From NCBI RefSeq assembly GCF_963666195.1, contig NZ_OY762653.1, positions 248,001-312,000 on the forward strand: 64,000 nucleotides of DNA. The letters are read 5' to 3'. This stretch comes from Trichococcus shcherbakoviae. Its GTDB lineage: Bacteria > Bacillota > Bacilli > Lactobacillales > Aerococcaceae. The notes under the pieces are model-generated. The model was given only the letters and a program-made list of their open reading frames with translations. It ran no database searches and had not been told where the DNA came from. Shown in pieces: positions 1-64,000 of this stretch. The stretch's first letter is position 1, and each line of letters begins with the position of its first letter. The position numbers and the translations under genes are program-made.

Positions 1-1
1 A

Positions 2-505
2 ACATCCACAGTGCATGGCCACCTGTCGCGGCTTGAAAAAAATGGCTTCATCCAACGCGACCCTACAAAACCACGTGCGATCGAACTGACCCAAGCAGGT
101 CTGGACAAACTCGGGATCATGTCGGATAAAATGCCGTTGTTGGGTACCGTCACAGCTGGAGCTCCCATCTTGGCTGTCGAAGAAGCAACCGATTATTTCC
201 CGGTTCCGCCGGATCTGAAATCCGCTTCCGGAAGTTTGTTTATGCTGAAGATCCGCGGAGAAAGCATGATCGACGCAGGCATATTCGATGGCGACTCAGT
301 CATCATCAGAAAACAAGCCACGGCTGAAAACGGCGATATCGTCATAGCCATGACGGACGATGATGAAGCGACCTGCAAACGATTCTACAAAGAAAACAAC
401 TACTATCGTCTGCAACCAGAAAATGCGAGCATGGATCCGATCATCCTGGATTCCGTCATCATTCTGGGGAAAGTAGTCGGTCTGTACCGGAACCACATTA
501 TTTAA
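2..505 (+). CDS. lexA: LexA repressor, 5'-truncated by window edge
   Basis: SOS-response repressor and self-cleaving serine protease. The frame is open to the first bases of the window, beginning in the recognition part of the winged helix-turn-helix ([17 protein letters not shown]), so the true start lies outside. Visible landmarks are the Ala-Gly autocleavage site in GTVTAGAPI, the catalytic serine in [13 protein letters not shown] and the catalytic lysine in EATCKRFY. The C-terminus ends normally ([10 protein letters not shown]) and is followed by a strong terminator. A GTG at position 11 is only an internal valine codon. Family assignment is essentially certain; only the N-terminal part is missing. 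Confidence 0.96.
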
Positions 506-526
506 CGGATAGTCCCCGATTGTTGC

Positions 527-557
527 AAAAAGGCTGCCAACTACTGGCAGCCTTTTT
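527..557. terminator. Bidirectional intrinsic terminator between lexA and apt
   Basis: An 8-bp stem (GGCTGCCA at 532-539, TGGCAGCC at 545-552) is flanked by AAAA on the left and TTTTT on the right. It can therefore stop both the rightward lexA and the leftward recJ-apt transcripts, which converge here. Confidence 0.9.
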
Positions 558-591
558 GCGCGTCTATTCATTTTCGGATTGTTTGTTGTTC

Positions 592-1104
592 TTAGTATTC
601 CATCAGCGTGAAGATGTCATACCCTTGGATCAGGTCACGGCCCTTTAAATCCAACAACTCGATCAGGAATGCCAAACCGACGACTTCTCCGCCTAATTTT
701 TCCACCAATTCGATGGTTGCGGCTGTAGTGCCGCCAGTTGCCAACAAGTCATCGCAAACCAGCACTTTATCTCCAGGAAGGATGGCATCTTGATGCAATT
801 GCAGCGTTGCTTTTCCGTATTCTAGTCCGTAGGAAACTTCCACCGTTTCGCGCGGCAATTTGCCTTTTTTGCGGGCCATTGCGAATCCGCAGCCTAATTC
901 CACAGCGACTGGGCAACCGACCATGAAACCACGCGCTTCAGGTCCGACTACTTTATCGACATTCAAATCTTGGGCATATTTCACGATCTCTTTGATTGAA
1001 TAGCGGTAAGCTTCTCCGTTCGCCATCAAGGGTGAAATATCGCGGAAAATGATGCCTTGTTCCGGGAAATCTTTGACATCAGCAATATATTGTTTCAAAT
1101 CCAT
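592..1104 (-). CDS. apt: Adenine phosphoribosyltransferase
   Basis: Purine salvage enzyme converting adenine and PRPP to AMP in the cytoplasm. The 170-residue length is standard. The PRPP-binding motif [14 protein letters not shown] sits at residues 114-127, and an N-terminal FRDISPL segment is typical of the family. It starts at an ATG behind a TAGGAGG-like ribosome binding site. The gene lies 16 bp downstream of recJ and is probably its operon partner, an arrangement seen in other Firmicutes. Confidence 0.96.
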
Positions 1105-1120
1105 TTTGTGTTCCTCCTAA

Positions 1121-3451
1121 TTATTGTACCATCATCTGTTCATTCAACCATTTCGTCAACTGCGAAAACGGGCTGTAGATGAATACCTTCTCAGCTTCCA
1201 TTTTCTGCAGGCGATCTTTGTATACTTGAGTGTCGTTCAAAGCCCTTTTGACAGGGTTTTTGACCTCATTGATGAAACCATTGTCTATTGTAACAAATCC
1301 CGCCTCCAAAAACACTTGAATCATAAAAATGGCAAGATTTTTTTTGATTTTTAAGTATTCTGCCAAGGCATCTAACCGATTTCTCACATCGATATCCTTA
1401 TGTGAACGGATATATTGGTAAAACTTTGCAAACTGGTCTTTCGGAGGGATTCCATCAGCATAAACGCTGTTCGATTCATGAGAGACGACATACACATTTT
1501 CGAACTTATTGCTCTTCAAAAGATCAGCCAGCAAATTCATCTTCAAAGGACACTCGAAAAGCACCAGGTTGCTGGCGCTGACATCCTGCAAGGCGTCCGC
1601 TGTATTGTCAGTGAGCAACGCGGCGTTCGAACTGTTCGGGATGCGCTCATAAAATTGTTTCATGATGCCGGAAGTCGAAAACAGATACAAGGCATCTTCC
1701 ACAGCCAATACCGAATCGTGGATGACGGAACTCCTTTTGTCGAAAAACTGGACATGTTTGTTTTTGATGTCCTTCAGCTGCAGTTGCGGTTTCGCGCTAT
1801 CCCGCCAAACGTTGATCGAAAGCTCCCCGATGAGGGAAACGACATCCGCTTCGTTCAAGTGGTTGCTGATGCTCCCCTTGTTGAAGCCGATCACGTCCAG
1901 AAAGAGGTTTTTGTCCTTGAGTTTGAACTTCAGATGCTTGTTGTCGGCACCAATCTGTCTGATGTCCGTCAAAGGTACATTTTGGAAGCCGAATATAGGC
2001 TTTGGATTATCGGTCCCATAAGGTTTAAGCAATTCCAATTCCTTCAAAAACGGCAGCGTGACATCGGCAAGCGGCAGTATGGCATCTATGTAAATGGATT
2101 CGCCCAACACGATCGCATCGTGATAATCAGCCGCGTAGCTGTTTATCTTTTCAGTGAAGGCGGACAAATCGGCAGCGGGAAGGCTCATGCCTGCTGCCAT
2201 TTTATGCCCTCCGAACTTCGCGAGAAGGTCCTTTGAATCGGTCAACGCACTGTAGATATCCAACGCTTCCGTGCTGCGTGCCGACCCTTTCGCGATGCCG
2301 GTTTTTTCGTTGATGCGGAATAAGATTGCCGGGCGTCCGAATTCTTCGACCAACTTGCTTGCCACGATCCCAAGAACGCCCTCGTGCCAATTCTTGCTCC
2401 CCAACACGACAACATCCGGCATGCTTTCATTCTTTGCCAGTTCGGCGCTGGCTTCTTCATGGATGGATTGGACAATCCCCTGTCTCTCGACATTCTTTTC
2501 CTGTATGTAAGCAACCAGTTCAGCTATTTTTACTTCGTCGAAAGACAGCATCAGTTCAGCTCCCGGGCCCGCATCTTCCAACCGACCGACAGCATTCAAT
2601 CGCGGACCGATGATGAAACCGATGCTTTCCTCGTCCAAATTAGCCGCGTCTATTCCCGCGGCTTCCATCAATGCAGCCAACCCGAGCCGCTGCGTTTGTT
2701 TCATGACTTGCAGTCCATGTTTTACGATCCAACGGTTTTCGCCTGTCAAACTGACCAGATCCGCAACGGTACCGATAGCGGCTAGATCAAGCGATTCGTA
2801 AGGCATTTCGCCCAGAAGAGCCGCCGCAATTTTCAAGGCTACGCCAGCTCCAGAAAGATCCGGGAAAGGATAGGATCCGGCAGGATGTTTCGGGTGGATG
2901 ATGGCATATGCATCAGGCAAGTCATCGGGCAATTCGTGATGGTCGGAAATAATGACATCCACGCCCATTTTTTTTGCCATCGCTATCGGCTCGTGGCCGG
3001 AAACCCCGTTATCGCAAGTCAGGATCAACTGCGCTCCGTTCTCGATCAATTTCTTGAATGCCGTCGCATTTGGGCCATAACCGTCCGTGAAGCGGTTCGG
3101 CAAATAATAGCCGACATTGCCGCCCAAGACTTCGATCGTCTCCACAAGAATGCTGGTGCTTGTGATGCCATCCGCATCATAATCCCCATAGACGACGATT
3201 TCTTCTCCAGCTTCAATAGCTTCAGTCAAGCGATGTACCGCTTTATCCATATCGTGCAGCAGATACGGATCATGGAATTCCATTTCGGCCCCATCAATGA
3301 AAGCTTTGATCTGTTCTTTTGTTTCTAAACCTCGCTGCATGCAAAGCATGACGAATTTTTCTGATAACCCAGTAGCTTGACTGATTTCCTTGCTTACAGA
3401 GTCATCAATTTCTGATTTGTGTAATTTCCAATTCATCTTTGAAGATAACAA
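1121..3451 (-). CDS. recJ: Single-stranded-DNA-specific exonuclease RecJ
   Basis: 5'-3' single-strand exonuclease of recombination and mismatch repair. DHH phosphoesterase motifs are clear: DYDADG at residues 90-95, TCDNG at 145-149 and the diagnostic SDHH at 169-172, followed by a DHHA1 region. At 776 residues it has the C-terminal extension usual for Bacillus-type RecJ. The start is TTG at 3451: an AGGAG lies 8 nt upstream, while the next ATG (codon 6) is too far from it. Two hairpins separate the gene from the LapA-like gene upstream; apt follows closely. Confidence 0.95.
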   Translation of the reverse strand: MLSSKMNWKLHKSEIDDSVSKEISQATGLSEKFVMLCMQRGLETKEQIKAFIDGAEMEFHDPYLLHDMDKAVHRLTEAIEAGEEIVVYGDYDADGITSTSILVETIEVLGGNVGYYLPNRFTDGYGPNATAFKKLIENGAQLILTCDNGVSGHEPIAMAKKMGVDVIISDHHELPDDLPDAYAIIHPKHPAGSYPFPDLSGAGVALKIAAALLGEMPYESLDLAAIGTVADLVSLTGENRWIVKHGLQVMKQTQRLGLAALMEAAGIDAANLDEESIGFIIGPRLNAVGRLEDAGPGAELMLSFDEVKIAELVAYIQEKNVERQGIVQSIHEEASAELAKNESMPDVVVLGSKNWHEGVLGIVASKLVEEFGRPAILFRINEKTGIAKGSARSTEALDIYSALTDSKDLLAKFGGHKMAAGMSLPAADLSAFTEKINSYAADYHDAIVLGESIYIDAILPLADVTLPFLKELELLKPYGTDNPKPIFGFQNVPLTDIRQIGADNKHLKFKLKDKNLFLDVIGFNKGSISNHLNEADVVSLIGELSINVWRDSAKPQLQLKDIKNKHVQFFDKRSSVIHDSVLAVEDALYLFSTSGIMKQFYERIPNSSNAALLTDNTADALQDVSASNLVLFECPLKMNLLADLLKSNKFENVYVVSHESNSVYADGIPPKDQFAKFYQYIRSHKDIDVRNRLDALAEYLKIKKNLAIFMIQVFLEAGFVTIDNGFINEVKNPVKRALNDTQVYKDRLQKMEAEKVFIYSPFSQLTKWLNEQMMVQ

Positions 3452-3507
3452 CTTATCGACTCCTAACTATATAAACTATACAGGCGCACCGAGGCTCCCA
3501 CTAATCC

Positions 3508-3548
3508 AAAAAAGACTAGAAGCTGAACTCGTTCTAGTCTTTTCTTTT
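3508..3548. terminator. Terminator-like hairpin upstream of recJ
   Basis: GACTAGAA (3514-3521) pairs with TTCTAGTC (3532-3539). AAAAAA precedes the stem and a T-rich tract follows, so it can terminate in both directions. On the minus strand it lies between the LapA-like gene and recJ. Confidence 0.75.
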
Positions 3549-3555
3549 GAACTGG

Positions 3556-3590
3556 AAGTGGCCGATCAGGTTAGATCTGCCACTTTTTTT
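3556..3590 (+). terminator. Second terminator-like hairpin before the LapA-like gene end
   Basis: AAGTGGC (3556-3562) pairs with GCCACTT (3579-3585), followed by a run of T on the plus strand. On the minus strand the same stem forms immediately after the LapA-like stop codon but has no T-tract, so its role there is uncertain. Confidence 0.5.
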
Positions 3591-3592
3591 CT

Positions 3593-4003
3593 TCAAATAC
3601 TGCTTGGCTGATTCGGGTTTGCCCCTGTAAACTTCTTGATCAATTCTTCTTCAAGCGAATTGATTTTGCTGTCTTTCTGAGTCAATTCCGTCCGCAGTTC
3701 GGCGAGTTGTTGTTCATACCCGACTTTCGTCGCATCGACTGCTTTTTGGATTTCTTTCCCTTTTGTGTCGATTTCAGCGCGCATTTGTTTAAATTCTTTG
3801 TTCTTCTTAGTTGCACTGCCTGTCGCAACCAACAAGGTGATGAGCGATCCCATCAGGAGAGAAACCAGAATGACGATGATAAGAGGTCCATCCACAACAG
3901 CGAAACCAAAATTGACTGGCACAGAATCGACATTGAAAACGGCAAACAACACAATGATGATGATCAAAATAATGCCCGCTACTAATCTCCACTGATTTTT
4001 CAT
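3593..4003 (-). CDS. LapA-like (DUF1049) membrane protein
   Basis: Small two-helix membrane protein of the lipopolysaccharide-assembly-protein-A-like family, common in Gram-positives without known biochemical role. Two hydrophobic segments (about residues 7-25 and 36-60) are joined by the family-typical VDSVPVNFGFA stretch. A charged coiled-coil tail follows (about 65-130). I chose the ATG at 4003, which gives the expected start MKNQWRLVAG just before the first membrane helix; a GTGGGG-type site lies about 7 nt upstream. Longer frames to 4048 add unlikely residues. The gene sits alone between rnz and recJ. Confidence 0.8.
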   Translation of the reverse strand: MKNQWRLVAGIILIIIIVLFAVFNVDSVPVNFGFAVVDGPLIIVILVSLLMGSLITLLVATGSATKKNKEFKQMRAEIDTKGKEIQKAVDATKVGYEQQLAELRTELTQKDSKINSLEEELIKKFTGANPNQPSSI

Positions 4004-4121
4004 TATAATCGCCCCACTCATTTTGATATTTCCCACTCTTATTATCATCTTTTTGCTGCTGCGTAGTCAACTTGAAGCACTTATCCCCGAAAGGATTCTC
4101 TAGTGAGCAAGCTGCCGGCGA

Positions 4122-5051
4122 TCATTTCGTCAGCGCTATTTCGAATTCATCATAATCGTTGACGAGTTTCGTGTCAGAAAAGACTTTGCGGGCATCCCGC
4201 TGCAACTGATGCGCATTGCCGTTGAGGTAACGCGCGCTGATGTGGGTCAAATAAAGTTGGTTCACGTTTGCTTCTTTGGCCACGTTGGCTGCATCGATGC
4301 AGGTCGAATGGAAATAATCCGACGCAATCGCTTGGTCTTCCTTCCCGAAGGTGCTCTCGTGGACCAGCACATCGGCATTTTTTGCCAAAACGACAGTATT
4401 TTTGGTTCTTCTTGTGTCGCCCAAAATCGTTACGACACGTCCTTTAGTTGTTTTTCCGATAAAATCCAGCCCATTGATGGTTCTCCCGTCAGGCAAAACA
4501 ACGGTCTCCCCATTTTTAAGCTTTCCGTAGAGAGGTCCCGCGGGAACATTCATTTCTTTTAGCTTATCGGCCTGCAATTCGCCTGGATAGTCGGCCTCTT
4601 CGACACGGTACCCGTAGGAAACGATGCCGTGATTCAGTTTTGCGCAACTCACGCGGAATTGCTCGTCTTCAAACACTACGCCATCTTCAGTTATTTCATG
4701 AAAGAAGATCGGATAGCGCAGGTGGGACTGGGATATGCGCAGACTGGTCAGCACAAATTCCTTGATTCCCACAGGGCCATAGATGTTCAAAGGCGTATTT
4801 CCGCCTTGGAAAGCCCTGCTGCTCAAGAACCCGGGCAAGCCGAATATATGATCCCCATGCAGATGGGTGATGAAGATTTTTTCGACTTTTCTGGGCCGGA
4901 TCGTTGTTTTTAGCACACGTTGCTGTGTCCCCTCCCCGCAGTCAAAAAGCCAGATGGCATTGCGTTCATCCAGCAATTTCAATGCAATGCTGGAAAGATT
5001 TCTGCTGGTGGAAGGAACACCCGCTCCGGTGCCTAAAAATTGAATTTTCAT
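4122..5051 (-). CDS. rnz: Ribonuclease Z
   Basis: tRNA 3'-processing endonuclease of the metallo-beta-lactamase fold. The zinc-binding motif HLHGDH is at residues 63-68, with GTGAGVPS at the N-terminus and a later LGDTRRT segment. The 309-residue length fits bacterial RNase Z. The ATG is 2 bp after the stop of the upstream acyltransferase gene, with GGGAG inside that gene's 3' end, which suggests translational coupling in an obgE-acyltransferase-rnz operon. Confidence 0.95.
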   Translation of the reverse strand: MKIQFLGTGAGVPSTSRNLSSIALKLLDERNAIWLFDCGEGTQQRVLKTTIRPRKVEKIFITHLHGDHIFGLPGFLSSRAFQGGNTPLNIYGPVGIKEFVLTSLRISQSHLRYPIFFHEITEDGVVFEDEQFRVSCAKLNHGIVSYGYRVEEADYPGELQADKLKEMNVPAGPLYGKLKNGETVVLPDGRTINGLDFIGKTTKGRVVTILGDTRRTKNTVVLAKNADVLVHESTFGKEDQAIASDYFHSTCIDAANVAKEANVNQLYLTHISARYLNGNAHQLQRDARKVFSDTKLVNDYDEFEIALTK

Positions 5052-5053
5052 AA

Positions 5054-6913
5054 TCAGTTGCTCCCATTTTCATCATTTAATTCTTGATAGATTTCCTCTG
5101 CCACAAAAAGGGCTAATTGTTGCGCACCGATCGGATTCGGATGGACCTGATCCTCCAGAAGCCACTCGTCGTGTCCGCTGCTGAAGGCATTCCAATCCAA
5201 AATATGGACATTGGAATGGTTGCTTTCGGCAAGCGCCAACTGCTCGTTCACGCTGTCCTTCCAGATTCGCGGTACATTCGTCGTGAGGAAAAACAGATTT
5301 CGGGATGTCCCGATTTCCGTTATGAAAGTTTCCATTTGCGTCTGAGTGAAAGTCCCGTTGGAACCCAGAAAGACCACGACTGTGTCATGCAACTGCTCAC
5401 GTTTTTCCAAGTCAGCAATCACCTCAGTGGTTTGGTAAAGCTGTCTGCTGACTGCACCTTCGACAACTGCCCGTCCGAAAATCGTAACCAGCTGATCCGC
5501 GACGGAGAGCAATACGGAATCGCCTATGAAGGTAATATCTGCGCCGTGAGCAAACAAAACGGTCTCTCGTTCGAGCCCTTCGATATTATTGATGGCCCTG
5601 CTGCGGGTGGAATCGTCGCGATTCATCGCTTCCATCTTGCTTTGGCTGGCAGCGATTTGCTCGCGCAGTTCCTGCACAGAGGCATTTTCGCCGGAGCGTG
5701 CTTGGACAAATCCCGTCAGCGCGGTCAACAACAGGCAGAACCCGACGAATGGTGCAAGATTTCCTGAAAAATGCCTGGTTGAACCTTCGGACCCTGAAGC
5801 CTTTATTCGGGCAATCGTATCGGCTGGTCGCCAAAACTGCACGGGCGTCATCTTCCAACGCTTCTTTTCGAATATTTGGTAACCTATTTCGGAGAGGCTG
5901 AGCATGATTGCCAGCTGGATCAATATATGTTGTCCGGGATCAACGCTCGTATCGACTACTTTTGCCTGATAAAGGGAAATCACAGGATAGTACCAAAGAT
6001 AAAGCAGGAAGCTCCGCCTGCCGAGCCACTGAATCGGTTTGAACCGCATCATTTTTGAAAGGCTCGTTGCCGGATGCGCTGTTAAGACTACCCCGACTCC
6101 GATAATGACGCTGTTAAGGTACATTCCGCCTCTGTAGGTGAGCGTCTGACTATCCAGCATCCTGCTGAACATCACGCCGAGAACTGCGTAGCTGAAAAAG
6201 CCTGCAAGCGTCAATCTTCGCTTCGTTCGTTTCGACACCGGCTCGTTCAGCCTCTCTAACGGCCAAACAACCGACAGCGCACTGCCGATCATAAACGAAA
6301 ACAAGCGCGTATCCGTACCGTAATAGACGCGTGAAGCGTCTTCTCCCGGTACATACAGCATAGCCATCGCAAGGGCAGAAAACAAAGAAAGTCCGACCGC
6401 TGTGTAGAGGATTATCCGTTTATCTTTGTACAATGCCAACAGCAACAACACAATCAGTGGCCAGATGACATAGAATTGGCTAATGACAGACAGGAACCAG
6501 AGATGCATGAACGGTGATTGCACATAGAATTGTTCAAAATAAGAACCGCCAACGGAAATTTGCCACCAGTTATTGACCATTCCCAATGACGATAGGAGCC
6601 ATGGCCGCAAATTCAGCAACAGGTCTCTTTGAAACAAAGTGATATAGGCAGTCACCGACAGCAACATCCCTAGCAATGGAAGGAACAACCTCTGAAACCT
6701 TCTGGCCAAATAGCGCTTGTAAGCCAATTTTCCTTTTTGGCCGTATTCTTCGATCACAGACGCTGTGATGAAAAAACCAGTCAGGACGAAAAAGATGTTT
6801 ACAGCCAAGTAACCGCCCGGCAAAACATGAGGCATCAAATGATAGAAAATGATGGCAATAATCGCAAGCGCCCGCATCCCATCCAATGGAACGGAGCGTG
6901 TCTGTGATGTCAC
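5054..6913 (-). CDS. oatA: OatA-type peptidoglycan O-acetyltransferase (acyltransferase-3 + SGNH)
   Basis: Predicted envelope enzyme that moves acetyl groups across the membrane and onto muramic acid, the modification that gives lysozyme resistance. The N-terminal two thirds are an acyltransferase-3 membrane domain (LDGMRALAIIAIIFYH near residue 10, about ten hydrophobic segments). The extracellular SGNH domain holds GDS with the nucleophile near Ser466, GSNG and DQVHP with His near 591. Start is GTG, 8 nt after GGGGGA. Length of 619 residues matches Listeria and Staphylococcus OatA. Acylation of another wall polymer is possible, so substrate is inferred. Confidence 0.82.
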   Translation of the reverse strand: MTSQTRSVPLDGMRALAIIAIIFYHLMPHVLPGGYLAVNIFFVLTGFFITASVIEEYGQKGKLAYKRYLARRFQRLFLPLLGMLLSVTAYITLFQRDLLLNLRPWLLSSLGMVNNWWQISVGGSYFEQFYVQSPFMHLWFLSVISQFYVIWPLIVLLLLALYKDKRIILYTAVGLSLFSALAMAMLYVPGEDASRVYYGTDTRLFSFMIGSALSVVWPLERLNEPVSKRTKRRLTLAGFFSYAVLGVMFSRMLDSQTLTYRGGMYLNSVIIGVGVVLTAHPATSLSKMMRFKPIQWLGRRSFLLYLWYYPVISLYQAKVVDTSVDPGQHILIQLAIMLSLSEIGYQIFEKKRWKMTPVQFWRPADTIARIKASGSEGSTRHFSGNLAPFVGFCLLLTALTGFVQARSGENASVQELREQIAASQSKMEAMNRDDSTRSRAINNIEGLERETVLFAHGADITFIGDSVLLSVADQLVTIFGRAVVEGAVSRQLYQTTEVIADLEKREQLHDTVVVFLGSNGTFTQTQMETFITEIGTSRNLFFLTTNVPRIWKDSVNEQLALAESNHSNVHILDWNAFSSGHDEWLLEDQVHPNPIGAQQLALFVAEEIYQELNDENGSN

Positions 6914-6951
6914 GATAATTATCCCCCATTTATTGATACTGGTGTTGCTTT

Positions 6952-8259
6952 TTAATCGACGAACTCAAAATGGTAGGTCATGATGCGGACCATGTCGCCA
7001 TCTTTCGCTCCCTTAGCCCTCAGTTTTTCATCCACGCCCATGGAACGCAATTGACGCGCGAAACGCATGATGCTTTCGTCATGAGCAAAATTGGTCATGT
7101 TGAATAGTTTTTCCAGTCTTTCGCCGCCCAATACCCACGTGGAATCTGGATCGCGTCCGATAGTGAACTGTTCTTGATTTTCTTCGAATTTGTAAAGGAC
7201 GGATGATTCGACTTCTTCTTCGTCGAACAATGGGAACTCAGGCGTGTCCTTCAGAACTTCAGCAGTGTAATCCAACAATTCGGCTACGCCGGTAGTCGAC
7301 CAGGCTGAAATCGGGAAGATTCTCGGTGCTTCGTCATCTCCGAATTTTTCGGCGATTTGTTGTTTGAAGATTTCAAGATTATCTTCCGCTTCCGCCACAT
7401 CCATTTTATTGGCTACAATCACGGTCGGTCTTTCCAGTAAACGCAATTGGTAACTTTCCAATTCTTTGTTGATTTTTTCATAGTCATCGAAAGGATCTCT
7501 GCCTTCTGTGCCGCCCATATCGATGACATGCAGAATGACTCTCGTGCGCTCGATGTGGCGCAAAAATTGGATCCCTAGACCGACGCCTTGGGACGCGCCC
7601 TCGATCAATCCCGGTAAATCGGCCATGACAAACTCTTCTCCGCTGCGTGTCTGTACCATACCTAAGTTGGGTACAAGCGTAGTGAAGTGATAGGCTGCGA
7701 TTTTTGGTTTCGCTTTTGACACGATCGACAGCAATGTCGATTTACCTACTGACGGGAAGCCTACCAAACCGACGTCCGCGATGACTTTCAGCTCAAGCTC
7801 CAACTCAAGCTCTTGCCCAGGTTCACCGTTTTCGGCGATTTCGGGTGCAGGGTTTCTCGCAGTGGCAAAACGGTTATTCCCGCGTCCGCCACGTCCGCCT
7901 CTTGCGACTACAGCCTGTTGTCCAGGTTCGGTCAAATCAGCAATGAGTTCTTTTGTTTCCGCATTGCGTACAATCGTACCAGGCGGAACCCTTACTATTG
8001 TGTCTTTTGCGCCGCGGCCGAACATACTTTTGCTCATGCCGTTTTCGCCGGGCTTACCTCTGAAATTACGGTTATAGCGGAAATCCAATAACGTGCGCAG
8101 ACCTGGATCCACTTCAAATATGATGCTTCCTCCGCGGCCGCCATCGCCACCTGCAGGCCCCCCATCGGGAACATACTTTTCGCGACGGAACGCTACCATT
8201 CCATCGCCGCCTTTACCGGCTTTTACATGCACTTTTGCATGATCCAAAAACATTGACAT
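6952..8259 (-). CDS. obgE: Obg GTPase (ribosome assembly)
   Basis: Essential GTPase acting in 50S maturation and stress signalling. It has the glycine-rich Obg fold (residues 1-158, many GGxGG turns), a G domain (G1 GFPSVGKS at 167-174, G3 DLPGLIEG, G4 NKMD) and a C-terminal OCT domain (about 350-430). [10 protein letters not shown]-like stretch just before the G domain (about 150-158) is a little unusual. ATG follows AAGGGGG by 7 nt. The leader contains a perfect 9-bp inverted repeat (8281-8305). Confidence 0.97.
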
Positions 8260-8280
8260 CTTTTTTCCCCCTTGGAAAAC

Positions 8281-8305
8281 TGTTCGGCACTCTTTATGCC
8301 GAACA
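8281..8305 (-). promoter_or_regulatory. Perfect inverted repeat in the obgE leader
   Basis: TGTTCGGCA (8281-8289) and TGCCGAACA (8297-8305) form a perfect 9-bp arm pair around a 7-nt spacer. It lies about 20 bp before the obgE start and just upstream of its ribosome binding site. There is no T-tract, so it is not a classical terminator. It could be an operator or an mRNA hairpin; function unknown. The rest of 8306-8495 shows only AT-rich sequence. Confidence 0.5.
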
Positions 8306-8495
8306 AAATAATTCGATTGGTCCGACTTTTTTCAGATGCGCTTCCGCACTTCAAAAAATTGGACAAGTATCTTTAACAAATAATTTGAGCTCCGTCTATT
8401 GAAGCGCTCATTCTTCCCTCTTAATTTACCATATTAACCAAAAAACGAAAAGAAAATACAGTCTTGAAGGTATCGATCCAGCCCGCACCTGGCGG

Positions 8496-8545
8496 AAGAC
8501 AAAATGATGGAGCCGGGAGTAAACAATGTTAGCCCCGCCTCCATC
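8496..8545 (-). terminator. Intrinsic terminator after glyS
   Basis: On the minus strand a GATGGAGGCGGG...CCCGGCTCCATC stem is followed by ATTTTGTCTT, directly after the glyS stop codon. The stem has one bulge and the tail is moderately T-rich. Confidence 0.75.
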
Positions 8546-8551
8546 ACTTCA

Positions 8552-10615
8552 CTATTTAAGGATCAATTTTCTGACATCAGCAAACTGCATAATGCTCAAG
8601 GTCAGGTTTCCGAGCGTATTCAAACGGTTGCTGCGGATAGCAACATCCTCGACCATGACCATATTTTCATCGAAATAAGCTTCAATATATGGCGCAATCG
8701 CAGCTAAGGCGGTGTAATCCGCTTCCGGATCGCCGTGGGACAGAGCCAAATCGAGATGATTAATCTGCACATACAGATTCTTCTCGCTGGCTGTTTCAAG
8801 CAGATCTTTCTGGACGGGAATCGATTCATCAGGATTTCCGGAAATGTTTACGACGCGCGCAAGAGCTTCCATGATCGTTTTGAATGATTCCTCTTCACTG
8901 TGCGCCTGCAATACTTTGGCGTTAGCGAATAGGGTGTTGACGTCTTTTTCGCCGGATTGCAGCACAGCTTCAACTATATCATAACGGATGCCGTAGGTTT
9001 GAAGTTTCTGTTGGATACGGCCGTTTGCGAAAACGGCAAGTTCATTCATTGTTTTATCGAACGATTCTGCATCTTCAATCGCAAAAACCTCCGTCAACAA
9101 GGCAGACAACAAATCTTCCAACGAGAATGACCATTGGTATTTCTCGATGATTTGAATGACGCCGATCATTTGACGACGCAAAGCATACGGGTCGTTCGAC
9201 CCTGTCGGAACCATACCCTGCAGGAAGAAACTGATGATGCTGTCCAATTTGTCCGCCATCGCCAAAACTGCTCCGATTTGGGTTTCCGGCAATTCGCCTT
9301 CACTGGATACCGGCAGATAGTGTTCGCGGATCGCGGTTGCTACAGCAGCGGTTTCGCCTTGTTGCAACGCATAGACTTCACCCATGATGCCTTGCAGTTC
9401 CGTAAACTCGGAAACCATGTTGGTCACCAAGTCAAACTTGTAGATGGAAGCCGCACGCAACAATTGCGTTTTGTCGTCCTCTTCCAGATCAAGCAGATCA
9501 GCAAGATGGGCAGCGATTTTCGCTGTGTTGTCCATCTTATCATGAATGGAGCCGATTTTCGAATGGAATGTGACTTTCTTCAATTTTTCGACCGACTGCG
9601 CAATTGTGATGCGTTGGTCTTCGTTGAAGAAGAACAGGCCGTCCTCAAGCCTTGCTGTCAGGACTTTCTCATTGCCTTTTTTCACGTTATCGATGAATAT
9701 GCCATTCCCGTTGCGTACGGATATGAAGTACGGCAAAAGTTTGCCCGATTTGTCCTTAACTTCGAAATAGCGTTGGTGGTCCTTCATCGATGTGATCAAT
9801 ACATCTGCCGGCAAAGTCAAATATTTGCTGTCGTATTCACCGAAGAAGGCTGTCGGGTATTCTACCAAAGAAGTGACTTCTTCCAATAAGCTTTCGTCGT
9901 TAGGGATGATCCAGCCATTTTCAGCTTCAATCTGTTGGAATTGGGCCCGGATCATGTTTTTCCTTTTGTCCTGATCGGCAATGACATGTTGTTCAGCCAA
10001 TTTCTCCACATACTCGCCTGCATGCGACAGCGTCACGTCTTCGCCCAAGAAACGGTGCCCGCGTGTGGTCCGGCCTGAAACGACATCCAAGACTTGGAAT
10101 GGGATGATTTCAGCATCAGCCAATGCCACAATCCAATGGATCGGTCGGATGTACTTGAAGTGATGGTTGCCCCAATGCATCGAAACAGGGAAAGTCAACG
10201 ACTCAACGACCGTATTCAATTCCTTCAGCACTTCGGATGAAGCTTTTCCGTTCGTTTCTTTCTTGACGAAAACATACTCCACACCATTCAGTTCATCAAA
10301 GAAGATGTCTTCAGGAGTCAAGCCTTGTCCGCGGACAAAGCCCAGTGCAGCTTTTGACCAAGTGCCGTCAGCCTGCAAAGCGATTTTTTTTGCGGGTCCT
10401 TTGATGACTTCCGCCAAATCCGCCTGTTTATCACTGACTCCGCTGGCGATGACCGCCAAACGTCTCGGCGTCGCATACATTTCGATCGCGTCAAAGCCGA
10501 TGCGGTTTGCTTCCAAAAAAGCGGCCATTTTTTCTTTCAATTGGATACTGCTGCTGCGCACATATTTCGCAGGCATTTCTTCAAGTCCGATTTCTAATAA
10601 TACAGTTTGACTCAT
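8552..10615 (-). CDS. glyS: Glycyl-tRNA synthetase beta subunit
   Basis: Beta chain of the heterotetrameric glycyl-tRNA synthetase, carrying tRNA-recognition and HD-like domains. It begins MSQTVLLEIGLEEMPAKYV, typical of the family, and the protein is about 687 residues. A GGAGG lies 9 nt before the ATG at 10615; a TTG three bases earlier is possible but less likely. It is separated from glyQ by a few bases, and both are presumably controlled by the T-box upstream of glyQ. Confidence 0.97.
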   Translation of the reverse strand: MSQTVLLEIGLEEMPAKYVRSSSIQLKEKMAAFLEANRIGFDAIEMYATPRRLAVIASGVSDKQADLAEVIKGPAKKIALQADGTWSKAALGFVRGQGLTPEDIFFDELNGVEYVFVKKETNGKASSEVLKELNTVVESLTFPVSMHWGNHHFKYIRPIHWIVALADAEIIPFQVLDVVSGRTTRGHRFLGEDVTLSHAGEYVEKLAEQHVIADQDKRKNMIRAQFQQIEAENGWIIPNDESLLEEVTSLVEYPTAFFGEYDSKYLTLPADVLITSMKDHQRYFEVKDKSGKLLPYFISVRNGNGIFIDNVKKGNEKVLTARLEDGLFFFNEDQRITIAQSVEKLKKVTFHSKIGSIHDKMDNTAKIAAHLADLLDLEEDDKTQLLRAASIYKFDLVTNMVSEFTELQGIMGEVYALQQGETAAVATAIREHYLPVSSEGELPETQIGAVLAMADKLDSIISFFLQGMVPTGSNDPYALRRQMIGVIQIIEKYQWSFSLEDLLSALLTEVFAIEDAESFDKTMNELAVFANGRIQQKLQTYGIRYDIVEAVLQSGEKDVNTLFANAKVLQAHSEEESFKTIMEALARVVNISGNPDESIPVQKDLLETASEKNLYVQINHLDLALSHGDPEADYTALAAIAPYIEAYFDENMVMVEDVAIRSNRLNTLGNLTLSIMQFADVRKLILK

Positions 10616-10619
10616 CAAT

Positions 10620-11534
10620 TTAGTCCTCCTTCAGGGCAAGTTCTTTTTGATCATCCGAAAGCAACGGGAAACCCAGTTCTTTTCTCTTTTGGACAAAAGC
10701 TTTCGCCAGTTGGCGCGCCATATTGCGGATTCGTGCGAGATAGCCCGCGCGGTCAGTCGCAGAAATGACACCTCTTGCATCCAAAAGGTTAAAGGCATGC
10801 GAACTCTTCAGGACATAGTCATAAGCCGGATGCACGAGACCGTTCTCGATCTGTTTTGTCGCTTCCGCTTCAAATGAATCAAATAGTTGGAACAACAGAT
10901 CGACGTTGCTTTCCTCAAACGAATATTTGGAATGTTCATATTCCGGCTGGCCGAAGATTTCGCCGTATTTCACGCCCTCTGTCCACTCAAGATCGTAGAC
11001 ACTGTTCACATCCTGGATATAAGAAGCCAAGCGCTCCAAACCATAGGTGATTTCACTTGTGACAGGACTGCATTCCAAACCGCCCACTTGCTGGAAATAA
11101 GTGAACTGGGTGACTTCCATTCCATCCAACCAGACTTCCCAGCCCAAGCCTGCGCAGCCCAATGAAGGGTTTTCCCAGTTGTCTTCGACAAAGCGGATAT
11201 CATGTTCGATCGGATTGATGCCCAATACTTTCAGGCTTTCCAGATATAGTTCCTGGATATTGTCCGGCGATGGCTTCATGACCACCTGGAATTGGTGATG
11301 TTGGTAGAGACGGTTGGGATTTTCACCGTAGCGGCCGTCAGCAGGACGACGCGAAGGCTCCACGTATGCGGCGTTCCAAGGTTCTGGGCCGATTGCACGC
11401 AAGAAAGTGTACGGGCTCATTGTTCCGGCACCTTTTTCAGTATCATAGGACTGCATCAAAAGGCAGCCTTGATCTGCCCAAAAATTTTGTAGCGCTTGAA
11501 TCATTTTTTGCACAGTTAATTTGTTTTCCATCAT
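10620..11534 (-). CDS. glyQ: Glycyl-tRNA synthetase alpha subunit
   Basis: Catalytic chain of the alpha2-beta2 glycyl-tRNA synthetase (class II). Characteristic segments include [31 protein letters not shown] and [11 protein letters not shown]. About 304 residues from the ATG at 11534, which follows GGAGG by 6 nt; a second ATG lies 3 bp later. First gene of glyQS, with a T-box leader directly upstream. Confidence 0.97.
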
Positions 11535-11561
11535 AAATCTCCTCCACTTGAAATAATACAT

Positions 11562-11770
11562 AAAAAAAGTCCCTATGCATCAAGTCTCCTTGAAACATAG
11601 GGACGAATATTTTCGCGGTTCCACCCTAATTCCGGCAATTGCCGGCACTTCGTTACAGGACTCGGATACGCCTTTCCGCAATAGTCTCCCGATTTGGCTC
11701 ACACTATCCCAAACTCGCTTTTCGGTACTGACCAGAGGTACTCTTATCTTCAACGTCCAGTATTTAGTTC
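11562..11770 (-). promoter_or_regulatory. T-box riboswitch of glyQS
   Basis: The minus-strand leader contains the T-box core AGGGTGGAACCGCG (11627 to 11614), which pairs with the NCCA end of uncharged tRNA. It is followed by a terminator (GTCCCTATG...CATAGGGAC then TTTTTTT, 11562-11604). An AGAGTA motif and a GNNG-rich stem I region lie further upstream. By position it should sense uncharged tRNA-Gly; I did not resolve the specifier loop by hand. The 5' limit is approximate. Confidence 0.93.
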
Positions 11771-11776
11771 TTCTCA

Positions 11777-11805
11777 ATAGTAGCCTTGTTCCTTCAGAAT
11801 GTCAA
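11777..11805 (-). promoter_or_regulatory. Promoter of the glyQS T-box transcript
   Basis: Minus-strand TTGACA (11805-11800) and TACTAT (11782-11777) are spaced by 17 bp. The -35 box overlaps the recO stop codon (11802-11804), so glyQS transcription starts exactly where recO ends. Confidence 0.75.
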
Positions 11806-12641
11806 GAACTAGTTGAATCGGGCTTTCCGCTTTCGCTCGGCTTGTTTGGCTGCGATTCGGCTGCGGAACGGAACGGAATCTCTACCTTTGTTTCCCAAGC
11901 GTACATCTGGTCGATGAAACTCTTGCTTTTCAGTCGGATCCCGACGTATTCCTCATATAATTCGTCGATGAAGGCTCTGAGCGCCTGTTTCGTCTCGGCT
12001 TTGATCTGGATATTCCCGACTTGCTTCGGAGTGACCAATTGGAAAATCCGCGCAAAATGGACAGCTGCAGGGCTTGCATGCGATCTTCTGGGGTCTTCCC
12101 CGTAATGATTTTGGCACAAGGCACCGGAATATTTGACCGAAAAATCGAAAGGTTCTTGCTTGCTGTGACAGATGACGCATTCCTGCAATTGCGGAGCTGC
12201 CCCAAAATATTTCAGCACCCGCATTTCGAAAATGTTCACTACGATTTCCGCATCCATCCCGTTCTGCATAGCGACCAGGGATTCCTCCAACAGATCGTAG
12301 AGGTCAGCGGCCTTGATGGCATCGTTGATGGCTGCATCGGCCAGATTGTTCAAATACGTCGCGTAGGCGTTCAGGTGGATATCCGTTTGCATTTTGGAAA
12401 AGTGGGTGATTTCGCGGCTGTCCTGCAGGAAGCTAAGTCCGTCATCCTTGACGCGACCCAGATAAGTCGCTTTTGTGAAGGGCAGCAGCGCCGCTTTCAA
12501 GGAATGGTTCGGGTTTTTGATGTTCTTCACGAAAAACATCCGTTTTCCATGATCACGCGTAAATATTTTTACCAAAGCATCCTTTTCCCTGTGTTTTCGG
12601 ATCGATAAGACGATGCCATCAAATTCCTGATATGTCTCCAT
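11802..12641 (-). CDS. recO: DNA repair protein RecO
   Basis: RecF-pathway mediator that helps load RecA on SSB-coated DNA. N-terminal OB fold (FDGIVLSIRKHREKDALVKIF), then a helical domain with a zinc site in which I see CVICH and CQNH rather than two CxxC pairs. The last 20 or so residues are a polar Ser/Pro-rich tail. It begins with ATG after AAAGGGTG. The upstream gene is era, and a hairpin lies between them. Confidence 0.94.
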   Translation of the reverse strand: METYQEFDGIVLSIRKHREKDALVKIFTRDHGKRMFFVKNIKNPNHSLKAALLPFTKATYLGRVKDDGLSFLQDSREITHFSKMQTDIHLNAYATYLNNLADAAINDAIKAADLYDLLEESLVAMQNGMDAEIVVNIFEMRVLKYFGAAPQLQECVICHSKQEPFDFSVKYSGALCQNHYGEDPRRSHASPAAVHFARIFQLVTPKQVGNIQIKAETKQALRAFIDELYEEYVGIRLKSKSFIDQMYAWETKVEIPFRSAAESQPNKPSESGKPDSTSS

Positions 12642-12652
12642 GTCGCACCCTT

Positions 12653-12693
12653 TCGAAAAGAGAAGAGTCCGGAAGGCAGCCTCCCAAACTCTT
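12653..12693 (-). terminator. Hairpin with T-rich tail between era and recO
   Basis: AAGAGT...GGGAGG and CCTTCC...ACTCTT form an imperfect long stem on the minus strand, followed by CTCTTTTC. It may partly terminate the era transcript or act as an attenuator before recO. Confidence 0.6.
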
Positions 12694-12731
12694 ACTGATT
12701 GCTATTCATGTATCAATTGAGCACTAACTGA

Positions 12732-13643
12732 TCAATCGTAATCCTTTTGGCGATACCCGTAGTCCTGCAGATAACTCTGCTTGTCGCGCCAATCTTTTTG
12801 GACCTTCACCCAAAGTTCGAGGTAAATTTTATCACCCAGCATCGCTTCGATATCCCGACGTGCCCGGACACCAATTTCTTTCAACATTTTCCCGCCTTTG
12901 CCGATGATGATGCCTTTTTGGCTGGCCCGATCGACGATGATGGTTGCATGGACGTGGACTTTATCATCCTCGTTGCGCTGCATCGATTCCACGACGACAG
13001 CCACTGAATGCGGCACTTCTTCCTTGGTCAACTGAAGGATCTTTTCGCGGATGAATTCGGACACGACGAAGTATTCCGGGTGATCCGTCACTTGATCGTC
13101 CGGATAGAATTGGGGTCCCTCCGGCATGTATTTTTTGATGGTGGCCATCATTTCATCGACATTGTTCCCTTGAATGGCAGAAATCGGAACCACTTCATTG
13201 AACTCATTGTCTGAAGTATAGTCCATGATGATTTTCAGTAATTCCTCCGGCTTGACCTGATCGATTTTGTTGATGATCAAGAATTTTGGAGTGCGCAGGT
13301 TCTTGAGTTTTTCAAGAATGAAATTGTCCCCCGCTCCTCTTTTTTCTGCCGCATTCACCATGAACAGAACCAAATCAACTTCATTGAAAGTGCTGTAAGC
13401 GCTCTTCAACATGAAATCGTTCAAGCGCGTCTGCGGTTTGTGGATTCCGGGCGTATCGATGAAGACGATCTGGGAATCATCCGAAGTCACTACGCCTTGG
13501 ATCTTGTTCCGGGTAGTCTGCGGGACATCGCTCATGATGGCGACCTTTTGACCGACGATGCGGTTCAAAAGTGTCGATTTCCCTACGTTAGGTCTCCCGA
13601 TGATGGAGACGAATCCTGATTTGAAACCTTCTTTTTTATTCAT
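12732..13643 (-). CDS. era: GTPase Era
   Basis: Ribosome-associated GTPase needed for 30S maturation. G1 GRPNVGKS at residues 16-23, G3 DTPG, G4 NKID, and a C-terminal KH domain with [11 protein letters not shown] that binds the 3' end of 16S rRNA. 303 residues, standard. Part of the phoH-ybeY-dgkA-era cluster, a common Firmicute order. Confidence 0.97.
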
Positions 13644-13653
13644 ACAAAACTCC

Positions 13654-14073
13654 TCAAATTAACTTATAATATAATTCCAAAAACTTGGGCAAAAAAATGA
13701 TGGCCGCGATCAGGATGGCAAAGAATGCTGTAACCAAGACCGCTCCGGCAGCGATGTCTTTTGCTTTCTTTGCCAGAGGATGATACTCGTAATCGGTCAC
13801 CAGATCGACCACATTTTCAAATATCGTATTCAGAAACTCCATGATGATCACCAAAAATATGCAGAAGATGATCACGATCCACTCCATTGGGCTCGCTCCG
13901 AAGAACCAGGCCGACAGGAGCGGTATCAAGCCAAACAAAGCATGACTGCGCATGTTTTTTTCTTCTTTGAGGATAATGCCGATGCCATCCAAAGCATGCT
14001 TCACTGAAGCAAAAAAACTTGGATTCTTTCCGATTTTCCCCATCTTTTCCCTACTCGTCTCTTTTGAGTCCAT
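13654..14073 (-). CDS. dgkA: Undecaprenol/diacylglycerol kinase DgkA
   Basis: Small integral-membrane kinase; Gram-positive members phosphorylate undecaprenol for cell-wall lipid carrier supply. Three membrane segments, with [16 protein letters not shown] and the family motif [15 protein letters not shown] chose the ATG at 14073 because MDSKETSRE resembles the start of Bacillus DgkA. It overlaps ybeY by 23 bp. Other starts at 14079 and 14043 (after TAGGG) cannot be excluded. Confidence 0.9.
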
Positions 14074-14533
14074 AAGCATCCAGTATCTCTTTCTGAAGAC
14101 CGAACATTTCCTTTTCGTCTTCTTCCGTCATGTGATCATAACCATTCAAATGCAGGAAACCATGCAACGCAAGGAAACCTAGTTCCCGCTCGAAACTGTG
14201 GCCATAGGACTCCGCTTGTTCAGCGGTCTTGTCGGTCGAGATGATGATATCGCCGATATTTGTCGGGAAGGCGCCGGTTATGCTTTCCATGTTGATCGGG
14301 AAATCGTCATCCATTTCATCGTTCAGCGCAAAGCTGATGACGTCTGTGGCCTGATCTTTGTTGCGGAATTCACGATTGATTTCCCGGATGCGCTCATTGT
14401 CCACAAAGGTGATCGACAATTCGGTGTCGGACGCCAACTTCAAATACTCCCCCGCAAAAGCAATCAAGGAATGGACCAATTCCGTATGCGCATTCTGTAC
14501 AGATTCTGTTTCATCAAAAATATCTATTTCCAT
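14051..14533 (-). CDS. ybeY: Endoribonuclease YbeY (rRNA maturation)
   Basis: Metal-dependent RNase for 16S rRNA 3' maturation and ribosome quality control. The zinc motif H-x3-H-x5-H is seen as [12 protein letters not shown] chose the ATG at 14533 (MEIDIFDET), with GTGAG a few bases upstream. A GTG at 14545 overlapping the phoH stop is the alternative. Located between phoH and dgkA, as in other Firmicutes. Confidence 0.94.
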
Positions 14534-14541
14534 ATAATCGC

Positions 14542-15528
14542 TCACTTTTCTATATTGTGTTTTGTTTCCTCTTTGACATCATATGCTTTGATGATGCTCG
14601 CAACGACCGGGTGGCGCACGACATCATAAATATCAAAGGTGACAAAAGTGATGTCAGGAATGCCCTTAAGTTTCTTCTCGGCATCAATCAATCCTGAAAG
14701 GGCGCCTTTCGGCAAATCGATCTGGGTTTTGTCGCCGTTGACGATCATTTTTGACCCGAATCCGAGCCGGGTCAGGAACATCTTCATCTGCGCGACAGTC
14801 GTATTCTGCGCTTCGTCCAGGATGATGAAAGCATCTTCCAGCGTCCTTCCGCGCATGTATGCGAGCGGCGCAATTTCGATGACTCCCCTATCCATCAAGC
14901 GGGTCGTGTGCTCGACGCCATAGATGGCATAAAGCGCATCATAGACCGGGCGCAAATACGGGTCAACTTTTTCCTTCAGATCTCCGGGCAGGAAGCCTAG
15001 ATTTTCACCAGCTTCAACAGCCGGACGTGTCAGGATGATTTTTTTTACCTTACCGTTCTTCAGAGCCTCCACAGCCATCACTACTGCTAAGAAGGTTTTT
15101 CCGGTTCCGGCGGGCCCTATTCCGAATACGACATCTTTTTTCTTCACGGCCTGCACATATTGCCTTTGGCCGAAATTTTTCGCCCGGATAGGCTTGCCTG
15201 CGTATGACCTGCCGATTTCCTCCTCATAAAGGTTTATGAAGAAATCGAGGCTTCCGCGTTCGGACATTTTTATAGCTGTGACGATATCTGTTTGTGAAAT
15301 AGGGATGCCGCGCGCTAACAATTCCAAAAGTTGCTTCAACAGCGAGCGGGCCTTGTCGACAGCCGGCTCCTCGCCACTGATTTCTATTTTCATGCCGCGG
15401 CTTGTAATGGTCACATGCAAAGCATCTTCCAACATCTTCAGATGCTTATCCTGCGATCCAAATAATTGAGGCAAAACGGATGCGTCCATCACTTCAATTT
15501 TCTCTGTTTTATTCACTTTATCGGTCAA
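14542..15528 (-). CDS. phoH: PhoH family ATPase
   Basis: PhoH-like P-loop NTPase, probably acting in RNA metabolism with its neighbour YbeY. KH-like N-terminal part, Walker A GPAGTGKT, Walker [10 protein letters not shown]. The best ribosome binding site (GAGGAG) precedes a TTG at 15528 by 10 nt, giving [10 protein letters not shown] and 328 residues, close to the usual length. A GTG at 15564 would add a dozen residues without a good site. Confidence 0.93.
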
Positions 15529-15648
15529 ACAAGCTACACTCCTCTTTTTGGGGATTTTTTTCACTGCTTATTGCTAATAGTATAACATAAAGCGGCATGG
15601 CTTATGAAAATATTTATCCCCTTGTGTTCAAGGCGCTTTTCTGGACGA

Positions 15649-15682
15649 CAAAAAAATGGAATGATACGGAGATCATCCCATT
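15649..15682 (-). terminator. Intrinsic terminator after rpsU
   Basis: Minus strand: AATGGGATGAT pairs with ATCATTCCATT (one mismatch) and is followed by TTTTTTT. Stem arms are 15672-15682 and 15655-15665. The remaining intergenic sequence to phoH (15529-15648) holds nothing else I can name. Confidence 0.85.
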
Positions 15683-15729
15683 CTTTATCGATTAGTCTCT
15701 AAGAATTTTAGAAAGCAAGCATCTTGCTG

Positions 15730-15903
15730 TTAGAATTTACGTTTTCTGGCAGCTTCAGATTTCTTCTTACGTTTCACACTTGGCTTTTCATAAAATTCAT
15801 GTTTACGAGCGTCTTGTAGAGTTCCAGTTTTTGAAACAGTACGTTTAAAGCGACGAAGAGCATCATCAAGAGATTCGTTTTTACGAACAACTGTTTTTGA
15901 CAT
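15730..15903 (-). CDS. rpsU: 30S ribosomal protein S21
   Basis: Small basic ribosomal protein of 57 residues. [20 protein letters not shown] and the Lys/Arg-rich C-terminus ([15 protein letters not shown]) are diagnostic. The ATG at 15903 follows GGAGGGAGGG. An upstream in-frame extension to 15963 is non-coding leader. It is a single gene with its own promoter and terminator. Confidence 0.97.
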
Positions 15904-15983
15904 TAAATATTCCCTCCCTCCGAGCATTAAAAGTAACGTTTCCTTTTGAAAATAAGAAATCAAAATGAAATTGTTCTTTTGAT

Positions 15984-16011
15984 ATTATATCATAGGAGAA
16001 AGCAATTGCAA
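15984..16011 (-). promoter_or_regulatory. Promoter of rpsU
   Basis: Minus strand TTGCAA (16011-16006) and perfect TATAAT (15989-15984), 16 bp apart, about 80 bp before the rpsU start. Confidence 0.65.
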
Positions 16012-16084
16012 CGTTTTATTGCAAAACAAAAGAGTGTATCATCAAAATCGGTTAAAGCATCAGTCTGGCTGCCTTCAGGAAGGA

Positions 16085-16519
16085 CTACGCATTCGCCAAA
16101 CAATTCTTGCAAACACCAAATATTTCGAAGCGATGGGACGAAATTTGGCATCCCTCCAACTGTTGCTCAAAGAAATCCATCGGACACATCTGCAAAGCAA
16201 TCGTCATCCCGCATTGTTGACAAATGAAGTGATGATGGTGGTGTCCCTCGTGCAAACAAGTGATCCGGAACAGTTTTTCGTTGTTCAATTCTGTTTCTTC
16301 CAAGATCCCAACTTCCACAAAAGTATACAGGTTGCGGTATATCGTGTCATAGCTGAGTGTCGGATATTCGTCCTGTAACGCATGCAGAACTGATTTTGCA
16401 GACAGATAGCGGTTAGCTTCCACAAAAACCGTAATGATATCTTCTCTTTTCTGGGTATATTTATAACCTTGTTTCTTTAATTGCTGCAGTGCAATGGTTA
16501 CGGTATCTACCGGCATCAT
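16085..16519 (-). CDS. zur: Fur-family regulator, Zur type
   Basis: Zinc-responsive repressor by sequence resemblance. The N-terminal winged helix contains GYKYTQKREDII and SYDTIYRNL, both very close to Bacillus Zur. The sensor half has an HHHHH run, then FICQQCG, a CPMD segment and a C-terminal FGVCKNC; the two CxxC pairs form the structural zinc site. Fur or PerR are less likely because of the CPMD and HHHHH features. ATG at 16519 follows GGGAGGG. Divergent from ppsR; a 7-1-7 palindrome overlaps the likely start of transcription. Confidence 0.85.
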   Translation of the reverse strand: MMPVDTVTIALQQLKKQGYKYTQKREDIITVFVEANRYLSAKSVLHALQDEYPTLSYDTIYRNLYTFVEVGILEETELNNEKLFRITCLHEGHHHHHFICQQCGMTIALQMCPMDFFEQQLEGCQISSHRFEIFGVCKNCLANA

Positions 16520-16536
16520 TTTCCCTCCCGACTCTA

Positions 16537-16551
16537 TCAATTTCAAATTGA
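16537..16551. promoter_or_regulatory. 7-1-7 palindrome, candidate Zur autoregulatory box
   Basis: TCAATTT-C-AAATTGA is a perfect 15-bp palindrome with the 7-1-7 geometry of Fur-family operators. It sits immediately downstream of the zur -10 box, at the predicted start of transcription. The letters do not match the Bacillus Zur consensus, so assignment is inference. Confidence 0.45.
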
Positions 16552-16579
16552 CTATAGTATATTATTAGTGAGATTGCAA
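16551..16579 (-). promoter_or_regulatory. Promoter of zur
   Basis: Minus strand TTGCAA (16579-16574) and TATAGT (16556-16551) with 17-bp spacing. I could not define a convincing promoter for the divergent ppsR. Confidence 0.6.
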
Positions 16580-16608
16580 TCATTAAGATTCAGAAAGGAT
16601 GAAATTAT

Positions 16609-17436
16609 ATGGAGCAACAGGACCTACATTTTGTCATCATATCAGATTCGGTAGGAGACACCGCCAGGAAAGTCCTTCAGGCCGTATTGGCACAATTCCC
16701 ATCGATTACTGTTCATATGTATCATTATCCATTCATCAGAAAAATGAAAGATTTGGAGCCTGTATTGGTAGAGGCCAAAGAACTGAAAGCATTTGTTATC
16801 CATACTTTGGTCGTCGAGGATTTGAGTGAATACACGGACAGTTTCTGCGCAGCAGAGGACTTGCCTTGCTATAACATATTGAAAGCACTGGTTAGTGACA
16901 TCACCGAAAAGACCGGGCAGCAGCCTATCCGGAGAGCAGGCGCCCTGCATCGTTTGGATGATGAGTACTTCAACCGGATCAGCGCCATCGAGTTCGCAGT
17001 CAAGTACGATGACGGGAAAGATCCAAAGGGTTTCTTGGATGCCGATTTGGTCCTGCTGGGCGTTTCGCGCACTTCAAAGACGCCACTATCCATGTTTTTG
17101 GCGAACAAGACCATCAAAGTGGCGAACCTGCCGATCATGCCGGAAGCCTCAGTGCCTGACGAAATTTGGCAAGTGGATCCGAAAAAAATCGTCGGATTGA
17201 CAAATGATGCCGAGGTATTGAATAATTTCCGCAAGGAGCGGATGATCGCTTACGGATTATCGCCGGAAACCATTTATTCGGACATGGACCGCATCCGGGC
17301 TGAACTGGAATACGCCTATGAATTGTACAATAAATTGGGTTGCATCGTCATCAATGTATCCAAGCGCTCTATAGAAGAAACAGCCGCCATCATTATGAGC
17401 AGCATCGAAATTTCCGATACAACCATCATTCCCTGA
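16609..17436 (+). CDS. ppsR: Pyruvate, phosphate dikinase regulatory protein
   Basis: Bifunctional kinase/phosphorylase family (DUF299, B. subtilis YqfL) that switches pyruvate phosphate dikinase or PEP synthase by threonine phosphorylation. The sequence begins LHFVIISDSVGDTARKV and carries the phosphate-binding loop GVSRTSKTPLS. The 275-residue length is typical. Start at ATG after GAAAGGA. Whether its target enzyme exists in this organism cannot be told from this window. Confidence 0.93.
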   Translation: MEQQDLHFVIISDSVGDTARKVLQAVLAQFPSITVHMYHYPFIRKMKDLEPVLVEAKELKAFVIHTLVVEDLSEYTDSFCAAEDLPCYNILKALVSDITEKTGQQPIRRAGALHRLDDEYFNRISAIEFAVKYDDGKDPKGFLDADLVLLGVSRTSKTPLSMFLANKTIKVANLPIMPEASVPDEIWQVDPKKIVGLTNDAEVLNNFRKERMIAYGLSPETIYSDMDRIRAELEYAYELYNKLGCIVINVSKRSIEETAAIIMSSIEISDTTIIP

Positions 17437-17440
17437 AATT

Positions 17441-17482
17441 GAAAGAAGAGGACCCGATTCATTTCGGGCCCTCTTCTTTTGT
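17441..17482. terminator. Bidirectional terminator between ppsR and the TPM gene
   Basis: GAAGAGG..CCCGA and TCGGG..CCTCTTC form a stem with one internal mismatch, followed by TTTTG on the plus strand. Convergent genes lie on both sides. Confidence 0.8.
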
Positions 17483-17511
17483 TGTTCTATTCAATTGTTT
17501 CAACAGGTGCT

Positions 17512-18369
17512 TTAGAACCCTCTGCTGGATCCGCCTCCTCCGGAAGAACCTCCTCCTCCGAAGCCGCCTCCTCCGCCAAAGCCACCACCACCGAAACCGC
17601 CACCGCCATACCCTCCTCGATGATTGTTGCCGCGGTACCCACCTCCGCCACCGCTTAGAAGCAACCACCACAACGGATTCATTCCGCCACCGCGTCCACC
17701 GCGTCCGCCTCTGCCTCGACCGCCAAAAAAGAAGGACAGCAGCAAAAGGATGAACAGGAATTGGACGATTGACGCGAAAAACGATGAATCGTCTTCAGAG
17801 TATTGCGTTGTATCGACAGGATAGCCCGAGAAAATTACTTCGTCATCATATTGGTATTCCTGATTGACGACAACCGCCGCTTCCGTAAAAATTTCTTTCA
17901 GCCCGCCATCGAAGTCATTGGCCGAAAGATAATCCAGATGATTGTCTAAAATTCTGCCTGTCCTGCTGTCCGTTAAGGCACCTTCCAGACCGTATCCGAT
18001 TTCGAAGCGGATTTCCCTTTCTTCCAAAGCCAACAAAATCAGCACGCCGTTATCGGCATCCGCCTGGCCAATTTTCCACTTTTCGAACAGGTCGACAGAA
18101 TACTCCTCGATTGTCTCACCTTGCAGCGAATCGACCACCGCCACGACAACTTGGGGTTTTTCTTCAGTCAATTCGTATTGTTCATTCACGCTCAGGATGA
18201 ATGATTTCGTTTCTTCGGAGAGCGTGCCGCTTGGATCATAGACATAAAATTCAGTTGTCGGATCAGGCAACGCTTGCGCATGTTTGGAAGGCGCGAAAGC
18301 CATCGAAAAGAGGAACAACCCCAAAACCACAAGCAATTGCCACCGCGCCTTTTTTCTCATTTGAAACAA
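17512..18369 (-). CDS. TPM-domain secreted/membrane protein
   Basis: Signal peptide (LLVVLGLFLFSMAFA, about residues 12-27) followed by a TPM/YgcG domain (about 35-175: DPSGTLSEETK, VVVAVVDSLQGETIEEY, NGVLILLALEEREIRFEIGYG). Then comes a membrane helix (about 205-218) and a cytoplasm-proximal low-complexity tail extremely rich in Gly with Phe, Arg and Ser, ending SSRGF. This is the classic partner of LemA, encoded 19 bp upstream. Start is probably TTG at 18369 behind GAGGGG; an ATG lies three codons later. Function in the envelope is not established. Confidence 0.88.
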   Translation of the reverse strand: MFQMRKKARWQLLVVLGLFLFSMAFAPSKHAQALPDPTTEFYVYDPSGTLSEETKSFILSVNEQYELTEEKPQVVVAVVDSLQGETIEEYSVDLFEKWKIGQADADNGVLILLALEEREIRFEIGYGLEGALTDSRTGRILDNHLDYLSANDFDGGLKEIFTEAAVVVNQEYQYDDEVIFSGYPVDTTQYSEDDSSFFASIVQFLFILLLLSFFFGGRGRGGRGGRGGGMNPLWWLLLSGGGGGYRGNNHRGGYGGGGFGGGGFGGGGGFGGGGSSGGGGSSRGF

Positions 18370-18388
18370 AGCATCATCAGCCCCTCAA

Positions 18389-18967
18389 TTATTCATCGTC
18401 TGTATTCAAGTCTACACTTGGAGCAGTTTCAGCGCCGCTGACCGCTTCAAAATAAGATTTTTCATCAAATCCGAAAAGTCCTGCCATGAGTGATCCCGGG
18501 AACCGTTTGACTTTGTTGTTGTATTGTTGCACAGCTTCATTGTAACGATCCCTCTCGACCGAAATCCTGTTTTCGGTACCTGCCAACTCATCCATCAGAG
18601 CCGTCACTTGTTCGTTCGATTTCAGTTCCGGATAGTTCTCAACAATCACCAATAGGCGCGAAAGCGCGGATTCCATTTCGTTGCTGGCTGTAACCTGTTC
18701 TTCGGTCGTCTGGGCACTGCCGATTCTGGCACGGGCATCAGCGATTGCACCGAATACTTCCTGTTCCTGTTCCATAGCGCCTTTTACCGATTCCACCAAG
18801 TTGGGGATCAGATCATAACGTCTTTGTAGTTTGGTTTCCACATTCGCCCATTGCACATCGACGTTGCTTTCCTCAGTCACCAAACCATTATAGGAGCTGA
18901 TCAATGGTACTCCCAACAGCAACACCGCAATAAAAACACCAATTAAGCCCTTCAACCAACCTTTCAT
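18389..18967 (-). CDS. lemA: LemA family protein
   Basis: Membrane-anchored helical-bundle protein. One N-terminal transmembrane helix (LIGVFIAVLLLGVPLIS), then the family signature VETKLQRRYDLIPNLVESVKG and a conserved YNNKVKRFPG. ATG at 18967 is 8 nt after AGGAG; longer in-frame sequence to 19036 is leader. Forms a two-gene operon with the TPM protein. Confidence 0.93.
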   Translation of the reverse strand: MKGWLKGLIGVFIAVLLLGVPLISSYNGLVTEESNVDVQWANVETKLQRRYDLIPNLVESVKGAMEQEQEVFGAIADARARIGSAQTTEEQVTASNEMESALSRLLVIVENYPELKSNEQVTALMDELAGTENRISVERDRYNEAVQQYNNKVKRFPGSLMAGLFGFDEKSYFEAVSGAETAPSVDLNTDDE

Positions 18968-19055
18968 CTTCCCATCTCCTTTATTTTTCATTTTGTGCTT
19001 ACATACAATTATCCCTGAACTTCGGCAAAACCGCATCCATCCAAAGATGTATTTC

Positions 19056-19949
19056 TCACTGATTCAGGATGTCTTCCAACAATCTCGGATTGAATGTCTG
19101 CGACTTCAGCATGTCCAATTCGAACCTGTAAGGCGCCTTCTTGTTCTTTTTGTCCTCTCCGACGAACGGAGTTTCCAATATTTTCGGCAAATCCTGCAAT
19201 TGAGGGTGATGAACAATTTTGTTCAAGGTTTCAAAACCGATGGTGCCGAACCCGATGTTAGCATGCCTGTCCTTATGGGTCCCTCTTTCGTTTTTCGAGT
19301 CGTTGATATGGACCATTTTCAAACGTTCCAGACCGATGACGCGGTCGAACTCTTCCAAAACACCGTCGAAGTCCTCTTTGACGTTATAACCCGCATCATT
19401 TATATGGCACGTATCCAATGTTACGGATAACTTGTCGTTGTAGACTACCCCATCCATGATGGCAGCCAACTCCTCAAACGTCCGGCCGATTTCGGTGCCT
19501 TTTCCGGCCATCGTTTCCAATGCAATCTGTGCAGTCTGACTAGGCTCCAGCACTTCATTCAAGCCCTTGATGATCTGTTTGATGCCTATATCAGAACCGG
19601 CACCGACATGCGAACCCGGATGCAGCGTAATTTGTCTTGCTCCAAGAGCTTGCGCCCGCACGATTTCATCGCGCAAAAATCCGATTGCGAATTCAAAATG
19701 GTCCGGTTTCGTTGTATTTGCCAAGTTGATGATGTAGGGTGCATGCACGACCAATTCGACCAGACCGTGCTTCGCCATATAGTCCATGCCTTCCGGAATA
19801 TTCATCTCATCGACGCTTTTTCTCCGGGTATTCTGCGGAGCGCCTGTGTAGATCATAAACACCGAAGAACCGTAGGATGCTGCCTCCTCTGCTGAACCCA
19901 ACAGCATTTTTTTACCGCCCATAGAAACATGTGAACCTATCTTTAACAT
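19056..19949 (-). CDS. nfo: Endonuclease IV
   Basis: AP endonuclease of base-excision repair, a TIM barrel with three zinc ions. Recognisable family segments are [47 protein letters not shown] and [17 protein letters not shown]. Standard length of 297 residues. It is separated from aspS by an 18-bp-stem terminator. I see no SOS box close by. Confidence 0.96.
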
Positions 19950-20015
19950 ATCTTCACCCTTTTATTATGTATTATCCTAAAAAGCATTTTCGCCTTCAAT
20001 AAACCCGGAGACGAA

Positions 20016-20060
20016 AAACAAGCCTTATGATACGATTATTGTATCATAAGGCTTGTTTTC
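20016..20060. terminator. Strong bidirectional terminator between aspS and nfo
   Basis: An 18-bp perfect stem (20016-20033 and 20041-20058) around a 7-nt loop, with A- and T-rich flanks on both sides. It follows the aspS stop codon on the minus strand. Confidence 0.92.
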
Positions 20061-20092
20061 CTTACCATCAGATGCTCTTTTTAGTGCAATTG

Positions 20093-21859
20093 TTAGTCCA
20101 ATGAAGCGATTTTCAGGCTCAGTTCTTTCAACTGAGCTGCGCTTACTTCGCTTGGAGCGTTCGTCATCGGGTCGAAAGCTTTCCCGTTTTTAGGGAACGC
20201 GATCACTTCTCGGATGTTCGATTCGCCAGCCAACAACATGACCAGACGATCCAGCCCTAAAGCGATGCCGCCATGTGGTGGGAAGCCATAGTCGAATGCA
20301 TCCAACAAGAATCCGAACTCCTCTTCGGCATCTTCTTTGCTGAAGCCAAGTGCCGCAAACATCTGCTCTTGCACTTCCCTTGTGTAGATACGCAGAGAGC
20401 CGCCGCCGATTTCATAACCGTTCAGGACGATATCGTAGGCTTGTGCATAGACTTCTTCCGGGTGGTCGGCTAATTTGGCAAGATCTTCGTCGTTTGGACG
20501 AGTGAATGGATGGTGCATCGCTGTGTAGCGTTTTGCGTCCACATCGTACTCAAGCAATGGCCAATTTACAACCCAAACGAAAGCAAATTGGGATTTGTCG
20601 ATCAGATCAAGATCGCGGCCGAACTTCAGGCGCAGCTCTCCTAATGCTTGATAGACGATCTCTTTTTTATCAGCAACGAACACCAGCAAGTCGCCAGGCT
20701 CCGCATCCATCAGTCTGATCAATTCTTCGCTGTCTTCGGTGAAGAATTTAGCCACGGCGCCTTTCAGTCCGTCCTCTTCGACTTTCATCCAAGCCATGCC
20801 TTTTGCACCGTATTGTTTGGCGTACTCGATCAGGTTATCCATGTCTTTGCGCGAATAGGCATCGGCTTTGCCTTTGACGTTCAAGCCACGAACTTGGCCG
20901 CCGCTTTCGCTGGTCGCTTTGAATACGTTGAACGAAGAAGTTTTCGCAAATTCATTCATGTCGATCAGTTCCAATGCGAAACGGGTATCCGGCTTATCGC
21001 TGCCGAATCGGTTCATCGCTTCATCGTAGGAAATGCGCGGGAATGGAGCCGGAATATCTTTGCCCAAAACGTCCTTCATGACTTTCTGAAGCATAGTTTC
21101 GGTGATTTCCTGGATTTCAGCAGCAGACAGGAAACTGGTTTCGATATCGATTTGGGTGAATTCCGGCTGTCTGTCACCGCGCAGATCTTCATCACGGAAG
21201 CAGCGAACGATCTGGTAATAGCGGTCAAAGCCTGCGCCCATAAGCATCTGTTTGAACAGTTGCGGTGATTGCGGCAGCGCATAAAATTCGCCTTGATGGA
21301 CACGGGACGGAACGATATAGTCACGCGCACCTTCCGGAGTCGATTTCGTCAAATATGGCGTTTCGATGTCCATGAAATTCAAGTCATCCAAATAGTTGCG
21401 GACAGTGCGCGTCGTTTGGTGGCGAATTTTCATGTTGTTCATCATTTTGTCTCTTCTTAAATCGATGTAACGGTATTTCATGCGCAATTCATCGGATACG
21501 TTCAGATCGCCTTCGATATAGAACGGTGGTGTTTTCGCTTTCGCCAAAATCTCCACGGATTCCGCTTCGATTTCGATTGTGCCTGTGCCGATGTTCGGAT
21601 TGATCTGATTTGCTTCACGAAGGACTACTTTACCTTTGACCTGCAGGACATATTCCCCACGGATCGTTTCCGCAATGCGGAACGCTTCTTCATTGAATTC
21701 TGTGTTGAAAACGACTTGGACGATGCCTTCGCGGTCACGCAGGTGGATAAAGATCAATCCGCCTAAGTCTCTTCTTTTGTTAACCCAACCATTGGCGACG
21801 ACAGTCTGTCCAACGTTTGCTTCCGTAAATAATCCGCAATATTCTGTTCTTCTATCCAT
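20093..21859 (-). CDS. aspS: Aspartyl-tRNA synthetase
   Basis: Class II synthetase of the bacterial type with anticodon-binding OB fold, catalytic core and inserted GAD domain, 588 residues. Motif 2 is seen in [16 protein letters not shown] and motif 3 in [16 protein letters not shown] at 21859 is preferred; a GTG two codons upstream is too close to the AAGGG. It follows hisS by 24 bp and is presumably co-transcribed from the hisS T-box. Whether it also charges tRNA-Asn is not visible. Confidence 0.97.
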
Positions 21860-21883
21860 TTTCACTACCCTTTTCTGTATGTT

Positions 21884-23206
21884 CTAGTCTTCTTTTCCGA
21901 AAAATTCATTGAAAGCTGTCATATCGGCTGTCTGTGTTTTGTACACTTTGTCAAAATCAGCGTAAATCTCAGTCAACGCCACTTTCTGCTCTTTACCGGT
22001 CGACATCACTTTGAATTGCACTTGTTTGTTGTTCAATTCATCTTCGCCGATGGTCAGCACTACTTTGGCCCCATTTTTCGTGGCGGTTTTGAATTGTGCT
22101 TTGGCTTTGCGATCATGGAAGTCCCGGTCCGCTGAATACCCTGCTTGGCGTGCGTTTTGGACCAATTTCAAGGATTCGATGTTCGTAGCTTCTCCCAGAC
22201 CGACCACATAGACATCCAACTCGGATAGTTTCGGTATATCGACTTGCTGATCCTTCATCAAGAGGATCAGTCTTTCCAAGCCCATCCCGAAGCCGAAGCC
22301 TGGCACTTCCGGTCCACCGATTTCCTGAACCAAGCCATCATAGCGGCCACCGCCGCAGATGGTCGTTTCCGCCCCGAAAACTGCGGATGCACTCATGATT
22401 TCAAAAATCGTATCTTGATAATAATCTAGACCACGGACCATATTGCTGTTGATCGTGAAGGGGATTTCCAACGCCTGAAGCATTTCCTGGACCGATTCAA
22501 AATGTTTCTTCGAATCTTCCGACAGGAACTCCAAAATGCTCGGTGCCTGGGCGACAATTTCTTTGTCGCGCTTGTCTTTGCTGTCCAGCACGCGCAACGG
22601 ATTTTTGTGCAGACGGGTCTGGGAATCCTTGCTCAATTCATCATGGAAAGGTTCCAAGTAGGCAATCAGCGCTTCGCGGTATCTGATCCGATCTTCAGTC
22701 TTGCCCAACGAATTGATGACCAATTTCAGATCGCTCAATTCCAATTCCTTCAGTATATCCCATGCCAGTGCCATGGTTTCGACATCGGTCGCTGGATTGA
22801 TGCTTCCGAAAACTTCGACACCCAGTTGGTGGAATTGACGCATTCTTCCGCCTTGTGGTCTTTCGTAGCGGAACATCGGGCTGATGTAATAGACTTTCAG
22901 AGGTTTCGGATGTTCAGGGCCGAACAGCTTGTTTTCGACGTAAGCCCGGACCACTGGAGCCGTTCCTTCAGGCTTCAACGCGATGTGTCGTTCGCCTTTA
23001 TCATAGAAATCGTACATTTCCTTCGATACGATATCACTCGTATCGCCGACCCCTCTTGAAAACAGTTCATAACTTTCGAACATCGGGGTGCGGATTTCTG
23101 AAAACTGATAGTCATGCAGTAAGATGCGGGCTGTTTCTTCCACGTATTGCCAAATTTCTGCTTCCTGCAAAAATATGTCGGCAGTCCCTTTTGGTTTTTG
23201 TATCAT
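21884..23206 (-). CDS. hisS: Histidyl-tRNA synthetase
   Basis: Class II synthetase. Starts [13 protein letters not shown] at the ATG 23206, with AAAGGA upstream; in-frame sequence further 5' is the T-box terminator region. Motifs: [17 protein letters not shown] (motif 2), GGGRYDGL, and [11 protein letters not shown] (motif 3), plus a C-terminal anticodon-binding domain (VYVVGLGEA). About 440 residues. Leads the hisS-aspS operon. Confidence 0.97.
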
Positions 23207-23255
23207 TTTTATAACCATTCCTTTCGCTTCATACTGTCTTCTGTCTGAAAAAAAG

Positions 23256-23490
23256 CAAAAAAATAGCCCTCTTTCCATCATGGAAAAGGACGATTAGTCA
23301 GACGTGGTGCCACCTTTATTCGAAAGCATAGCTTTCCTTTAACGAGTAACGTTCGTGGCGTAATAGCTTTTCACTATTAATCCTCCAACCTGTCTTTCAA
23401 ATAAACGTTTGGGAGTGCTCTCAGCCGCGGCAATCCTCTCTGAATCAAACCAATCTATTCTACTTCGATCTTCACTGGACATTTATAATT
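23256..23490 (-). promoter_or_regulatory. T-box riboswitch of hisS-aspS
   Basis: The minus-strand leader carries the T-box core AGGTGGCACCACG (23315 to 23303). A terminator (CCTTTTCCAT..ATGGAAAGAGG followed by TTTTTTT, 23256-23289) lies just downstream, and stem I sequences lie upstream (AGTAGAATAG and GCTGAGAGC elements). Expected ligand is uncharged tRNA-His; I did not assign the specifier codon with certainty. The 5' boundary is approximate. Confidence 0.93.
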
Positions 23491-23496
23491 TCCTTA

Positions 23497-23525
23497 ACGA
23501 TACAAGATAAGCACCGAATTGTCAA
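23497..23525 (-). promoter_or_regulatory. Promoter of the hisS T-box transcript
   Basis: Minus strand TTGACA (23525-23520) and TATCGT (23502-23497), 17-bp spacing, placing the start just before the T-box leader. Confidence 0.7.
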
Positions 23526-23650
23526 TACTGTTTTCATCATATTTTCACTTTCGGGGCCAGCATAGTCAATCGCATATTTTGTGTCGTACTGCTGCGTCGC
23601 GGTTCAGCTTTGTCTATATAAGGAACAGATCCATAATTTCTGAAAAGGCT

Positions 23651-23680
23651 TTGCATTGGATGCCGTATCTTTGCTATAAT
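23651..23680 (+). promoter_or_regulatory. Promoter of the amidase gene
   Basis: TTGCAT (23651-23656) and perfect TATAAT (23675-23680) with 18-bp spacing, 62 bp before the GTG start. Confidence 0.65.
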
Positions 23681-23742
23681 GATAGAAGAATTGAACAATT
23701 TTTGTAAATTTTATGCATTCCAAACCAGAAAGGAGACAACTA

Positions 23743-25059
23743 GTGAAGACTATCGCAAAAAATAGACATCTGTTCTTCTTGACGCTTTTTTTGTTATTTG
23801 TCGGATTGGGCTCCTTCGGTACGGTAGCATTGGCCAACTATACTACAGTCGGCATCTCCGCCAGCATCGTAAATGTCAGGTCCGGCCCAGGATTGTCCTA
23901 CGACATCATGACGCAAATTCAAGGCGGCTCCTCAGTCAATGTTTTGGCCGATAAGAACGAATGGTATAAAGTCCGGCTTTCGGACGGAAGAATCGGATGG
24001 GTAGCCAGTTGGCTGATCAACAACACCGAGATCGCGGCAACATCCGAATTATTGGCAACTGTGCTGGTGCCCTCCGCCAACGTTCGACAAGAGAACAATG
24101 AAGCATCCGAAGTTGTCGGTACGGCAAGTGAAGGCGAAAAATTCGCCCTGTTGTATGAAGAGAACGGCTGGAGTCAAATCAAGTACAACAATAAGGTCGC
24201 TTGGATTTTATCGGAGCTGATCGAAATTTCACCAGGCAGCATCCAATTGGCACCGGAGACAGTTGATACCACAGCCGTTGTTGCTGACGACGCTAATCCG
24301 AAAGTGATCATCACCATGGATGGCGTAAATGTCCGCAGCGGCCCTTCGACAGGCAGCGATATCCTGTTCATTGCCGAAAAAGGCGAAGAATACGAACTGA
24401 TCAGCGAATCAGGTGATTTCTATAAGATCCTTTATGAGGGAAACAAGGAAGGTTACGTCGCCTCTTGGTTGGTGGAAACATCCGAATCGCTCAATACTCC
24501 CGTCACTGCTTCATCGACAACCACGCTTGCCGAAGCGACCATCGTGATCGATCCGGGCCACGGTGGGGAAGATCCAGGTGCGGAAGGTACTTATATTTAC
24601 GAGAAGGAAGTAACACTCAAAACTGCTGAAGCAGTTGCTGAAAAATTACGCAGTGCCGGAGCAAACGTCATATTGACGCGCACCTCTGATGTCTACGTAA
24701 CCCTGGAAGATCGGGCAGAAATGAGTAATGTCAACGACGCCGATCTGTTCATCAGTCTGCATTATGATTCCACCGCAAGTGGTACTTCCGCGACCGGCTT
24801 TACTACCTATTATTATGCCGATGCGGATATTCCGTTAGCAAATCTGGTCGATGACCACCTGGCCGATACTTTACCGTTGCAGGACAATGGTTCCAAATTC
24901 GGCGATTTCTTGGTCACGCGCGAAAATGAGCAACCAGCCTTGTTGTTGGAGCTCGGCTATATGAATAATGACTCCGACGTCAAAACCTTCAATTCCGATT
25001 ATTATCGCTCGCTGGTGGCAGAAAGCATCTACCAAGCATTGACCGAATATTTCCAATAA
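23743..25059 (+). CDS. N-acetylmuramoyl-L-alanine amidase with three SH3b repeats
   Basis: Secreted peptidoglycan hydrolase. Signal/anchor helix (LFFLTLFLLFVGLG, about residues 9-25), three bacterial SH3 repeats (NVRSGPG near 45, NVRQENN near 115, NVRSGPS near 200), then an Amidase_3 domain. Zinc and catalytic residues appear in DPGHGG, EKEVTLK, SLHYDS and LLELGYMNN. Start is GTG at 23743, 7 nt after GGAG; an upstream ATG at 23713 lacks a site. The place between dtd and hisS is the usual one for such an amidase (B. subtilis LytH region). Unusually for this stretch it is on the plus strand. Confidence 0.93.
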   Translation: MKTIAKNRHLFFLTLFLLFVGLGSFGTVALANYTTVGISASIVNVRSGPGLSYDIMTQIQGGSSVNVLADKNEWYKVRLSDGRIGWVASWLINNTEIAATSELLATVLVPSANVRQENNEASEVVGTASEGEKFALLYEENGWSQIKYNNKVAWILSELIEISPGSIQLAPETVDTTAVVADDANPKVIITMDGVNVRSGPSTGSDILFIAEKGEEYELISESGDFYKILYEGNKEGYVASWLVETSESLNTPVTASSTTTLAEATIVIDPGHGGEDPGAEGTYIYEKEVTLKTAEAVAEKLRSAGANVILTRTSDVYVTLEDRAEMSNVNDADLFISLHYDSTASGTSATGFTTYYYADADIPLANLVDDHLADTLPLQDNGSKFGDFLVTRENEQPALLLELGYMNNDSDVKTFNSDYYRSLVAESIYQALTEYFQ

Positions 25060-25065
25060 CAAAGA

Positions 25066-25310
25066 AAAGCTGAACGGGTTCGTTTAGCCCTGAAAGAAAT
25101 TTAGGAAATCGTGCTCCGCAACGTTCCCTACGGTCACCTTGTACTGGGAGTCTAAGGGATGAATCCCTAAGACTCCCATGCAACTGAGCATCGTAGAGCG
25201 CAATATGCTGAGATACTTCCTGCGTCAGCAGGTTAGTCGAACAGTATCCTTGGCTCGTAGAGACAAGGGGTTCCTTTATTTCTTTCCGAAGGGCTTACCC
25301 GTGAAGCTAG
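25066..25310 (+). other. Structured non-coding stretch downstream of the amidase
   Basis: No convincing gene lies between the amidase and dtd. The DNA is full of short inverted repeats that pair with G-U wobbles on the plus strand: GCTGAACG/CGTTTAGC (from about 25072), CCTGAA/TTTAGG, the 16-bp repeat at 25145-25178, and GATAC...GTATC enclosing CCTGC/GCAGG (25211-25249). On the minus strand a 35-codon frame (25084-25191) exists but has no ribosome binding site. It could be a structured RNA, a long 3' UTR, or a copy of a dispersed repeat. Confidence 0.35.
25145..25178. repeat. 16-bp inverted repeat in the amidase-dtd gap
   Basis: Arms 25145-25160 and 25163-25178 are complementary except for one A-A mismatch, with a 2-nt spacer. 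There is no adjacent T-tract, so it is not an ordinary terminator. Confidence 0.7.
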
Positions 25311-25315
25311 CCATC

Positions 25316-25366
25316 AAAAAACAGAGTCGGCAGCTTGAACCTCGAATGGTTCAAGCTGCCGGCTCT
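25316..25366. terminator. Bidirectional terminator between amidase and dtd
   Basis: A long stem, GGCAGCTTGAACC with GGTTCAAGCTGCC, extended by AGAG/CTCT, has a TTTTTT tail on the minus strand and a T-rich tail on the plus strand. It abuts the dtd stop codon. Confidence 0.9.
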
Positions 25367-25367
25367 A

Positions 25368-25814
25368 TTATTTGTTTTTGGAATCGATGAGAATGGTTAC
25401 GGGTCCATCGTTGTTCAAACGGACAGACATGTGCGCACCGAATTTACCCGATGCCACAGAGAACCCTTCCGCTCTTAACAGCTCGTTGAACGCTTGATAA
25501 AGCGCCTCCCCCATTTCTGGAGCGGCTGCATTGGTGAAGCTTGGGCGGTTCCCTTTTTTTGTATCAGCGAACAAAGTGAACTGGGATATCGAAAGGATGG
25601 CTCCTTCCACATCCTTCAAGGAGCGGTTCATTTTGCCTTCTTCATCCTCGAAAACCCGGAGATTTGAAACTTTGCGGACGAGGTAGTGCACGTCTTCATG
25701 TGTGTCATCCTTGCCGATGCCGACCAAAAGCATAAAGCCCTCTCCTATTTCCCCGATGATTTCATCTTCAACCGTTACGGACGCTTCCGTAACTTTCTGT
25801 ACCACGACACGCAT
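25368..25814 (-). CDS. dtd: D-aminoacyl-tRNA deacylase
   Basis: Proofreading enzyme that removes D-amino acids (and glycine from tRNA-Ala) from tRNA. 148 residues with the two active-site motifs SQFTLFAD and [11 protein letters not shown]. Lies 22 bp downstream of rel, the standard rel-dtd pair in Firmicutes. Confidence 0.96.
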
Positions 25815-25836
25815 ATTTGCCCTCTATTCATTTTGA

Positions 25837-28056
25837 TTAGGATGTGACCCTTCTGACTGTGTAAACATCCGGGATGTTCTTGATTTTATCGACGATTTTA
25901 TCCAGTTGACTCAAATTTTGGATTCCGATTTTCAGCGTAATGACCGCAATTTTATTGCTGTCGACTTTTCCGTTCACGCTGCTGAGATTTTTGGTCATCG
26001 TATTCACCACATGCAGGATTTCGTTCAACAGGCCTGAGCGATTGTACCCCTCAACCGTCAATTCGGTTTCGTAATCGATATTGGAGGTGCCGGAATCTTC
26101 CCATTCGACATCAATCAAGCGATCGCCGTGCTCTCCGGACACCTGAACATTCGGGCAATCTTTCCGATGGACAGAGATGCCGCGGCCTTTCGTGATGTAA
26201 CCGACAATTTCATCCCCCGGGACCGGATTGCAGCAATGGCTGATGCGGATGAGCAGATTGTCCACACCTTGAATGACTACGCCGCCTTCATGACGGATCT
26301 TCATTTTAGGATTATCTTTTTTTGTTTTTTGCTCGATCGTGTCCAACTGTTGTTCCGCTTTGTGTTTATCCCGCTCGCGGCGAGCTTTCTCGGTCAAACG
26401 GTTCGAAACGATGAACGCAGACAGTTCACCGAAGCCGATGGCGGCATAGAGGTCATCTTCCGAATTCACATTGAAGCGATTCAACAAATCTTTGATCGCT
26501 AGTTTTGTAAGGAACTCTTTTGGCGAAAACTCCATTTCCGCCAATTGTTTTTCCAGCATATCCCGGCCTTTGATCACATGTCCATCGCGGTCTTGCAGTT
26601 TGAAGTAGCGTTTGATTTTATTTTTTGCTTTGCTTGTGGAAACCAAGTTGACCCAGTCCCTGCTTGGACCGAATGAGTTCGGGGATGTCATCACTTCGAT
26701 GATGTCGCCATTCTGCAGCTTGTAATTCAAAGGGACAATCTTCCCGTTGACTTTCGCCCCGATGGTTTTGTGTCCGATTTCGGTATGGATGTTATAAGCG
26801 AAATCCAAAGGACCGGCACCGGATGGCAATTCCACGACATCGCCTTTTGGAGTGAAGACATAGACCTTGTCCTTGAAAATATCCTCCTTCACGCTTTCTA
26901 CGAATTCGCTGGCGTTCTTGGAATCATCCTGCAGATCGATCAGATCGCGGAACCAATCGATCTGATGGGGCATTTTATCCGGATCGATTTTTTTGGTGAT
27001 GCCTTCTTTGTATGCCCAGTGCGCCGCAACCCCATACTCCGCGACTTGGTGCATTTCGATTGTCCGGATTTGGATTTCTACGGGTGTTCCCTGCGTCCCG
27101 ATGACGGTCGTGTGCAGTGACTGATACATATTCGCTTTGGGCATGGCGATATAGTCTTTGAAGCGGCCCGGCATAGGTTTCCATTTTGTGTGGATGGCCC
27201 CCAAAACGGCATAACAATCTTTGATTGAATGGACGATGACGCGGATAGCCAACAGATCGTAGATTTCCGTGAACTGTTTCTTTTGGTCCTTCATTTTTCG
27301 GTAGATGGAGTTGATGTGCTTCGGTCTGCCGTAGATGTCAGCTTCAATTTCCAATTCATCGATTGATTCTTTGATTTTATTGATTGTATCTTTGATGTAC
27401 AGTTCCCGTTCATCGCGTTTGCTGTTCATCAAATGAACAATCCGATAATATTGCTGCGGGTTCAGATACCTGAGCGACGTATCCTCCAATTCCCATTTGA
27501 TCCGGTTCATCCCTAAGCGGTGGGCTAAAGGTGCGTAAATTTCCAGTGTCTCATTGGATATGGTCCGTTGTTTTTCCGGTTTATGGTATTTCAGCGTGCG
27601 CATGTTGTGCAATCTATCCGCCAACTTCACCATGATGATCCGCAAATCCTTCGCCATGGCCATCAACATCTTGCGATGGTTTTCAGCTTGCTGCTCTTCA
27701 TGCGACTTGTATTCGATCTTCCCCAACTTCGTGACGCCATCGACCAGGATAGCTACGGTTTTGGAGAATTCCCGCTCGATATCCTCTAAGGTATATTCTG
27801 TATATTCTGTATCTTCCACAACATCATGCAAAAATCCCGTTGCAATCGTTTCTGGATCTAATTTCAAATCTGCCAATATCGCTGCGACTTGGGTCGGATG
27901 AACGAAGTACTCCTCGCCGGACTTGCGCATCTGTCCGCTATGGGCTTCCCTGGCAAAATCACACGCTTTTTGGACAAATGCCACATGGGTTTCATTCATA
28001 TATTCCGCGCATAGCTGCACAACCTCTTCAGGCGAATAGGTTTTGATTTTCGGCAT
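25837..28056 (-). CDS. relA: Bifunctional (p)ppGpp synthetase/hydrolase Rel
   Basis: Long RelA/SpoT homologue controlling the stringent response. HD hydrolase (HPTQV near residue 53, HD at 77-78 in LHDVVED), synthetase domain (GRPKHINSIYRKM, YDLLAIRVIV, MYQSLHT), TGS domain (VYVFTPKGDVVELP), a zinc-finger-like region with HCCNPVPGD, and a C-terminal ACT domain. 739 residues from the ATG 28056 (AGGAG 7 nt upstream). An intact HD motif indicates both activities. A TATAAT-like box lies at 28173-28178 on the minus strand without a good -35. Confidence 0.96.
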   Translation of the reverse strand: MPKIKTYSPEEVVQLCAEYMNETHVAFVQKACDFAREAHSGQMRKSGEEYFVHPTQVAAILADLKLDPETIATGFLHDVVEDTEYTEYTLEDIEREFSKTVAILVDGVTKLGKIEYKSHEEQQAENHRKMLMAMAKDLRIIMVKLADRLHNMRTLKYHKPEKQRTISNETLEIYAPLAHRLGMNRIKWELEDTSLRYLNPQQYYRIVHLMNSKRDERELYIKDTINKIKESIDELEIEADIYGRPKHINSIYRKMKDQKKQFTEIYDLLAIRVIVHSIKDCYAVLGAIHTKWKPMPGRFKDYIAMPKANMYQSLHTTVIGTQGTPVEIQIRTIEMHQVAEYGVAAHWAYKEGITKKIDPDKMPHQIDWFRDLIDLQDDSKNASEFVESVKEDIFKDKVYVFTPKGDVVELPSGAGPLDFAYNIHTEIGHKTIGAKVNGKIVPLNYKLQNGDIIEVMTSPNSFGPSRDWVNLVSTSKAKNKIKRYFKLQDRDGHVIKGRDMLEKQLAEMEFSPKEFLTKLAIKDLLNRFNVNSEDDLYAAIGFGELSAFIVSNRLTEKARRERDKHKAEQQLDTIEQKTKKDNPKMKIRHEGGVVIQGVDNLLIRISHCCNPVPGDEIVGYITKGRGISVHRKDCPNVQVSGEHGDRLIDVEWEDSGTSNIDYETELTVEGYNRSGLLNEILHVVNTMTKNLSSVNGKVDSNKIAVITLKIGIQNLSQLDKIVDKIKNIPDVYTVRRVTS

Positions 28057-28236
28057 GTTGTCACTCCTGACTCTTAAGATTATGTATTTACTTACTGCGA
28101 TTCCGTCCGCAAACGGAAAGGCTGCTGAATATATCATATTTTGCAAACAAAAAAGAAAATATATTTCCCTTTATTATACTTTAAATCGGAACGATGCGCC
28201 ATCAACATTTATCCCCTGTTCACAAGCTTTAAGCAC

Positions 28237-28287
28237 CAAAAAAAAACCTTGAAGGACAGCTTCATAAAAAGAAGGCCCTCAAGGTTT
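28237..28287 (-). terminator. Intrinsic terminator after deoC
   Basis: Minus strand: AACCTTGAGGG pairs with CCTTCAAGGTT around an AT-rich loop and is followed by a long T run. It ends the prmA-rsmE-deoC transcript; between here and rel I see only a weak promoter-like box. Confidence 0.85.
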
Positions 28288-28333
28288 CCTTGATCATTTA
28301 ATTATTCGGATGCAAACGGAGCACCCCATGCAT

Positions 28334-28999
28334 TTAATTAGCCGCAAGCCAACCTTCGACGATTTTCTTGCCGCTGGAAGTGCCCAAACGCGTTGCGCCG
28401 GCTGCGATGAAGGCCGATGCATCTTCATATGAGCGCACACCACCGCTTGCTTTTACGTCCATCACAGGACCGACTGTCTTGCGCATCAGTGCGATATCCT
28501 CCAATGTTGCGCCACCTGTTGAAAAACCGGTGGATGTCTTGACAAAGTCAGCTCCTGCCTTTTGAGCCAACTGGCAAGCAATGACCTTCTCTTCATCGGT
28601 CAACAGGCACGTCTCGATGATGACCTTCAGGATCGCCTTGCCTTTGACGGCTTCGACCAAAGCTGCGATTTCATGTTCAACAGTTTGATAATTGCCATCC
28701 TTTAAAGCTCCGATATTGATGACCATATCCACTTCATCGGCACCGTTCTGAACCGCCTGTTTTGCTTCGAAAGTTTTCACTTCTGCCGTATTGGCGCCAT
28801 GCGGAAAACCCACGACAGTACAGACAAGCACATCCGAACCGGTCAGGAAGGCTTCTACTTTCTTGACCCAGAAGGGTTGTACACAAACGGATTTGAAGTC
28901 ATATTCCCTCGCTTCTTCGCAAAGGGCCTTGATTTCCTCCTCTGTCGCATCTTGTCTTAGTAAAGTGTGATCGATGTATTTGTTTAATTTTTCAACCAT
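28334..28999 (-). CDS. deoC: Deoxyribose-phosphate aldolase
   Basis: Class I aldolase of deoxynucleoside catabolism, splitting 2-deoxyribose 5-phosphate into glyceraldehyde 3-phosphate and acetaldehyde. TIM barrel of 221 residues with the Schiff-base lysine in [11 protein letters not shown] and a second lysine in [14 protein letters not shown] follows GGGAG and overlaps the rsmE stop by 8 bp. Joining deoC to the RNA/protein methyltransferase genes is notable, since it usually sits with other deo genes. Confidence 0.96.
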
Positions 29000-29768
29000 T
29001 TTTATCCGCTCCCTTTCTTAATTCCATTTCATAGGATACTGCCGTCAATGCATACAAAGGGGCTGTTTCAGCCCGCAAAATCCTCGGCCCCAACGCACAG
29101 CTCTTATGGCCGGCTTTTCTGAATGCCACCAGTTCTTCCGGCGCTAATCCGCCTTCAGGCCCAAACACAAACAACAACGAATCGCCTGGTCCAAGATTTT
29201 CCAATGTGTTCACCAGGGTACTGCCCTCACCGGCCTTTGCATCCTCTTCATAGGCAATCAATACTTTACTATATTTTTCCGCTTCCGCCAACAACTCTTT
29301 GAGGTTGTGGACAGGATGCACAAAAGGCTCTTTTTGGCGGTGCGATTGCTCCGTTGCCTCTTTCGCAATTTTCTGCAGGCGCTGCTGTTTTTTTGCGCTT
29401 TTGTCGGCTGTCCACTTCACAACCGCATTTTTTGCTGCGAACGGGATGAAGGCTACCGCGCCCAACTCTGTGCCCTTCTGTACGATATATTCCAGCTTGT
29501 CGCCTTTCGGCAAGCCGCAGGCAATCGTAATCTTGACCGGAAGTTCCGTTGAGCGGTCTTCATCAACCACCCATTTCAAACTGACCGTATTTGCGGATAT
29601 GTCAATGAGCTCCGCAACGAACGAAATGCCTGAATTGTCGGCCAAATATACTTGCTCCCCCTGCTTCATGCGCATCACATGCACCATATGGTGATGGAAA
29701 TCATCCGACAAAATGATCGGCTGCGTTTGATAATCTCTTGTTAGAGGCGGAATGATGTATCGTTGCAT
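28992..29768 (-). CDS. rsmE: 16S rRNA m3U1498 methyltransferase RsmE
   Basis: SPOUT-class methyltransferase. N-terminal PUA-like part ([17 protein letters not shown]) and C-terminal knot with [10 protein letters not shown] and [11 protein letters not shown], both diagnostic. 258 residues; start ATG after GAGGA. Directly follows prmA by 3 bp, the usual arrangement. Confidence 0.95.
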
Positions 29769-29771
29769 GCT

Positions 29772-30722
29772 TCAATCCTCCACATTTTTTGTGCAGATCA
29801 GGCAGACCCAATCTTTCATTTGCTTTTCTTGCTCGATCTCAAAGCCATTGCTGATCAAAGCATCGATCAGTTCCGCTTTCTTCGATTCGATGATGCCCGA
29901 AAGGATGAAATAGCCATCATCCTTGAGGTTCTTGTAGGCATCGGGAAGCAACAGCAGCAGGATTTCTGCTAGGATATTCGCAACGATGATGTCCGCTTCT
30001 TGATCAGCGATCCCTACCAAAAGGTTGTTCTCTTTGACGATGACGTCCGAAGCATAAGCATTATAAGCAATATTCTCTTTGGAGACGCGTGTTGCGATTT
30101 CATCGATATCGTAAGCGTAGACTGTGTCCGCGCCCATTGCCTTGGCTGCGATGCTCAGCACGCCTGACCCGGTTCCGACATCGATCACTTTTTCGCCGCC
30201 CCGCATCACTGCTTCGAGTGCTTCGATGGACAGACGCGTTGTCGGATGCGTGCCGGTACCGAAGGCCATCCCGGGGTCCAACTGAATCAGCATTTCTTTT
30301 TCATCTTCAGGCGTGTAGTCTTCCCAATAAGGTACGATCGTCAAAAAACGCGTCAAGCGGATCGGATGGAAATATTCCTTCCAGGAATTTTCCCAATCCT
30401 CTTCTTTCACTTGGTTGATCTGAAGCTCATTCTTCCCGATCTTCAGATCAATTTTTTCCAGCTCCGCCAGCTGTTCTTTGATGAACAACACAGTGTCCTG
30501 AAAACCCGCATTGTTCGGATAATAAGCCATGATATAAACGGCATGCCCTTCTTCAGGCAACGCACGTTCCTCTTTTATCTGGCCGAAACCGTCATCCTGC
30601 AGATTGACGAAGTCTAATTCGTCATCTATGGCGACGCCTTTCGCACCGGCTTCCATCAATATATTCGATACAGCCTCAACCGCTTCGGTAGCAGTCACAA
30701 CCTTCACTTCATTCCATTCCAT
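29772..30722 (-). CDS. prmA: Ribosomal protein L11 methyltransferase
   Basis: Trimethylates ribosomal protein L11. AdoMet motif I is DVGTGSGVLSIAA, and the catalytic-region segment is IVANILAEILLLL. The N-terminal substrate domain begins MEWNEVKVVT. ATG at 30722 lies 6 nt after AGGTGA; a TTG two codons upstream is less likely. About 316 residues. Confidence 0.95.
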   Translation of the reverse strand: MEWNEVKVVTATEAVEAVSNILMEAGAKGVAIDDELDFVNLQDDGFGQIKEERALPEEGHAVYIMAYYPNNAGFQDTVLFIKEQLAELEKIDLKIGKNELQINQVKEEDWENSWKEYFHPIRLTRFLTIVPYWEDYTPEDEKEMLIQLDPGMAFGTGTHPTTRLSIEALEAVMRGGEKVIDVGTGSGVLSIAAKAMGADTVYAYDIDEIATRVSKENIAYNAYASDVIVKENNLLVGIADQEADIIVANILAEILLLLLPDAYKNLKDDGYFILSGIIESKKAELIDALISNGFEIEQEKQMKDWVCLICTKNVED

Positions 30723-30743
30723 TTGCAATCACCTTTCCTATCA

Positions 30744-31226
30744 TTAAGGATAACGATAATACGTTTCATCAAATCTTCCTAGTTCCTTCAGTGTTTCGAT
30801 TGTCTGCATAAAATTCAGCTCATTCCAATGCAATTCGAAGCTGGAGTCTCCTTCATTACTCAGAAAATCCCTGAGTTTGCTGTTTGCTTCGCCTACCGTC
30901 AAGCGTATGTTCTTGACCACAGCCTCGGCCAATCCGCCCTGGATCCCTTTTTTCCGATCGAATGGGATGCCGGTCAAATACTCCTCTGTTTTGATTTTTG
31001 AAGATGCACGATCATAGAATAAAACGGAATCTTCAAAAACGAACCGATCTTCATGATTCGAATGGCCAAATATATCAGAAATACTGTTGTCTGGAGGATA
31101 ACTGACTTCTAATAATAACACAATTTCGACTGTATGGAAGGGTTTATGCCACTCCAATCGCCATTCACAAGGCAATTGCTGTTCTTCCAATTCCTCGTGG
31201 ATTTTGTCGATCATACTTTTGTCCAT
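30744..31226 (-). CDS. DUF3013 family protein
   Basis: Cytoplasmic protein of 160 residues, unknown function, widespread in Lactobacillales and usually just upstream of prmA, as here (21 bp gap). No known catalytic motif; it is acidic with segments such as PCEWRLEWHKPFHTVEIV. ATG at 31226 follows GAGGAGG; the frame continues upstream to 31484 but that stretch has no site and overlaps the divergent gene's region. Confidence 0.8.
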   Translation of the reverse strand: MDKSMIDKIHEELEEQQLPCEWRLEWHKPFHTVEIVLLLEVSYPPDNSISDIFGHSNHEDRFVFEDSVLFYDRASSKIKTEEYLTGIPFDRKKGIQGGLAEAVVKNIRLTVGEANSKLRDFLSNEGDSSFELHWNELNFMQTIETLKELGRFDETYYRYP

Positions 31227-31452
31227 TGTCTTCCTCCTCGTTTTATTTGTTTCGGCAGTGCCTAAATGGATGTGTACCGCTTCGGGATGAAGCTCTCCAT
31301 CCATTGTAGCAAAAAACGGGACAAAGATATATTCCGGGCTATGCATCAACAAATCATTTTCCGAAAAACGGCACGCGACATGCAGCGAACGATTTATATA
31401 AGGGGCGGTTTGTGATATATTTAGGTCAGGCAAAAAGTTGGAGGGATATTTC

Positions 31453-31827
31453 ATGACAGAACAATCAGAGATCAGACAATCCATCGATTACTTAGTGACG
31501 CGCATCGCCCGTGATTACCAGAAAACAGAATACAAAGACAGCTTGAAAGTCCAGATTCCGTTCGGTCGAAGGGCTGAAATACTGTTGGCTGAGGATTATC
31601 TCACAGCGGATGAAAAAATCATTTTCGAAGACGGCATCGATCCGGCCACAAAAAGCGAACTCTTCAAAGAGGTACTGCAATCCAAAACGGATAAGGTCTT
31701 CAAGAGCTTTCTGTTGGAGATATTCGGCAAGCAACCTGTTCTTAATGAAAATTTATCCATCACGACAACCAAATCCGGAAACAAGCACTACATCATCATA
31801 AATTTCCAAGGAGCCATGCCCTATTAG
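31453..31827 (+). CDS. Hypothetical protein, 124 residues
   Basis: I do not recognise this family. The ATG at 31453 has a good GGAGGGA site 7 nt upstream. A TATATT box lies at 31416-31421 with a weak -35. The protein is soluble, charged, mostly helical in the first 95 residues, with a C-terminal beta-like ending (SGNKHYIIINFQGAMPY). No signal peptide or membrane segment. It is transcribed away from the DUF3013 gene and toward gpsB. Confidence 0.7.
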   Translation: MTEQSEIRQSIDYLVTRIARDYQKTEYKDSLKVQIPFGRRAEILLAEDYLTADEKIIFEDGIDPATKSELFKEVLQSKTDKVFKSFLLEIFGKQPVLNENLSITTTKSGNKHYIIINFQGAMPY

Positions 31828-31930
31828 GCTTTCCAAACATTTCTGGCTGCCTCACTAACCGGTGGGGAAAATAAAAATTTAGGTTGAGTTTATGCGAAAA
31901 GCCTGATATGATGTTGATTAGAATATTTGC

Positions 31931-31959
31931 TTATTAATATTACGATTTTATGCTATACT
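31931..31959 (+). promoter_or_regulatory. Promoter of gpsB
   Basis: TTATTA (31931-31936) and TATACT (31954-31959) with 17-bp spacing; a TG one base before the -10 makes it an extended -10 promoter. Confidence 0.55.
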
Positions 31960-31996
31960 GTTTAGGTAACAAGGACAACTAACGAGGTGTGCAAAT

Positions 31997-32338
31997 ATGG
32001 CAGATAAAAATCTAACAACTAAAGATATTCTGCAAAAAGAATTCAAAAGCGCTATGAGAGGCTATAACGTTGCAGAAGTCGATGAATATCTGGATATGAT
32101 CATAAGAGATTATGAATCTTATCAAAAAGACCTTTCTTATCTTCAAAGCGAAAATGAACGTTTGATGAGCCGTGTGGATGAGTTGACGAAGCAAGCAGTT
32201 TTAGCTAAGCCGACCCAATCGAACGCATCATCAGTCGGCAGCGGTGTAACGAATTTTGATATTCTGAAACGCCTTTCCAACTTGGAGAAACATGTATTCG
32301 GTTCAAAACTGGATGAAACCAACGAAGAAGCAAACTAG
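31997..32338 (+). CDS. gpsB: Cell-division protein GpsB
   Basis: DivIVA-like coiled-coil protein coordinating septal and peripheral wall synthesis through penicillin-binding proteins. The N-terminal domain has KEFKSAMRGYNVAEVDEYLD, followed by a coiled coil (about residues 40-70), a Ser/Thr-rich linker and a short helical C-terminal segment (LKRLSNLEKHVFG). 113 residues. Located upstream of rnpB, as in Bacillus and other Firmicutes. Confidence 0.95.
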   Translation: MADKNLTTKDILQKEFKSAMRGYNVAEVDEYLDMIIRDYESYQKDLSYLQSENERLMSRVDELTKQAVLAKPTQSNASSVGSGVTNFDILKRLSNLEKHVFGSKLDETNEEAN

Positions 32339-32349
32339 CATCAAAAACC

Positions 32350-32732
32350 ATTTGTAAATTTCGGGTAATTGCGGTCTCCTTCATGGAGGCTGAGGAAAGT
32401 CCATGCTCGCACAAGCTGAGATGCTTGTAGTGTTCGTGCTTAGCGAAACAATAAGCTAAGGCAATCGATAGATTGACGGCAGAAAAAAAGGCTAAGGGCT
32501 CTGCCTATGCCTGAGTATTCTTGAAAGTGCCACAGTGACGAAGCAGACGGGGAAACCTTTCTGGTGGAACGCGGTAAACCCCTCGAGCGAGCAACCCAAA
32601 CTTTGGTAGGGGCACTCTTTCCAAGGAAATGAACGAGGGAAAGAGGCAGAAATGCAGATAGATAATTACCTCCGCCATCAGAGGCCTGGCTCCGATGGCG
32701 CGACAGAACATGGCTTACAGAAATTTACAAAT
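32350..32732 (+). ncRNA. rnpB: RNase P RNA, Bacillus type (B)
   Basis: Catalytic RNA of tRNA 5' processing. Conserved core GAGGAAAGTCCATGCTCGCAC is present near 32390, with GACGGGGAAACC-like and CAGAACATGGCTTACAG elements near the 3' end. The outer helix pairs ATTTGTAAATTTC (32350-32362) with GAAATTTACAAAT (32720-32732), which sets the ends to within a few bases. Position between gpsB and the THUMP methyltransferase gene is the standard Firmicute order. Confidence 0.95.
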
Positions 32733-32765
32733 CAGGCTTTTTTTCTTCAAAAAGAATACGATCGA

Positions 32766-32798
32766 GGATGGGACAAGCTAATTTTTGTCCCATTTTTC
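32766..32798 (+). terminator. Terminator after rnpB
   Basis: ATGGGACAA (32768-32776) pairs with TTGTCCCAT (32785-32793), followed by TTTTTC. Confidence 0.9.
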
Positions 32799-32844
32799 GT
32801 GCATTATCCGGCAATTTCTAAGGCAAAACAATAAGGAGCAATAA

Positions 32845-34017
32845 ATGAAAACATATCAATTAATGGCTACGGCCGCAAGCGGCATCGAAGCCATCACCGG
32901 CAATGAGCTGAAAAAAATGGGCTACAACGTCCAGGTCGAGAACGGCAAAGCCTACTTCTCCGGTACGGAAGCGGACATCATCACCACCAACCTGTGGCTG
33001 CGCACCGCTGACCGCATCAAAATCGTATTCGGCAAATTCGAAGCAAAAACTTTCGATGATCTTTTCGAACAAACGAAAGCTTTGCCATGGGAACAAATCC
33101 TACCGATGGATGCGGAATTCCCTGTTTCCGGCAAATCGCAAAAATCGACCTTATACAGTGTCCCCGATTGCCAAGCAATCGTCAAAAAGGCCATCGTCAA
33201 CCGCCTGAGCGAATACTACCACCGTCGTACCCGTTTGCCTGAATCCGGCGCACTCTATCCGATCGAAGTGGCCATCAACAAGGATGAAGTGATCCTGACG
33301 ATCGACACGAGCGGTTCCAGCCTTTTCAAACGCGGTTACCGTTCCGAAAAAGGCGGCGCACCATTGAAGGAAAATATGGCAGCCGCTTTGGTGATGTTGA
33401 CCAATTGGTTCCCTGACCGCCCCTTCTATGACCCAACTTGCGGTTCCGGCACGATTCCGATCGAAGCCGCTCTGATCGGCCTGAACATCGCGCCTGGATT
33501 GAAGCGCTCATTCCCTTCCGAAGAATGGAACATTTTTGAAGAAGGTTTATGGGATCGCATCCGCAATGAAGCAAAAGCTGCCGCCAACTTCGATGTGAAG
33601 TTGGATATCGGAGGTTCGGACATCGATCCGCACGTCATCGCCATCGCGAAGAGCAATGCCGAAAAAGCAGGTGTTGCGGATTATGTCACTTTCAAACAAT
33701 TGGCTTTGGCCGACTTCACGACTACCAAGGAATACGGCACGATCGTCTGCAACCCGCCATACGGTGAGCGACTTTCCGATCAGGAAGAGATCGAGATACT
33801 CTACAAAGAGATGGGCCAAGTTTTCCGTCCATTGAAGACATGGAGCAAATACATCCTGACGAGCGAATTGCTTTTCGAAGAATTCTACGGCGAAAGAGCC
33901 ACGAAAAAACGCAAACTCTACAACGGCAGATTGCGTACCGATTTCTTCCAATATTGGGGAACGCGCCCGCCAAGAATCAAAAAAGAACTTGACGCCAGCG
34001 AAACCAAAGAAAAATAA
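32845..34017 (+). CDS. ypsC: THUMP-domain class I rRNA methyltransferase (RlmL/YpsC-like)
   Basis: Predicted guanine-N2 methyltransferase acting on 23S rRNA. N-terminal ferredoxin-like and THUMP domain (about residues 1-160) and a Rossmann methyltransferase with DPTCGSGTIPIEAAL and the amino-methylating motif NPPYGER. It equals the N-terminal half of E. coli RlmL and is co-located with gpsB and rnpB as B. subtilis ypsC is. ATG follows AGGAG. Exact target nucleotide is inferred. Confidence 0.92.
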   Translation: MKTYQLMATAASGIEAITGNELKKMGYNVQVENGKAYFSGTEADIITTNLWLRTADRIKIVFGKFEAKTFDDLFEQTKALPWEQILPMDAEFPVSGKSQKSTLYSVPDCQAIVKKAIVNRLSEYYHRRTRLPESGALYPIEVAINKDEVILTIDTSGSSLFKRGYRSEKGGAPLKENMAAALVMLTNWFPDRPFYDPTCGSGTIPIEAALIGLNIAPGLKRSFPSEEWNIFEEGLWDRIRNEAKAAANFDVKLDIGGSDIDPHVIAIAKSNAEKAGVADYVTFKQLALADFTTTKEYGTIVCNPPYGERLSDQEEIEILYKEMGQVFRPLKTWSKYILTSELLFEEFYGERATKKRKLYNGRLRTDFFQYWGTRPPRIKKELDASETKEK

Positions 34018-34034
34018 TTTTTTAAATAAATAAA

Positions 34035-34084
34035 AGCAGTCCGAACGCCCCGCATCAGAGAGGGAGTTCAGACTGCTTTTTTTG
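34035..34084 (+). terminator. Terminator after the THUMP methyltransferase
   Basis: AGCAGTC-GAAC and GTTC-GACTGCT arms (34035-34046, 34066-34077) with one mismatch, followed by TTTTTTT. Confidence 0.88.
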
Positions 34085-34137
34085 GATAGTAACCCTATTT
34101 GCGTGGGCAAAGCTTTTGGTTGAAAGACTGATCAACA

Positions 34138-34365
34138 CTGCCGCACAGCTTTCTTGCGATGCTTGCTTCCACAAACGTACTGGCACCCGGAAATCCTACA
34201 GAGATGGCAAAACGATTCATCGAAAGCGTTAATATCACACCGGCACCACTCCGCATGGTGCTTGGTTCGCAAGCGCTGGCCAGCACCATTGCTACGCTCG
34301 AGAAGCGCTTAGCCGATTTCCGGACGCAAACTGAATTGGCCGCCTCGACGGACTATAAGGAATAA
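34138..34365 (+). pseudogene. Short-chain dehydrogenase, C-terminal remnant
   Basis: The last 55 or so residues of a classical SDR oxidoreductase are recognisable (APGNPTEMAKRFIESV, TPAPLRMVLGSQA, ending ASTDYKE). The Rossmann fold and the catalytic Ser-Tyr-Lys are absent. The ATG at 34159 has no ribosome binding site, and a terminator lies just upstream. I read it as the leftover of a deleted gene. The downstream 34366-34493 holds nothing I can identify. Confidence 0.65.
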
Positions 34366-34493
34366 TCCCTGTCACCCTAACAAAGGAAATAACCGCTGAA
34401 CATAGAGAACAATCCAAGAAAAGAAAGCATGAATAGATCTCCTGGCTGCAGGAATCCATTCGGGCTTATTTGTATTTTCAAACTCGAATCTTT

Positions 34494-35474
34494 TTAGTTG
34501 TGCCCCATTATGTGATGAGGGATGTATGGTTCTTCCAGAGACAGAATGTCCTCCGCAGAAAGCTTGAAGTCGAGAGCCGAAATAGCGCTGGTCAGATGGC
34601 TTTCCTTGGTGGCTCCGATGATCGGCGCAACGACTTGATCCTTCTGCAGCAGCCAAGCCAAAGCAACCTGAACCCTCTCGACGCCATATTTTTCGGCAAT
34701 CGCTGCAACCCGTTCCACGATGACGCGGTCCTGCGCTTCGGTCGTATCATACTTATGCTTCGCCACTTGGTCCGTTTCGAAGCGTTTCGTAGTGGCCGAC
34801 CAATCACGGGTGAGTCTCCCTGAAGCCAACGGGCTGTATGGCGTTACAGCAATCTTTTGATCCGTGCACAACGGCAGCATTTCCCGCTCTTCCTCCCGGT
34901 ACAAGAGATTCAGGTGATTCTGCATCGAAACAAACTTTGTCAGGCCGTTTTTTTCGGCAACAGATTGCGCTTTGGCGAATTGCCACGCGAACATGGCGGA
35001 TGCGCCGATATAGCGGGCTTTGCCGGATTTCACTACATCATGCAGGGCTTCCATCGTTTCCTCGATTGGTGTGTTGTAGTCCCAACGGTGGATGATGTAA
35101 AGGTCCACATAGTCCATGCCCAACCTTTCCAGACTGTGATCGATTTCAGTCAGGATTGCTTTGCGGGAAAGGCCCCCTCCGTTCGGTGCCTGGCGCATCT
35201 GCTGATGTACTTTTGTCGCCACCACGATCTCATCCCGGTTGGCGTAATCGTTCAAGGCTTTCCCGAGTATGCTTTCACTGGCTCCGTATGAGTAGATGTT
35301 TGCCGTGTCAAAGAAATTGATCCCCAAATCCAACGCACTTTTTATGACTTTTCTGCTCTCTTCTTCTTCCAGCACCCAATTATGGAAGCCGCTATTCGGA
35401 TTGCCGAATCCCATGGCTCCCAAACAAATCCGTGAAACATCCATTCCTGTATTGCCGAATTTCACATAATCCAT
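34494..35474 (-). CDS. Aldo/keto reductase
   Basis: NADPH-dependent aldo/keto reductase of the AKR11/YhdN-like group, 326 residues. Catalytic tetrad positions are visible: Asp and Tyr in FDTANIYSYGASE, Lys in VVATKVH, His in YIIHRW. The cofactor-binding part includes TPYSPLASGRL. ATG at 35474 lies behind GGAGGG. Its promoter has MerR-type architecture, suggesting induction by electrophiles or another small-molecule signal; substrate unknown. A dehydrogenase fragment lies directly downstream. Confidence 0.9.
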   Translation of the reverse strand: MDYVKFGNTGMDVSRICLGAMGFGNPNSGFHNWVLEEEESRKVIKSALDLGINFFDTANIYSYGASESILGKALNDYANRDEIVVATKVHQQMRQAPNGGGLSRKAILTEIDHSLERLGMDYVDLYIIHRWDYNTPIEETMEALHDVVKSGKARYIGASAMFAWQFAKAQSVAEKNGLTKFVSMQNHLNLLYREEEREMLPLCTDQKIAVTPYSPLASGRLTRDWSATTKRFETDQVAKHKYDTTEAQDRVIVERVAAIAEKYGVERVQVALAWLLQKDQVVAPIIGATKESHLTSAISALDFKLSAEDILSLEEPYIPHHIMGHN

Positions 35475-35529
35475 CAATAATTCCCTCCATCTTCAATTTG
35501 ATGACATAGAAATTTACTATGTTAGTGAT

Positions 35530-35560
35530 AATATACTCCTTGAAGTGAACTCCAAGTCAA
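35530..35560 (-). promoter_or_regulatory. MerR-type promoter/operator of the aldo/keto reductase
   Basis: Minus strand TTGACT (35560-35555) and TATATT (35535-35530) are 19 bp apart, too long for unaided RNA polymerase. The spacer holds the dyad CTTGGAGT-TC-ACTTCAAG (35556 to 35539), with one mismatch. This is the hallmark of promoters that MerR-family activators twist into shape. No merR-like gene is in the window. Confidence 0.75.
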
Positions 35561-35702
35561 GCATAATCTATGACTCGTTTACACTAAAAAGCGACTGGAG
35601 GCTAACAAAAAAACCATCCCCGTTTCAAACAAGAACGGAGAGAGCCTTTATTGAGATATGAAAATTGCTTTTTTTGGATTCCGGAAGACAGCCCTTTCGG
35701 AC

Positions 35703-36122
35703 TCATTTTTTCTTTTTGATAAGCTGATACAGCGCTTTTTTGGCGAGATTATCTGCCCCTTTGTTTTCCTTTTCCGGAATCCATTCCAAATAAAAATTTG
35801 GGAATGCAGCCAAATCCTGCAATGCCTCCTCCAGATACAATTTGTGTTCCGCTTTTTTTGTATACTTTTTCCGGATCGACTCAGCAACGAGTTTACTGTC
35901 GGTGTAACAAAAAACGAGCTGGTCCTGTTTGTTTTGTTTTTTCAGATGACGCAAACCATACAGGAGCGCTTCGAATTCGGCCCGATGATTATCCATTCTG
36001 TCCTCTAAAGGCAAACCTATCTGCTCTTGTACGCCGTCCTCAACGATCAAAATCCCGATGGCTGCATAGCCTTCTTTTCCGGTAGCCGCCCCATCCACAA
36101 ATAATTTTATCAAATGTTCCAC
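35703..36122 (-). CDS. Ribonuclease HI-like protein
   Basis: RNase H-fold protein of 139 residues. The acidic active-site residues appear in order: FVDGAATG, HRAEFEALLYGL, CYTDSKLV and KGADNLAKKAL. It lacks an N-terminal hybrid-binding domain. Firmicute homologues (YpdQ-like) often show weak or altered RNase H activity, so an RNA:DNA hybrid substrate is inferred. The C-terminus is a short lysine run. Confidence 0.87.
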   Translation of the reverse strand: MEHLIKLFVDGAATGKEGYAAIGILIVEDGVQEQIGLPLEDRMDNHRAEFEALLYGLRHLKKQNKQDQLVFCYTDSKLVAESIRKKYTKKAEHKLYLEEALQDLAAFPNFYLEWIPEKENKGADNLAKKALYQLIKKKK

Positions 36123-36126
36123 ATCC

Positions 36127-36176
36127 TAAAAAACAAAGGTGAAAGAAAATCCTGAACGGATTCCCCTCACCTTTGC
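36127..36176. terminator. Terminator after the cold-shock gene
   Basis: AAAGGTGA...GGATT type arms (36135-36152 with 36158-36174) form an interrupted stem; the minus-strand tail is GTTTTTT. It separates the cold-shock gene from the RNase H-like gene. Confidence 0.8.
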
Positions 36177-36192
36177 GGTTTACTGTACTTTT

Positions 36193-36405
36193 TTATGATT
36201 CTGCCAAGACGATCACATTTGTGGCCTGTGGTCCTCTTACGCCTTCAGCGATATCGAACTGAACGCGTTGCCCCTCTTCAAGTCTTTTGAAGCCTTCTCC
36301 AGCTATACCGGTAAAATGTACGAAAATGTCGTCATCCTGTTGGTCGAGTTCAATAAAACCATACCCTTTATCATTATTGAACCACTTTACTTTGCCAAAT
36401 TCCAT
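36193..36405 (-). CDS. Cold-shock protein (CspA family)
   Basis: Single-stranded nucleic-acid chaperone of 70 residues. RNP1 is KGYGFIEL and RNP2 is [11 protein letters not shown] lies behind AAGGAGG. It has its own near-consensus promoter and a leader of about 55 nt, and is monocistronic. Confidence 0.95.
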
Positions 36406-36466
36406 TGTACATCCTCCTTAAAAACTCATTTCTTTGGAACTGCTTTCACAAAGACGGGTTACCCCC

Positions 36467-36495
36467 ATTATAGAGAGGAATCCCTATAGAGTCAA
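36467..36495 (-). promoter_or_regulatory. Promoter of the cold-shock gene
   Basis: Minus strand TTGACT (36495-36490), 17 bp, perfect TATAAT (36472-36467). One of the strongest-looking promoters in the window. Confidence 0.85.
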
Positions 36496-36519
36496 TTATT
36501 CTGATAGCTTCATTGGCAA

Positions 36520-37491
36520 TTATTCAAAAAACCCGAAAAATTCGGCCAGCTTACTTTCCAATTGTTCAATTTCATCACGGATGCTCTTTTCGCTTGGCTC
36601 GCCCGTCGATTCGGCCCCGTTATAAATGCGGTAGAGCACCTCCAACCATTCCGTCACGGATAGGATCGTCCTATCTTCGAACGGATAAAGGAGGGATAAT
36701 TGCATGAAGAAGGCATTCTCCATGGCATCTGCCATAGTCAGATTTTTATTGGCAATTTCTTCCCGGATATACGCCATTCCTTCTTTGTACGTTTTCGAGT
36801 CGATCAACGGGACAACTCCAGCCAGATCCAATTTTTCTTCGTTCCCGTCCAATCTGACAGTAACCGTCGGATGGAGCCCGCGCGCAAGAAATTGATGGAT
36901 GATCTCTGTCTTGAGCATCCGGTGGAGATTGTTATTCATGAGGAGGCGTTGCGCTATCTTGCCGAATTGGTCATCCTCCAATTCCTTCAATTGTTGCGCG
37001 TATGTTTGTTGCTTGTGGAACGGTTGCCTATCGATGGTTTTTTCGGCTTGGAGGATTTCTGAACTTTTTTTCAGTTTTTTCTCCAAATTCTTCAGTTCAA
37101 CTTTCTCGACTTCAGCCTCCAATTGCTCCAAAGCGAATTGATGTTCCATCGACAGACCGAAAGTATTTTTGCGTGCTTCGATTTGCTCGCGGGCCATGTC
37201 GAATGATCCGGAATGCGACAAACCTTTCAAGTAAAGGAAATCGATGTCGTCCACCGAAATGGAGGAAGCAATATCCGGACGCATTTCAGTTATCATTTCC
37301 AGACTCTTCTCTGCTTGATCTGTCTCCTGCAGCAACATGAGATACAGCGGGAGGATATCGTCCGCTTTTTTGATGGCAACAGCCTTGCCGATCCATTCTT
37401 CGGCAAGCTGCAGATTCCCCTCTTCAAATGCCAACAATCCCTTTTTCAAGTATCCTTCGTAATTTAATGGAAAAACAATTTTTTCTCCCAT
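36520..37491 (-). CDS. TPR-like protein of unknown function (DUF3196-like)
   Basis: Soluble helical-repeat protein. Tetratricopeptide-like units occupy roughly residues 8-130 (YLKKGLLAFEEGNLQLAEEWI, FLYLKGLSHSGSFDMAREQI). A charged coiled-coil segment follows (about 135-170) and then a unique C-terminal part. The family is known in lactobacilli but without assigned function. I prefer the ATG at 37491 behind GGGGTG; a GTG-ATG pair lies just upstream. An extended -10 (TGTTATAAT, 37536-37531) lies 40 bp upstream. Confidence 0.75.
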   Translation of the reverse strand: MGEKIVFPLNYEGYLKKGLLAFEEGNLQLAEEWIGKAVAIKKADDILPLYLMLLQETDQAEKSLEMITEMRPDIASSISVDDIDFLYLKGLSHSGSFDMAREQIEARKNTFGLSMEHQFALEQLEAEVEKVELKNLEKKLKKSSEILQAEKTIDRQPFHKQQTYAQQLKELEDDQFGKIAQRLLMNNNLHRMLKTEIIHQFLARGLHPTVTVRLDGNEEKLDLAGVVPLIDSKTYKEGMAYIREEIANKNLTMADAMENAFFMQLSLLYPFEDRTILSVTEWLEVLYRIYNGAESTGEPSEKSIRDEIEQLESKLAEFFGFFE

Positions 37492-37552
37492 TTCCATCAC
37501 CCCAATCTACGCTGATTTTCCTGTTAGGTCATTATAACACAAAAGCGAACGC

Positions 37553-37591
37553 GAAAAAAACCGCCCACACAGCTGCTGCTGCGCGGACGGT
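37553..37591 (-). terminator. Terminator of the fatty-acid operon
   Basis: Minus strand: ACCGTCCGCGCA pairs along its full length with TGTGTGGGCGGT, using three G-U pairs, and is followed by TTTTTTT. It lies right after accA. Confidence 0.88.
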
Positions 37592-37608
37592 CGATAGCTG
37601 TTCTTGAA

Positions 37609-38391
37609 TCAATAGTTGCGGAATCGTTTCTGTCGTTGCTCGACCAATTCAGCTGGAGTCAGTTGCTTCAGCTCTTTCAGCTTGGCACTTAATTCCCGCT
37701 TCAGTTCCAACATGACATCATCCGATTTACGGGCCACTTTCCTGCGGGTTTCCATAATGATTTTGTCAATGACGTCCAATGAAAAGAGATCATCAGGCGT
37801 CAACTTCATTACTTTGGCTGCTTCATCGGATCGTGAAGAATCTTTCCATAAAATGGATGCAAAGCCTTCCGGGGAAAGGACAGAATACATGGTATTCTCC
37901 AACATCCATACCTCGTTGCCCATTGCGAGCGCCAAGGCACCGCCGCTGCCTCCCTCGCCGATGAAGATGGCGATGAAAGGAACCGTCAATTGACTCATCA
38001 CCAAAAGCGATTCAGCGATTGCTTCACCGATGCCTCGATCCTCAGAGTCGACGTCGCAAAAAGCACCTGAGGTATTGATGAAAGTTACGATCGGACGATT
38101 GAATTTCTCCGCCTGTTTCATCAAACGAATCGCCTTCCGATAGCCCTCCGGATGTGGGGATCCGAAATTCCGGTAGACATTTTCAGTCACATCATGGCCT
38201 TTTTGTGTTCCAATGACAGTTACCGGCATGTCATCCAGCAATGCGATTCCACCGACGATAGCAGGGTCGTCACCGAACTTTCTGTCGCCGTGGAATTCAA
38301 CGAAACCTTCACAGATGGCATGGATCATTTCTGTCGCCGTCAGACGGGAGATGCTTCTTGCAGATGTGATAATTTCTTTGACATCCTTCAC
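37609..38391 (-). CDS. accA: Acetyl-CoA carboxylase, carboxyltransferase alpha subunit
   Basis: Transfers CO2 from carboxybiotin to acetyl-CoA with AccD. Crotonase-like fold with [29 protein letters not shown] and [11 protein letters not shown]. 260 residues, shorter at the N-terminus than E. coli AccA, as usual in lactic-acid bacteria. Starts with GTG overlapping the accD stop by 4 bp (GTGA), so the two subunits are coupled. Last gene of the operon. Confidence 0.96.
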
Positions 38392-39263
38392 TGCACTTCA
38401 CCCGCCTTTTCTGCAGGAGCATGCAACAGCAAAAGATGCTGCAATGCTCTCTTTAAATCTTTTCTGGCTACAATTTTGTCGATAAAGCCGTTTTCCAGCA
38501 CCTTTTCAGCTGTCTGGAAGCCATCAGGCAATTTCGCTTTGATTGTCTGTTCGATGACGCGTTTGCCGGCGAACCCGACAGTCGCGCCAGTTTCCGCCAG
38601 GATGATATCCCCTTGCATCGCAAAGCTGGCCGTTACGCCCCCAGTCGTCGGATCGGTCAGGACTGTGATGTACAACAGTCCTGCTTTACTGTGATTGGAG
38701 ACTGCAACGCTGACTTTCGCCATCTGCATCAAGGACATGATGCCCTCTTGCATTCTGGCGCCGCCCGAAGCCGTGAAGACGATGATCGGGAGCTTTTCTG
38801 ACGTTGCGCGTTCAAACGCGAGCGTCAGCTTCTCGCCGACAACTTTCCCCATGCTTGCCATGATAAAGTTCGAATCCATCACACACAAAGCAACTTTATG
38901 CTTATTGATGAATGCCGCGCCGGTTACAACCGCCTCGTCAAGTCCCGTTTTTTCTTTGGCAATCTTCAGTTTGTTCTCATACCCCGGAAAAGCCAATGGA
39001 TTTTCTTCGGGCATGAGCACGTTCCATTCATCAAAAGAACCTTCATCAACGATATTGGAAATACGTTCATAGGCCGAAATCCTGAAATTATAGGCACAAT
39101 GAGGGCATACTTTATCTTTCCCCAAATCCTTGCTGTAGATCGTCTTTTGACAATTCGGGCATTTTTCCCATAAGCCTTCAGGAACGATCGGTTTCTGAAC
39201 GTCTGCTTTTGAAGCGGGAACTTGGGCTATCGGAATGTAAGGACGCTTACGAAATAATTTCAT
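38388..39263 (-). CDS. accD: Acetyl-CoA carboxylase, carboxyltransferase beta subunit
   Basis: Zinc-ribbon subunit: CPNCQK and CPHCAYN (about residues 35-57) supply four cysteines. The crotonase fold has [10 protein letters not shown] and [12 protein letters not shown]. 291 residues, ATG after AGGTGAGG. Pairs with AccA. Confidence 0.97.
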
Positions 39264-39299
39264 TTCCTCACCTCTAGTGTGACTTCTTGACTAATTGAT

Positions 39300-40676
39300 T
39301 TATTCACTTTCCTCTTCTTCAGGTGCCCACGTTTTCAGGAACACATTCTGAAGATATTCCGTATCGTAATCTCCGGAAATGAAATTAGGATCCTGCAGAA
39401 TATCTTCCTGGAAGTATTGGTTCGTGTCGACTCCCTCGATGACAAGTTCCTGAAGCGCACGCCTCATTTTGGCGATTGCCTCACTTCTGTTCTCGCCTTT
39501 TGTGATGATTTTGGCGATCATCGAGTCATAGAATGGCGGAATCGTATATCCTCCATACATGGCGCTTTCGACACGCAGTCCATTCCCGCCGCTAGGCAAG
39601 AATAGGTAGTCGATTTTCCCGGATGAAGGGCGGAAGCCCAAAGCCGGATTTTCAGCGTTGATACGGCACTCGATCGTGTGACCGGTGATGACAACCTCAT
39701 CTTGCGTAAAGGACAAAGGCTCACCGCTCGCGATGCGCAATTGTTCCTTGACGATATCGATGCCAGTCGCCATTTCGGTTACCGGATGCTCCACTTGGAT
39801 ACGCGTGTTCATTTCCATGAAATAGAAACGTTGGTCCGCATCAACGAGAAACTCGATAGTGCCAGCGTTGGTGTAGCCGACATGTTTAGCCGCACGGATG
39901 GCGACGTCCCCCATCGCTTTGCGTGTCTCTTCAGAGATGAACGTGGACGGGCTCTCTTCCAGCACTTTCTGATGATTACGCTGAAGGGAGCAATCGCGTT
40001 CGCCCAGATGGACAACATTGCCGAATGAATCCCCTAAAATCTGCACTTCGATATGGCGAGCCGGGGTAATGATCTTTTCAAGATACATGCGGTCATCCCC
40101 GAAGGCTGCCTTAGCTTCCGCCTTCGCTTGGCTGAAGGCTGCCTCCAAACCGTTTTCTTGGTAGACTTTCCGCATCCCTTTACCGCCGCCGCCAGCGGCA
40201 GCTTTCAGGATGACCGGATAACCGATTTTCTCTGCTTGCAGCACTGCCTCTTCATAAGAAGAGATGTAGCCTTCGCTTCCCGGGGTTACGGGCACGCCTG
40301 CTGCGATCATCGTTTTGCGGGCGTTTGCTTTGTTGCCCATCAGGTCGATGATGGTGGAAGAAGGTCCGATGAATCGGATATTCATTTCTTCGCACATCGT
40401 GGCGAATGCACTGTTTTCCGAGAGGAAACCGAAGCCTGGATGGATGGCTTGGGCTCCTGTAACGACTGCCGCACTCAAAATGCTTGTCATATTCAAATAG
40501 GAATCGCTCGCTTTTGCAGGCCCGATACAAATAGCCTGAGTGGCCAGTTGGGTATGCAACGCTTCGCGGTCAGCTTCAGAATAGACCGCTACCGTCTGGA
40601 TTCCTAATTCATGACAAGCACGAATGATCCTGACAGCAATTTCTCCTCTGTTTGCGATCAATACCTTCGTAAACAT
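39300..40676 (-). CDS. accC: Biotin carboxylase subunit of acetyl-CoA carboxylase
   Basis: ATP-grasp enzyme that carboxylates biotin on AccB. Begins MFTKVLIANRGEIAVRIIR, with the ATP loop KAAAGGGGKGMRK and catalytic region EMNTRIQVEHPVTE. About 458 residues from the ATG 40676, one base after the fabZ stop. The ribosome binding site is weak, so translation is probably coupled to fabZ. Confidence 0.97.
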   Translation of the reverse strand: MFTKVLIANRGEIAVRIIRACHELGIQTVAVYSEADREALHTQLATQAICIGPAKASDSYLNMTSILSAAVVTGAQAIHPGFGFLSENSAFATMCEEMNIRFIGPSSTIIDLMGNKANARKTMIAAGVPVTPGSEGYISSYEEAVLQAEKIGYPVILKAAAGGGGKGMRKVYQENGLEAAFSQAKAEAKAAFGDDRMYLEKIITPARHIEVQILGDSFGNVVHLGERDCSLQRNHQKVLEESPSTFISEETRKAMGDVAIRAAKHVGYTNAGTIEFLVDADQRFYFMEMNTRIQVEHPVTEMATGIDIVKEQLRIASGEPLSFTQDEVVITGHTIECRINAENPALGFRPSSGKIDYLFLPSGGNGLRVESAMYGGYTIPPFYDSMIAKIITKGENRSEAIAKMRRALQELVIEGVDTNQYFQEDILQDPNFISGDYDTEYLQNVFLKTWAPEEEESE

Positions 40677-40677
40677 A

Positions 40678-41109
40678 TTATCTACCAATGATGAATGTCA
40701 TTTCAACTTCACAAACTTTTTTGTCTCCGACAAAAGCTTGTCCATAACCGATACCTGCAAATTTTTTCAATTTGATGATATCAACTTGAAGGCGAACAAC
40801 ATCGCCAGGAACAACTTTTTGACGGAATTTGACTTTATTCAATCCGCCTAAGTAAGCTGTTTGTCCCTTGAAATCAGGTAATGTCAACAAAGGAATAGAA
40901 CCAGCTTGCGCCAACGCTTCAACGATCAATACGCCTGGCATTACTGGTTCGCCTGGGAAATGTCCTTGGAAGAAAGGTTCGTTGATTGTTACGTTTTTGT
41001 AGCAGACGATGTGTTCGCCTGGTGTCAATTCTTCAACTTTGTCGATGAAGAAAATCGGGTAGCGGTTTGGGATGATAGCCATTACTTCTTGTGCACTTAA
41101 TAAACTCAT
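40678..41109 (-). CDS. fabZ: 3-hydroxyacyl-ACP dehydratase FabZ
   Basis: Hot-dog-fold dehydratase. Catalytic His and Glu in HFPGEPVMPGVLIVEALAQ. 143 residues. A FabN-like isomerase version cannot be excluded from sequence alone, but placement between accB and accC is that of the ordinary FabZ. Confidence 0.95.
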   Translation of the reverse strand: MSLLSAQEVMAIIPNRYPIFFIDKVEELTPGEHIVCYKNVTINEPFFQGHFPGEPVMPGVLIVEALAQAGSIPLLTLPDFKGQTAYLGGLNKVKFRQKVVPGDVVRLQVDIIKLKKFAGIGYGQAFVGDKKVCEVEMTFIIGR

Positions 41110-41127
41110 TATATTAGTCTCCTTTTA

Positions 41128-41589
41128 TTAGACGATGCGGAACAGCGGTTGGTTGTATTCAACGATTTGTTCATTTTCAACCAACACTTCAACGATTTCC
41201 CCATCGAATTCGCTTTTGATTTCATTCATAAGTTTCATTGCTTCCACCAAGCAGACAACGTCGCCTTTAGCGATATTCTGACCTTTAGTGGCATACGGTT
41301 TCGCATCCGGAGTCGGTGCTAGGTACACAACACCGACAATCGGAGAAGTAATGATCTGTCCTTCTTTTTTCGCAGTCGCTTCAGAAACGGCTTCTTTGAT
41401 GTTTTGGACCGGAGCAGTCACTGTTGGAGTTGGAGCTGCTGCCGGAACGCTGTCGTTTGATTGCTGGTTCGATTGAACTAACTTGTTCTTGGACAACAAA
41501 AGTTGAAAGTCGCCTGTCTGATAATGTAATTCAGTCAAGGTTGATTCATCGATCAAGGAAATAAGGCTTTTTACATCTTCAATATTCAC
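41128..41589 (-). CDS. accB: Biotin carboxyl carrier protein
   Basis: 153 residues: an N-terminal helical part, an Ala/Pro/Thr-rich linker (about residues 48-62) and a C-terminal biotinyl domain with the modified lysine in VEAMKLMNEIKS. Start is GTG behind GGGAGG. Four bases separate it from fabF. Confidence 0.96.
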   Translation of the reverse strand: MNIEDVKSLISLIDESTLTELHYQTGDFQLLLSKNKLVQSNQQSNDSVPAAAPTPTVTAPVQNIKEAVSEATAKKEGQIITSPIVGVVYLAPTPDAKPYATKGQNIAKGDVVCLVEAMKLMNEIKSEFDGEIVEVLVENEQIVEYNQPLFRIV

Positions 41590-41592
41590 GTA

Positions 41593-42828
41593 TTAAGCCT
41601 CCCATTTTTTGAAACATAGTACGGCATTGTGGCCGCCGAAGCCCAAAGAGTTGCTCAATGTGTAAGTGACTTCTTTTTCACGACCGACATTCGGGATGTA
41701 GTCCAAATCGCAGCCTTCATCAGCCACTTGGAACCCGATTGTTGGCGGCATGAAGTCATCTTGAATGGCTTTTACGCAGACAACAGCTTCGATACCACCG
41801 GCAGCGCCCAGTAGGTGACCAGTCATGCTCTTTGTGCTTGAGATAGCGACGTTGTGCGCCTCTTCGCCGAATGCGTATTTGATGGCAGCTGTTTCGCCGG
41901 AGTCGTTTGCTGCTGTGCTTGTTCCGTGAGCGTTGATGTAATCGACTTGCGCCGGAGTGATGCCTGCTTCTTTCATTGCTTGAAGCATCGCTTTGCCAGC
42001 TCCGCTTCCATCAGCAGATGGAGCCGTCATATGGTAAGCATCACAAGTGACGCCGTATCCGACAACTTCAGCCAAGATATTTGCGCCGCGTTCCAATGCG
42101 TGATCAAGATTTTCAAGCATCAAGATGCCGGCACCTTCACCCATTACAAAACCATTTCTTTCTTTGTCGAAAGGAATGGAAGCGCGATCCGGATCAGTGC
42201 TTGTGGACAAAGCAGTCAATGCCGCAAAACCAGCTATGCCGATTTCGCATACCGTTGCTTCTGCTCCACCTGCAAGCATCAGATCTGCGTAACCATGCTT
42301 GATGCTGCGGAAAGCTTCTCCGATAGAGTTTGTCGCAGAAGCACAAGCAGTAACGATGTCCATGCTCGGTCCTTTAGCGCCGAATTTGATGGCAGTATTT
42401 CCTGCCGCCATGTTTCCGATCGCCATCGGTACGAACATAGGCGGTACGCGTTTCGGTCCTTTTTCATGCATTTTGATGATGCCGGATTCCATAGTGATGA
42501 AACCGCCGACACCTGAGCCGATGGTAACGCCAAAGCGATCCGCATCGATTTTTTCCATGTCGATGCCGCTTTGTTCCACGGCTTGAGCAGAGGCTGCTAC
42601 CGCATATTGCGAGAACAGATCCATACGCTTGTATTCTTTGCGGTCCATATATAAAGTCGCCTCGAAGTCTTTCACTTCGCCTGCGACAGAAACGCCCGTT
42701 TCGGATGCGTCAAATTTAGTGATGGCAGTAATACCGTTTTTACCGTTTTTGATGCCGTCCCAATATTCAGTGACTGTATTTCCTAAAGGTGTGATAGCAC
42801 CCATACCTGTAATAACAACGCGATTCAT
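41593..42828 (-). CDS. fabF: 3-oxoacyl-ACP synthase II
   Basis: Elongating condensing enzyme. Catalytic Cys in VTACASATNS, first His in NAHGTSTAAND, second His in TKSMTGHLLGAAGG. 411 residues; ATG after AGGAGG. Confidence 0.97.
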   Translation of the reverse strand: MNRVVITGMGAITPLGNTVTEYWDGIKNGKNGITAITKFDASETGVSVAGEVKDFEATLYMDRKEYKRMDLFSQYAVAASAQAVEQSGIDMEKIDADRFGVTIGSGVGGFITMESGIIKMHEKGPKRVPPMFVPMAIGNMAAGNTAIKFGAKGPSMDIVTACASATNSIGEAFRSIKHGYADLMLAGGAEATVCEIGIAGFAALTALSTSTDPDRASIPFDKERNGFVMGEGAGILMLENLDHALERGANILAEVVGYGVTCDAYHMTAPSADGSGAGKAMLQAMKEAGITPAQVDYINAHGTSTAANDSGETAAIKYAFGEEAHNVAISSTKSMTGHLLGAAGGIEAVVCVKAIQDDFMPPTIGFQVADEGCDLDYIPNVGREKEVTYTLSNSLGFGGHNAVLCFKKWEA

Positions 42829-42843
42829 ATTTATCCTCCTGTC

Positions 42844-43575
42844 TTACATGTACATTCCGCCATTGACACTGATGGTCTGACCGGTGATATAAGTATTCTC
42901 ACTTAAGAAGACAGCAGTGTTTGCCACTTCTTCGGCTTTTCCAAATCGTTTCAATGGGATTTGCGTCAACATTTGTTCCTGAATCTTTTCTGAAAGAACA
43001 TCCGTCATTTCCGTTTCGATGAAACCTGGCGCAATAGCATTACATGTAATGCCTCTTGTCGCAGCTTCACGGGCGACAGATTTCGTCAATCCGATGATTC
43101 CGGCTTTGCTGGCGGCATAGTTGGCCTGCCCTGTATTTCCGGTTTCGCCGACGACGCTTGAGATATTGATGATGCTTCCTGCTCTTTGCTTCAACATAAG
43201 CGGCAAAGCGTGACGGATCATATTGAAGGTACCCTTCAGATTCACTTGATAAGTGGCATCGAAGTCTTCTTCATCCATGCGCATGATCAATTTGTCGCGG
43301 GTAATCCCTGCATTGTTGACCAAAACATCAACGGAACCGAAAAGTTCTTTGGCTTGGCTGACGATTTCTTTGGCAGTCTGAAAATCGCTGACATCACCTA
43401 AGATTGTTTTGACAGTGACGCCGTAAGATTCCAGATGCGCAACTTTTTCTTCAGCAATCGGTTTGCGTGCATTCAGAACGATATTGGCTCCACGTTTCGC
43501 ATACGCTTCAGCGATGGCTTCCCCGATTCCTCTTGAACTACCAGTGACGATGACCGTCTTTCCTTTTAAATCCAA
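42844..43575 (-). CDS. fabG: 3-oxoacyl-ACP reductase
   Basis: NADPH-dependent SDR. Cofactor loop TGSSRGIGEA, NNAG, catalytic Ser in NISSVVG and YxxxK in YAASKAG. 243 residues. The start is TTG, 6 nt after GAGGG, with no ATG nearby. Confidence 0.97.
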   Translation of the reverse strand: MDLKGKTVIVTGSSRGIGEAIAEAYAKRGANIVLNARKPIAEEKVAHLESYGVTVKTILGDVSDFQTAKEIVSQAKELFGSVDVLVNNAGITRDKLIMRMDEEDFDATYQVNLKGTFNMIRHALPLMLKQRAGSIINISSVVGETGNTGQANYAASKAGIIGLTKSVAREAATRGITCNAIAPGFIETEMTDVLSEKIQEQMLTQIPLKRFGKAEEVANTAVFLSENTYITGQTISVNGGMYM

Positions 43576-43604
43576 GACTATCCCTCATTTCTTGTCAGAT
43601 CTCT

Positions 43605-44531
43605 TTATTTTTGTAACGCTTCAAGGGTCTTGTTGAGGGATTTCAAATCCTCCACATTGTATACAGCGACCTCTTTATTGATTTTTTTGATGAATTTGCT
43701 TAAAGTCGTGCCTGGGCCGACTTCCACGAAGGTGTCCACACCCAGGTCAACCAGCTTGCGGACGCTGTCTTCCCATAATACCGGCGATTCGATCTGGCGC
43801 ACCAACAGACCCTTGATTGCGTCCCTTGTTACGATAGTCGCTTCGGTATTGCCTACAACCGGTATCTTCGGTTCATCGACAGTCACATCAGACAAAGCCC
43901 CTTCCAACTTTTCCGCTGCAGGATGCAACAGGGCTGTATGGAAAGGACCGCTGACGTTCAACGGGATGATGCGTTTCACGCCTTTGGATTCAAGAATTTC
44001 GATGGCTTTATTGACGCCTTCGATTTCCCCGCCGATGACGATCTGGGTCGGCATGTTGTAGTTGGCTGGCGCGACATAAGCTGTCTCGCTTGCTTCCCGG
44101 CAAGACTCTTCAATCACAGCGCGTTCCGCATTCATGACCGCAGCCATTTTGCCACGGCCTGCAGGAACTGCTTCGCTCATGTATTTGCCGCGTTTCGCTA
44201 CGAGCGAAATAGCCTCATTAAAAGAAAAAGCATTGGCTTTCACCAGTGCTGTATATTCTCCGAGGCTCAATCCTGCAACAAAATCTGGCTGAATTCCCTT
44301 TTCAGCTAGTAATTGATCAAGGGCGTAGCTAACCGTTAAGATTGCTGGTTGTGTATATTCAGTTAAATGAAGCTTGTCATTCTCTTGGAAACATAGTTCT
44401 GCAACATCGTACCCAAGCGTAGCGGAAGCTTCATCAAAAACAGTGCGCACAACTGCATACTCGTTATAAAGTTCTTGACCCATACCGAAGTATTGCGCAC
44501 CTTGACCACTATAGACAAAAGCTGTTGCCAT
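43605..44531 (-). CDS. fabD: Malonyl-CoA:ACP transacylase
   Basis: Supplies malonyl-ACP. Nucleophile in GLSLGEYTAL, His in SGPFHTALL, and FSGQGAQYFGMG at the N-terminus (read as YSGQGAQ here). 308 residues; ATG after AGAGGTG. Confidence 0.96.
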   Translation of the reverse strand: MATAFVYSGQGAQYFGMGQELYNEYAVVRTVFDEASATLGYDVAELCFQENDKLHLTEYTQPAILTVSYALDQLLAEKGIQPDFVAGLSLGEYTALVKANAFSFNEAISLVAKRGKYMSEAVPAGRGKMAAVMNAERAVIEESCREASETAYVAPANYNMPTQIVIGGEIEGVNKAIEILESKGVKRIIPLNVSGPFHTALLHPAAEKLEGALSDVTVDEPKIPVVGNTEATIVTRDAIKGLLVRQIESPVLWEDSVRKLVDLGVDTFVEVGPGTTLSKFIKKINKEVAVYNVEDLKSLNKTLEALQK

Positions 44532-44552
44532 AATTTCACCTCTATAAGTTTG

Positions 44553-45512
44553 TTACTCAGCCCACAATTTTGCTTGGGCTAAGATAACTTCTTTGCATTC
44601 CGTCATATACTCTTGTATGATATCGTGACACGTCTGTTCCTTCGAAATCAAACCGGCAATCTGGCCGGCCATCATCGAACCGTAGTCTTTATCACCATCG
44701 ACAGTCGCTCTTCTCAGAGCGCCTTTGCCCATTTCTTCAAGTTTTGCGAAGTCCGGATTTTCCTTGCTCGTCTCTTCTTTCTCGACTTGCAGATATTCTC
44801 TGGTCAACTTGTTGCGCAACACACGAACAGGATGTCCGGTAATCTGACCGGTAATGACTGTGTCGATGTCTTTCGCTTTAAGTATGGCATTCTTGAAATT
44901 TTGATGGGCATTGGATTCTTTGGCAACTACAAAACGAGTCCCGACTTGAACAGCAGATGCTCCCAACATGAAAGCAGCTGCCATTCCGCGTCCATCACCG
45001 ATACCGCCGGCAGCGATGACAGGAATGGAAACGGCATCGACAACCTGAGGAACCAGGGCAATTGTCGTTGTTTTTCCGATGTGTCCACCGGATTCCATGC
45101 CTTCGACAACGACAGCGTGTGCGCCGTCTTTCTCCATTCTTCTCGCTAAAGCTACGGAAGCCACAACCGGAATGACTGTGATGCCTGCTTCTTTGAATTG
45201 GTTCATATAGCGAGCTGGACTTCCGGCGCCGGTTGTGACAACCTTGACACCGGAAGCGATCACTGCTTCAACAATTGCATCGACATGCGGATTCAAAAGC
45301 ATGATGTTTACGCCAAAGGGCTTATTCGTCAATGCTTTCATTTTCGAAATTTTTTCATTCGCTACATCCACACTATCATGTCCAGTCCCTATAAGACCAA
45401 GACCACCAGCATTAGAAACGGCACTTGCCAAATCAGCATCCGCTACCCACGCCATTGCCCCTTGAATGATGGGATATTGAATACCTAATAATTCACATAA
45501 TTCTGATTTCAT
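44553..45512 (-). CDS. fabK: Enoyl-ACP reductase FabK (FMN-dependent)
   Basis: Nitronate-monooxygenase-fold flavoprotein that completes each elongation cycle in organisms lacking FabI; FabK enzymes resist triclosan. Segments include YPIIQGAMAWVADADLA, MESGGHIGKTTT and AAGGIGDGRGMAAAFMLGA. 319 residues. Its place between acpP and fabD is that of streptococcal FabK. Confidence 0.95.
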   Translation of the reverse strand: MKSELCELLGIQYPIIQGAMAWVADADLASAVSNAGGLGLIGTGHDSVDVANEKISKMKALTNKPFGVNIMLLNPHVDAIVEAVIASGVKVVTTGAGSPARYMNQFKEAGITVIPVVASVALARRMEKDGAHAVVVEGMESGGHIGKTTTIALVPQVVDAVSIPVIAAGGIGDGRGMAAAFMLGASAVQVGTRFVVAKESNAHQNFKNAILKAKDIDTVITGQITGHPVRVLRNKLTREYLQVEKEETSKENPDFAKLEEMGKGALRRATVDGDKDYGSMMAGQIAGLISKEQTCHDIIQEYMTECKEVILAQAKLWAE

Positions 45513-45537
45513 ACAAGGCCTACTTTCCTTCTACTGC

Positions 45538-45765
45538 TTATTCTGCTAATTGCGCTTCAACGTATTTAACTAAATCTTCAACAGTGTTGATGCCTTCGTC
45601 TGATTCGATTTTGATGTCAAATTCGTCTTCGATGTCGTTGATGATTTGGAACAAGTCCAAGCTGTCTGCATCCAAGTCTTCTCTGAAGTTAGTTGCTAAT
45701 TGTACTTCTTCTTCTTCTTTGTCCAATTGGTCCACGATGATTGCTTTGATTTTTTCGAATGTCAT
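45538..45765 (-). CDS. acpP: Acyl carrier protein
   Basis: 75 residues, strongly acidic. The phosphopantetheine serine lies in [13 protein letters not shown] at 45765 follows GGAGG by 8 nt. Confidence 0.97.
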
Positions 45766-45790
45766 AATAAATTCCTCCAAATATGTTTTT

Positions 45791-46774
45791 TTAGTTTAAT
45801 GATACTACGATGGCTCCCCAAGTGAGGCCGCCACCAAATCCTGTCATCAGCACCTTATCTTTGGTGCCGAGTTGAATTTCCTTAGTTTGAACAAGCTGAT
45901 CCAACAGTATCGGAATGCTTGCTGCTGAGGTGTTGCCCGTTTCCGCAATGTTTGTGGCAAACAATGAAAATGGCAATTTCACTTTTTTGCTGATTGCCTC
46001 CAATAAGCGTACATTCGCTTGATGAGCCAAAATCTTCTTCAGGTCGCCATCAGAAAGATTTCCTTTCTCCATCACTTCGCGTATGACGCTAGGCACACTG
46101 CGGATTGCAAAGTCGAAGATGGCTCTGCCATCCATCGTAAGGAAAGCTTGGTCCTCTTGAGAGGAGTCTCCATACGGGTTTTCAACTTTCATTGTGTTCG
46201 CCATCAAAGCCATATGGCGTCCACCATCGGAATGGATCGCTTCTGCAACGAAGCAATCGTCTTCCGTTCGTTCCAACAGCACACCGCCTGCGCCATCCCC
46301 GAACAGGACAGCCGTTGAACGATCTTCCCAGTTGACGACTTTCGACATTGTCTCAGCACCGATGATCATCCCATATTGATATAGACCGCTCTGCATCATA
46401 TGGAGGCCGGTAGACAATGCGTAGACAAAGCCGGAACAAGCTGCATTAATGTCGAAACAGAAAGCATTTACTGCACCTATCTTTTCCTGCACTAAGCAAG
46501 CGGTCGATGGGCTAAGAGCATCCGGCGTCATTGTTGCTACAATGATGAAGTCCAGTTGGTCTGCAGTGATGTTGCCGTTTTGCAAAATTCTGAGGGCCGC
46601 TTTGCTTGACAGATCGGAAGTATTCTCATCCTTCGAAATGTGTCGGCTGCGGATGCCTGTCCTTTTGCTGATCCACTCATCACTCGTATCCATGATTTTA
46701 GACAGATCATCATTCGTGATGATCTGTTCAGGAAGGTAGTGACCTGTTGCGCTAATTTTTGAACCCAATTCCAT
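45791..46774 (-). CDS. fabH: 3-oxoacyl-ACP synthase III
   Basis: Initiating condensing enzyme. Cys in [11 protein letters not shown], His in [10 protein letters not shown], Asn in [12 protein letters not shown] at 46774 shares its first base with the fabT stop (TGATG), so translation is coupled. About 327 residues. Confidence 0.96.
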
Positions 46775-47235
46775 CAACCCTGTTCCTTGATATTTTGAAC
46801 TAAACCAAATAAGAAACCGTGAAGATTGTTTAGGCCTTTCAGCAAAACTTTCACTTCCTGATCTTCCATATCGCGAATGGTATTCTTTACCATCTCTCTA
46901 TGGAACTTATCATGAAGACGATACAGTAAGCGTCCTTTTTTGGTTAATCCTAGTTTTACGACTCTGCGGTCTTTCTCCATCCGAATGCGTTCGACATACC
47001 CCTTTTTTACCAGAGCGTTTATGGCCACCGTTAAAGTTCCCGCAGTTATGTTCAATTTTTTTGCTACTTCAGAAGTTGTATGAGCTTGATACATGCCGAT
47101 TGCCTCGACTGTATGCATCTCTTTGATGGATAAATCAGAAAATGTACTGACACGCAATGCACGCTCTTCGATATCCAACACTTCATTGAAGACAGCTACG
47201 AGATATGAGTTAATTTTATCTATGGAATGATCCAA
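46774..47235 (-). CDS. fabT: MarR-family fatty-acid regulator FabT
   Basis: Repressor of fatty-acid synthesis, using acyl-ACP as co-repressor in streptococci. Winged helix with LSIKEMHTVEAIG, VAKKLNITAGTLTVAINALVKKGYV and the wing EKDRRVVKLGLT. I place the start at TTG 47235, 8-10 nt after the GGAGGAG cluster, giving 153 residues beginning MDHSIDKINSYL, which matches family length. Three FabT-like boxes lie between its promoter and its start. Confidence 0.93.
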   Translation of the reverse strand: MDHSIDKINSYLVAVFNEVLDIEERALRVSTFSDLSIKEMHTVEAIGMYQAHTTSEVAKKLNITAGTLTVAINALVKKGYVERIRMEKDRRVVKLGLTKKGRLLYRLHDKFHREMVKNTIRDMEDQEVKVLLKGLNNLHGFLFGLVQNIKEQG

Positions 47236-47277
47236 AGATAGCTCTCCTCCTTTCGATGCCCAATCAATCCACATTAG

Positions 47278-47323
47278 TTTGAAGGTCAAAATAGTTTGAT
47301 GTTCAAACCTTTCGACTTTCAAA
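47278..47323. promoter_or_regulatory. Three tandem FabT-like operators
   Basis: The pattern TTTGA-N3-TCAAA occurs at 47278-47290 (perfect), 47295-47307 (perfect) and 47311-47323 (TTCGA in the left arm). Starts are 17 and 16 bp apart. The last overlaps the edge of the -10 box; the others cover the first part of the transcript. This fits autorepression and control of the whole operon. Confidence 0.8.
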
Positions 47324-47351
47324 CTATATAAAATTTTATACAACCTGTCAA
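47323..47351 (-). promoter_or_regulatory. Promoter of the fabT-fatty-acid operon
   Basis: Minus strand consensus TTGACA (47351-47346), 17 bp, TATAGT (47328-47323). Confidence 0.85.
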
Positions 47352-47474
47352 GCATTTCGATAATAATTTTCTCTAAAATCTTCTGGTGCTGCAAGATTCA
47401 TTGATTGCCGACTAATTATAAAACGGTTACGTAAAACAGTTGGATAAACAGCCTGCTTGGATCGGACTTCTGCG

Positions 47475-47508
47475 ACAAAAAGAAGCGACGATGAGCGCCG
47501 CTTCTTTC
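47475..47508 (-). terminator. Terminator after the DUF2187 gene
   Basis: Minus strand AAGAAGCGGCG pairs with CGTCGCTTCTT (one wobble) and is followed by TTTTG. The remainder of 47236-47520 is accounted for by the fabT promoter and operators. Confidence 0.82.
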
Positions 47509-47520
47509 CATATATATGTA

Positions 47521-47865
47521 TTAATCAACTTTAACAAACTCTTCAATGTCTTTGAAATTCACAATCGTTTTATCCTCACAAATATCCTTCATCGTTCCGG
47601 AAGATAAATCCCAATAAATTTCTACAACGGCGCTATTTGTCAATAATTTCCGGATTACCCCTACCATTTCCTGCTTGCGGAAGGTAAATTTTATTTCATC
47701 ACCGATTTCAGGACGTATAGATTCCTTGATGGCATCAACGACCTCCAAAGCCTGCTCATACGACACACCAAGCAGATTCGCAATACGTGAGTTGCTCGTA
47801 CCTTTACGTAATTCGCTCTCAATCATGGTTTTCGTTTCGTTAGTAATATTTCGTACCATTTCCAT
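47521..47865 (-). CDS. DUF2187-type small protein
   Basis: 114 residues. The first half looks helix-turn-helix-like (ELRKGTSNSRIANLLGVSYEQALEVV). The second half matches the DUF2187 beta domain (IGDEIKFTFRKQEMVGVIRKL, NSAVVEIYWDL). Function unknown; a nucleic-acid-binding role is a guess from the N-terminal part. ATG at 47865 is 6 nt after GAGG. Confidence 0.7.
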   Translation of the reverse strand: MEMVRNITNETKTMIESELRKGTSNSRIANLLGVSYEQALEVVDAIKESIRPEIGDEIKFTFRKQEMVGVIRKLLTNSAVVEIYWDLSSGTMKDICEDKTIVNFKDIEEFVKVD

Positions 47866-48025
47866 TATCGCCTCACTTTTAAGAACCAGGAACTGCAACA
47901 GACTTACAAGTATTAGTATACCACACTTTTCATAGTTTAGCCTAAATTTCCACTTATTGCCTTTAACATCGACATATAACTTTCAAATTATTGACTTGTG
48001 CCCGCAATTTCATTTTAAAAATGTA

Positions 48026-48054
48026 TTAATTATCTGTTTGCAATGAGGTATAAT
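48026..48054 (+). promoter_or_regulatory. Promoter upstream of the 48.1-kb small gene
   Basis: A perfect TATAAT at 48049-48054 with a weak TTAATT at 48026-48031, 17-bp spacing. Confidence 0.5.
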
Positions 48055-48094
48055 GGGGATGTGAAGAGTTTAACATTCTGTTTAGGAGGAATTT

Positions 48095-48400
48095 ATGATG
48101 TTGAATGACCTTATTACGATACTGAAATATGAATACACGGTTCATCCAGGTGAGTATTTCAATGTGGATACTTACTGGGTGAAGAACATGACGGAAGTGA
48201 AGACCGTCATCATCGATCAGGATCATGTATTCACGAAAATGGTAAGTTTTTATCCGAAAAATTTCGTCATTTATTTGGAGCAGTTCCCTGATCAGAGCAT
48301 CTACCGTACCAATTTCCCATTAAAGAAAATCGATAACAGCGACTCGCATGAAGTTGTTTTCGACGAGACAGGAAAAAATGTCTTTGAATACCTGGATTGA
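48095..48400 (+). CDS. Hypothetical protein, 101 residues
   Basis: I do not recognise this family. It has an AGGAGGA site immediately before two consecutive ATG codons, its own -10 box and a strong terminator, so it is very probably expressed. The protein is soluble, acidic and rich in Tyr, Phe, Val and Asp (TVHPGEYFNVDTYWVKNMTE, DHVFTKMVSFYPKNFVIYL); a small beta-rich fold is likely. It stands alone between the DUF2187 gene and a tRNA gene. Confidence 0.72.
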   Translation: MMLNDLITILKYEYTVHPGEYFNVDTYWVKNMTEVKTVIIDQDHVFTKMVSFYPKNFVIYLEQFPDQSIYRTNFPLKKIDNSDSHEVVFDETGKNVFEYLD

Positions 48401-48433
48401 TTTCACGAAACTTTAGAATCATTGTCACAGAAA

Positions 48434-48470
48434 AAGCCTGCTGCGAGGATCAAATCCTTGCAGCAGGCTT
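48434..48470. terminator. Terminator between the small gene and tRNA-Arg
   Basis: A 17-bp stem (48434-48450 with 48454-48470, one mismatch) and a tight loop, flanked by AAAA and TTCTTATTT; it can serve both the plus-strand gene and the minus-strand tRNA. Confidence 0.85.
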
Positions 48471-48485
48471 CTTATTTGTTAGATA

Positions 48486-48559
48486 CGTCTCAAGAGAGAT
48501 TCGAACTCCCGACCGTTCGCTTAGAAGGCGAATGCTCTATCCGGCTGAGCTATTGAGAC
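48486..48559 (-). tRNA. tRNA-Arg (anticodon TCT), copy 1
   Basis: 74-nt cloverleaf read on the minus strand: acceptor GTCTCAA/TTGAGAC, D-arm AGCTCAGCCGGATAGAGC, anticodon stem TTCGC/GCGAA with loop CTTCTAA, T-arm GGGAGTTCGAATCTC. The CCA end is not encoded. It has its own promoter and is identical to the copy 320 bp upstream. It reads AGA (and AGG) codons. Confidence 0.97.
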
Positions 48560-48618
48560 AGAATTAATATTCGGAAAGACAAGTTTTGATCCGTTTCAAA
48601 CCGGTGTCACAAGAAATG

Positions 48619-48647
48619 ATTATACAGCAAACCGTTTAAATTGTCAC
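48619..48647 (-). promoter_or_regulatory. Promoter of tRNA-Arg copy 1
   Basis: Minus strand GTGACA (48647-48642), 17 bp, TATAAT (48624-48619). Confidence 0.7.
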
Positions 48648-48748
48648 CATGATTTTGGCTTTTTTTCAAAAAATGTTTTACCCTCGCAATAAAAGGACAT
48701 TTATATCGTGCTTTCCATCTATAGACCGACCCACAAGGCCGTCCTGAG

Positions 48749-48784
48749 AAAAAAACGTTGCATCCGCTTCTTCACGAATGCAAC
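48749..48784 (-). terminator. Terminator of tRNA-Arg copy 2
   Basis: Minus strand GTTGCAT/ATGCAAC stem around a 14-nt loop, followed by a T7 run. Confidence 0.8.
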
Positions 48785-48805
48785 CGATTCTGAAAACAGA
48801 TATGA

Positions 48806-48879
48806 CGTCTCAAGAGAGATTCGAACTCCCGACCGTTCGCTTAGAAGGCGAATGCTCTATCCGGCTGAGCTATTGAGAC
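48806..48879 (-). tRNA. tRNA-Arg (anticodon TCT), copy 2
   Basis: Every base of the 74-nt gene matches copy 1. A TTTTGATCCGT stretch lies shortly upstream of both copies, suggesting a local duplication of gene plus leader; the promoters further out differ. It has a separate promoter and terminator. Confidence 0.97.
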
Positions 48880-48917
48880 AAAATTTTGATCCGTCTGAAT
48901 GACTCACAACATTTAAT

Positions 48918-48946
48918 AGTATAGGCGGAAACCAGCTTAAAGTCAA
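48918..48946 (-). promoter_or_regulatory. Promoter of tRNA-Arg copy 2
   Basis: Minus strand TTGACT (48946-48941), 17 bp, TATACT (48923-48918). Confidence 0.8.
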
Positions 48947-49004
48947 CACTTTTTCGTGGGAAGGTCTTGCTGGTTGACATTTTTTGGAGTTACTTAGTTC
49001 CAAA

Positions 49005-49046
49005 AGTGTGATTTCCGGGCTGAATCTGCGTGCTGTTCAGCCCGGA
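49005..49046 (-). terminator. Terminator after the PLP enzyme gene
   Basis: A perfect 11-bp stem TCCGGGCTGAA/TTCAGCCCGGA (49014-49024, 49036-49046) with a moderately T-rich minus-strand tail, directly after the stop codon. Confidence 0.75.
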
Positions 49047-49054
49047 GCCACAAA

Positions 49055-50311
49055 TTATTGTGCGAAGAACGTATCCTTCACTGCTGCTGTTACAGCCAAT
49101 TTGACATGCTCATAGGTCAGTCCGCCCTGCACGTAAAGCAAATAAGGCGGTCGTATCGGACCATCTGCCGTCAATTCCAAGCTTGCACCCTGAATGAAGG
49201 TTCCGGCTGCCATGATGACATCATCCTCGTAACCGGGCATGTAAGCCGGAATCGGTTTGACAGCTGCGTTCACGGGGGAATATTTCTGGATCGTCTGAGC
49301 AAAAGCGATCATAGCTTCCTTGCTCGGCAACGCGACCATTTGGATCAGATCAGTCCGCGGGCTGTCCCAAGCAGGGGTGGATAGTACACCGCACTCTTCC
49401 AAGAGTCCAGCTGTAAAGACAGCACCCTTCACCGCTTCACCGACAACATGGGGCGCCAAGAACAACCCTTGGTACATTTCCAGAAGGCTATATAGGGAGG
49501 CTCCTGCTTCACGCCCGATCCCTGGAGTCGTCAACCGGTATGCGCACCGTTCGATCAGGTCTTCCCTGCCGGCGAGGTAACCGCCCATTTTTACGATGCC
49601 GCCACCCGGGTTTTTGATGAGAGAGCCGGCAATCAAATCGGCTCCAACTTCGATCGGCTCCAGCGTTTCGACAAATTCTCCATAGCAATTGTCGACAAAA
49701 AAGACGGCTTCTGGCCCCACATGCGGCCGGATCGCCGCAATCATCTCTTTTATTTCATTTATCGTAAAGGAGGGTCTGGCAGCATAACCGCGGGAGCGTT
49801 GAATCGCAATCATTTTTGTTTTGGGACTGACCCTCTCAAGAACCGTCGGAACATCAACTTTGCCGTCTGCACACAGATCGATATGTTGATAAGCGATATT
49901 GTATTCTTTTAAAGAGCCGATCCCATTACCGGTCAGACCGACAATATCCAAAAGGGTATCGTATGGCGTTCCGGTCACGTACATCAATTCATCCCCGGGC
50001 CGTAGCACTCCGAAGAGCGCAGTCGAGATAGCATGTGTTCCGGAAATGATTTGCGGCCTGACCAAAGCTGCTTCAGCCTGAAAAACCTCTGCATAGACTT
50101 TTTCCAGCGTATCGCGGCCGTCGTCATCATAGCCATAGCCTGTGCTTGGGTTAAAGTGGTAATCGCTGACGCGGTGCTTCCGGAAAGCTTCAAGCACCTT
50201 GCCTTGATTAAATAAAGCCTTTTCCTGTATCCCTTTAAAAACGGGCTGGATTTTATTGTCGACTTTTTCGACTAACCCGGCCAGCCTTGCTTCTTTATTC
50301 GTCGCTTGCAT
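49055..50311 (-). CDS. PLP-dependent enzyme, aluminium-resistance/methionine gamma-lyase-like (YnbB)
   Basis: Fold-type I aminotransferase-like protein of 418 residues. The PLP-lysine region is seen in LIAGSLIKNPGGGI; other conserved pieces are NPSTGYGYDDDGRD and FFVDNCYGEFVE. It is annotated as aluminium resistance protein or methionine gamma-lyase family, but the real substrate is not established. It overlaps the end of hflX by 17 bp; the hflX-ynbB pair is the B. subtilis order. Confidence 0.88.
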   Translation of the reverse strand: MQATNKEARLAGLVEKVDNKIQPVFKGIQEKALFNQGKVLEAFRKHRVSDYHFNPSTGYGYDDDGRDTLEKVYAEVFQAEAALVRPQIISGTHAISTALFGVLRPGDELMYVTGTPYDTLLDIVGLTGNGIGSLKEYNIAYQHIDLCADGKVDVPTVLERVSPKTKMIAIQRSRGYAARPSFTINEIKEMIAAIRPHVGPEAVFFVDNCYGEFVETLEPIEVGADLIAGSLIKNPGGGIVKMGGYLAGREDLIERCAYRLTTPGIGREAGASLYSLLEMYQGLFLAPHVVGEAVKGAVFTAGLLEECGVLSTPAWDSPRTDLIQMVALPSKEAMIAFAQTIQKYSPVNAAVKPIPAYMPGYEDDVIMAAGTFIQGASLELTADGPIRPPYLLYVQGGLTYEHVKLAVTAAVKDTFFAQ

Positions 50312-51554
50312 CCGTTGCTTTGTCCCCTAACCATTTTGAATTGCTTTTAGCGTACCCTCTTAAGCGGTATGCGTTTGTTTCTTCTATATATTCGATGGAT
50401 TCCACAAAGGTCTCTTGCTGCATTTTGTTCATCGTGCGGGCTTCAGGGCCGCTAGCATCAAGGTCTTTTGTATAAGGAACCAACATTTTTGCGATTTCAT
50501 CCCAGAGGAAGTCCTTCAATCGGTTGATGTCGTCATCATCTAGTGCTGAAATGACGATATTCGGAAAGAGACGCGGCTGGAAATCCGGACCGGCAAGATC
50601 CCGTTTGTTATAGATCGTCAACATAGGCGTCTTATCCATATCCAAATCCTTCAATAGATCCAATACGGTTTTTTCATGTTCATCGATGAAAGAAGTTGAT
50701 GCATCGACCACGTGCAAAAATACATCCATGTTGCGGCTCTCTTCCAATGTTGAATGGAAAGCATGGATCAACTGTGTCGGAAGATCCTGGATAAAGCCTA
50801 CGGTATCGGTTATGGTAGCCTGGAATTGATTCGGCAACGTCAGTTTTCTTGTCAAAGGATCCAGAGTCGCGAACAGCTTGTCCTCTTCCAACGTTGCTGC
50901 GTCAGTCAAACGATTGATGACCGTCGATTTCCCTGCATTCGTGTAACCGATCAAACCGATCTGGAAGACTTCGCTGGCATGACGTTTTTCTCTTGCCCTT
51001 TGGCGGTGCAACTCTGTTTCTTCCAATGTCTTCTTGATTTCCTGCATTTGGCTGTGGATGTGTCTGCGATCGGTCTCGAGTTTTGTCTCACCTGGTCCTC
51101 TTGTTCCGATTCCACCACCCAACCGGGATAAATTGATGCCTTGGCCCATCAAACGCGGCAAGAGATAGCTCAACTGCGCTAAGGCTACCTGAAGTTTCCC
51201 TTCTTTACTACGGGCGCGCATCGCAAAGATGTCCAATATCAGTTGCACGCGATCGATGACTTTGCAGTCGACGGTCTCTTGGATGTTGCGTACCTGTTTA
51301 GAAGAAAGTTCTTGCTGGAAAATGACGGTATCCGCCTCCAGCTCTGCACACAAATTCACCAGTTCTTCCACTTTGCCTTTGCCGATGACTGTGCGGGAAT
51401 CTTTGCGATCCCTCTTTTGGGTCAATACGCCGACAACTTCCCCTAACGCGGTTTCGGTCAATTCCGCCAGTTCTCTCAGTTGGTATTCAAAGGCTTCATC
51501 TGTTTGATTCGTCTGAACATTCACCAAAATAACTTTTTCTTTCGTATTTTCCAT
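50295..51554 (-). CDS. hflX: GTPase HflX
   Basis: Ribosome-splitting GTPase. N-terminal HflX domain with DRKDSRTVIGKGKVEEL and GGIGTRGPGETKLETDRR, helical linker, then G domain: G1 GYTNAGKS, G3 DTVGFIQDLP, G4 YNKRDLAG. 419 residues. The ribosome binding site is poor (TTGGAAA). Lies between miaA and the PLP enzyme. Confidence 0.95.
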   Translation of the reverse strand: MENTKEKVILVNVQTNQTDEAFEYQLRELAELTETALGEVVGVLTQKRDRKDSRTVIGKGKVEELVNLCAELEADTVIFQQELSSKQVRNIQETVDCKVIDRVQLILDIFAMRARSKEGKLQVALAQLSYLLPRLMGQGINLSRLGGGIGTRGPGETKLETDRRHIHSQMQEIKKTLEETELHRQRAREKRHASEVFQIGLIGYTNAGKSTVINRLTDAATLEEDKLFATLDPLTRKLTLPNQFQATITDTVGFIQDLPTQLIHAFHSTLEESRNMDVFLHVVDASTSFIDEHEKTVLDLLKDLDMDKTPMLTIYNKRDLAGPDFQPRLFPNIVISALDDDDINRLKDFLWDEIAKMLVPYTKDLDASGPEARTMNKMQQETFVESIEYIEETNAYRLRGYAKSNSKWLGDKATDASDE

Positions 51555-51592
51555 AAAATTTCCAACTTTCTTTTTTCGTTCATACTCATCTA

Positions 51593-52543
51593 TTAGGCTA
51601 AGAACGAGTCGACTGAATCTTCGATTTTCTGCATCTCTTGATCGTTCTGAACCAGATCAAACCAATGGATGCCGCTCATTCTGTTCCGGAACCAGGTCAA
51701 CTGCCTCTTGGCATAGCGCCTTGAATTTTGCTTCAGCATTTCTGTGGCCTCTTCAAATGTGACCTCACCATTGAAATAAGCGAACCATTCTTTGTATCCG
51801 ATGCCTCTCGTCGCTTGCGTCTTGGCAGGCAATTGCCTGTCAAAGAGGGCTTTTGCTTCTTCAACCAGTCCGCCTGCAACCATCAGATCAACGCGCCGGT
51901 TGATGCGCTCGTAAAGAACGCTTCGATCGGTGTCAAGACCGATCAAGAGTGCATCATAATGAGGCTCTGCTTCCCGATCGGCCTGACCCGAGAAGCGTTT
52001 CCCGCTGAAATGGATCACTTCCAAAGCGCGGATGACCCTTCTGCTGTTGTTCGGGTGGATCTGTTCAGCCGCTTTGGGATCCTGCCCCTGCAATTGCTTC
52101 CATACATGCATGGCATCGGTCCGTTCCAATTCAGCTTCCAATTGTTTCCGGTAGTGAAGATCTTCGGCAGCCACACCGCCGAACTGCATATCAAACAAAA
52201 GTCCTTCTATATAAAGGCCCGAACCTCCGACCACAATCGGAAGCTTGCCTCTTGCGATGATCGCCTCGATGGCTAGTCTTGCGTCCCTTTTGAAGTCGGA
52301 CGCAGTGTAATCCTGCTCAATCGGAACGATATCCAACAGATGATGCGGGATGCCTTCTGCTTCTTCCTCGGTCACCTTCGCGGTCCCGATGTCCAAGCCT
52401 TTGTATACCTGCATGGAATCTCCGTTGATGATTTCGCCGTTGTATTTTTTTGCCAGTCGGATGCTAAGTGCGGTTTTTCCGACTGCTGTAGGGCCGACAA
52501 TGACCATGATTTTAGATAATTTTCTTTTTGTTGTTTCAGACAC
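51593..52543 (-). CDS. miaA: tRNA dimethylallyltransferase
   Basis: Adds dimethylallyl to A37 of tRNAs reading U-initial codons. P-loop GPTAVGKTALS, DSMQVYKGLDIGTAK, and HHLLDI. 316 residues, GTG start behind AAGGTGA, overlapping the preceding gene by 8 bp. hfq, which follows miaA in some Firmicutes, is absent here. Confidence 0.96.
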   Translation of the reverse strand: MSETTKRKLSKIMVIVGPTAVGKTALSIRLAKKYNGEIINGDSMQVYKGLDIGTAKVTEEEAEGIPHHLLDIVPIEQDYTASDFKRDARLAIEAIIARGKLPIVVGGSGLYIEGLLFDMQFGGVAAEDLHYRKQLEAELERTDAMHVWKQLQGQDPKAAEQIHPNNSRRVIRALEVIHFSGKRFSGQADREAEPHYDALLIGLDTDRSVLYERINRRVDLMVAGGLVEEAKALFDRQLPAKTQATRGIGYKEWFAYFNGEVTFEEATEMLKQNSRRYAKRQLTWFRNRMSGIHWFDLVQNDQEMQKIEDSVDSFLA

Positions 52544-53276
52544 CCTGAATCACCTTTCTCATCTGCAGTGCGCGTTCCGGATAATCCGTGATCATCGAAT
52601 CGATATTTTTGCGCAGACAGACTTGCATTTCGACCTTTCGATTCACCGTCCAAACGCGTAGCGGGATCTTGGATTGTTCGAAAGGGGGCAGACTGCGCAG
52701 AATCGAGAATTTCGGATGCCAACCCTCTACAGTGATGCCTTCACCCAGCTCCATTTGTTGCTTGCCTTTCTTGCTGAAAAGTAGGGCAATTTTCGAGTCT
52801 TGGCGCAACGCCTTGATTTTTTTCAAGGTCTCATAATGGAAACTGGAGTAGATGACCGAAAATTGGGCAAGATAAGGCTCTGCCAAAGCAAGCACCTTTT
52901 CTTCGATTGCGGGATATTGAAACACATCCGTCTTCAATTCAACATTAAGGACGCCTGAAAAATGATTCTCAGCCAAAAGGGTCAACACCTCTTGGAGCGT
53001 CGGGATGCGGGCGTTGCTGTATTTCGGATCGAACCAGCTGCCGGCATCCAATTTTTTCAATTGTTCCAGCGTCATCTCTTTTACATAGCCTTTTCCGGAT
53101 GTCGTGCGGTCCACGGTCTCATCATGGATGACCACGACTTCACCATCTTTAGTCAGATGGACGTCCAATTCAATGCCGTCGCTTGCAACTTTCAGCGCTT
53201 CCTGAAAAGACTCAAGCGTATTTTCTGGTCGGGTTCCACGACTGCCCCTATGCGCGATGATTTTAGTGTATGCCAA
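52536..53276 (-). CDS. Glycerophosphodiester phosphodiesterase
   Basis: Cytoplasmic GDPD-family TIM barrel of about 246 residues. Signature IIAHRGSRGTRPENTLESF, metal ligands in IELDVHLTKDGEVVVIHD, and later NVELKTD. Cleaves glycerophosphodiesters to glycerol 3-phosphate and an alcohol. The best start is TTG at 53276, 9 nt after AAGGA; the longer frame to 53477 runs into recN and does not look like protein. Between recN and miaA it is an unusual neighbour. Confidence 0.88.
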   Translation of the reverse strand: MAYTKIIAHRGSRGTRPENTLESFQEALKVASDGIELDVHLTKDGEVVVIHDETVDRTTSGKGYVKEMTLEQLKKLDAGSWFDPKYSNARIPTLQEVLTLLAENHFSGVLNVELKTDVFQYPAIEEKVLALAEPYLAQFSVIYSSFHYETLKKIKALRQDSKIALLFSKKGKQQMELGEGITVEGWHPKFSILRSLPPFEQSKIPLRVWTVNRKVEMQVCLRKNIDSMITDYPERALQMRKVIQGV

Positions 53277-53319
53277 TCTCCCCAATCCTTCCGGTCTGCT
53301 CCTCTGCGCAGTTTTTAAT

Positions 53320-55020
53320 TCAAGCTTTGTTTTTTTCGGTATCGGCCAACTGCAGCAATTCTTTTGCGTGGGCCAATGAGAGCTCCGTGATATCGGTACC
53401 CGCCAACATGCGTGCGACTTCGTTGATGCGTTCAGGCCCGAACAGCGGTTTGACATGCGTCTTTGTCCGATCGGCAATGATCTCTTTTTCTATATAGAGA
53501 TGCTGATCCGCCATCGCTGCCACCTGCGGAAGATGCGTGATGCAGAGCACCTGCGAGTAACTGGCCACCAAGTGGATCTTATTGGCTATCGCTTGCGCTA
53601 CCCTGCCCGAAACACCTGTATCAACCTCATCAAAGATGATGCTGGTGATGCCTTGCGTTTTGGTAAAGATAGCCTTCATGGCCAACATCATCCGTGAGAG
53701 TTCGCCGCCGCTGGCCACCTTGGCCAATGCTTTCAGGGGTTCGCCGACGTTCGTAGCGATATAGAATTCCACGTGGTCCAACCCGTTATCCGTAATCGCA
53801 AGCTTCCCAGGTTGTACATGGAAAACAGTCTTGAAAAGGACCTTTTCCATGTAAAGTTCCTTTAACTGCAGTTGGATCTGTTCTTCCAGAACGACTGCGG
53901 CTTTTCCGCGGATGGCTGTCAGTTGTTTGCCGATAGCCAAAATCTCTTCTTTTGCTTTATTGTAGTCCACATTGAGTTTCTCAAGGTAGCTTTCCCGGTT
54001 TTCGATCAGATCCAGCTCTTGGGATATCTTTTCGTAATGCCCCAGCACTTCACTGATTGTGTTTCCGTATTTCCGCTTCAACTGGCGGATCAATTCCAAT
54101 CGGTTCTCGATTTCGTTCAAGCGCCCTTCATCGTAGGACAATTGCTCGATCTCTGACAGGATGTCCCCGGCGCATTCCTGCAGTTGGTAATACGCTGCCG
54201 ATACCGAGGATGCGATTGCCTGATAGACCGGATTGATGTCCTGCACTTTTTCCAACGCCGCCATGCCGAGACCGATTTTGTCGATGCCGTTCTCTTCGCT
54301 GTTCTGCATTGAATCGTACGCACTCGTTAAAGCTTGCATGACTTTTTGATAATTGACGAGCAGGTTCCGTTCTTCTTCCAGTTTTTCATCCTCTTCAGGA
54401 TCTTTCAACTGCGCTTGCTCGATTTCCTTGATTTGGAAAGTCAACAAGTCGATTCTTTGGACTGTTTCTTTCTCGTCTGTCTTCAATTGGATCAATTGCT
54501 TACGTGTATCCACATATTTGGAATAAGTATTGAGATATGTCATTTTGACTTCTCTCAGTTCATTCCCGGCGAACTGATCCAGCAGGTCAATATGTTTTTG
54601 TGGATCCATCAATTCTTGATGCTCGTTCTGTCCGTGGATATCGATCAGCGTTTCGCCGACTTCGCGCAGAGTCGCAACCGTTACGATTGTGCCGTTGACG
54701 CGGGAAATGTTCTTACCGTTCCGGGAAAGTTCCCGTTGCAGCAGAACTTGGTTCCCATCCGCTTCTATTCCATACGATTCCAACACGGACACTGTCTTGG
54801 CGTTTTCGGGAATACTGAAAAGCCCTTGGATGACCGTCTTGTTTTCGCCGTATCGAATCAAATCGTTGGATCCTCTTCCGCCTGCCAACAGACCGACGGC
54901 ATCGATGATGATGGATTTCCCTGCTCCGGTTTCCCCAGTCAGCACAGTCATACCCTCGTCGAAACTCACTTGAAGATTTTCAATTATTGCAAAATTTTTA
55001 ATGGACAACTCTTGTAACAT
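53320..55020 (-). CDS. recN: DNA repair protein RecN
   Basis: SMC-like ATPase of double-strand break repair. Walker A GETGAGKS (about residues 29-36), long central coiled coils, signature ASGGELSRMMLA and Walker B IIFDEVDTGVSG. 566 residues. ATG follows AAGGGG. No SOS box is visible in the short gap upstream; transcription probably continues from tlyA. Confidence 0.96.
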   Translation of the reverse strand: MLQELSIKNFAIIENLQVSFDEGMTVLTGETGAGKSIIIDAVGLLAGGRGSNDLIRYGENKTVIQGLFSIPENAKTVSVLESYGIEADGNQVLLQRELSRNGKNISRVNGTIVTVATLREVGETLIDIHGQNEHQELMDPQKHIDLLDQFAGNELREVKMTYLNTYSKYVDTRKQLIQLKTDEKETVQRIDLLTFQIKEIEQAQLKDPEEDEKLEEERNLLVNYQKVMQALTSAYDSMQNSEENGIDKIGLGMAALEKVQDINPVYQAIASSVSAAYYQLQECAGDILSEIEQLSYDEGRLNEIENRLELIRQLKRKYGNTISEVLGHYEKISQELDLIENRESYLEKLNVDYNKAKEEILAIGKQLTAIRGKAAVVLEEQIQLQLKELYMEKVLFKTVFHVQPGKLAITDNGLDHVEFYIATNVGEPLKALAKVASGGELSRMMLAMKAIFTKTQGITSIIFDEVDTGVSGRVAQAIANKIHLVASYSQVLCITHLPQVAAMADQHLYIEKEIIADRTKTHVKPLFGPERINEVARMLAGTDITELSLAHAKELLQLADTEKNKA

Positions 55021-55055
55021 TCCGCATTCCCCTTCGCAACAGTTCCTTAAAACGC

Positions 55056-55898
55056 CTATTTATCGGAAATTGAGATTGATTTGCTTTTTAGCTGCAGATA
55101 AGCCTCTTTGACAATCTGCGGGCTGTCGATTTCTGGAGAGACGATACCTGGCGCATGCTCATTGGCCTGTAAATGAACCAAAAATTCGATGTTTCCGGTT
55201 CCACCAGTGATAGGAGAGAAGCTCAGATTTTTCACATCGAATCCGGTCAGGGAAGCAAAATCCAAAATATCCTTCAACACTTCATTATGGACTGCTGGAT
55301 CACTGACAATGCCTTTTTTGCCGATCTTCCCTCTTCCGGCTTCGAACTGCGGTTTGATCAGCGCAACGACGTCTCCACCGACTGCGATGATTTCTTTCAG
55401 AACCGGCAAAATCAGTTTCAGTGAAATGAAGGATACGTCAATGGAAGCCATCTCCGGCTGCCCTTTTTCAAAATCCTCCAGCTTGCTGTAACGGAAATTC
55501 ACCCGCTCCATGACCTCGACGCGTTCATCCTGGCGCAATTTCCAATCCAATTGATTGTAGCCAACATCCAACGCATAACAAAGCTTCGCCCCATTTTGCA
55601 GCGCGACATCCGTAAAGCCACCCGTTGAACTGCCGATATCCAAAAAGATTTTGTCCTTGGGGTCCACTTGGAATAAAGCGATGGCTTTCTCAAGTTTCAA
55701 TCCGCCACGGCTCACGTATTTCAATGTTTCTCCTTTTATATGGAGGGTTTTCTCAACGGAAATCTTTTCGCCTGGTTTGTCGTAACGCTGGTTGTTTTCG
55801 TCATAGATTTGCCCAGCCATGATCAATCTTTTAGCTTTTTCACGGGAATCTGTCAAGCCCTGTTGTACTACAAGTAAATCCAATCTTTCTTTTTCCAT
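55056..55898 (-). CDS. tlyA: TlyA-family rRNA 2'-O-methyltransferase
   Basis: S4 RNA-binding domain (RLDLLVVQQGLTDSREKAKRL, residues 5-25 and on) and an FtsJ-like methyltransferase with AdoMet motif LDIGSSTGGFTD. In mycobacteria TlyA modifies 16S and 23S rRNA; in Firmicutes the role is inferred (also called YqxC). 280 residues; ATG after GGGAGA. It sits directly between ispA and recN; argR, common at this spot, is missing. Confidence 0.92.
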   Translation of the reverse strand: MEKERLDLLVVQQGLTDSREKAKRLIMAGQIYDENNQRYDKPGEKISVEKTLHIKGETLKYVSRGGLKLEKAIALFQVDPKDKIFLDIGSSTGGFTDVALQNGAKLCYALDVGYNQLDWKLRQDERVEVMERVNFRYSKLEDFEKGQPEMASIDVSFISLKLILPVLKEIIAVGGDVVALIKPQFEAGRGKIGKKGIVSDPAVHNEVLKDILDFASLTGFDVKNLSFSPITGGTGNIEFLVHLQANEHAPGIVSPEIDSPQIVKEAYLQLKSKSISISDK

Positions 55899-55910
55899 GG
55901 TAATCTCCCG

Positions 55911-56804
55911 TTATATTCTGACATAGTCCAATAATTGGCGGAATACATCTATTTTATCTTCCGCATCGCCATTGGAAAGTGCCACTCGGTCCAGGCAGTC
56001 TTCCGCTTGGCGGATCACGCCGTTCAGTTGGTGGATGGATCCGGTGACACCCAATAACGATGGGTATGTATTTTTGTTCAATGCGGCATCATGATGGATG
56101 GTTTTGCCCGTCTCGGCCTCATCCAACACGACATCCTTTAGATCATTGTGGATCTGGTAAGCCAAACCCAAGTGTCTGGAGAATCTTTCCATCTCGGTTA
56201 TGAACGGTTCATCCGCATCCGCGATGAGACATCCCGCAGTGACAGCGTATCTTATCAATGCGCCGGTCTTGTTATCGTGCACGTGCTTCAACTCTTCTAG
56301 TGTCAGCGCCTTCTTTTCACCCTCTACATCATCCATCTGTCCGGCGATCATTCCGTTCGGACCCGAGGCTTTCGCTAATAAGCCGATCAGTTTGATTTTT
56401 TTGTCTGCCGAAATGACAGAGGATTCCGCAAGGATTTCGAAAGCAGCAGTCAGCAACGCGTCCCCTGCAAGGATGGCGGTGGATTCTCCGAATACTTTAT
56501 GGGAAGTTAAGCGCCCCCGTCTGTAATCATCATCATCCATAGCAGGCAGATCATCATGGATTAAGGAATAAGTATGGATATATTCCAAAGCGGCTGCAGC
56601 TGCGAAGCCCTCCGAAATTTCACTGTTTGCCAACGAAATGGTCGCCAACACTAAAAGAGGGCGAATTCTTTTTCCGCCCCCCATTAAAGAATACGCCATC
56701 GCTTTGTGCAGATTTTCTTGCGAAGGCACACGTGCATCCAACTCCGAGTAGAGGAAAGCATCGAATCGAGGAATCCATTCCGATTTAAATTCGCTAAGAT
56801 TCAT
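55911..56804 (-). CDS. ispA: Farnesyl diphosphate synthase (IspA type)
   Basis: All-trans prenyl synthase making C15 diphosphate for undecaprenyl and quinone precursors. First aspartate-rich motif is DDLPAMDDDD, normal. The second is HNDLKDV where DDILD-like is usual, so one Asp is replaced by Asn. GGGKRIRPLL supplies the diphosphate-binding Lys/Arg. 297 residues from the ATG 56804, 10 nt after GGAG; an ATG nine bases earlier is too close to that site. Overall similarity is clear despite the substitution. Confidence 0.91.
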   Translation of the reverse strand: MNLSEFKSEWIPRFDAFLYSELDARVPSQENLHKAMAYSLMGGGKRIRPLLVLATISLANSEISEGFAAAAALEYIHTYSLIHDDLPAMDDDDYRRGRLTSHKVFGESTAILAGDALLTAAFEILAESSVISADKKIKLIGLLAKASGPNGMIAGQMDDVEGEKKALTLEELKHVHDNKTGALIRYAVTAGCLIADADEPFITEMERFSRHLGLAYQIHNDLKDVVLDEAETGKTIHHDAALNKNTYPSLLGVTGSIHQLNGVIRQAEDCLDRVALSNGDAEDKIDVFRQLLDYVRI

Positions 56805-56809
56805 GCTTG

Positions 56810-57055
56810 TCATTCTCCTTCGGGTTGGGTTGCCAGCTCTTCAAAATTCGCTTCCGAGCCATCCGGGTTGATGATTTTCGTCAGCGTTTTTTCAGCATTG
56901 TTCAAAGTATCTTGGCAATACTTGCTGAGATCCATCCCGACCTTGAATTGCTCCAATGCCTCTTCCAATGGAACATCCCCTGCTTCCAGTCTTGTTACAA
57001 TAGCTTCTAATTGGTTCATCGCTTCTTCAAAACTTACTTTCTTTTCGGCCTTCAT
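56810..57055 (-). CDS. xseB: Exodeoxyribonuclease VII small subunit
   Basis: 81 residues. [27 protein letters not shown] is the family signature. Overlaps the xseA stop codon; GGAGG lies 7 nt before this ATG and 4 nt before another immediately upstream. Confidence 0.95.
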
Positions 57056-58389
57056 CATTTTTCCTCCACCACATGTTTTACTTCTGCTTCGGCATAACCA
57101 TCCGAAAAATTCACCTTCAATTTATCGCCGCTGTGCAACTCTTTGACGGAGGCGACTACGTCCCCGTTCCTTGTCGTATAAGTGTACCCGCGCGACATGA
57201 TCTTCAACGGACTCAACAAGTCCAACGATTGCATAGCCGATGTCAGGTGCATTTCCTTTTGTTTCAAATAGCGACCCATGGCCCTTTGCAGCTCATCGGC
57301 GAGCTGTTGTCTGCGATTGCCGGCCAGCTGCACTTCCCTTGCAGGATTGCGGTTTTCAAGGCGCAATTGCAGCCTTTGCAGCTCATTTGACCGCAGTTGG
57401 ATCTGCTGCTGCATCTGATTTGCCAGGCGTTGTTGTGCCTGATCCGCTTTGATGGCATAGCCTTCATACATCCTCTCCGGTTGTCTGAAGATATAGGATT
57501 GCATGGCGCGATTCAATCGCTGTTTTTGTATCGTGTGCAGATGCCGCATCTTTTGATAGAGTCTGTTGTCGATCTGATGGATATAACGGATGACATCGCT
57601 CAACACAGGCACAGACAACTCCGCCGCTGCTGTTGGAGTAGCGGCGCGGACATCCGCAACAAAGTCGGCCAACGTCGTATCCGTTTCATGCCCTACGGAA
57701 GAGATGACCGGGACACTCATGGCCGCTATTTGGCGGACGACTGTTTCCTCATTGAAGGACCAAAGATCCTCAATGGAGCCGCCACCTCTTGCGACGATGA
57801 CCACATCAAAATCACCTTTTTGCTCAATTGCTTTCAGATTCTTTATGATGTTGGCAGCTGAATCCTTTCCTTGCACAATGGTCGGATAGAGCACGAGCTG
57901 GACGATCGGGTATCTTCTTTTCACAGTCGTCATGATGTCCCGGATGACGGCACCGCTTGAACTGGTGACTATGGCGATGCGTTTCGGAAATACTGGGAGC
58001 TTTTTCTTCGGCAGGGAAAATAACCCTTCGCGCGTTAATTTTTCCTTCAGTTCCGAAAACGCTTGGTACAAAGCACCGACCCCATCCGGTTCCATATGCT
58101 CGACCATGATATTGTAGGTTCCGCCCGATTCGTAGACATTCACCCGTCCGATGAGCATGACCTTCATCCCTTCCTTGGGCTTGAAGGTCAACTTGTCGAA
58201 TCTGCCTTTGTACATCACTGCCGAGATGACGGCATGGTCATCCTTCAGACTGAAGTATTGATGGCCCGGACGCGGACGATAATTGGATATTTCACCAGTA
58301 AGGTAGACACGTTCGAGATAAGGATCGGCATCAAATTTTCTTTTGATGTATTTGGTTAGAGCGGTGACGCTGAGATAGACAGGTTCCAA
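57055..58389 (-). CDS. xseA: Exodeoxyribonuclease VII large subunit
   Basis: Catalytic subunit. N-terminal OB fold ([21 protein letters not shown]), catalytic core with [28 protein letters not shown] and [16 protein letters not shown], and a long C-terminal coiled coil (about residues 270-390). 444 residues. Coupled to xseB. Confidence 0.96.
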
Positions 58390-58405
58390 CTTTGTGCCTC
58401 CTTGA

Positions 58406-59245
58406 TTATTTTCCTTTATCGATTGTTTGTTGCAACAGCATCGTGATGGTCATCGGACCGACACCGCCTGGAACTGGCGTGATATGGCTTGCGATGCCCA
58501 TTGCAGCGGCCGTGTCCACGTCGCCGATCAATTTACCTTCTGCACTGCGGTTCATCCCTACGTCGATTACGACTGCGCCCTCTTTGATGAAATCAGCAGT
58601 GACGAAATGGCCTCTGCCGATCGCTGCAACCAGGATGTCGGCTTCTTTAGCCAATTCTTTCAGGTTTTTAGTGCGTGAATGGGCAATCGTGACTGTCGCA
58701 TTTTCGTTCATAAGCATGATGGACATCGGTTTGCCGACGATATTGCTGCGGCCGATCACTAATGCTTTTTTACCTTCAAGTTCGATGTTGTATTCTTCCA
58801 AAATTTTCATGATGCCGTACGGTGTGCATGGCAAAGCTGATTCATTGCCCAGGAAGAAGTTGCCGACGTTCATCGGATGGAAACCATCCACATCCTTCTC
58901 GTAACGGATGGCGCGCAAAACTTTTTGTTCATCTATGTGTTTCGGCAAGGGCAGCTGAACCAAAATGCCGTGCATGCTGTCATCTTGGTTCTGTTTTTCA
59001 ACTTCTGCCAGGAGATCTGTTTCGGAAATGTCTGCTGCAAGACGAACGACACGTGAATTCATACCCATTGCTTCGGATTGCTTCTCTTTATTGCGGACAT
59101 AGACTTGGCTTGCTTTATCTTCGCCGACCAAAATGACGCAAAGACCCGGGGTTTTCCCTTCTGCTGTCAATGCTGCTACCTGTTCTTTCATCTGATCCTG
59201 CATTTTTTTTGCTAAGCCTTTTCCATCCATGATAATCGTTTCCAT
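58406..59245 (-). CDS. folD: Methylenetetrahydrofolate dehydrogenase/cyclohydrolase
   Basis: Bifunctional folate enzyme. YVRNKEKQSEAMG has the catalytic lysine, QLPLPKHID is the substrate motif, VIGRSNIVGKPM the cofactor loop, and TPVPGGVGPMTI the C-terminal signature. 279 residues; ATG after GGAGA. Confidence 0.97.
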   Translation of the reverse strand: METIIMDGKGLAKKMQDQMKEQVAALTAEGKTPGLCVILVGEDKASQVYVRNKEKQSEAMGMNSRVVRLAADISETDLLAEVEKQNQDDSMHGILVQLPLPKHIDEQKVLRAIRYEKDVDGFHPMNVGNFFLGNESALPCTPYGIMKILEEYNIELEGKKALVIGRSNIVGKPMSIMLMNENATVTIAHSRTKNLKELAKEADILVAAIGRGHFVTADFIKEGAVVIDVGMNRSAEGKLIGDVDTAAAMGIASHITPVPGGVGPMTITMLLQQTIDKGK

Positions 59246-59341
59246 TAATCAATCTCCTTTTCCTTGGTGTTACCGTTTATTTTAACATATTATCTTTGAT
59301 TACGGTTAGAAAAGCGGGCTTGGCATGCCCGAATTCATCGA

Positions 59342-59377
59342 CAAAAAAAGAAAAACCCTTATGCCGAAGCATTAAGG
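59342..59377 (-). terminator. Terminator overlapping the nusB stop
   Basis: Minus strand AATCCTTAATGC-TTCG-GCATAAGGGTT followed by TTTC and a T-rich stretch. A UUCG tetraloop closes the stem, and the nusB TAA lies inside its 5' arm. Confidence 0.82.
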
Positions 59378-59827
59378 ATTTTCCGTTTTAGGAATGAGGT
59401 TGGACAATACGCCATTGATGAATTTGCTCGATTGTTCATCGCAATAAAGCTTTGAAATCTCGATTGCTTCATTCAACGCTACCCTTTGAGGTACTTGTTC
59501 CGTATCTCCCAACAGCATTTCATAAGCAGCAATCTGCATGATCAAAGCATCTGCTTTGGCCAATCTGCCCACAGTCCAGTTCTTCAGGTAAGGTTGGATC
59601 GCTTCATCGATCGCCGCTTGATTATCCAACACACCATGCACTAATGTGACCAAATAAGGATAATCCTGGATTTCGACATCCTCTTCGCTGTTCCACTCCT
59701 CTGAATCGCTCAAAACCGCTTGCTTGATGGCTTCTTCAGGGGTCAATTCTTCGTTCGTTTTCAATTGAAAAAGGGCTTGGAGCGCCTTTTCACGGATTTC
59801 TCTTCTGGTTAAATGGGAAGTGCTCAC
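59372..59827 (-). CDS. nusB: Transcription antitermination protein NusB
   Basis: RNA-binding helical protein of the rRNA antitermination complex. REIREKALQALFQLK at the N-terminus and VALNEAIEISKLYC, SSKFINGVLSNL at the C-terminus. 151 residues, GTG start overlapping the upstream stop by 4 bp. Confidence 0.96.
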   Translation of the reverse strand: MSTSHLTRREIREKALQALFQLKTNEELTPEEAIKQAVLSDSEEWNSEEDVEIQDYPYLVTLVHGVLDNQAAIDEAIQPYLKNWTVGRLAKADALIMQIAAYEMLLGDTEQVPQRVALNEAIEISKLYCDEQSSKFINGVLSNLIPKTENP

Positions 59828-60249
59828 GCATTCTCCCCCAATTCTGTATCCAAATCAAGATAGGCATTGTCTTCGGACTTCGGTGCGACAAGGCCAACCA
59901 CATGGACGTTCACTTGTGAAACTTCTAGATTGCTCATGTAAAGGACTTGCTCCTTCACTTTTTCTTGCATATCCAAAGCGACTTTCGGTACTGAAGTCCC
60001 GTACTTGATGTAACAGTACACATCAACCGCCAAACCATTTTCGTCGACTGTCAAATGTACACCTTTGTTATGGGCAGTGCGTCCCAATAATTCATTGACG
60101 CCAGTCTTGAAAGACCCTTGCATCGCATAAACACCTTCTACTTCATTCGCTGCAATTCCCGCGATCACTTCAATCACTTCAGGAGCAATTTCAATCTCTC
60201 CCAGCGGAGCCGGACCGTTTGCTAAAGGAATGTTTGTTTCTTCCATCAT
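59824..60249 (-). CDS. Asp23/Gls24 family envelope stress protein
   Basis: Asp23-domain protein (YqhY type), 141 residues. IEIAPEVIEVIAGIAANEVEGVYAM and VYCYIKYGTSVPKVALDMQEKVKEQV are typical. In Bacillus the YqhY homologue is linked to acetyl-CoA carboxylase control; here it stands between efp and nusB, the standard position. The last 20 or so residues are acidic. Confidence 0.92.
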   Translation of the reverse strand: MMEETNIPLANGPAPLGEIEIAPEVIEVIAGIAANEVEGVYAMQGSFKTGVNELLGRTAHNKGVHLTVDENGLAVDVYCYIKYGTSVPKVALDMQEKVKEQVLYMSNLEVSQVNVHVVGLVAPKSEDNAYLDLDTELGENA

Positions 60250-60275
60250 CTGTCATTCTCCTTTCTTGGGAAACA

Positions 60276-60833
60276 TTATGCGCGGGATACGTAAGAACCG
60301 TCTGTTGTGTTGACGATAAGCATATCATCCGCATTCACGAAGAATGGTACGTTGACCATCAATCCAGTCTCCATTTTAGCAGGTTTTGAACCGCCTGAAG
60401 CTGTATCTCCCTTGATGCCTGGCTCAGTTTCTTCCACTCGCAGGATTACTGTGTTCGGAAGATCGACACCGATTGTTTCTGTTTCGTACATCAGGATGTT
60501 GACTTCCATGTTTTCTTTCAGATAGTTCAATTCATATTCGATTTGGCTTGCATTCAATTCGATCTGTTCATAGTTTTCTGTGTCCATGAAGACATAAGCA
60601 CCGGCACTCTCGTACAGAAATTGCATTTTGCGGTTCGCGATATGCGCTTTCCCGACTTTTTCACCCGCACGGAAAGTTTTTTCCTGCACAGCTCCTGTGC
60701 GAAGATTCTTCAATTTTGAACGGACGAAAGCCGCACCTTTACCTGGCTTTACGTGTTGGAAATCGACAACTTTCCATAACCCTCCATCAATTTCGATCGT
60801 CAGGCCTGTCTTAAAATCATTTACTGAAATCAT
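60276..60833 (-). CDS. efp: Elongation factor P
   Basis: Relieves ribosome stalling at polyproline. Three beta-barrel domains in 185 residues, with the modifiable lysine in [14 protein letters not shown] (about residue 32) and the C-terminal [17 protein letters not shown] signature. ATG at 60833 follows AGGAGG. Follows pepP by 68 bp. Confidence 0.97.
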
Positions 60834-60901
60834 TAATAATTCCTCCTGTGGCAACTCATTTGAAATAAGTTTACCATTATTTTGGTTTGGATTCTATTTT
60901 T

Positions 60902-61963
60902 TTACAAAATAAACAATTCTTTTGGAGAATGTGTCAAAATCTCGTTGCCGTTATCGCGGATCACAAGATCGTCTTCAATCCGGACACCGCCAAGACCGGC
61001 GAGATAGATTCCCGGTTCATTCGTGATGACATTGCCTGGCACAAGCACTTTTCCGGCTTTTTGCGATGTATTCGGTCCCTCATGTATCTCCAAACCGATT
61101 CCATGTCCGTTGGAGTGGCCGAACGCATCTCCGTACCCTTGTTCCGTAATGTAATCGCGTGCGACACTGTCGACTTCGATGCCGGTCATACCCGCTTTTG
61201 CCGTTGCATTCACACGCAATTGGGCAGCCAGAACAATCTCGTAAACCTTCTTCAATTCTGCATGCGGTTGCCCCACTGAAACTGTGCGGGTCATATCCGA
61301 AACATAGCCATTGTAATAGCAACCGAAATCCAGTGTCACGAAGTCGCCTTTTTCGATCAACTTCGGACTGGCCACACCATGCGGCATAGCGGAACGGATG
61401 CCGCTGGCGACAATCGTTTCGAAAGAAACGCCACTCGCTCCCAATTCGCGCATGTGGAAATCCAGGCGGTTGGCGATCTCTATTTCCGAAACCCCCGGAC
61501 GGATGTGGTCAAGGATGAACACAAATCCGGCATCCGTAATTTCACAAGCCCGTCTGATAGTCTGAATTTCTGCTTCGTCTTTGACTTCCCGCAATTCCTC
61601 GATGATGCCTGAAGCAGGAATCAGATCGCACGTCACCATGTCCTCCAGATCCTCAACACTACGGAAAGACATGATGGCGTCTTCGAAACCTAGTGATGAG
61701 AGGCCCTTTTCCTCCACGATCTTTTTCACTTCATCGAATATCGGTCCTTTATTCTGAATAATCTGAAAACCCTGCGCCTGTGATGCAGCTTGCTGGGTAT
61801 AACGGAAGTCGGTCACAAAAAAAGCTTCCTCTTGAGTGATGACCGCCAAACCGGTCGTACCCGTAAAATTGGAAACATAACGTAAGTTATATTGACTTGT
61901 CACCAGCATTGCATCCATCTTCTTCGCTTTGATGGCAGCCTGCAATTTTGAGACTCTACTCAT
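60902..61963 (-). CDS. pepP: Xaa-Pro aminopeptidase (M24 family)
   Basis: Cytoplasmic metallopeptidase releasing an N-terminal residue before proline. Metal ligands: Asp in TLDFGCYYNGYVSDMTRT (two), His in GHGIGLEIHEGP, Glu in TNEPGIYL and GVRIEDDLV. Creatinase-like N-terminal domain. 353 residues from ATG 61963, behind GGAAGGAAG; in-frame sequence farther upstream is leader. Pairing with efp is common and fits proline handling. Confidence 0.94.
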   Translation of the reverse strand: MSRVSKLQAAIKAKKMDAMLVTSQYNLRYVSNFTGTTGLAVITQEEAFFVTDFRYTQQAASQAQGFQIIQNKGPIFDEVKKIVEEKGLSSLGFEDAIMSFRSVEDLEDMVTCDLIPASGIIEELREVKDEAEIQTIRRACEITDAGFVFILDHIRPGVSEIEIANRLDFHMRELGASGVSFETIVASGIRSAMPHGVASPKLIEKGDFVTLDFGCYYNGYVSDMTRTVSVGQPHAELKKVYEIVLAAQLRVNATAKAGMTGIEVDSVARDYITEQGYGDAFGHSNGHGIGLEIHEGPNTSQKAGKVLVPGNVITNEPGIYLAGLGGVRIEDDLVIRDNGNEILTHSPKELFIL

Positions 61964-61993
61964 TTCACATACTTCCTTCCAAAAAAAATAGCC

Positions 61994-62024
61994 TGTTTGT
62001 TTACAAACATACCTATCCATTATA
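61994..62024 (-). promoter_or_regulatory. pepP promoter -10 and adjacent palindrome
   Basis: A TATAAT lies on the minus strand at 62024-62019, with no good -35. Immediately downstream, at the expected transcript start, is the near-perfect palindrome TGTTTGTTTACAAACA (61994-62009). It may be an operator; the weak stem followed after 5 nt by T8 could also act as an attenuator. Confidence 0.45.
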
Positions 62025-62111
62025 TCAAAAAATAGCCCGCATAGATAGAGGGAATATCCGACTTGCAGACGACAGCTTACATCCACAACACTTTCCAAAA
62101 CAGCGGGCATA

Positions 62112-62147
62112 CAAAAAACGCACAAACAAGTCAGCTTGTTTGTGCGT
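62112..62147 (-). terminator. Terminator of the comG operon
   Basis: A 13-bp perfect stem ACGCACAAACAAG/CTTGTTTGTGCGT with a 4-nt loop; the minus-strand tail is TTTTTTG. It lies about 60 bp after comGG. Confidence 0.93.
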
Positions 62148-62204
62148 CTCGCTATAATATAGGCCTCGTGCACCGATTTAAAGCACAACATTTCCTGCTT
62201 GTCA

Positions 62205-62639
62205 CTACGGAGACAGGAATTCCAACACCACCGTTTCGCTGTAGTCATTTTGCAGGGTCACGGTGGCAGTTACTTTGCCGGTCGCATCCGCAATGCAGTG
62301 CACGACTCCTTCTTCGAAAGACAAGACAGCTGGAACGATCCGACTTTCCGGAGTCGATGCTTCATTATTATTCTTTAGCCAGTAGTCTGTATAGGCCAGC
62401 AAAGTTTGCGCTTTGTAATGGTTTTCCGTCAATCTGTACAGATAGAGCTGATTCTCATAAACCCTTATTATTCCGAAAAGCATCATTTGTGAAAGGAACA
62501 GGTAGAAAATGGTGATCGGCAGGATGGAGCCAGCAGTTCTCTGAGAACGATCACCTTCAAACGGGTGCCTTCGGCAGGATGAGATGCGCTCTGCGCATCT
62601 GGTTGTCCGAAAGCGTAGCCTGGATAGAAATCCCCTCAT
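62205..62639 (-). CDS. comGG: Competence pseudopilin-like ComGG
   Basis: Last gene of the comG operon. A hydrophobic segment SILPITIFYLFLSQMMLFGII follows AG, resembling a prepilin cleavage region, but the leader is long and very basic (about 38 residues). No ATG, GTG or TTG occurs in this frame near the end of comGF. The ATG at 62639, behind GAGGTG, gives an 83-bp overlap with comGF. The remainder matches small ComGG-like proteins only in character; assignment relies on position. Confidence 0.7.
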   Translation of the reverse strand: MRGFLSRLRFRTTRCAERISSCRRHPFEGDRSQRTAGSILPITIFYLFLSQMMLFGIIRVYENQLYLYRLTENHYKAQTLLAYTDYWLKNNNEASTPESRIVPAVLSFEEGVVHCIADATGKVTATVTLQNDYSETVVLEFLSP

Positions 62640-63024
62640 TGGTCACCTCGTAGTTCAGTGCTTTGACATGCATCAGCATCGGATGATAGCCGACCCCGTT
62701 TTTGTAACGCAGGACTTTATTGATCCGGAATTCATAGGTATACACAGCCGGATCGGCCGGATTTTTCGATTTGGTGCGGATGGTCGTACTGGTCTTTTGA
62801 ACCAGCAACTCATCCTCCAATTCATGCTCGAGTTGGATCAGGAAAAGATGCCATTCCGCATCCTGGGTCTTCTCCATCTGGATATTCACAGTGCGGATCA
62901 CTTCCATGCCTCCCATCATCAGCAGGAGCACCATCGTATTGACAACCAGTGCAAATGCCGCTTCCAACAAAGTGAATCCGGCTTGCGATTGTTTACGGGG
63001 CTTCCGCTTGGATTTCCTCAGCAT
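62557..63024 (-). CDS. comGF: Competence pseudopilin ComGF
   Basis: 155 residues with a basic leader ending QAGFTLLEAAFAL, the type IV prepilin peptidase site (cut after Gly) with conserved Glu+5. A long helix is followed by a beta-rich globular part. Overlaps comGE by 32 bp. Confidence 0.85.
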   Translation of the reverse strand: MLRKSKRKPRKQSQAGFTLLEAAFALVVNTMVLLLMMGGMEVIRTVNIQMEKTQDAEWHLFLIQLEHELEDELLVQKTSTTIRTKSKNPADPAVYTYEFRINKVLRYKNGVGYHPMLMHVKALNYEVTNEGISIQATLSDNQMRRAHLILPKAPV

Positions 63025-63334
63025 GCACCTTCACCCTTTCTGTACCATCACAACCGTTCACAATCAACTGTGCGGTTTCCGGATTCCAAGTAGTGATGAA
63101 CAGCATCCTTCCGGAAGCCTGACTTCCGGTCGGGCTGCCTTCCTTGGCGATGACTTGCATCTGGTCCTGCGCAACCCGCCAACAGGCAACTTCCTCACCT
63201 GCCGCTTTCAAAGTCGTGAAAAATTGAACGGAATGCGGAATCAGCACGTAAAGGGAGATGCTGACCATGGCCAAAGCGATAAGACTTTCGAAAAGCATAT
63301 AACCGCTGCTATCGTTTAGCTTTGTTGACTTCAT
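62993..63334 (-). CDS. comGE: Competence pseudopilin ComGE
   Basis: 113 residues. The prepilin motif is SSGYMLFESLIALAMVSISL, with Glu+5 present. It begins at ATG behind GGGGAGCGG and overlaps comGD by 26 bp. Minor pseudopilin of the DNA-uptake apparatus. Confidence 0.82.
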   Translation of the reverse strand: MKSTKLNDSSGYMLFESLIALAMVSISLYVLIPHSVQFFTTLKAAGEEVACWRVAQDQMQVIAKEGSPTGSQASGRMLFITTWNPETAQLIVNGCDGTERVKVHAEEIQAEAP

Positions 63335-63752
63335 AACGACCGCTCCCCAATTGGATTGTGATGGTATAGCGATAACGAGCTGTTTCCATGATGATAGTGT
63401 TCGGCTGCAGATAACCGCTGCCCCCTTTGATAAATCCGGTGTAGCCTTGGATCACTCTTGATCCTTCAGGCAACAGCAGCTTGCGGTTGATGTAGCGGTC
63501 CGATCCGGCACTGTCTTTGAAATCAGCGTAATGCGTTGCCCCGATTGGCCGTACGACATCCATATTGACGCCGTTACCGGTGATGACCGCGTAACTCTGC
63601 GCCGTGTGCAGTTCCGTCAGGAAATCGTCCAAAAACAGATTGAACGCGAATTCATCCGTTGCGGTTTCCAATTGCGGGGTCAGCAGCAAAATCATAGCTG
63701 CGATCAACAGCACCAATAGGCTTTCGAACAAAGTGAATCCGCTCTTGCGCAT
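63309..63752 (-). CDS. comGD: Competence pseudopilin ComGD
   Basis: 147 residues starting MRKSGFTLFESLLVLLIAAM, a very short leader and clear prepilin cleavage site. The globular part contains FLDDFLTELHTAQSYAV, typical of ComGD. Follows comGC by 14 bp. Confidence 0.9.
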   Translation of the reverse strand: MRKSGFTLFESLLVLLIAAMILLLTPQLETATDEFAFNLFLDDFLTELHTAQSYAVITGNGVNMDVVRPIGATHYADFKDSAGSDRYINRKLLLPEGSRVIQGYTGFIKGGSGYLQPNTIIMETARYRYTITIQLGSGRYEVNKAKR

Positions 63753-63766
63753 CGGTCAGCTCATCA

Positions 63767-64000
63767 TCAAGGCGTGACAACAACTTCAATCGGTTCAACT
63801 TCGCCGGCGGTTATCGTCAGTTTGGCGGTCGCTTCAGTCACCTGTTTGTCACTGAGGTACCCCGCCGTATTCAGGACAGTGAAACTCGCCGCTTCAGTAC
63901 CTGTATCGAGTTCGTACATGTTGGCCTGGGTCTGCACGACGACCGCCAAAGCATCCGTCCCTTTGGTCTCAACGCTTTTCTTGGTGTTCGCCACATTCGG
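63767..64000 (-). CDS. comGC: Major competence pseudopilin ComGC, 5'-truncated
   Basis: The frame runs off the window, so the prepilin leader and N-terminal helix are missing. The visible 77 residues begin PNVANTKKSVETKGTDALA, which matches the region after the pilin helix in ComGC. They continue with QTQANMYELDTG and a C-terminal beta part ending EPIEVVVTP. Upstream comGA and comGB are presumably just beyond the edge. Confidence 0.87.
   Translation of the reverse strand, partial: PNVANTKKSVETKGTDALAVVVQTQANMYELDTGTEAASFTVLNTAGYLSDKQVTEATAKLTITAGEVEPIEVVVTP

Follow-up and report, generated by a model that had tools for sequence, protein, structure and literature searches.

The element at positions 35530-35560 of the window (the whole 64,000-nucleotide stretch of Trichococcus shcherbakoviae DNA that was analysed, i.e., G000:C1:248001-312000 of a single 2.93-Mb contig) is, as judged from its letters and those of its relatives, a genuine MerR-type promoter, a known type of switch, and part of a trans-acting regulon. 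We consider it likely (with a probability of roughly 0.8) that this element serves as operator-promoter for a trans-acting MerR-family activator, most likely the protein P0001, whose regulon would consist of small NAD(P)-dependent reductases and enzymes of a detoxification type. This reading rests on the promoter anatomy, its conservation, the set of promoters carrying the same dyad, and the co-occurrence and linkage of that set with the regulator gene; from these we infer binding, activation by distortion, and the signal. A dimer of the regulator would occupy the dyad between the -35 and -10 boxes, which stand 2 bp too far apart for the RNA polymerase of the main sigma factor. Once the signal arrives, the regulator would distort the spacer, allowing the reductase to be transcribed. 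P0001 is a cysteine-free NmlR/AdhR relative with this promoter type before its own gene as well, and the signal, which it would detect without recourse to the NmlR cysteine, may be a carbonyl, a quinone, or a linked metabolite. The features concerned are as follows, in window coordinates.

35555..35560, minus strand: -35 box TTGACT, the final two bases of which double as the first two of the dyad
35536..35554, minus strand (read 35554-35536): 19-bp spacer TGGAGTTCACTTCAAGGAG, read directly from the sequence
35539..35556, minus strand: MerR-type operator dyad CTTGGAGT-TC-ACTTCAAG, i.e., CTTGGAGTTCACTTCAAG, its centre 7 bp past the -35 box
35530..35535, minus strand: -10 box TATATT, read directly from the sequence
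34494..35477, minus strand: aldo/keto reductase (AKR) gene downstream of the promoter, 327 aa, open reading frame called from TTG
34142..34365, plus strand: 3' remnant of a short-chain dehydrogenase (SDR) gene, up to its stop codon, recognized by comparison with intact copies

Seven of the eight pairs in the dyad CTTGGAGTTCACTTCAAG are complementary and the remaining one is G-T. MerR-type promoters have 19-20 bp between their boxes, a spacer also described in PMC9909328 and PMC1526738, and a dyad centred 7-8 bp after the -35 box, the rule stated in section 14 of PMC5045206, according to which the 21-bp CueR and CadR-PbrR sites share the same dyad register. The reductase promoter has 19 bp between its boxes and a dyad centre 7.0 bp past the -35 box. 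The dyad is therefore not centred in the spacer, as the sequence-only reading had described it, but lies 2.5 bp away from the spacer centre. A scan that asked for a TTG-type -35 box (5 of 6 positions), TANNNT after 19 bp, and a dyad in this register with 7 or more of its 8 pairs gave a single match in the window and none in 60 simulated windows of the same dinucleotide content. A hairpin in the leader, with a z value of -1.51, was set aside. Downstream, 61 bp separate the end of the dyad from the called start of the reductase, although translation more probably begins one codon further on, at an ATG (35474-35472). The protein matches PF00248 (Aldo_ket_red) as a whole-protein domain, over residues 16-316, at 258.8 bits against a cut-off of 24.

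The same dyad recurs across the isolate's own genome (G000), at 9 places with up to 2 mismatches (reversed control, 0) and at 12 places with up to 3 (reversed control, 5). In all 9 of the closer matches, TANNNT follows at a distance of exactly 19 bp from the -35 box, which reads TTGACT in seven cases, TTGTCT in one, and TTCCCT in one; an open frame lies downstream of 8 of the 9. The targets are named by Pfam for the members scanned, or by likeness where so marked.

C1:283539: aldo/keto reductase
C1:446539: aldo/keto reductase, named by likeness
C1:1388316: aldo/keto reductase, named by likeness
C1:461737: DUF4440 protein
C1:460549: NAD(P)H-binding/NmrA-like protein
C1:1388242: carboxymuconolactone-decarboxylase (CMD) protein, then a MerR gene
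C1:1943922: MerR gene alone
C1:2223119: SDR
C1:2298838 (L019): faces fragments only

One of the 3-mismatch sites, C1:1242503, has complete boxes and leads to a CMD protein and a cupin. The SDR behind the C1:2223119 dyad (L016 1575-2222) meets an in-frame stop after 216 codons, and its orthologue in G004 is 287 aa long; it is either a broken member of the regulon in this isolate or a sequencing error. The gene behind this SDR in the same genome is presumably OYE-like. A site resembling C1:2298838 precedes a small protein in both G002 and G008, that of G002 being cyclophilin-like (PF18050).

Among the 12 genomes of the genus, 9 contribute 72 sites at up to 2 mismatches, with 4 sites of G001 and 10 of G003 standing outside this count; G007 has no dyad at that threshold. 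Sixty-two sites, those with TTGA, TTGT, TTGC, or TTAA as the four bases preceding the dyad, were scored; 61 of them have TANNNT at spacer 19, compared to at most 10 of 62 at every other spacer from 14 to 26. Nine of the 10 unscored sites (eight with TTCC, one with TTTA) have TATACT at 19 bp, and the tenth (L204) is simply a hairpin. Genes downstream of the genus sites fall into clusters of AKR (11), SDR (9), P0001-type MerR (8), and CMD-MerR (7), followed by a second SDR (6), NmrA-like proteins (6 and 3), and another type of AKR (5 and 3), besides smaller groups; at 3 genus sites, no open frame was found. In the wider order, the strict whole-promoter pattern is present in 76 of 295 genomes, with a reversed control of 0 in every row. 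This genus-wide spacing and order-wide occurrence bear out the proposal, first made from the window alone, that the promoter is of MerR type.

These counts also bear on whether the palindrome could have arisen by chance, or could be bound by a non-MerR repressor over an ordinary promoter. With boxes 16-18 bp apart, a simple scan does find other promoter-like sites nearby, including one inside the dyad on the opposite strand; however, the fixed 19-bp spacing in the genus, the lack of any control match in 295 genomes, and the close linkage to MerR genes (see below) make this explanation scarcely credible. The chance palindrome in particular was rejected on the single occurrence in the window versus none in the 60 simulated windows, together with the reversed control.

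Conservation at the reductase itself follows relatedness. In a search of 41 genomes, the isolate's own included, orthologues at 95-100% were found in 7 genomes of the genus, and the site is kept at all 7. It stands immediately before the reductase in three (G000, G002, and G011); in the other four (G003-G006), the same promoter, in the same place beside an RNase H gene, leads first to another AKR gene and then to the reductase. The L029 orthologue (G006:C2:81831-82643) matches residues 57-327 only, its N-terminal part being missing or broken. Within the genus, paralogues at 71-73% (12 fetched) have no dyad, and those at 61-63% (4 fetched) have one. For the best 80 of 587 named relatives, dyad and boxes lie within 250 bp at spacer 19 in 17 loci and at spacers 15-18 and 20-23 in none; palindromes with shuffled half-sites gave 0.18 on average and 10 at most. 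A site sits further upstream of the reductase at L075, L076, L080, and L147. At 57 of these 80 relatives, neither the site nor a MerR gene is nearby, so that conservation covers the near orthologues but does not extend to the family at large. Had the dyad been absent from orthologous reductases, the sequence-only reading would have fallen by its own terms; the nearest orthologues do keep it.

The locus has also changed in gene content. An intact SDR gene with its own dyad promoter is present in 5 of the 7 reductase-bearing genomes (G003-G006 and G011), corresponding to the remnant at 34142..34365. Relative to G005, the window is without ~0.9 kb, which is the first reductase gene, and without ~3.1 kb, comprising the 5' part of the SDR gene, two divergent dyads, and an NmrA-like gene. 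The difference in the first reductase gene could reflect either its loss from G000, G002, and G011 or its gain by G003-G006; at this locus, G008 carries neither of the two reductases.

As the sequence-only reading had stated, the regulator is not encoded in the window: all 10 MerR domains detected in the genome by two Pfam models lie elsewhere. Two of the corresponding genes stand behind the dyad.

G000:C1:1943992-1944384: P0001, a 131-aa MerR protein encoded 1.66 Mb from the reductase promoter, with the dyad before its own gene
G000:C1:1387067-1387420: P0002, a 118-aa MerR protein in a dyad-driven CMD-MerR operon

Both searches proposed in that reading, for the CTTGGAGT dyad elsewhere in the genome and for merR genes preceded by it, were therefore positive. 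Other MerR genes of this genome have different surroundings: that at C1:410333 has its own, different dyad (ATGAAGTCCACTTCAT), and a MerR-type promoter at C1:993181-993211 (L001; TTGACC-19-TAAGAT, 10 of 10 dyad pairs) precedes the gene for a 255-aa MerR protein at C1:992950. The MerR gene at C1:1240117-1240452 is interrupted in frame by a TAG and a TAA stop.

Linkage of a MerR gene to the same operator, as is characteristic of MerR promoters, extends from P0001 and P0002 in this genome to the genus and the order. In the genus, each of the 10 P0001 genes found is preceded, at 52 bp, by TTGACT-dyad-19 bp-TANNNT. P0001-like genes (E up to 1e-42) occur in 45 of the 295 genomes of the order, and for 36 of the 45 a strict site lies within 1.5 kb. 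The strict promoter is present in 39 of these 45 genomes versus 37 of the 250 others (Fisher p 3e-21, uncorrected for ancestry), the promoter and P0001 searches being taken to cover the same 295 genomes since handles and number agree. The 37 genomes with a strict promoter and no P0001-like gene imply that other MerR clades use the same design. Of the 41 hits outside the genus, 26 regulator loci were fetched, G037 not being among them; a reductase lies within 1.5 kb of the P0001-like gene at only 3 of the 26, which counts against P0001. Eight of these loci were viewed by eye, and the dyad is near the MerR gene in all eight; an SDR-like gene intervenes at two of them, and at one a cupin-like gene follows.

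Phylogeny and co-occurrence favour P0001. In Enterococcus, the MerR genes that adjoin the closest reductase orthologues (at least 76% identity) group, as does that in G037, within the P0001 clade, whose support is 96/86, and 88/82 after removal of the cysteine column and seven rows. P0001 is present at 87% or above in all 7 genomes carrying the reductase orthologue. Metal-type MerR regulators were set aside as controllers: against the CueR, ZntR, CadR-PbrR, and MerR models, P0001 scores at most 67.4 bits, where the cut-offs are at least 143 bits. On these comparisons, the best candidate for the regulator of the reductase promoter is most likely P0001, acting in trans.

As the P0002 operon is also preceded by the dyad (TTGACT-19-TAAACT with CTTGGAGTCCACTTCAGG), this second dyad-driven MerR protein may share control. 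Governance mainly by P0002, or by P0001 and P0002 together, is nonetheless unlikely. The divergently oriented reductase paralogue at the P0002 operon (61% identical) does have a dyad too, and G009, which has no P0001 orthologue, retains 11 dyads alongside a P0002 relative at 72%. However, G002 and G001 are without a P0002 orthologue (their best matches, at 47% and 45%, are P0001 genes) and keep their dyads; G002 moreover combines P0001 with the orthologue of the studied reductase and the dyad before it. That the MerR genes adjoining the closest reductase orthologues belong with P0001 likewise counts against P0002.

Control by a cysteine-bearing NmlR/AdhR-type paralogue, encoded at C1:2537493 or C1:2535175, would restore true electrophile sensing through its cysteine, and both proteins have Cys at the position of NmlR Cys54. 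At Paenibacillus loci L108 and L148, cysteine-type MerR genes adjoin dyad-bearing reductases. Such genes also stand beside more distant reductases (68-71% identity) at L139 and L146, two Enterococcus loci at 70% identity, and in G026 and G029, which counts against P0001. We nevertheless regard this as very unlikely for the promoter studied: the C1:2537493 gene has a distinct dyad of its own (CTTAACCTTAACTTTAAG, TTGACT-19-TAAGCT), and neither gene is near any of the 12 CTTGGAGT dyad places in the genome. An 8-pair scan found no dyad before C1:2535175, an absence that weighs little since the same scan also missed the 7-pair P0001 and P0002 sites.

With P0001 as the preferred regulator, the question of the signal shifts. 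NmlR proteins have an absolutely conserved cysteine (Cys54 in Haemophilus influenzae, Cys52 in AdhR) that is needed for the formaldehyde response, according to section 14 of PMC4776306. The H. influenzae structure chains have Cys at this position; P0001 has Gln, and zero cysteines in its 131 aa. In P0002 the residue is Glu, and two cysteines lie elsewhere in the protein. A P0002-type MerR protein of G009 (L051 2059-2457) has Cys at this position, its relatives in G000, G008, and G010 having Glu or Ala. The electrophile or aldehyde signal suggested from the window alone is thus not supported: it fits the targets, which suit carbonyl chemistry, but could not work through the known thiol in P0001. 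As a tentative proposal, to which we would give slightly less than even odds, NmlR-like MerR activators devoid of cysteine, a clade spanning Trichococcus, Enterococcus, Listeria, and others, would run a regulon of carbonyl and redox enzymes through the dedicated CTTGGAGT operator. Its members would sense without a conserved thiol or a sensor domain, perhaps through a small metabolite bound noncovalently at the dimer interface, and the same cysteine would perhaps have been lost a second time, separately, in the CMD-linked P0002 clade.

What began as one promoter becomes a regulon that can be tested, for which both a candidate regulator gene and a clear operator can be named. The results also suggest that some NmlR-like MerR proteins, forming one branch, serve promoters of carbonyl enzymes although they do not have the cysteine regarded as essential for sensing, and what these short MerR proteins sense becomes directly testable. 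While the promoter type is known, the regulon and the cysteine-free regulator clade are apparently undescribed. In the open literature searched, (i) no match joined CMD and AKR in a MerR-family regulon, (ii) no related description, judged by title, was found for the half-site with MerR or for MerR in Trichococcus, and (iii) the promoter string was absent from the publications matched on MerR-type promoters. The closest solved relative of P0001 is a Listeria protein, which we take to be lmo2728, YyaN presumably being a further name used for proteins of its type; the open literature searched under these two names yielded no function for it. In the part of a lactic acid bacteria regulon study that was consulted (PMC3616900), NmlR is named and no such cysteine-free regulator is.

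Among known systems, the promoters of CueR, CadR-PbrR, and MerR share with the reductase promoter the 19-bp spacer and the palindrome 7 bp from the -35 box, with activation by DNA distortion assumed; they differ in that the operator here is CTTGGAGT-N2-ACTCCAAG and the target a reductase instead of metal transport. The Listeria protein, named LMOf2365_2715 (PDB 3GP4) in PMC5045206, matches P0001 at E 3e-54 and has Gln at the same position. With NmlR/AdhR of H. influenzae, Neisseria, and Bacillus subtilis, P0001 shares a short MerR-family build without a large sensor domain and carbonyl-related targets, AdhR targets including the carboxymuconolactone decarboxylase yraC (PMC4776306, section 24), and NCBIfam NmlR is its best-matching model. 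At 161.1 bits, however, P0001 stays below the NmlR equivalog cut-off of 175 and has Gln for the conserved cysteine with none elsewhere; its likely targets are AKR, SDR, and NmrA-like enzymes, as opposed to adhC/estD or adhA/yraA.
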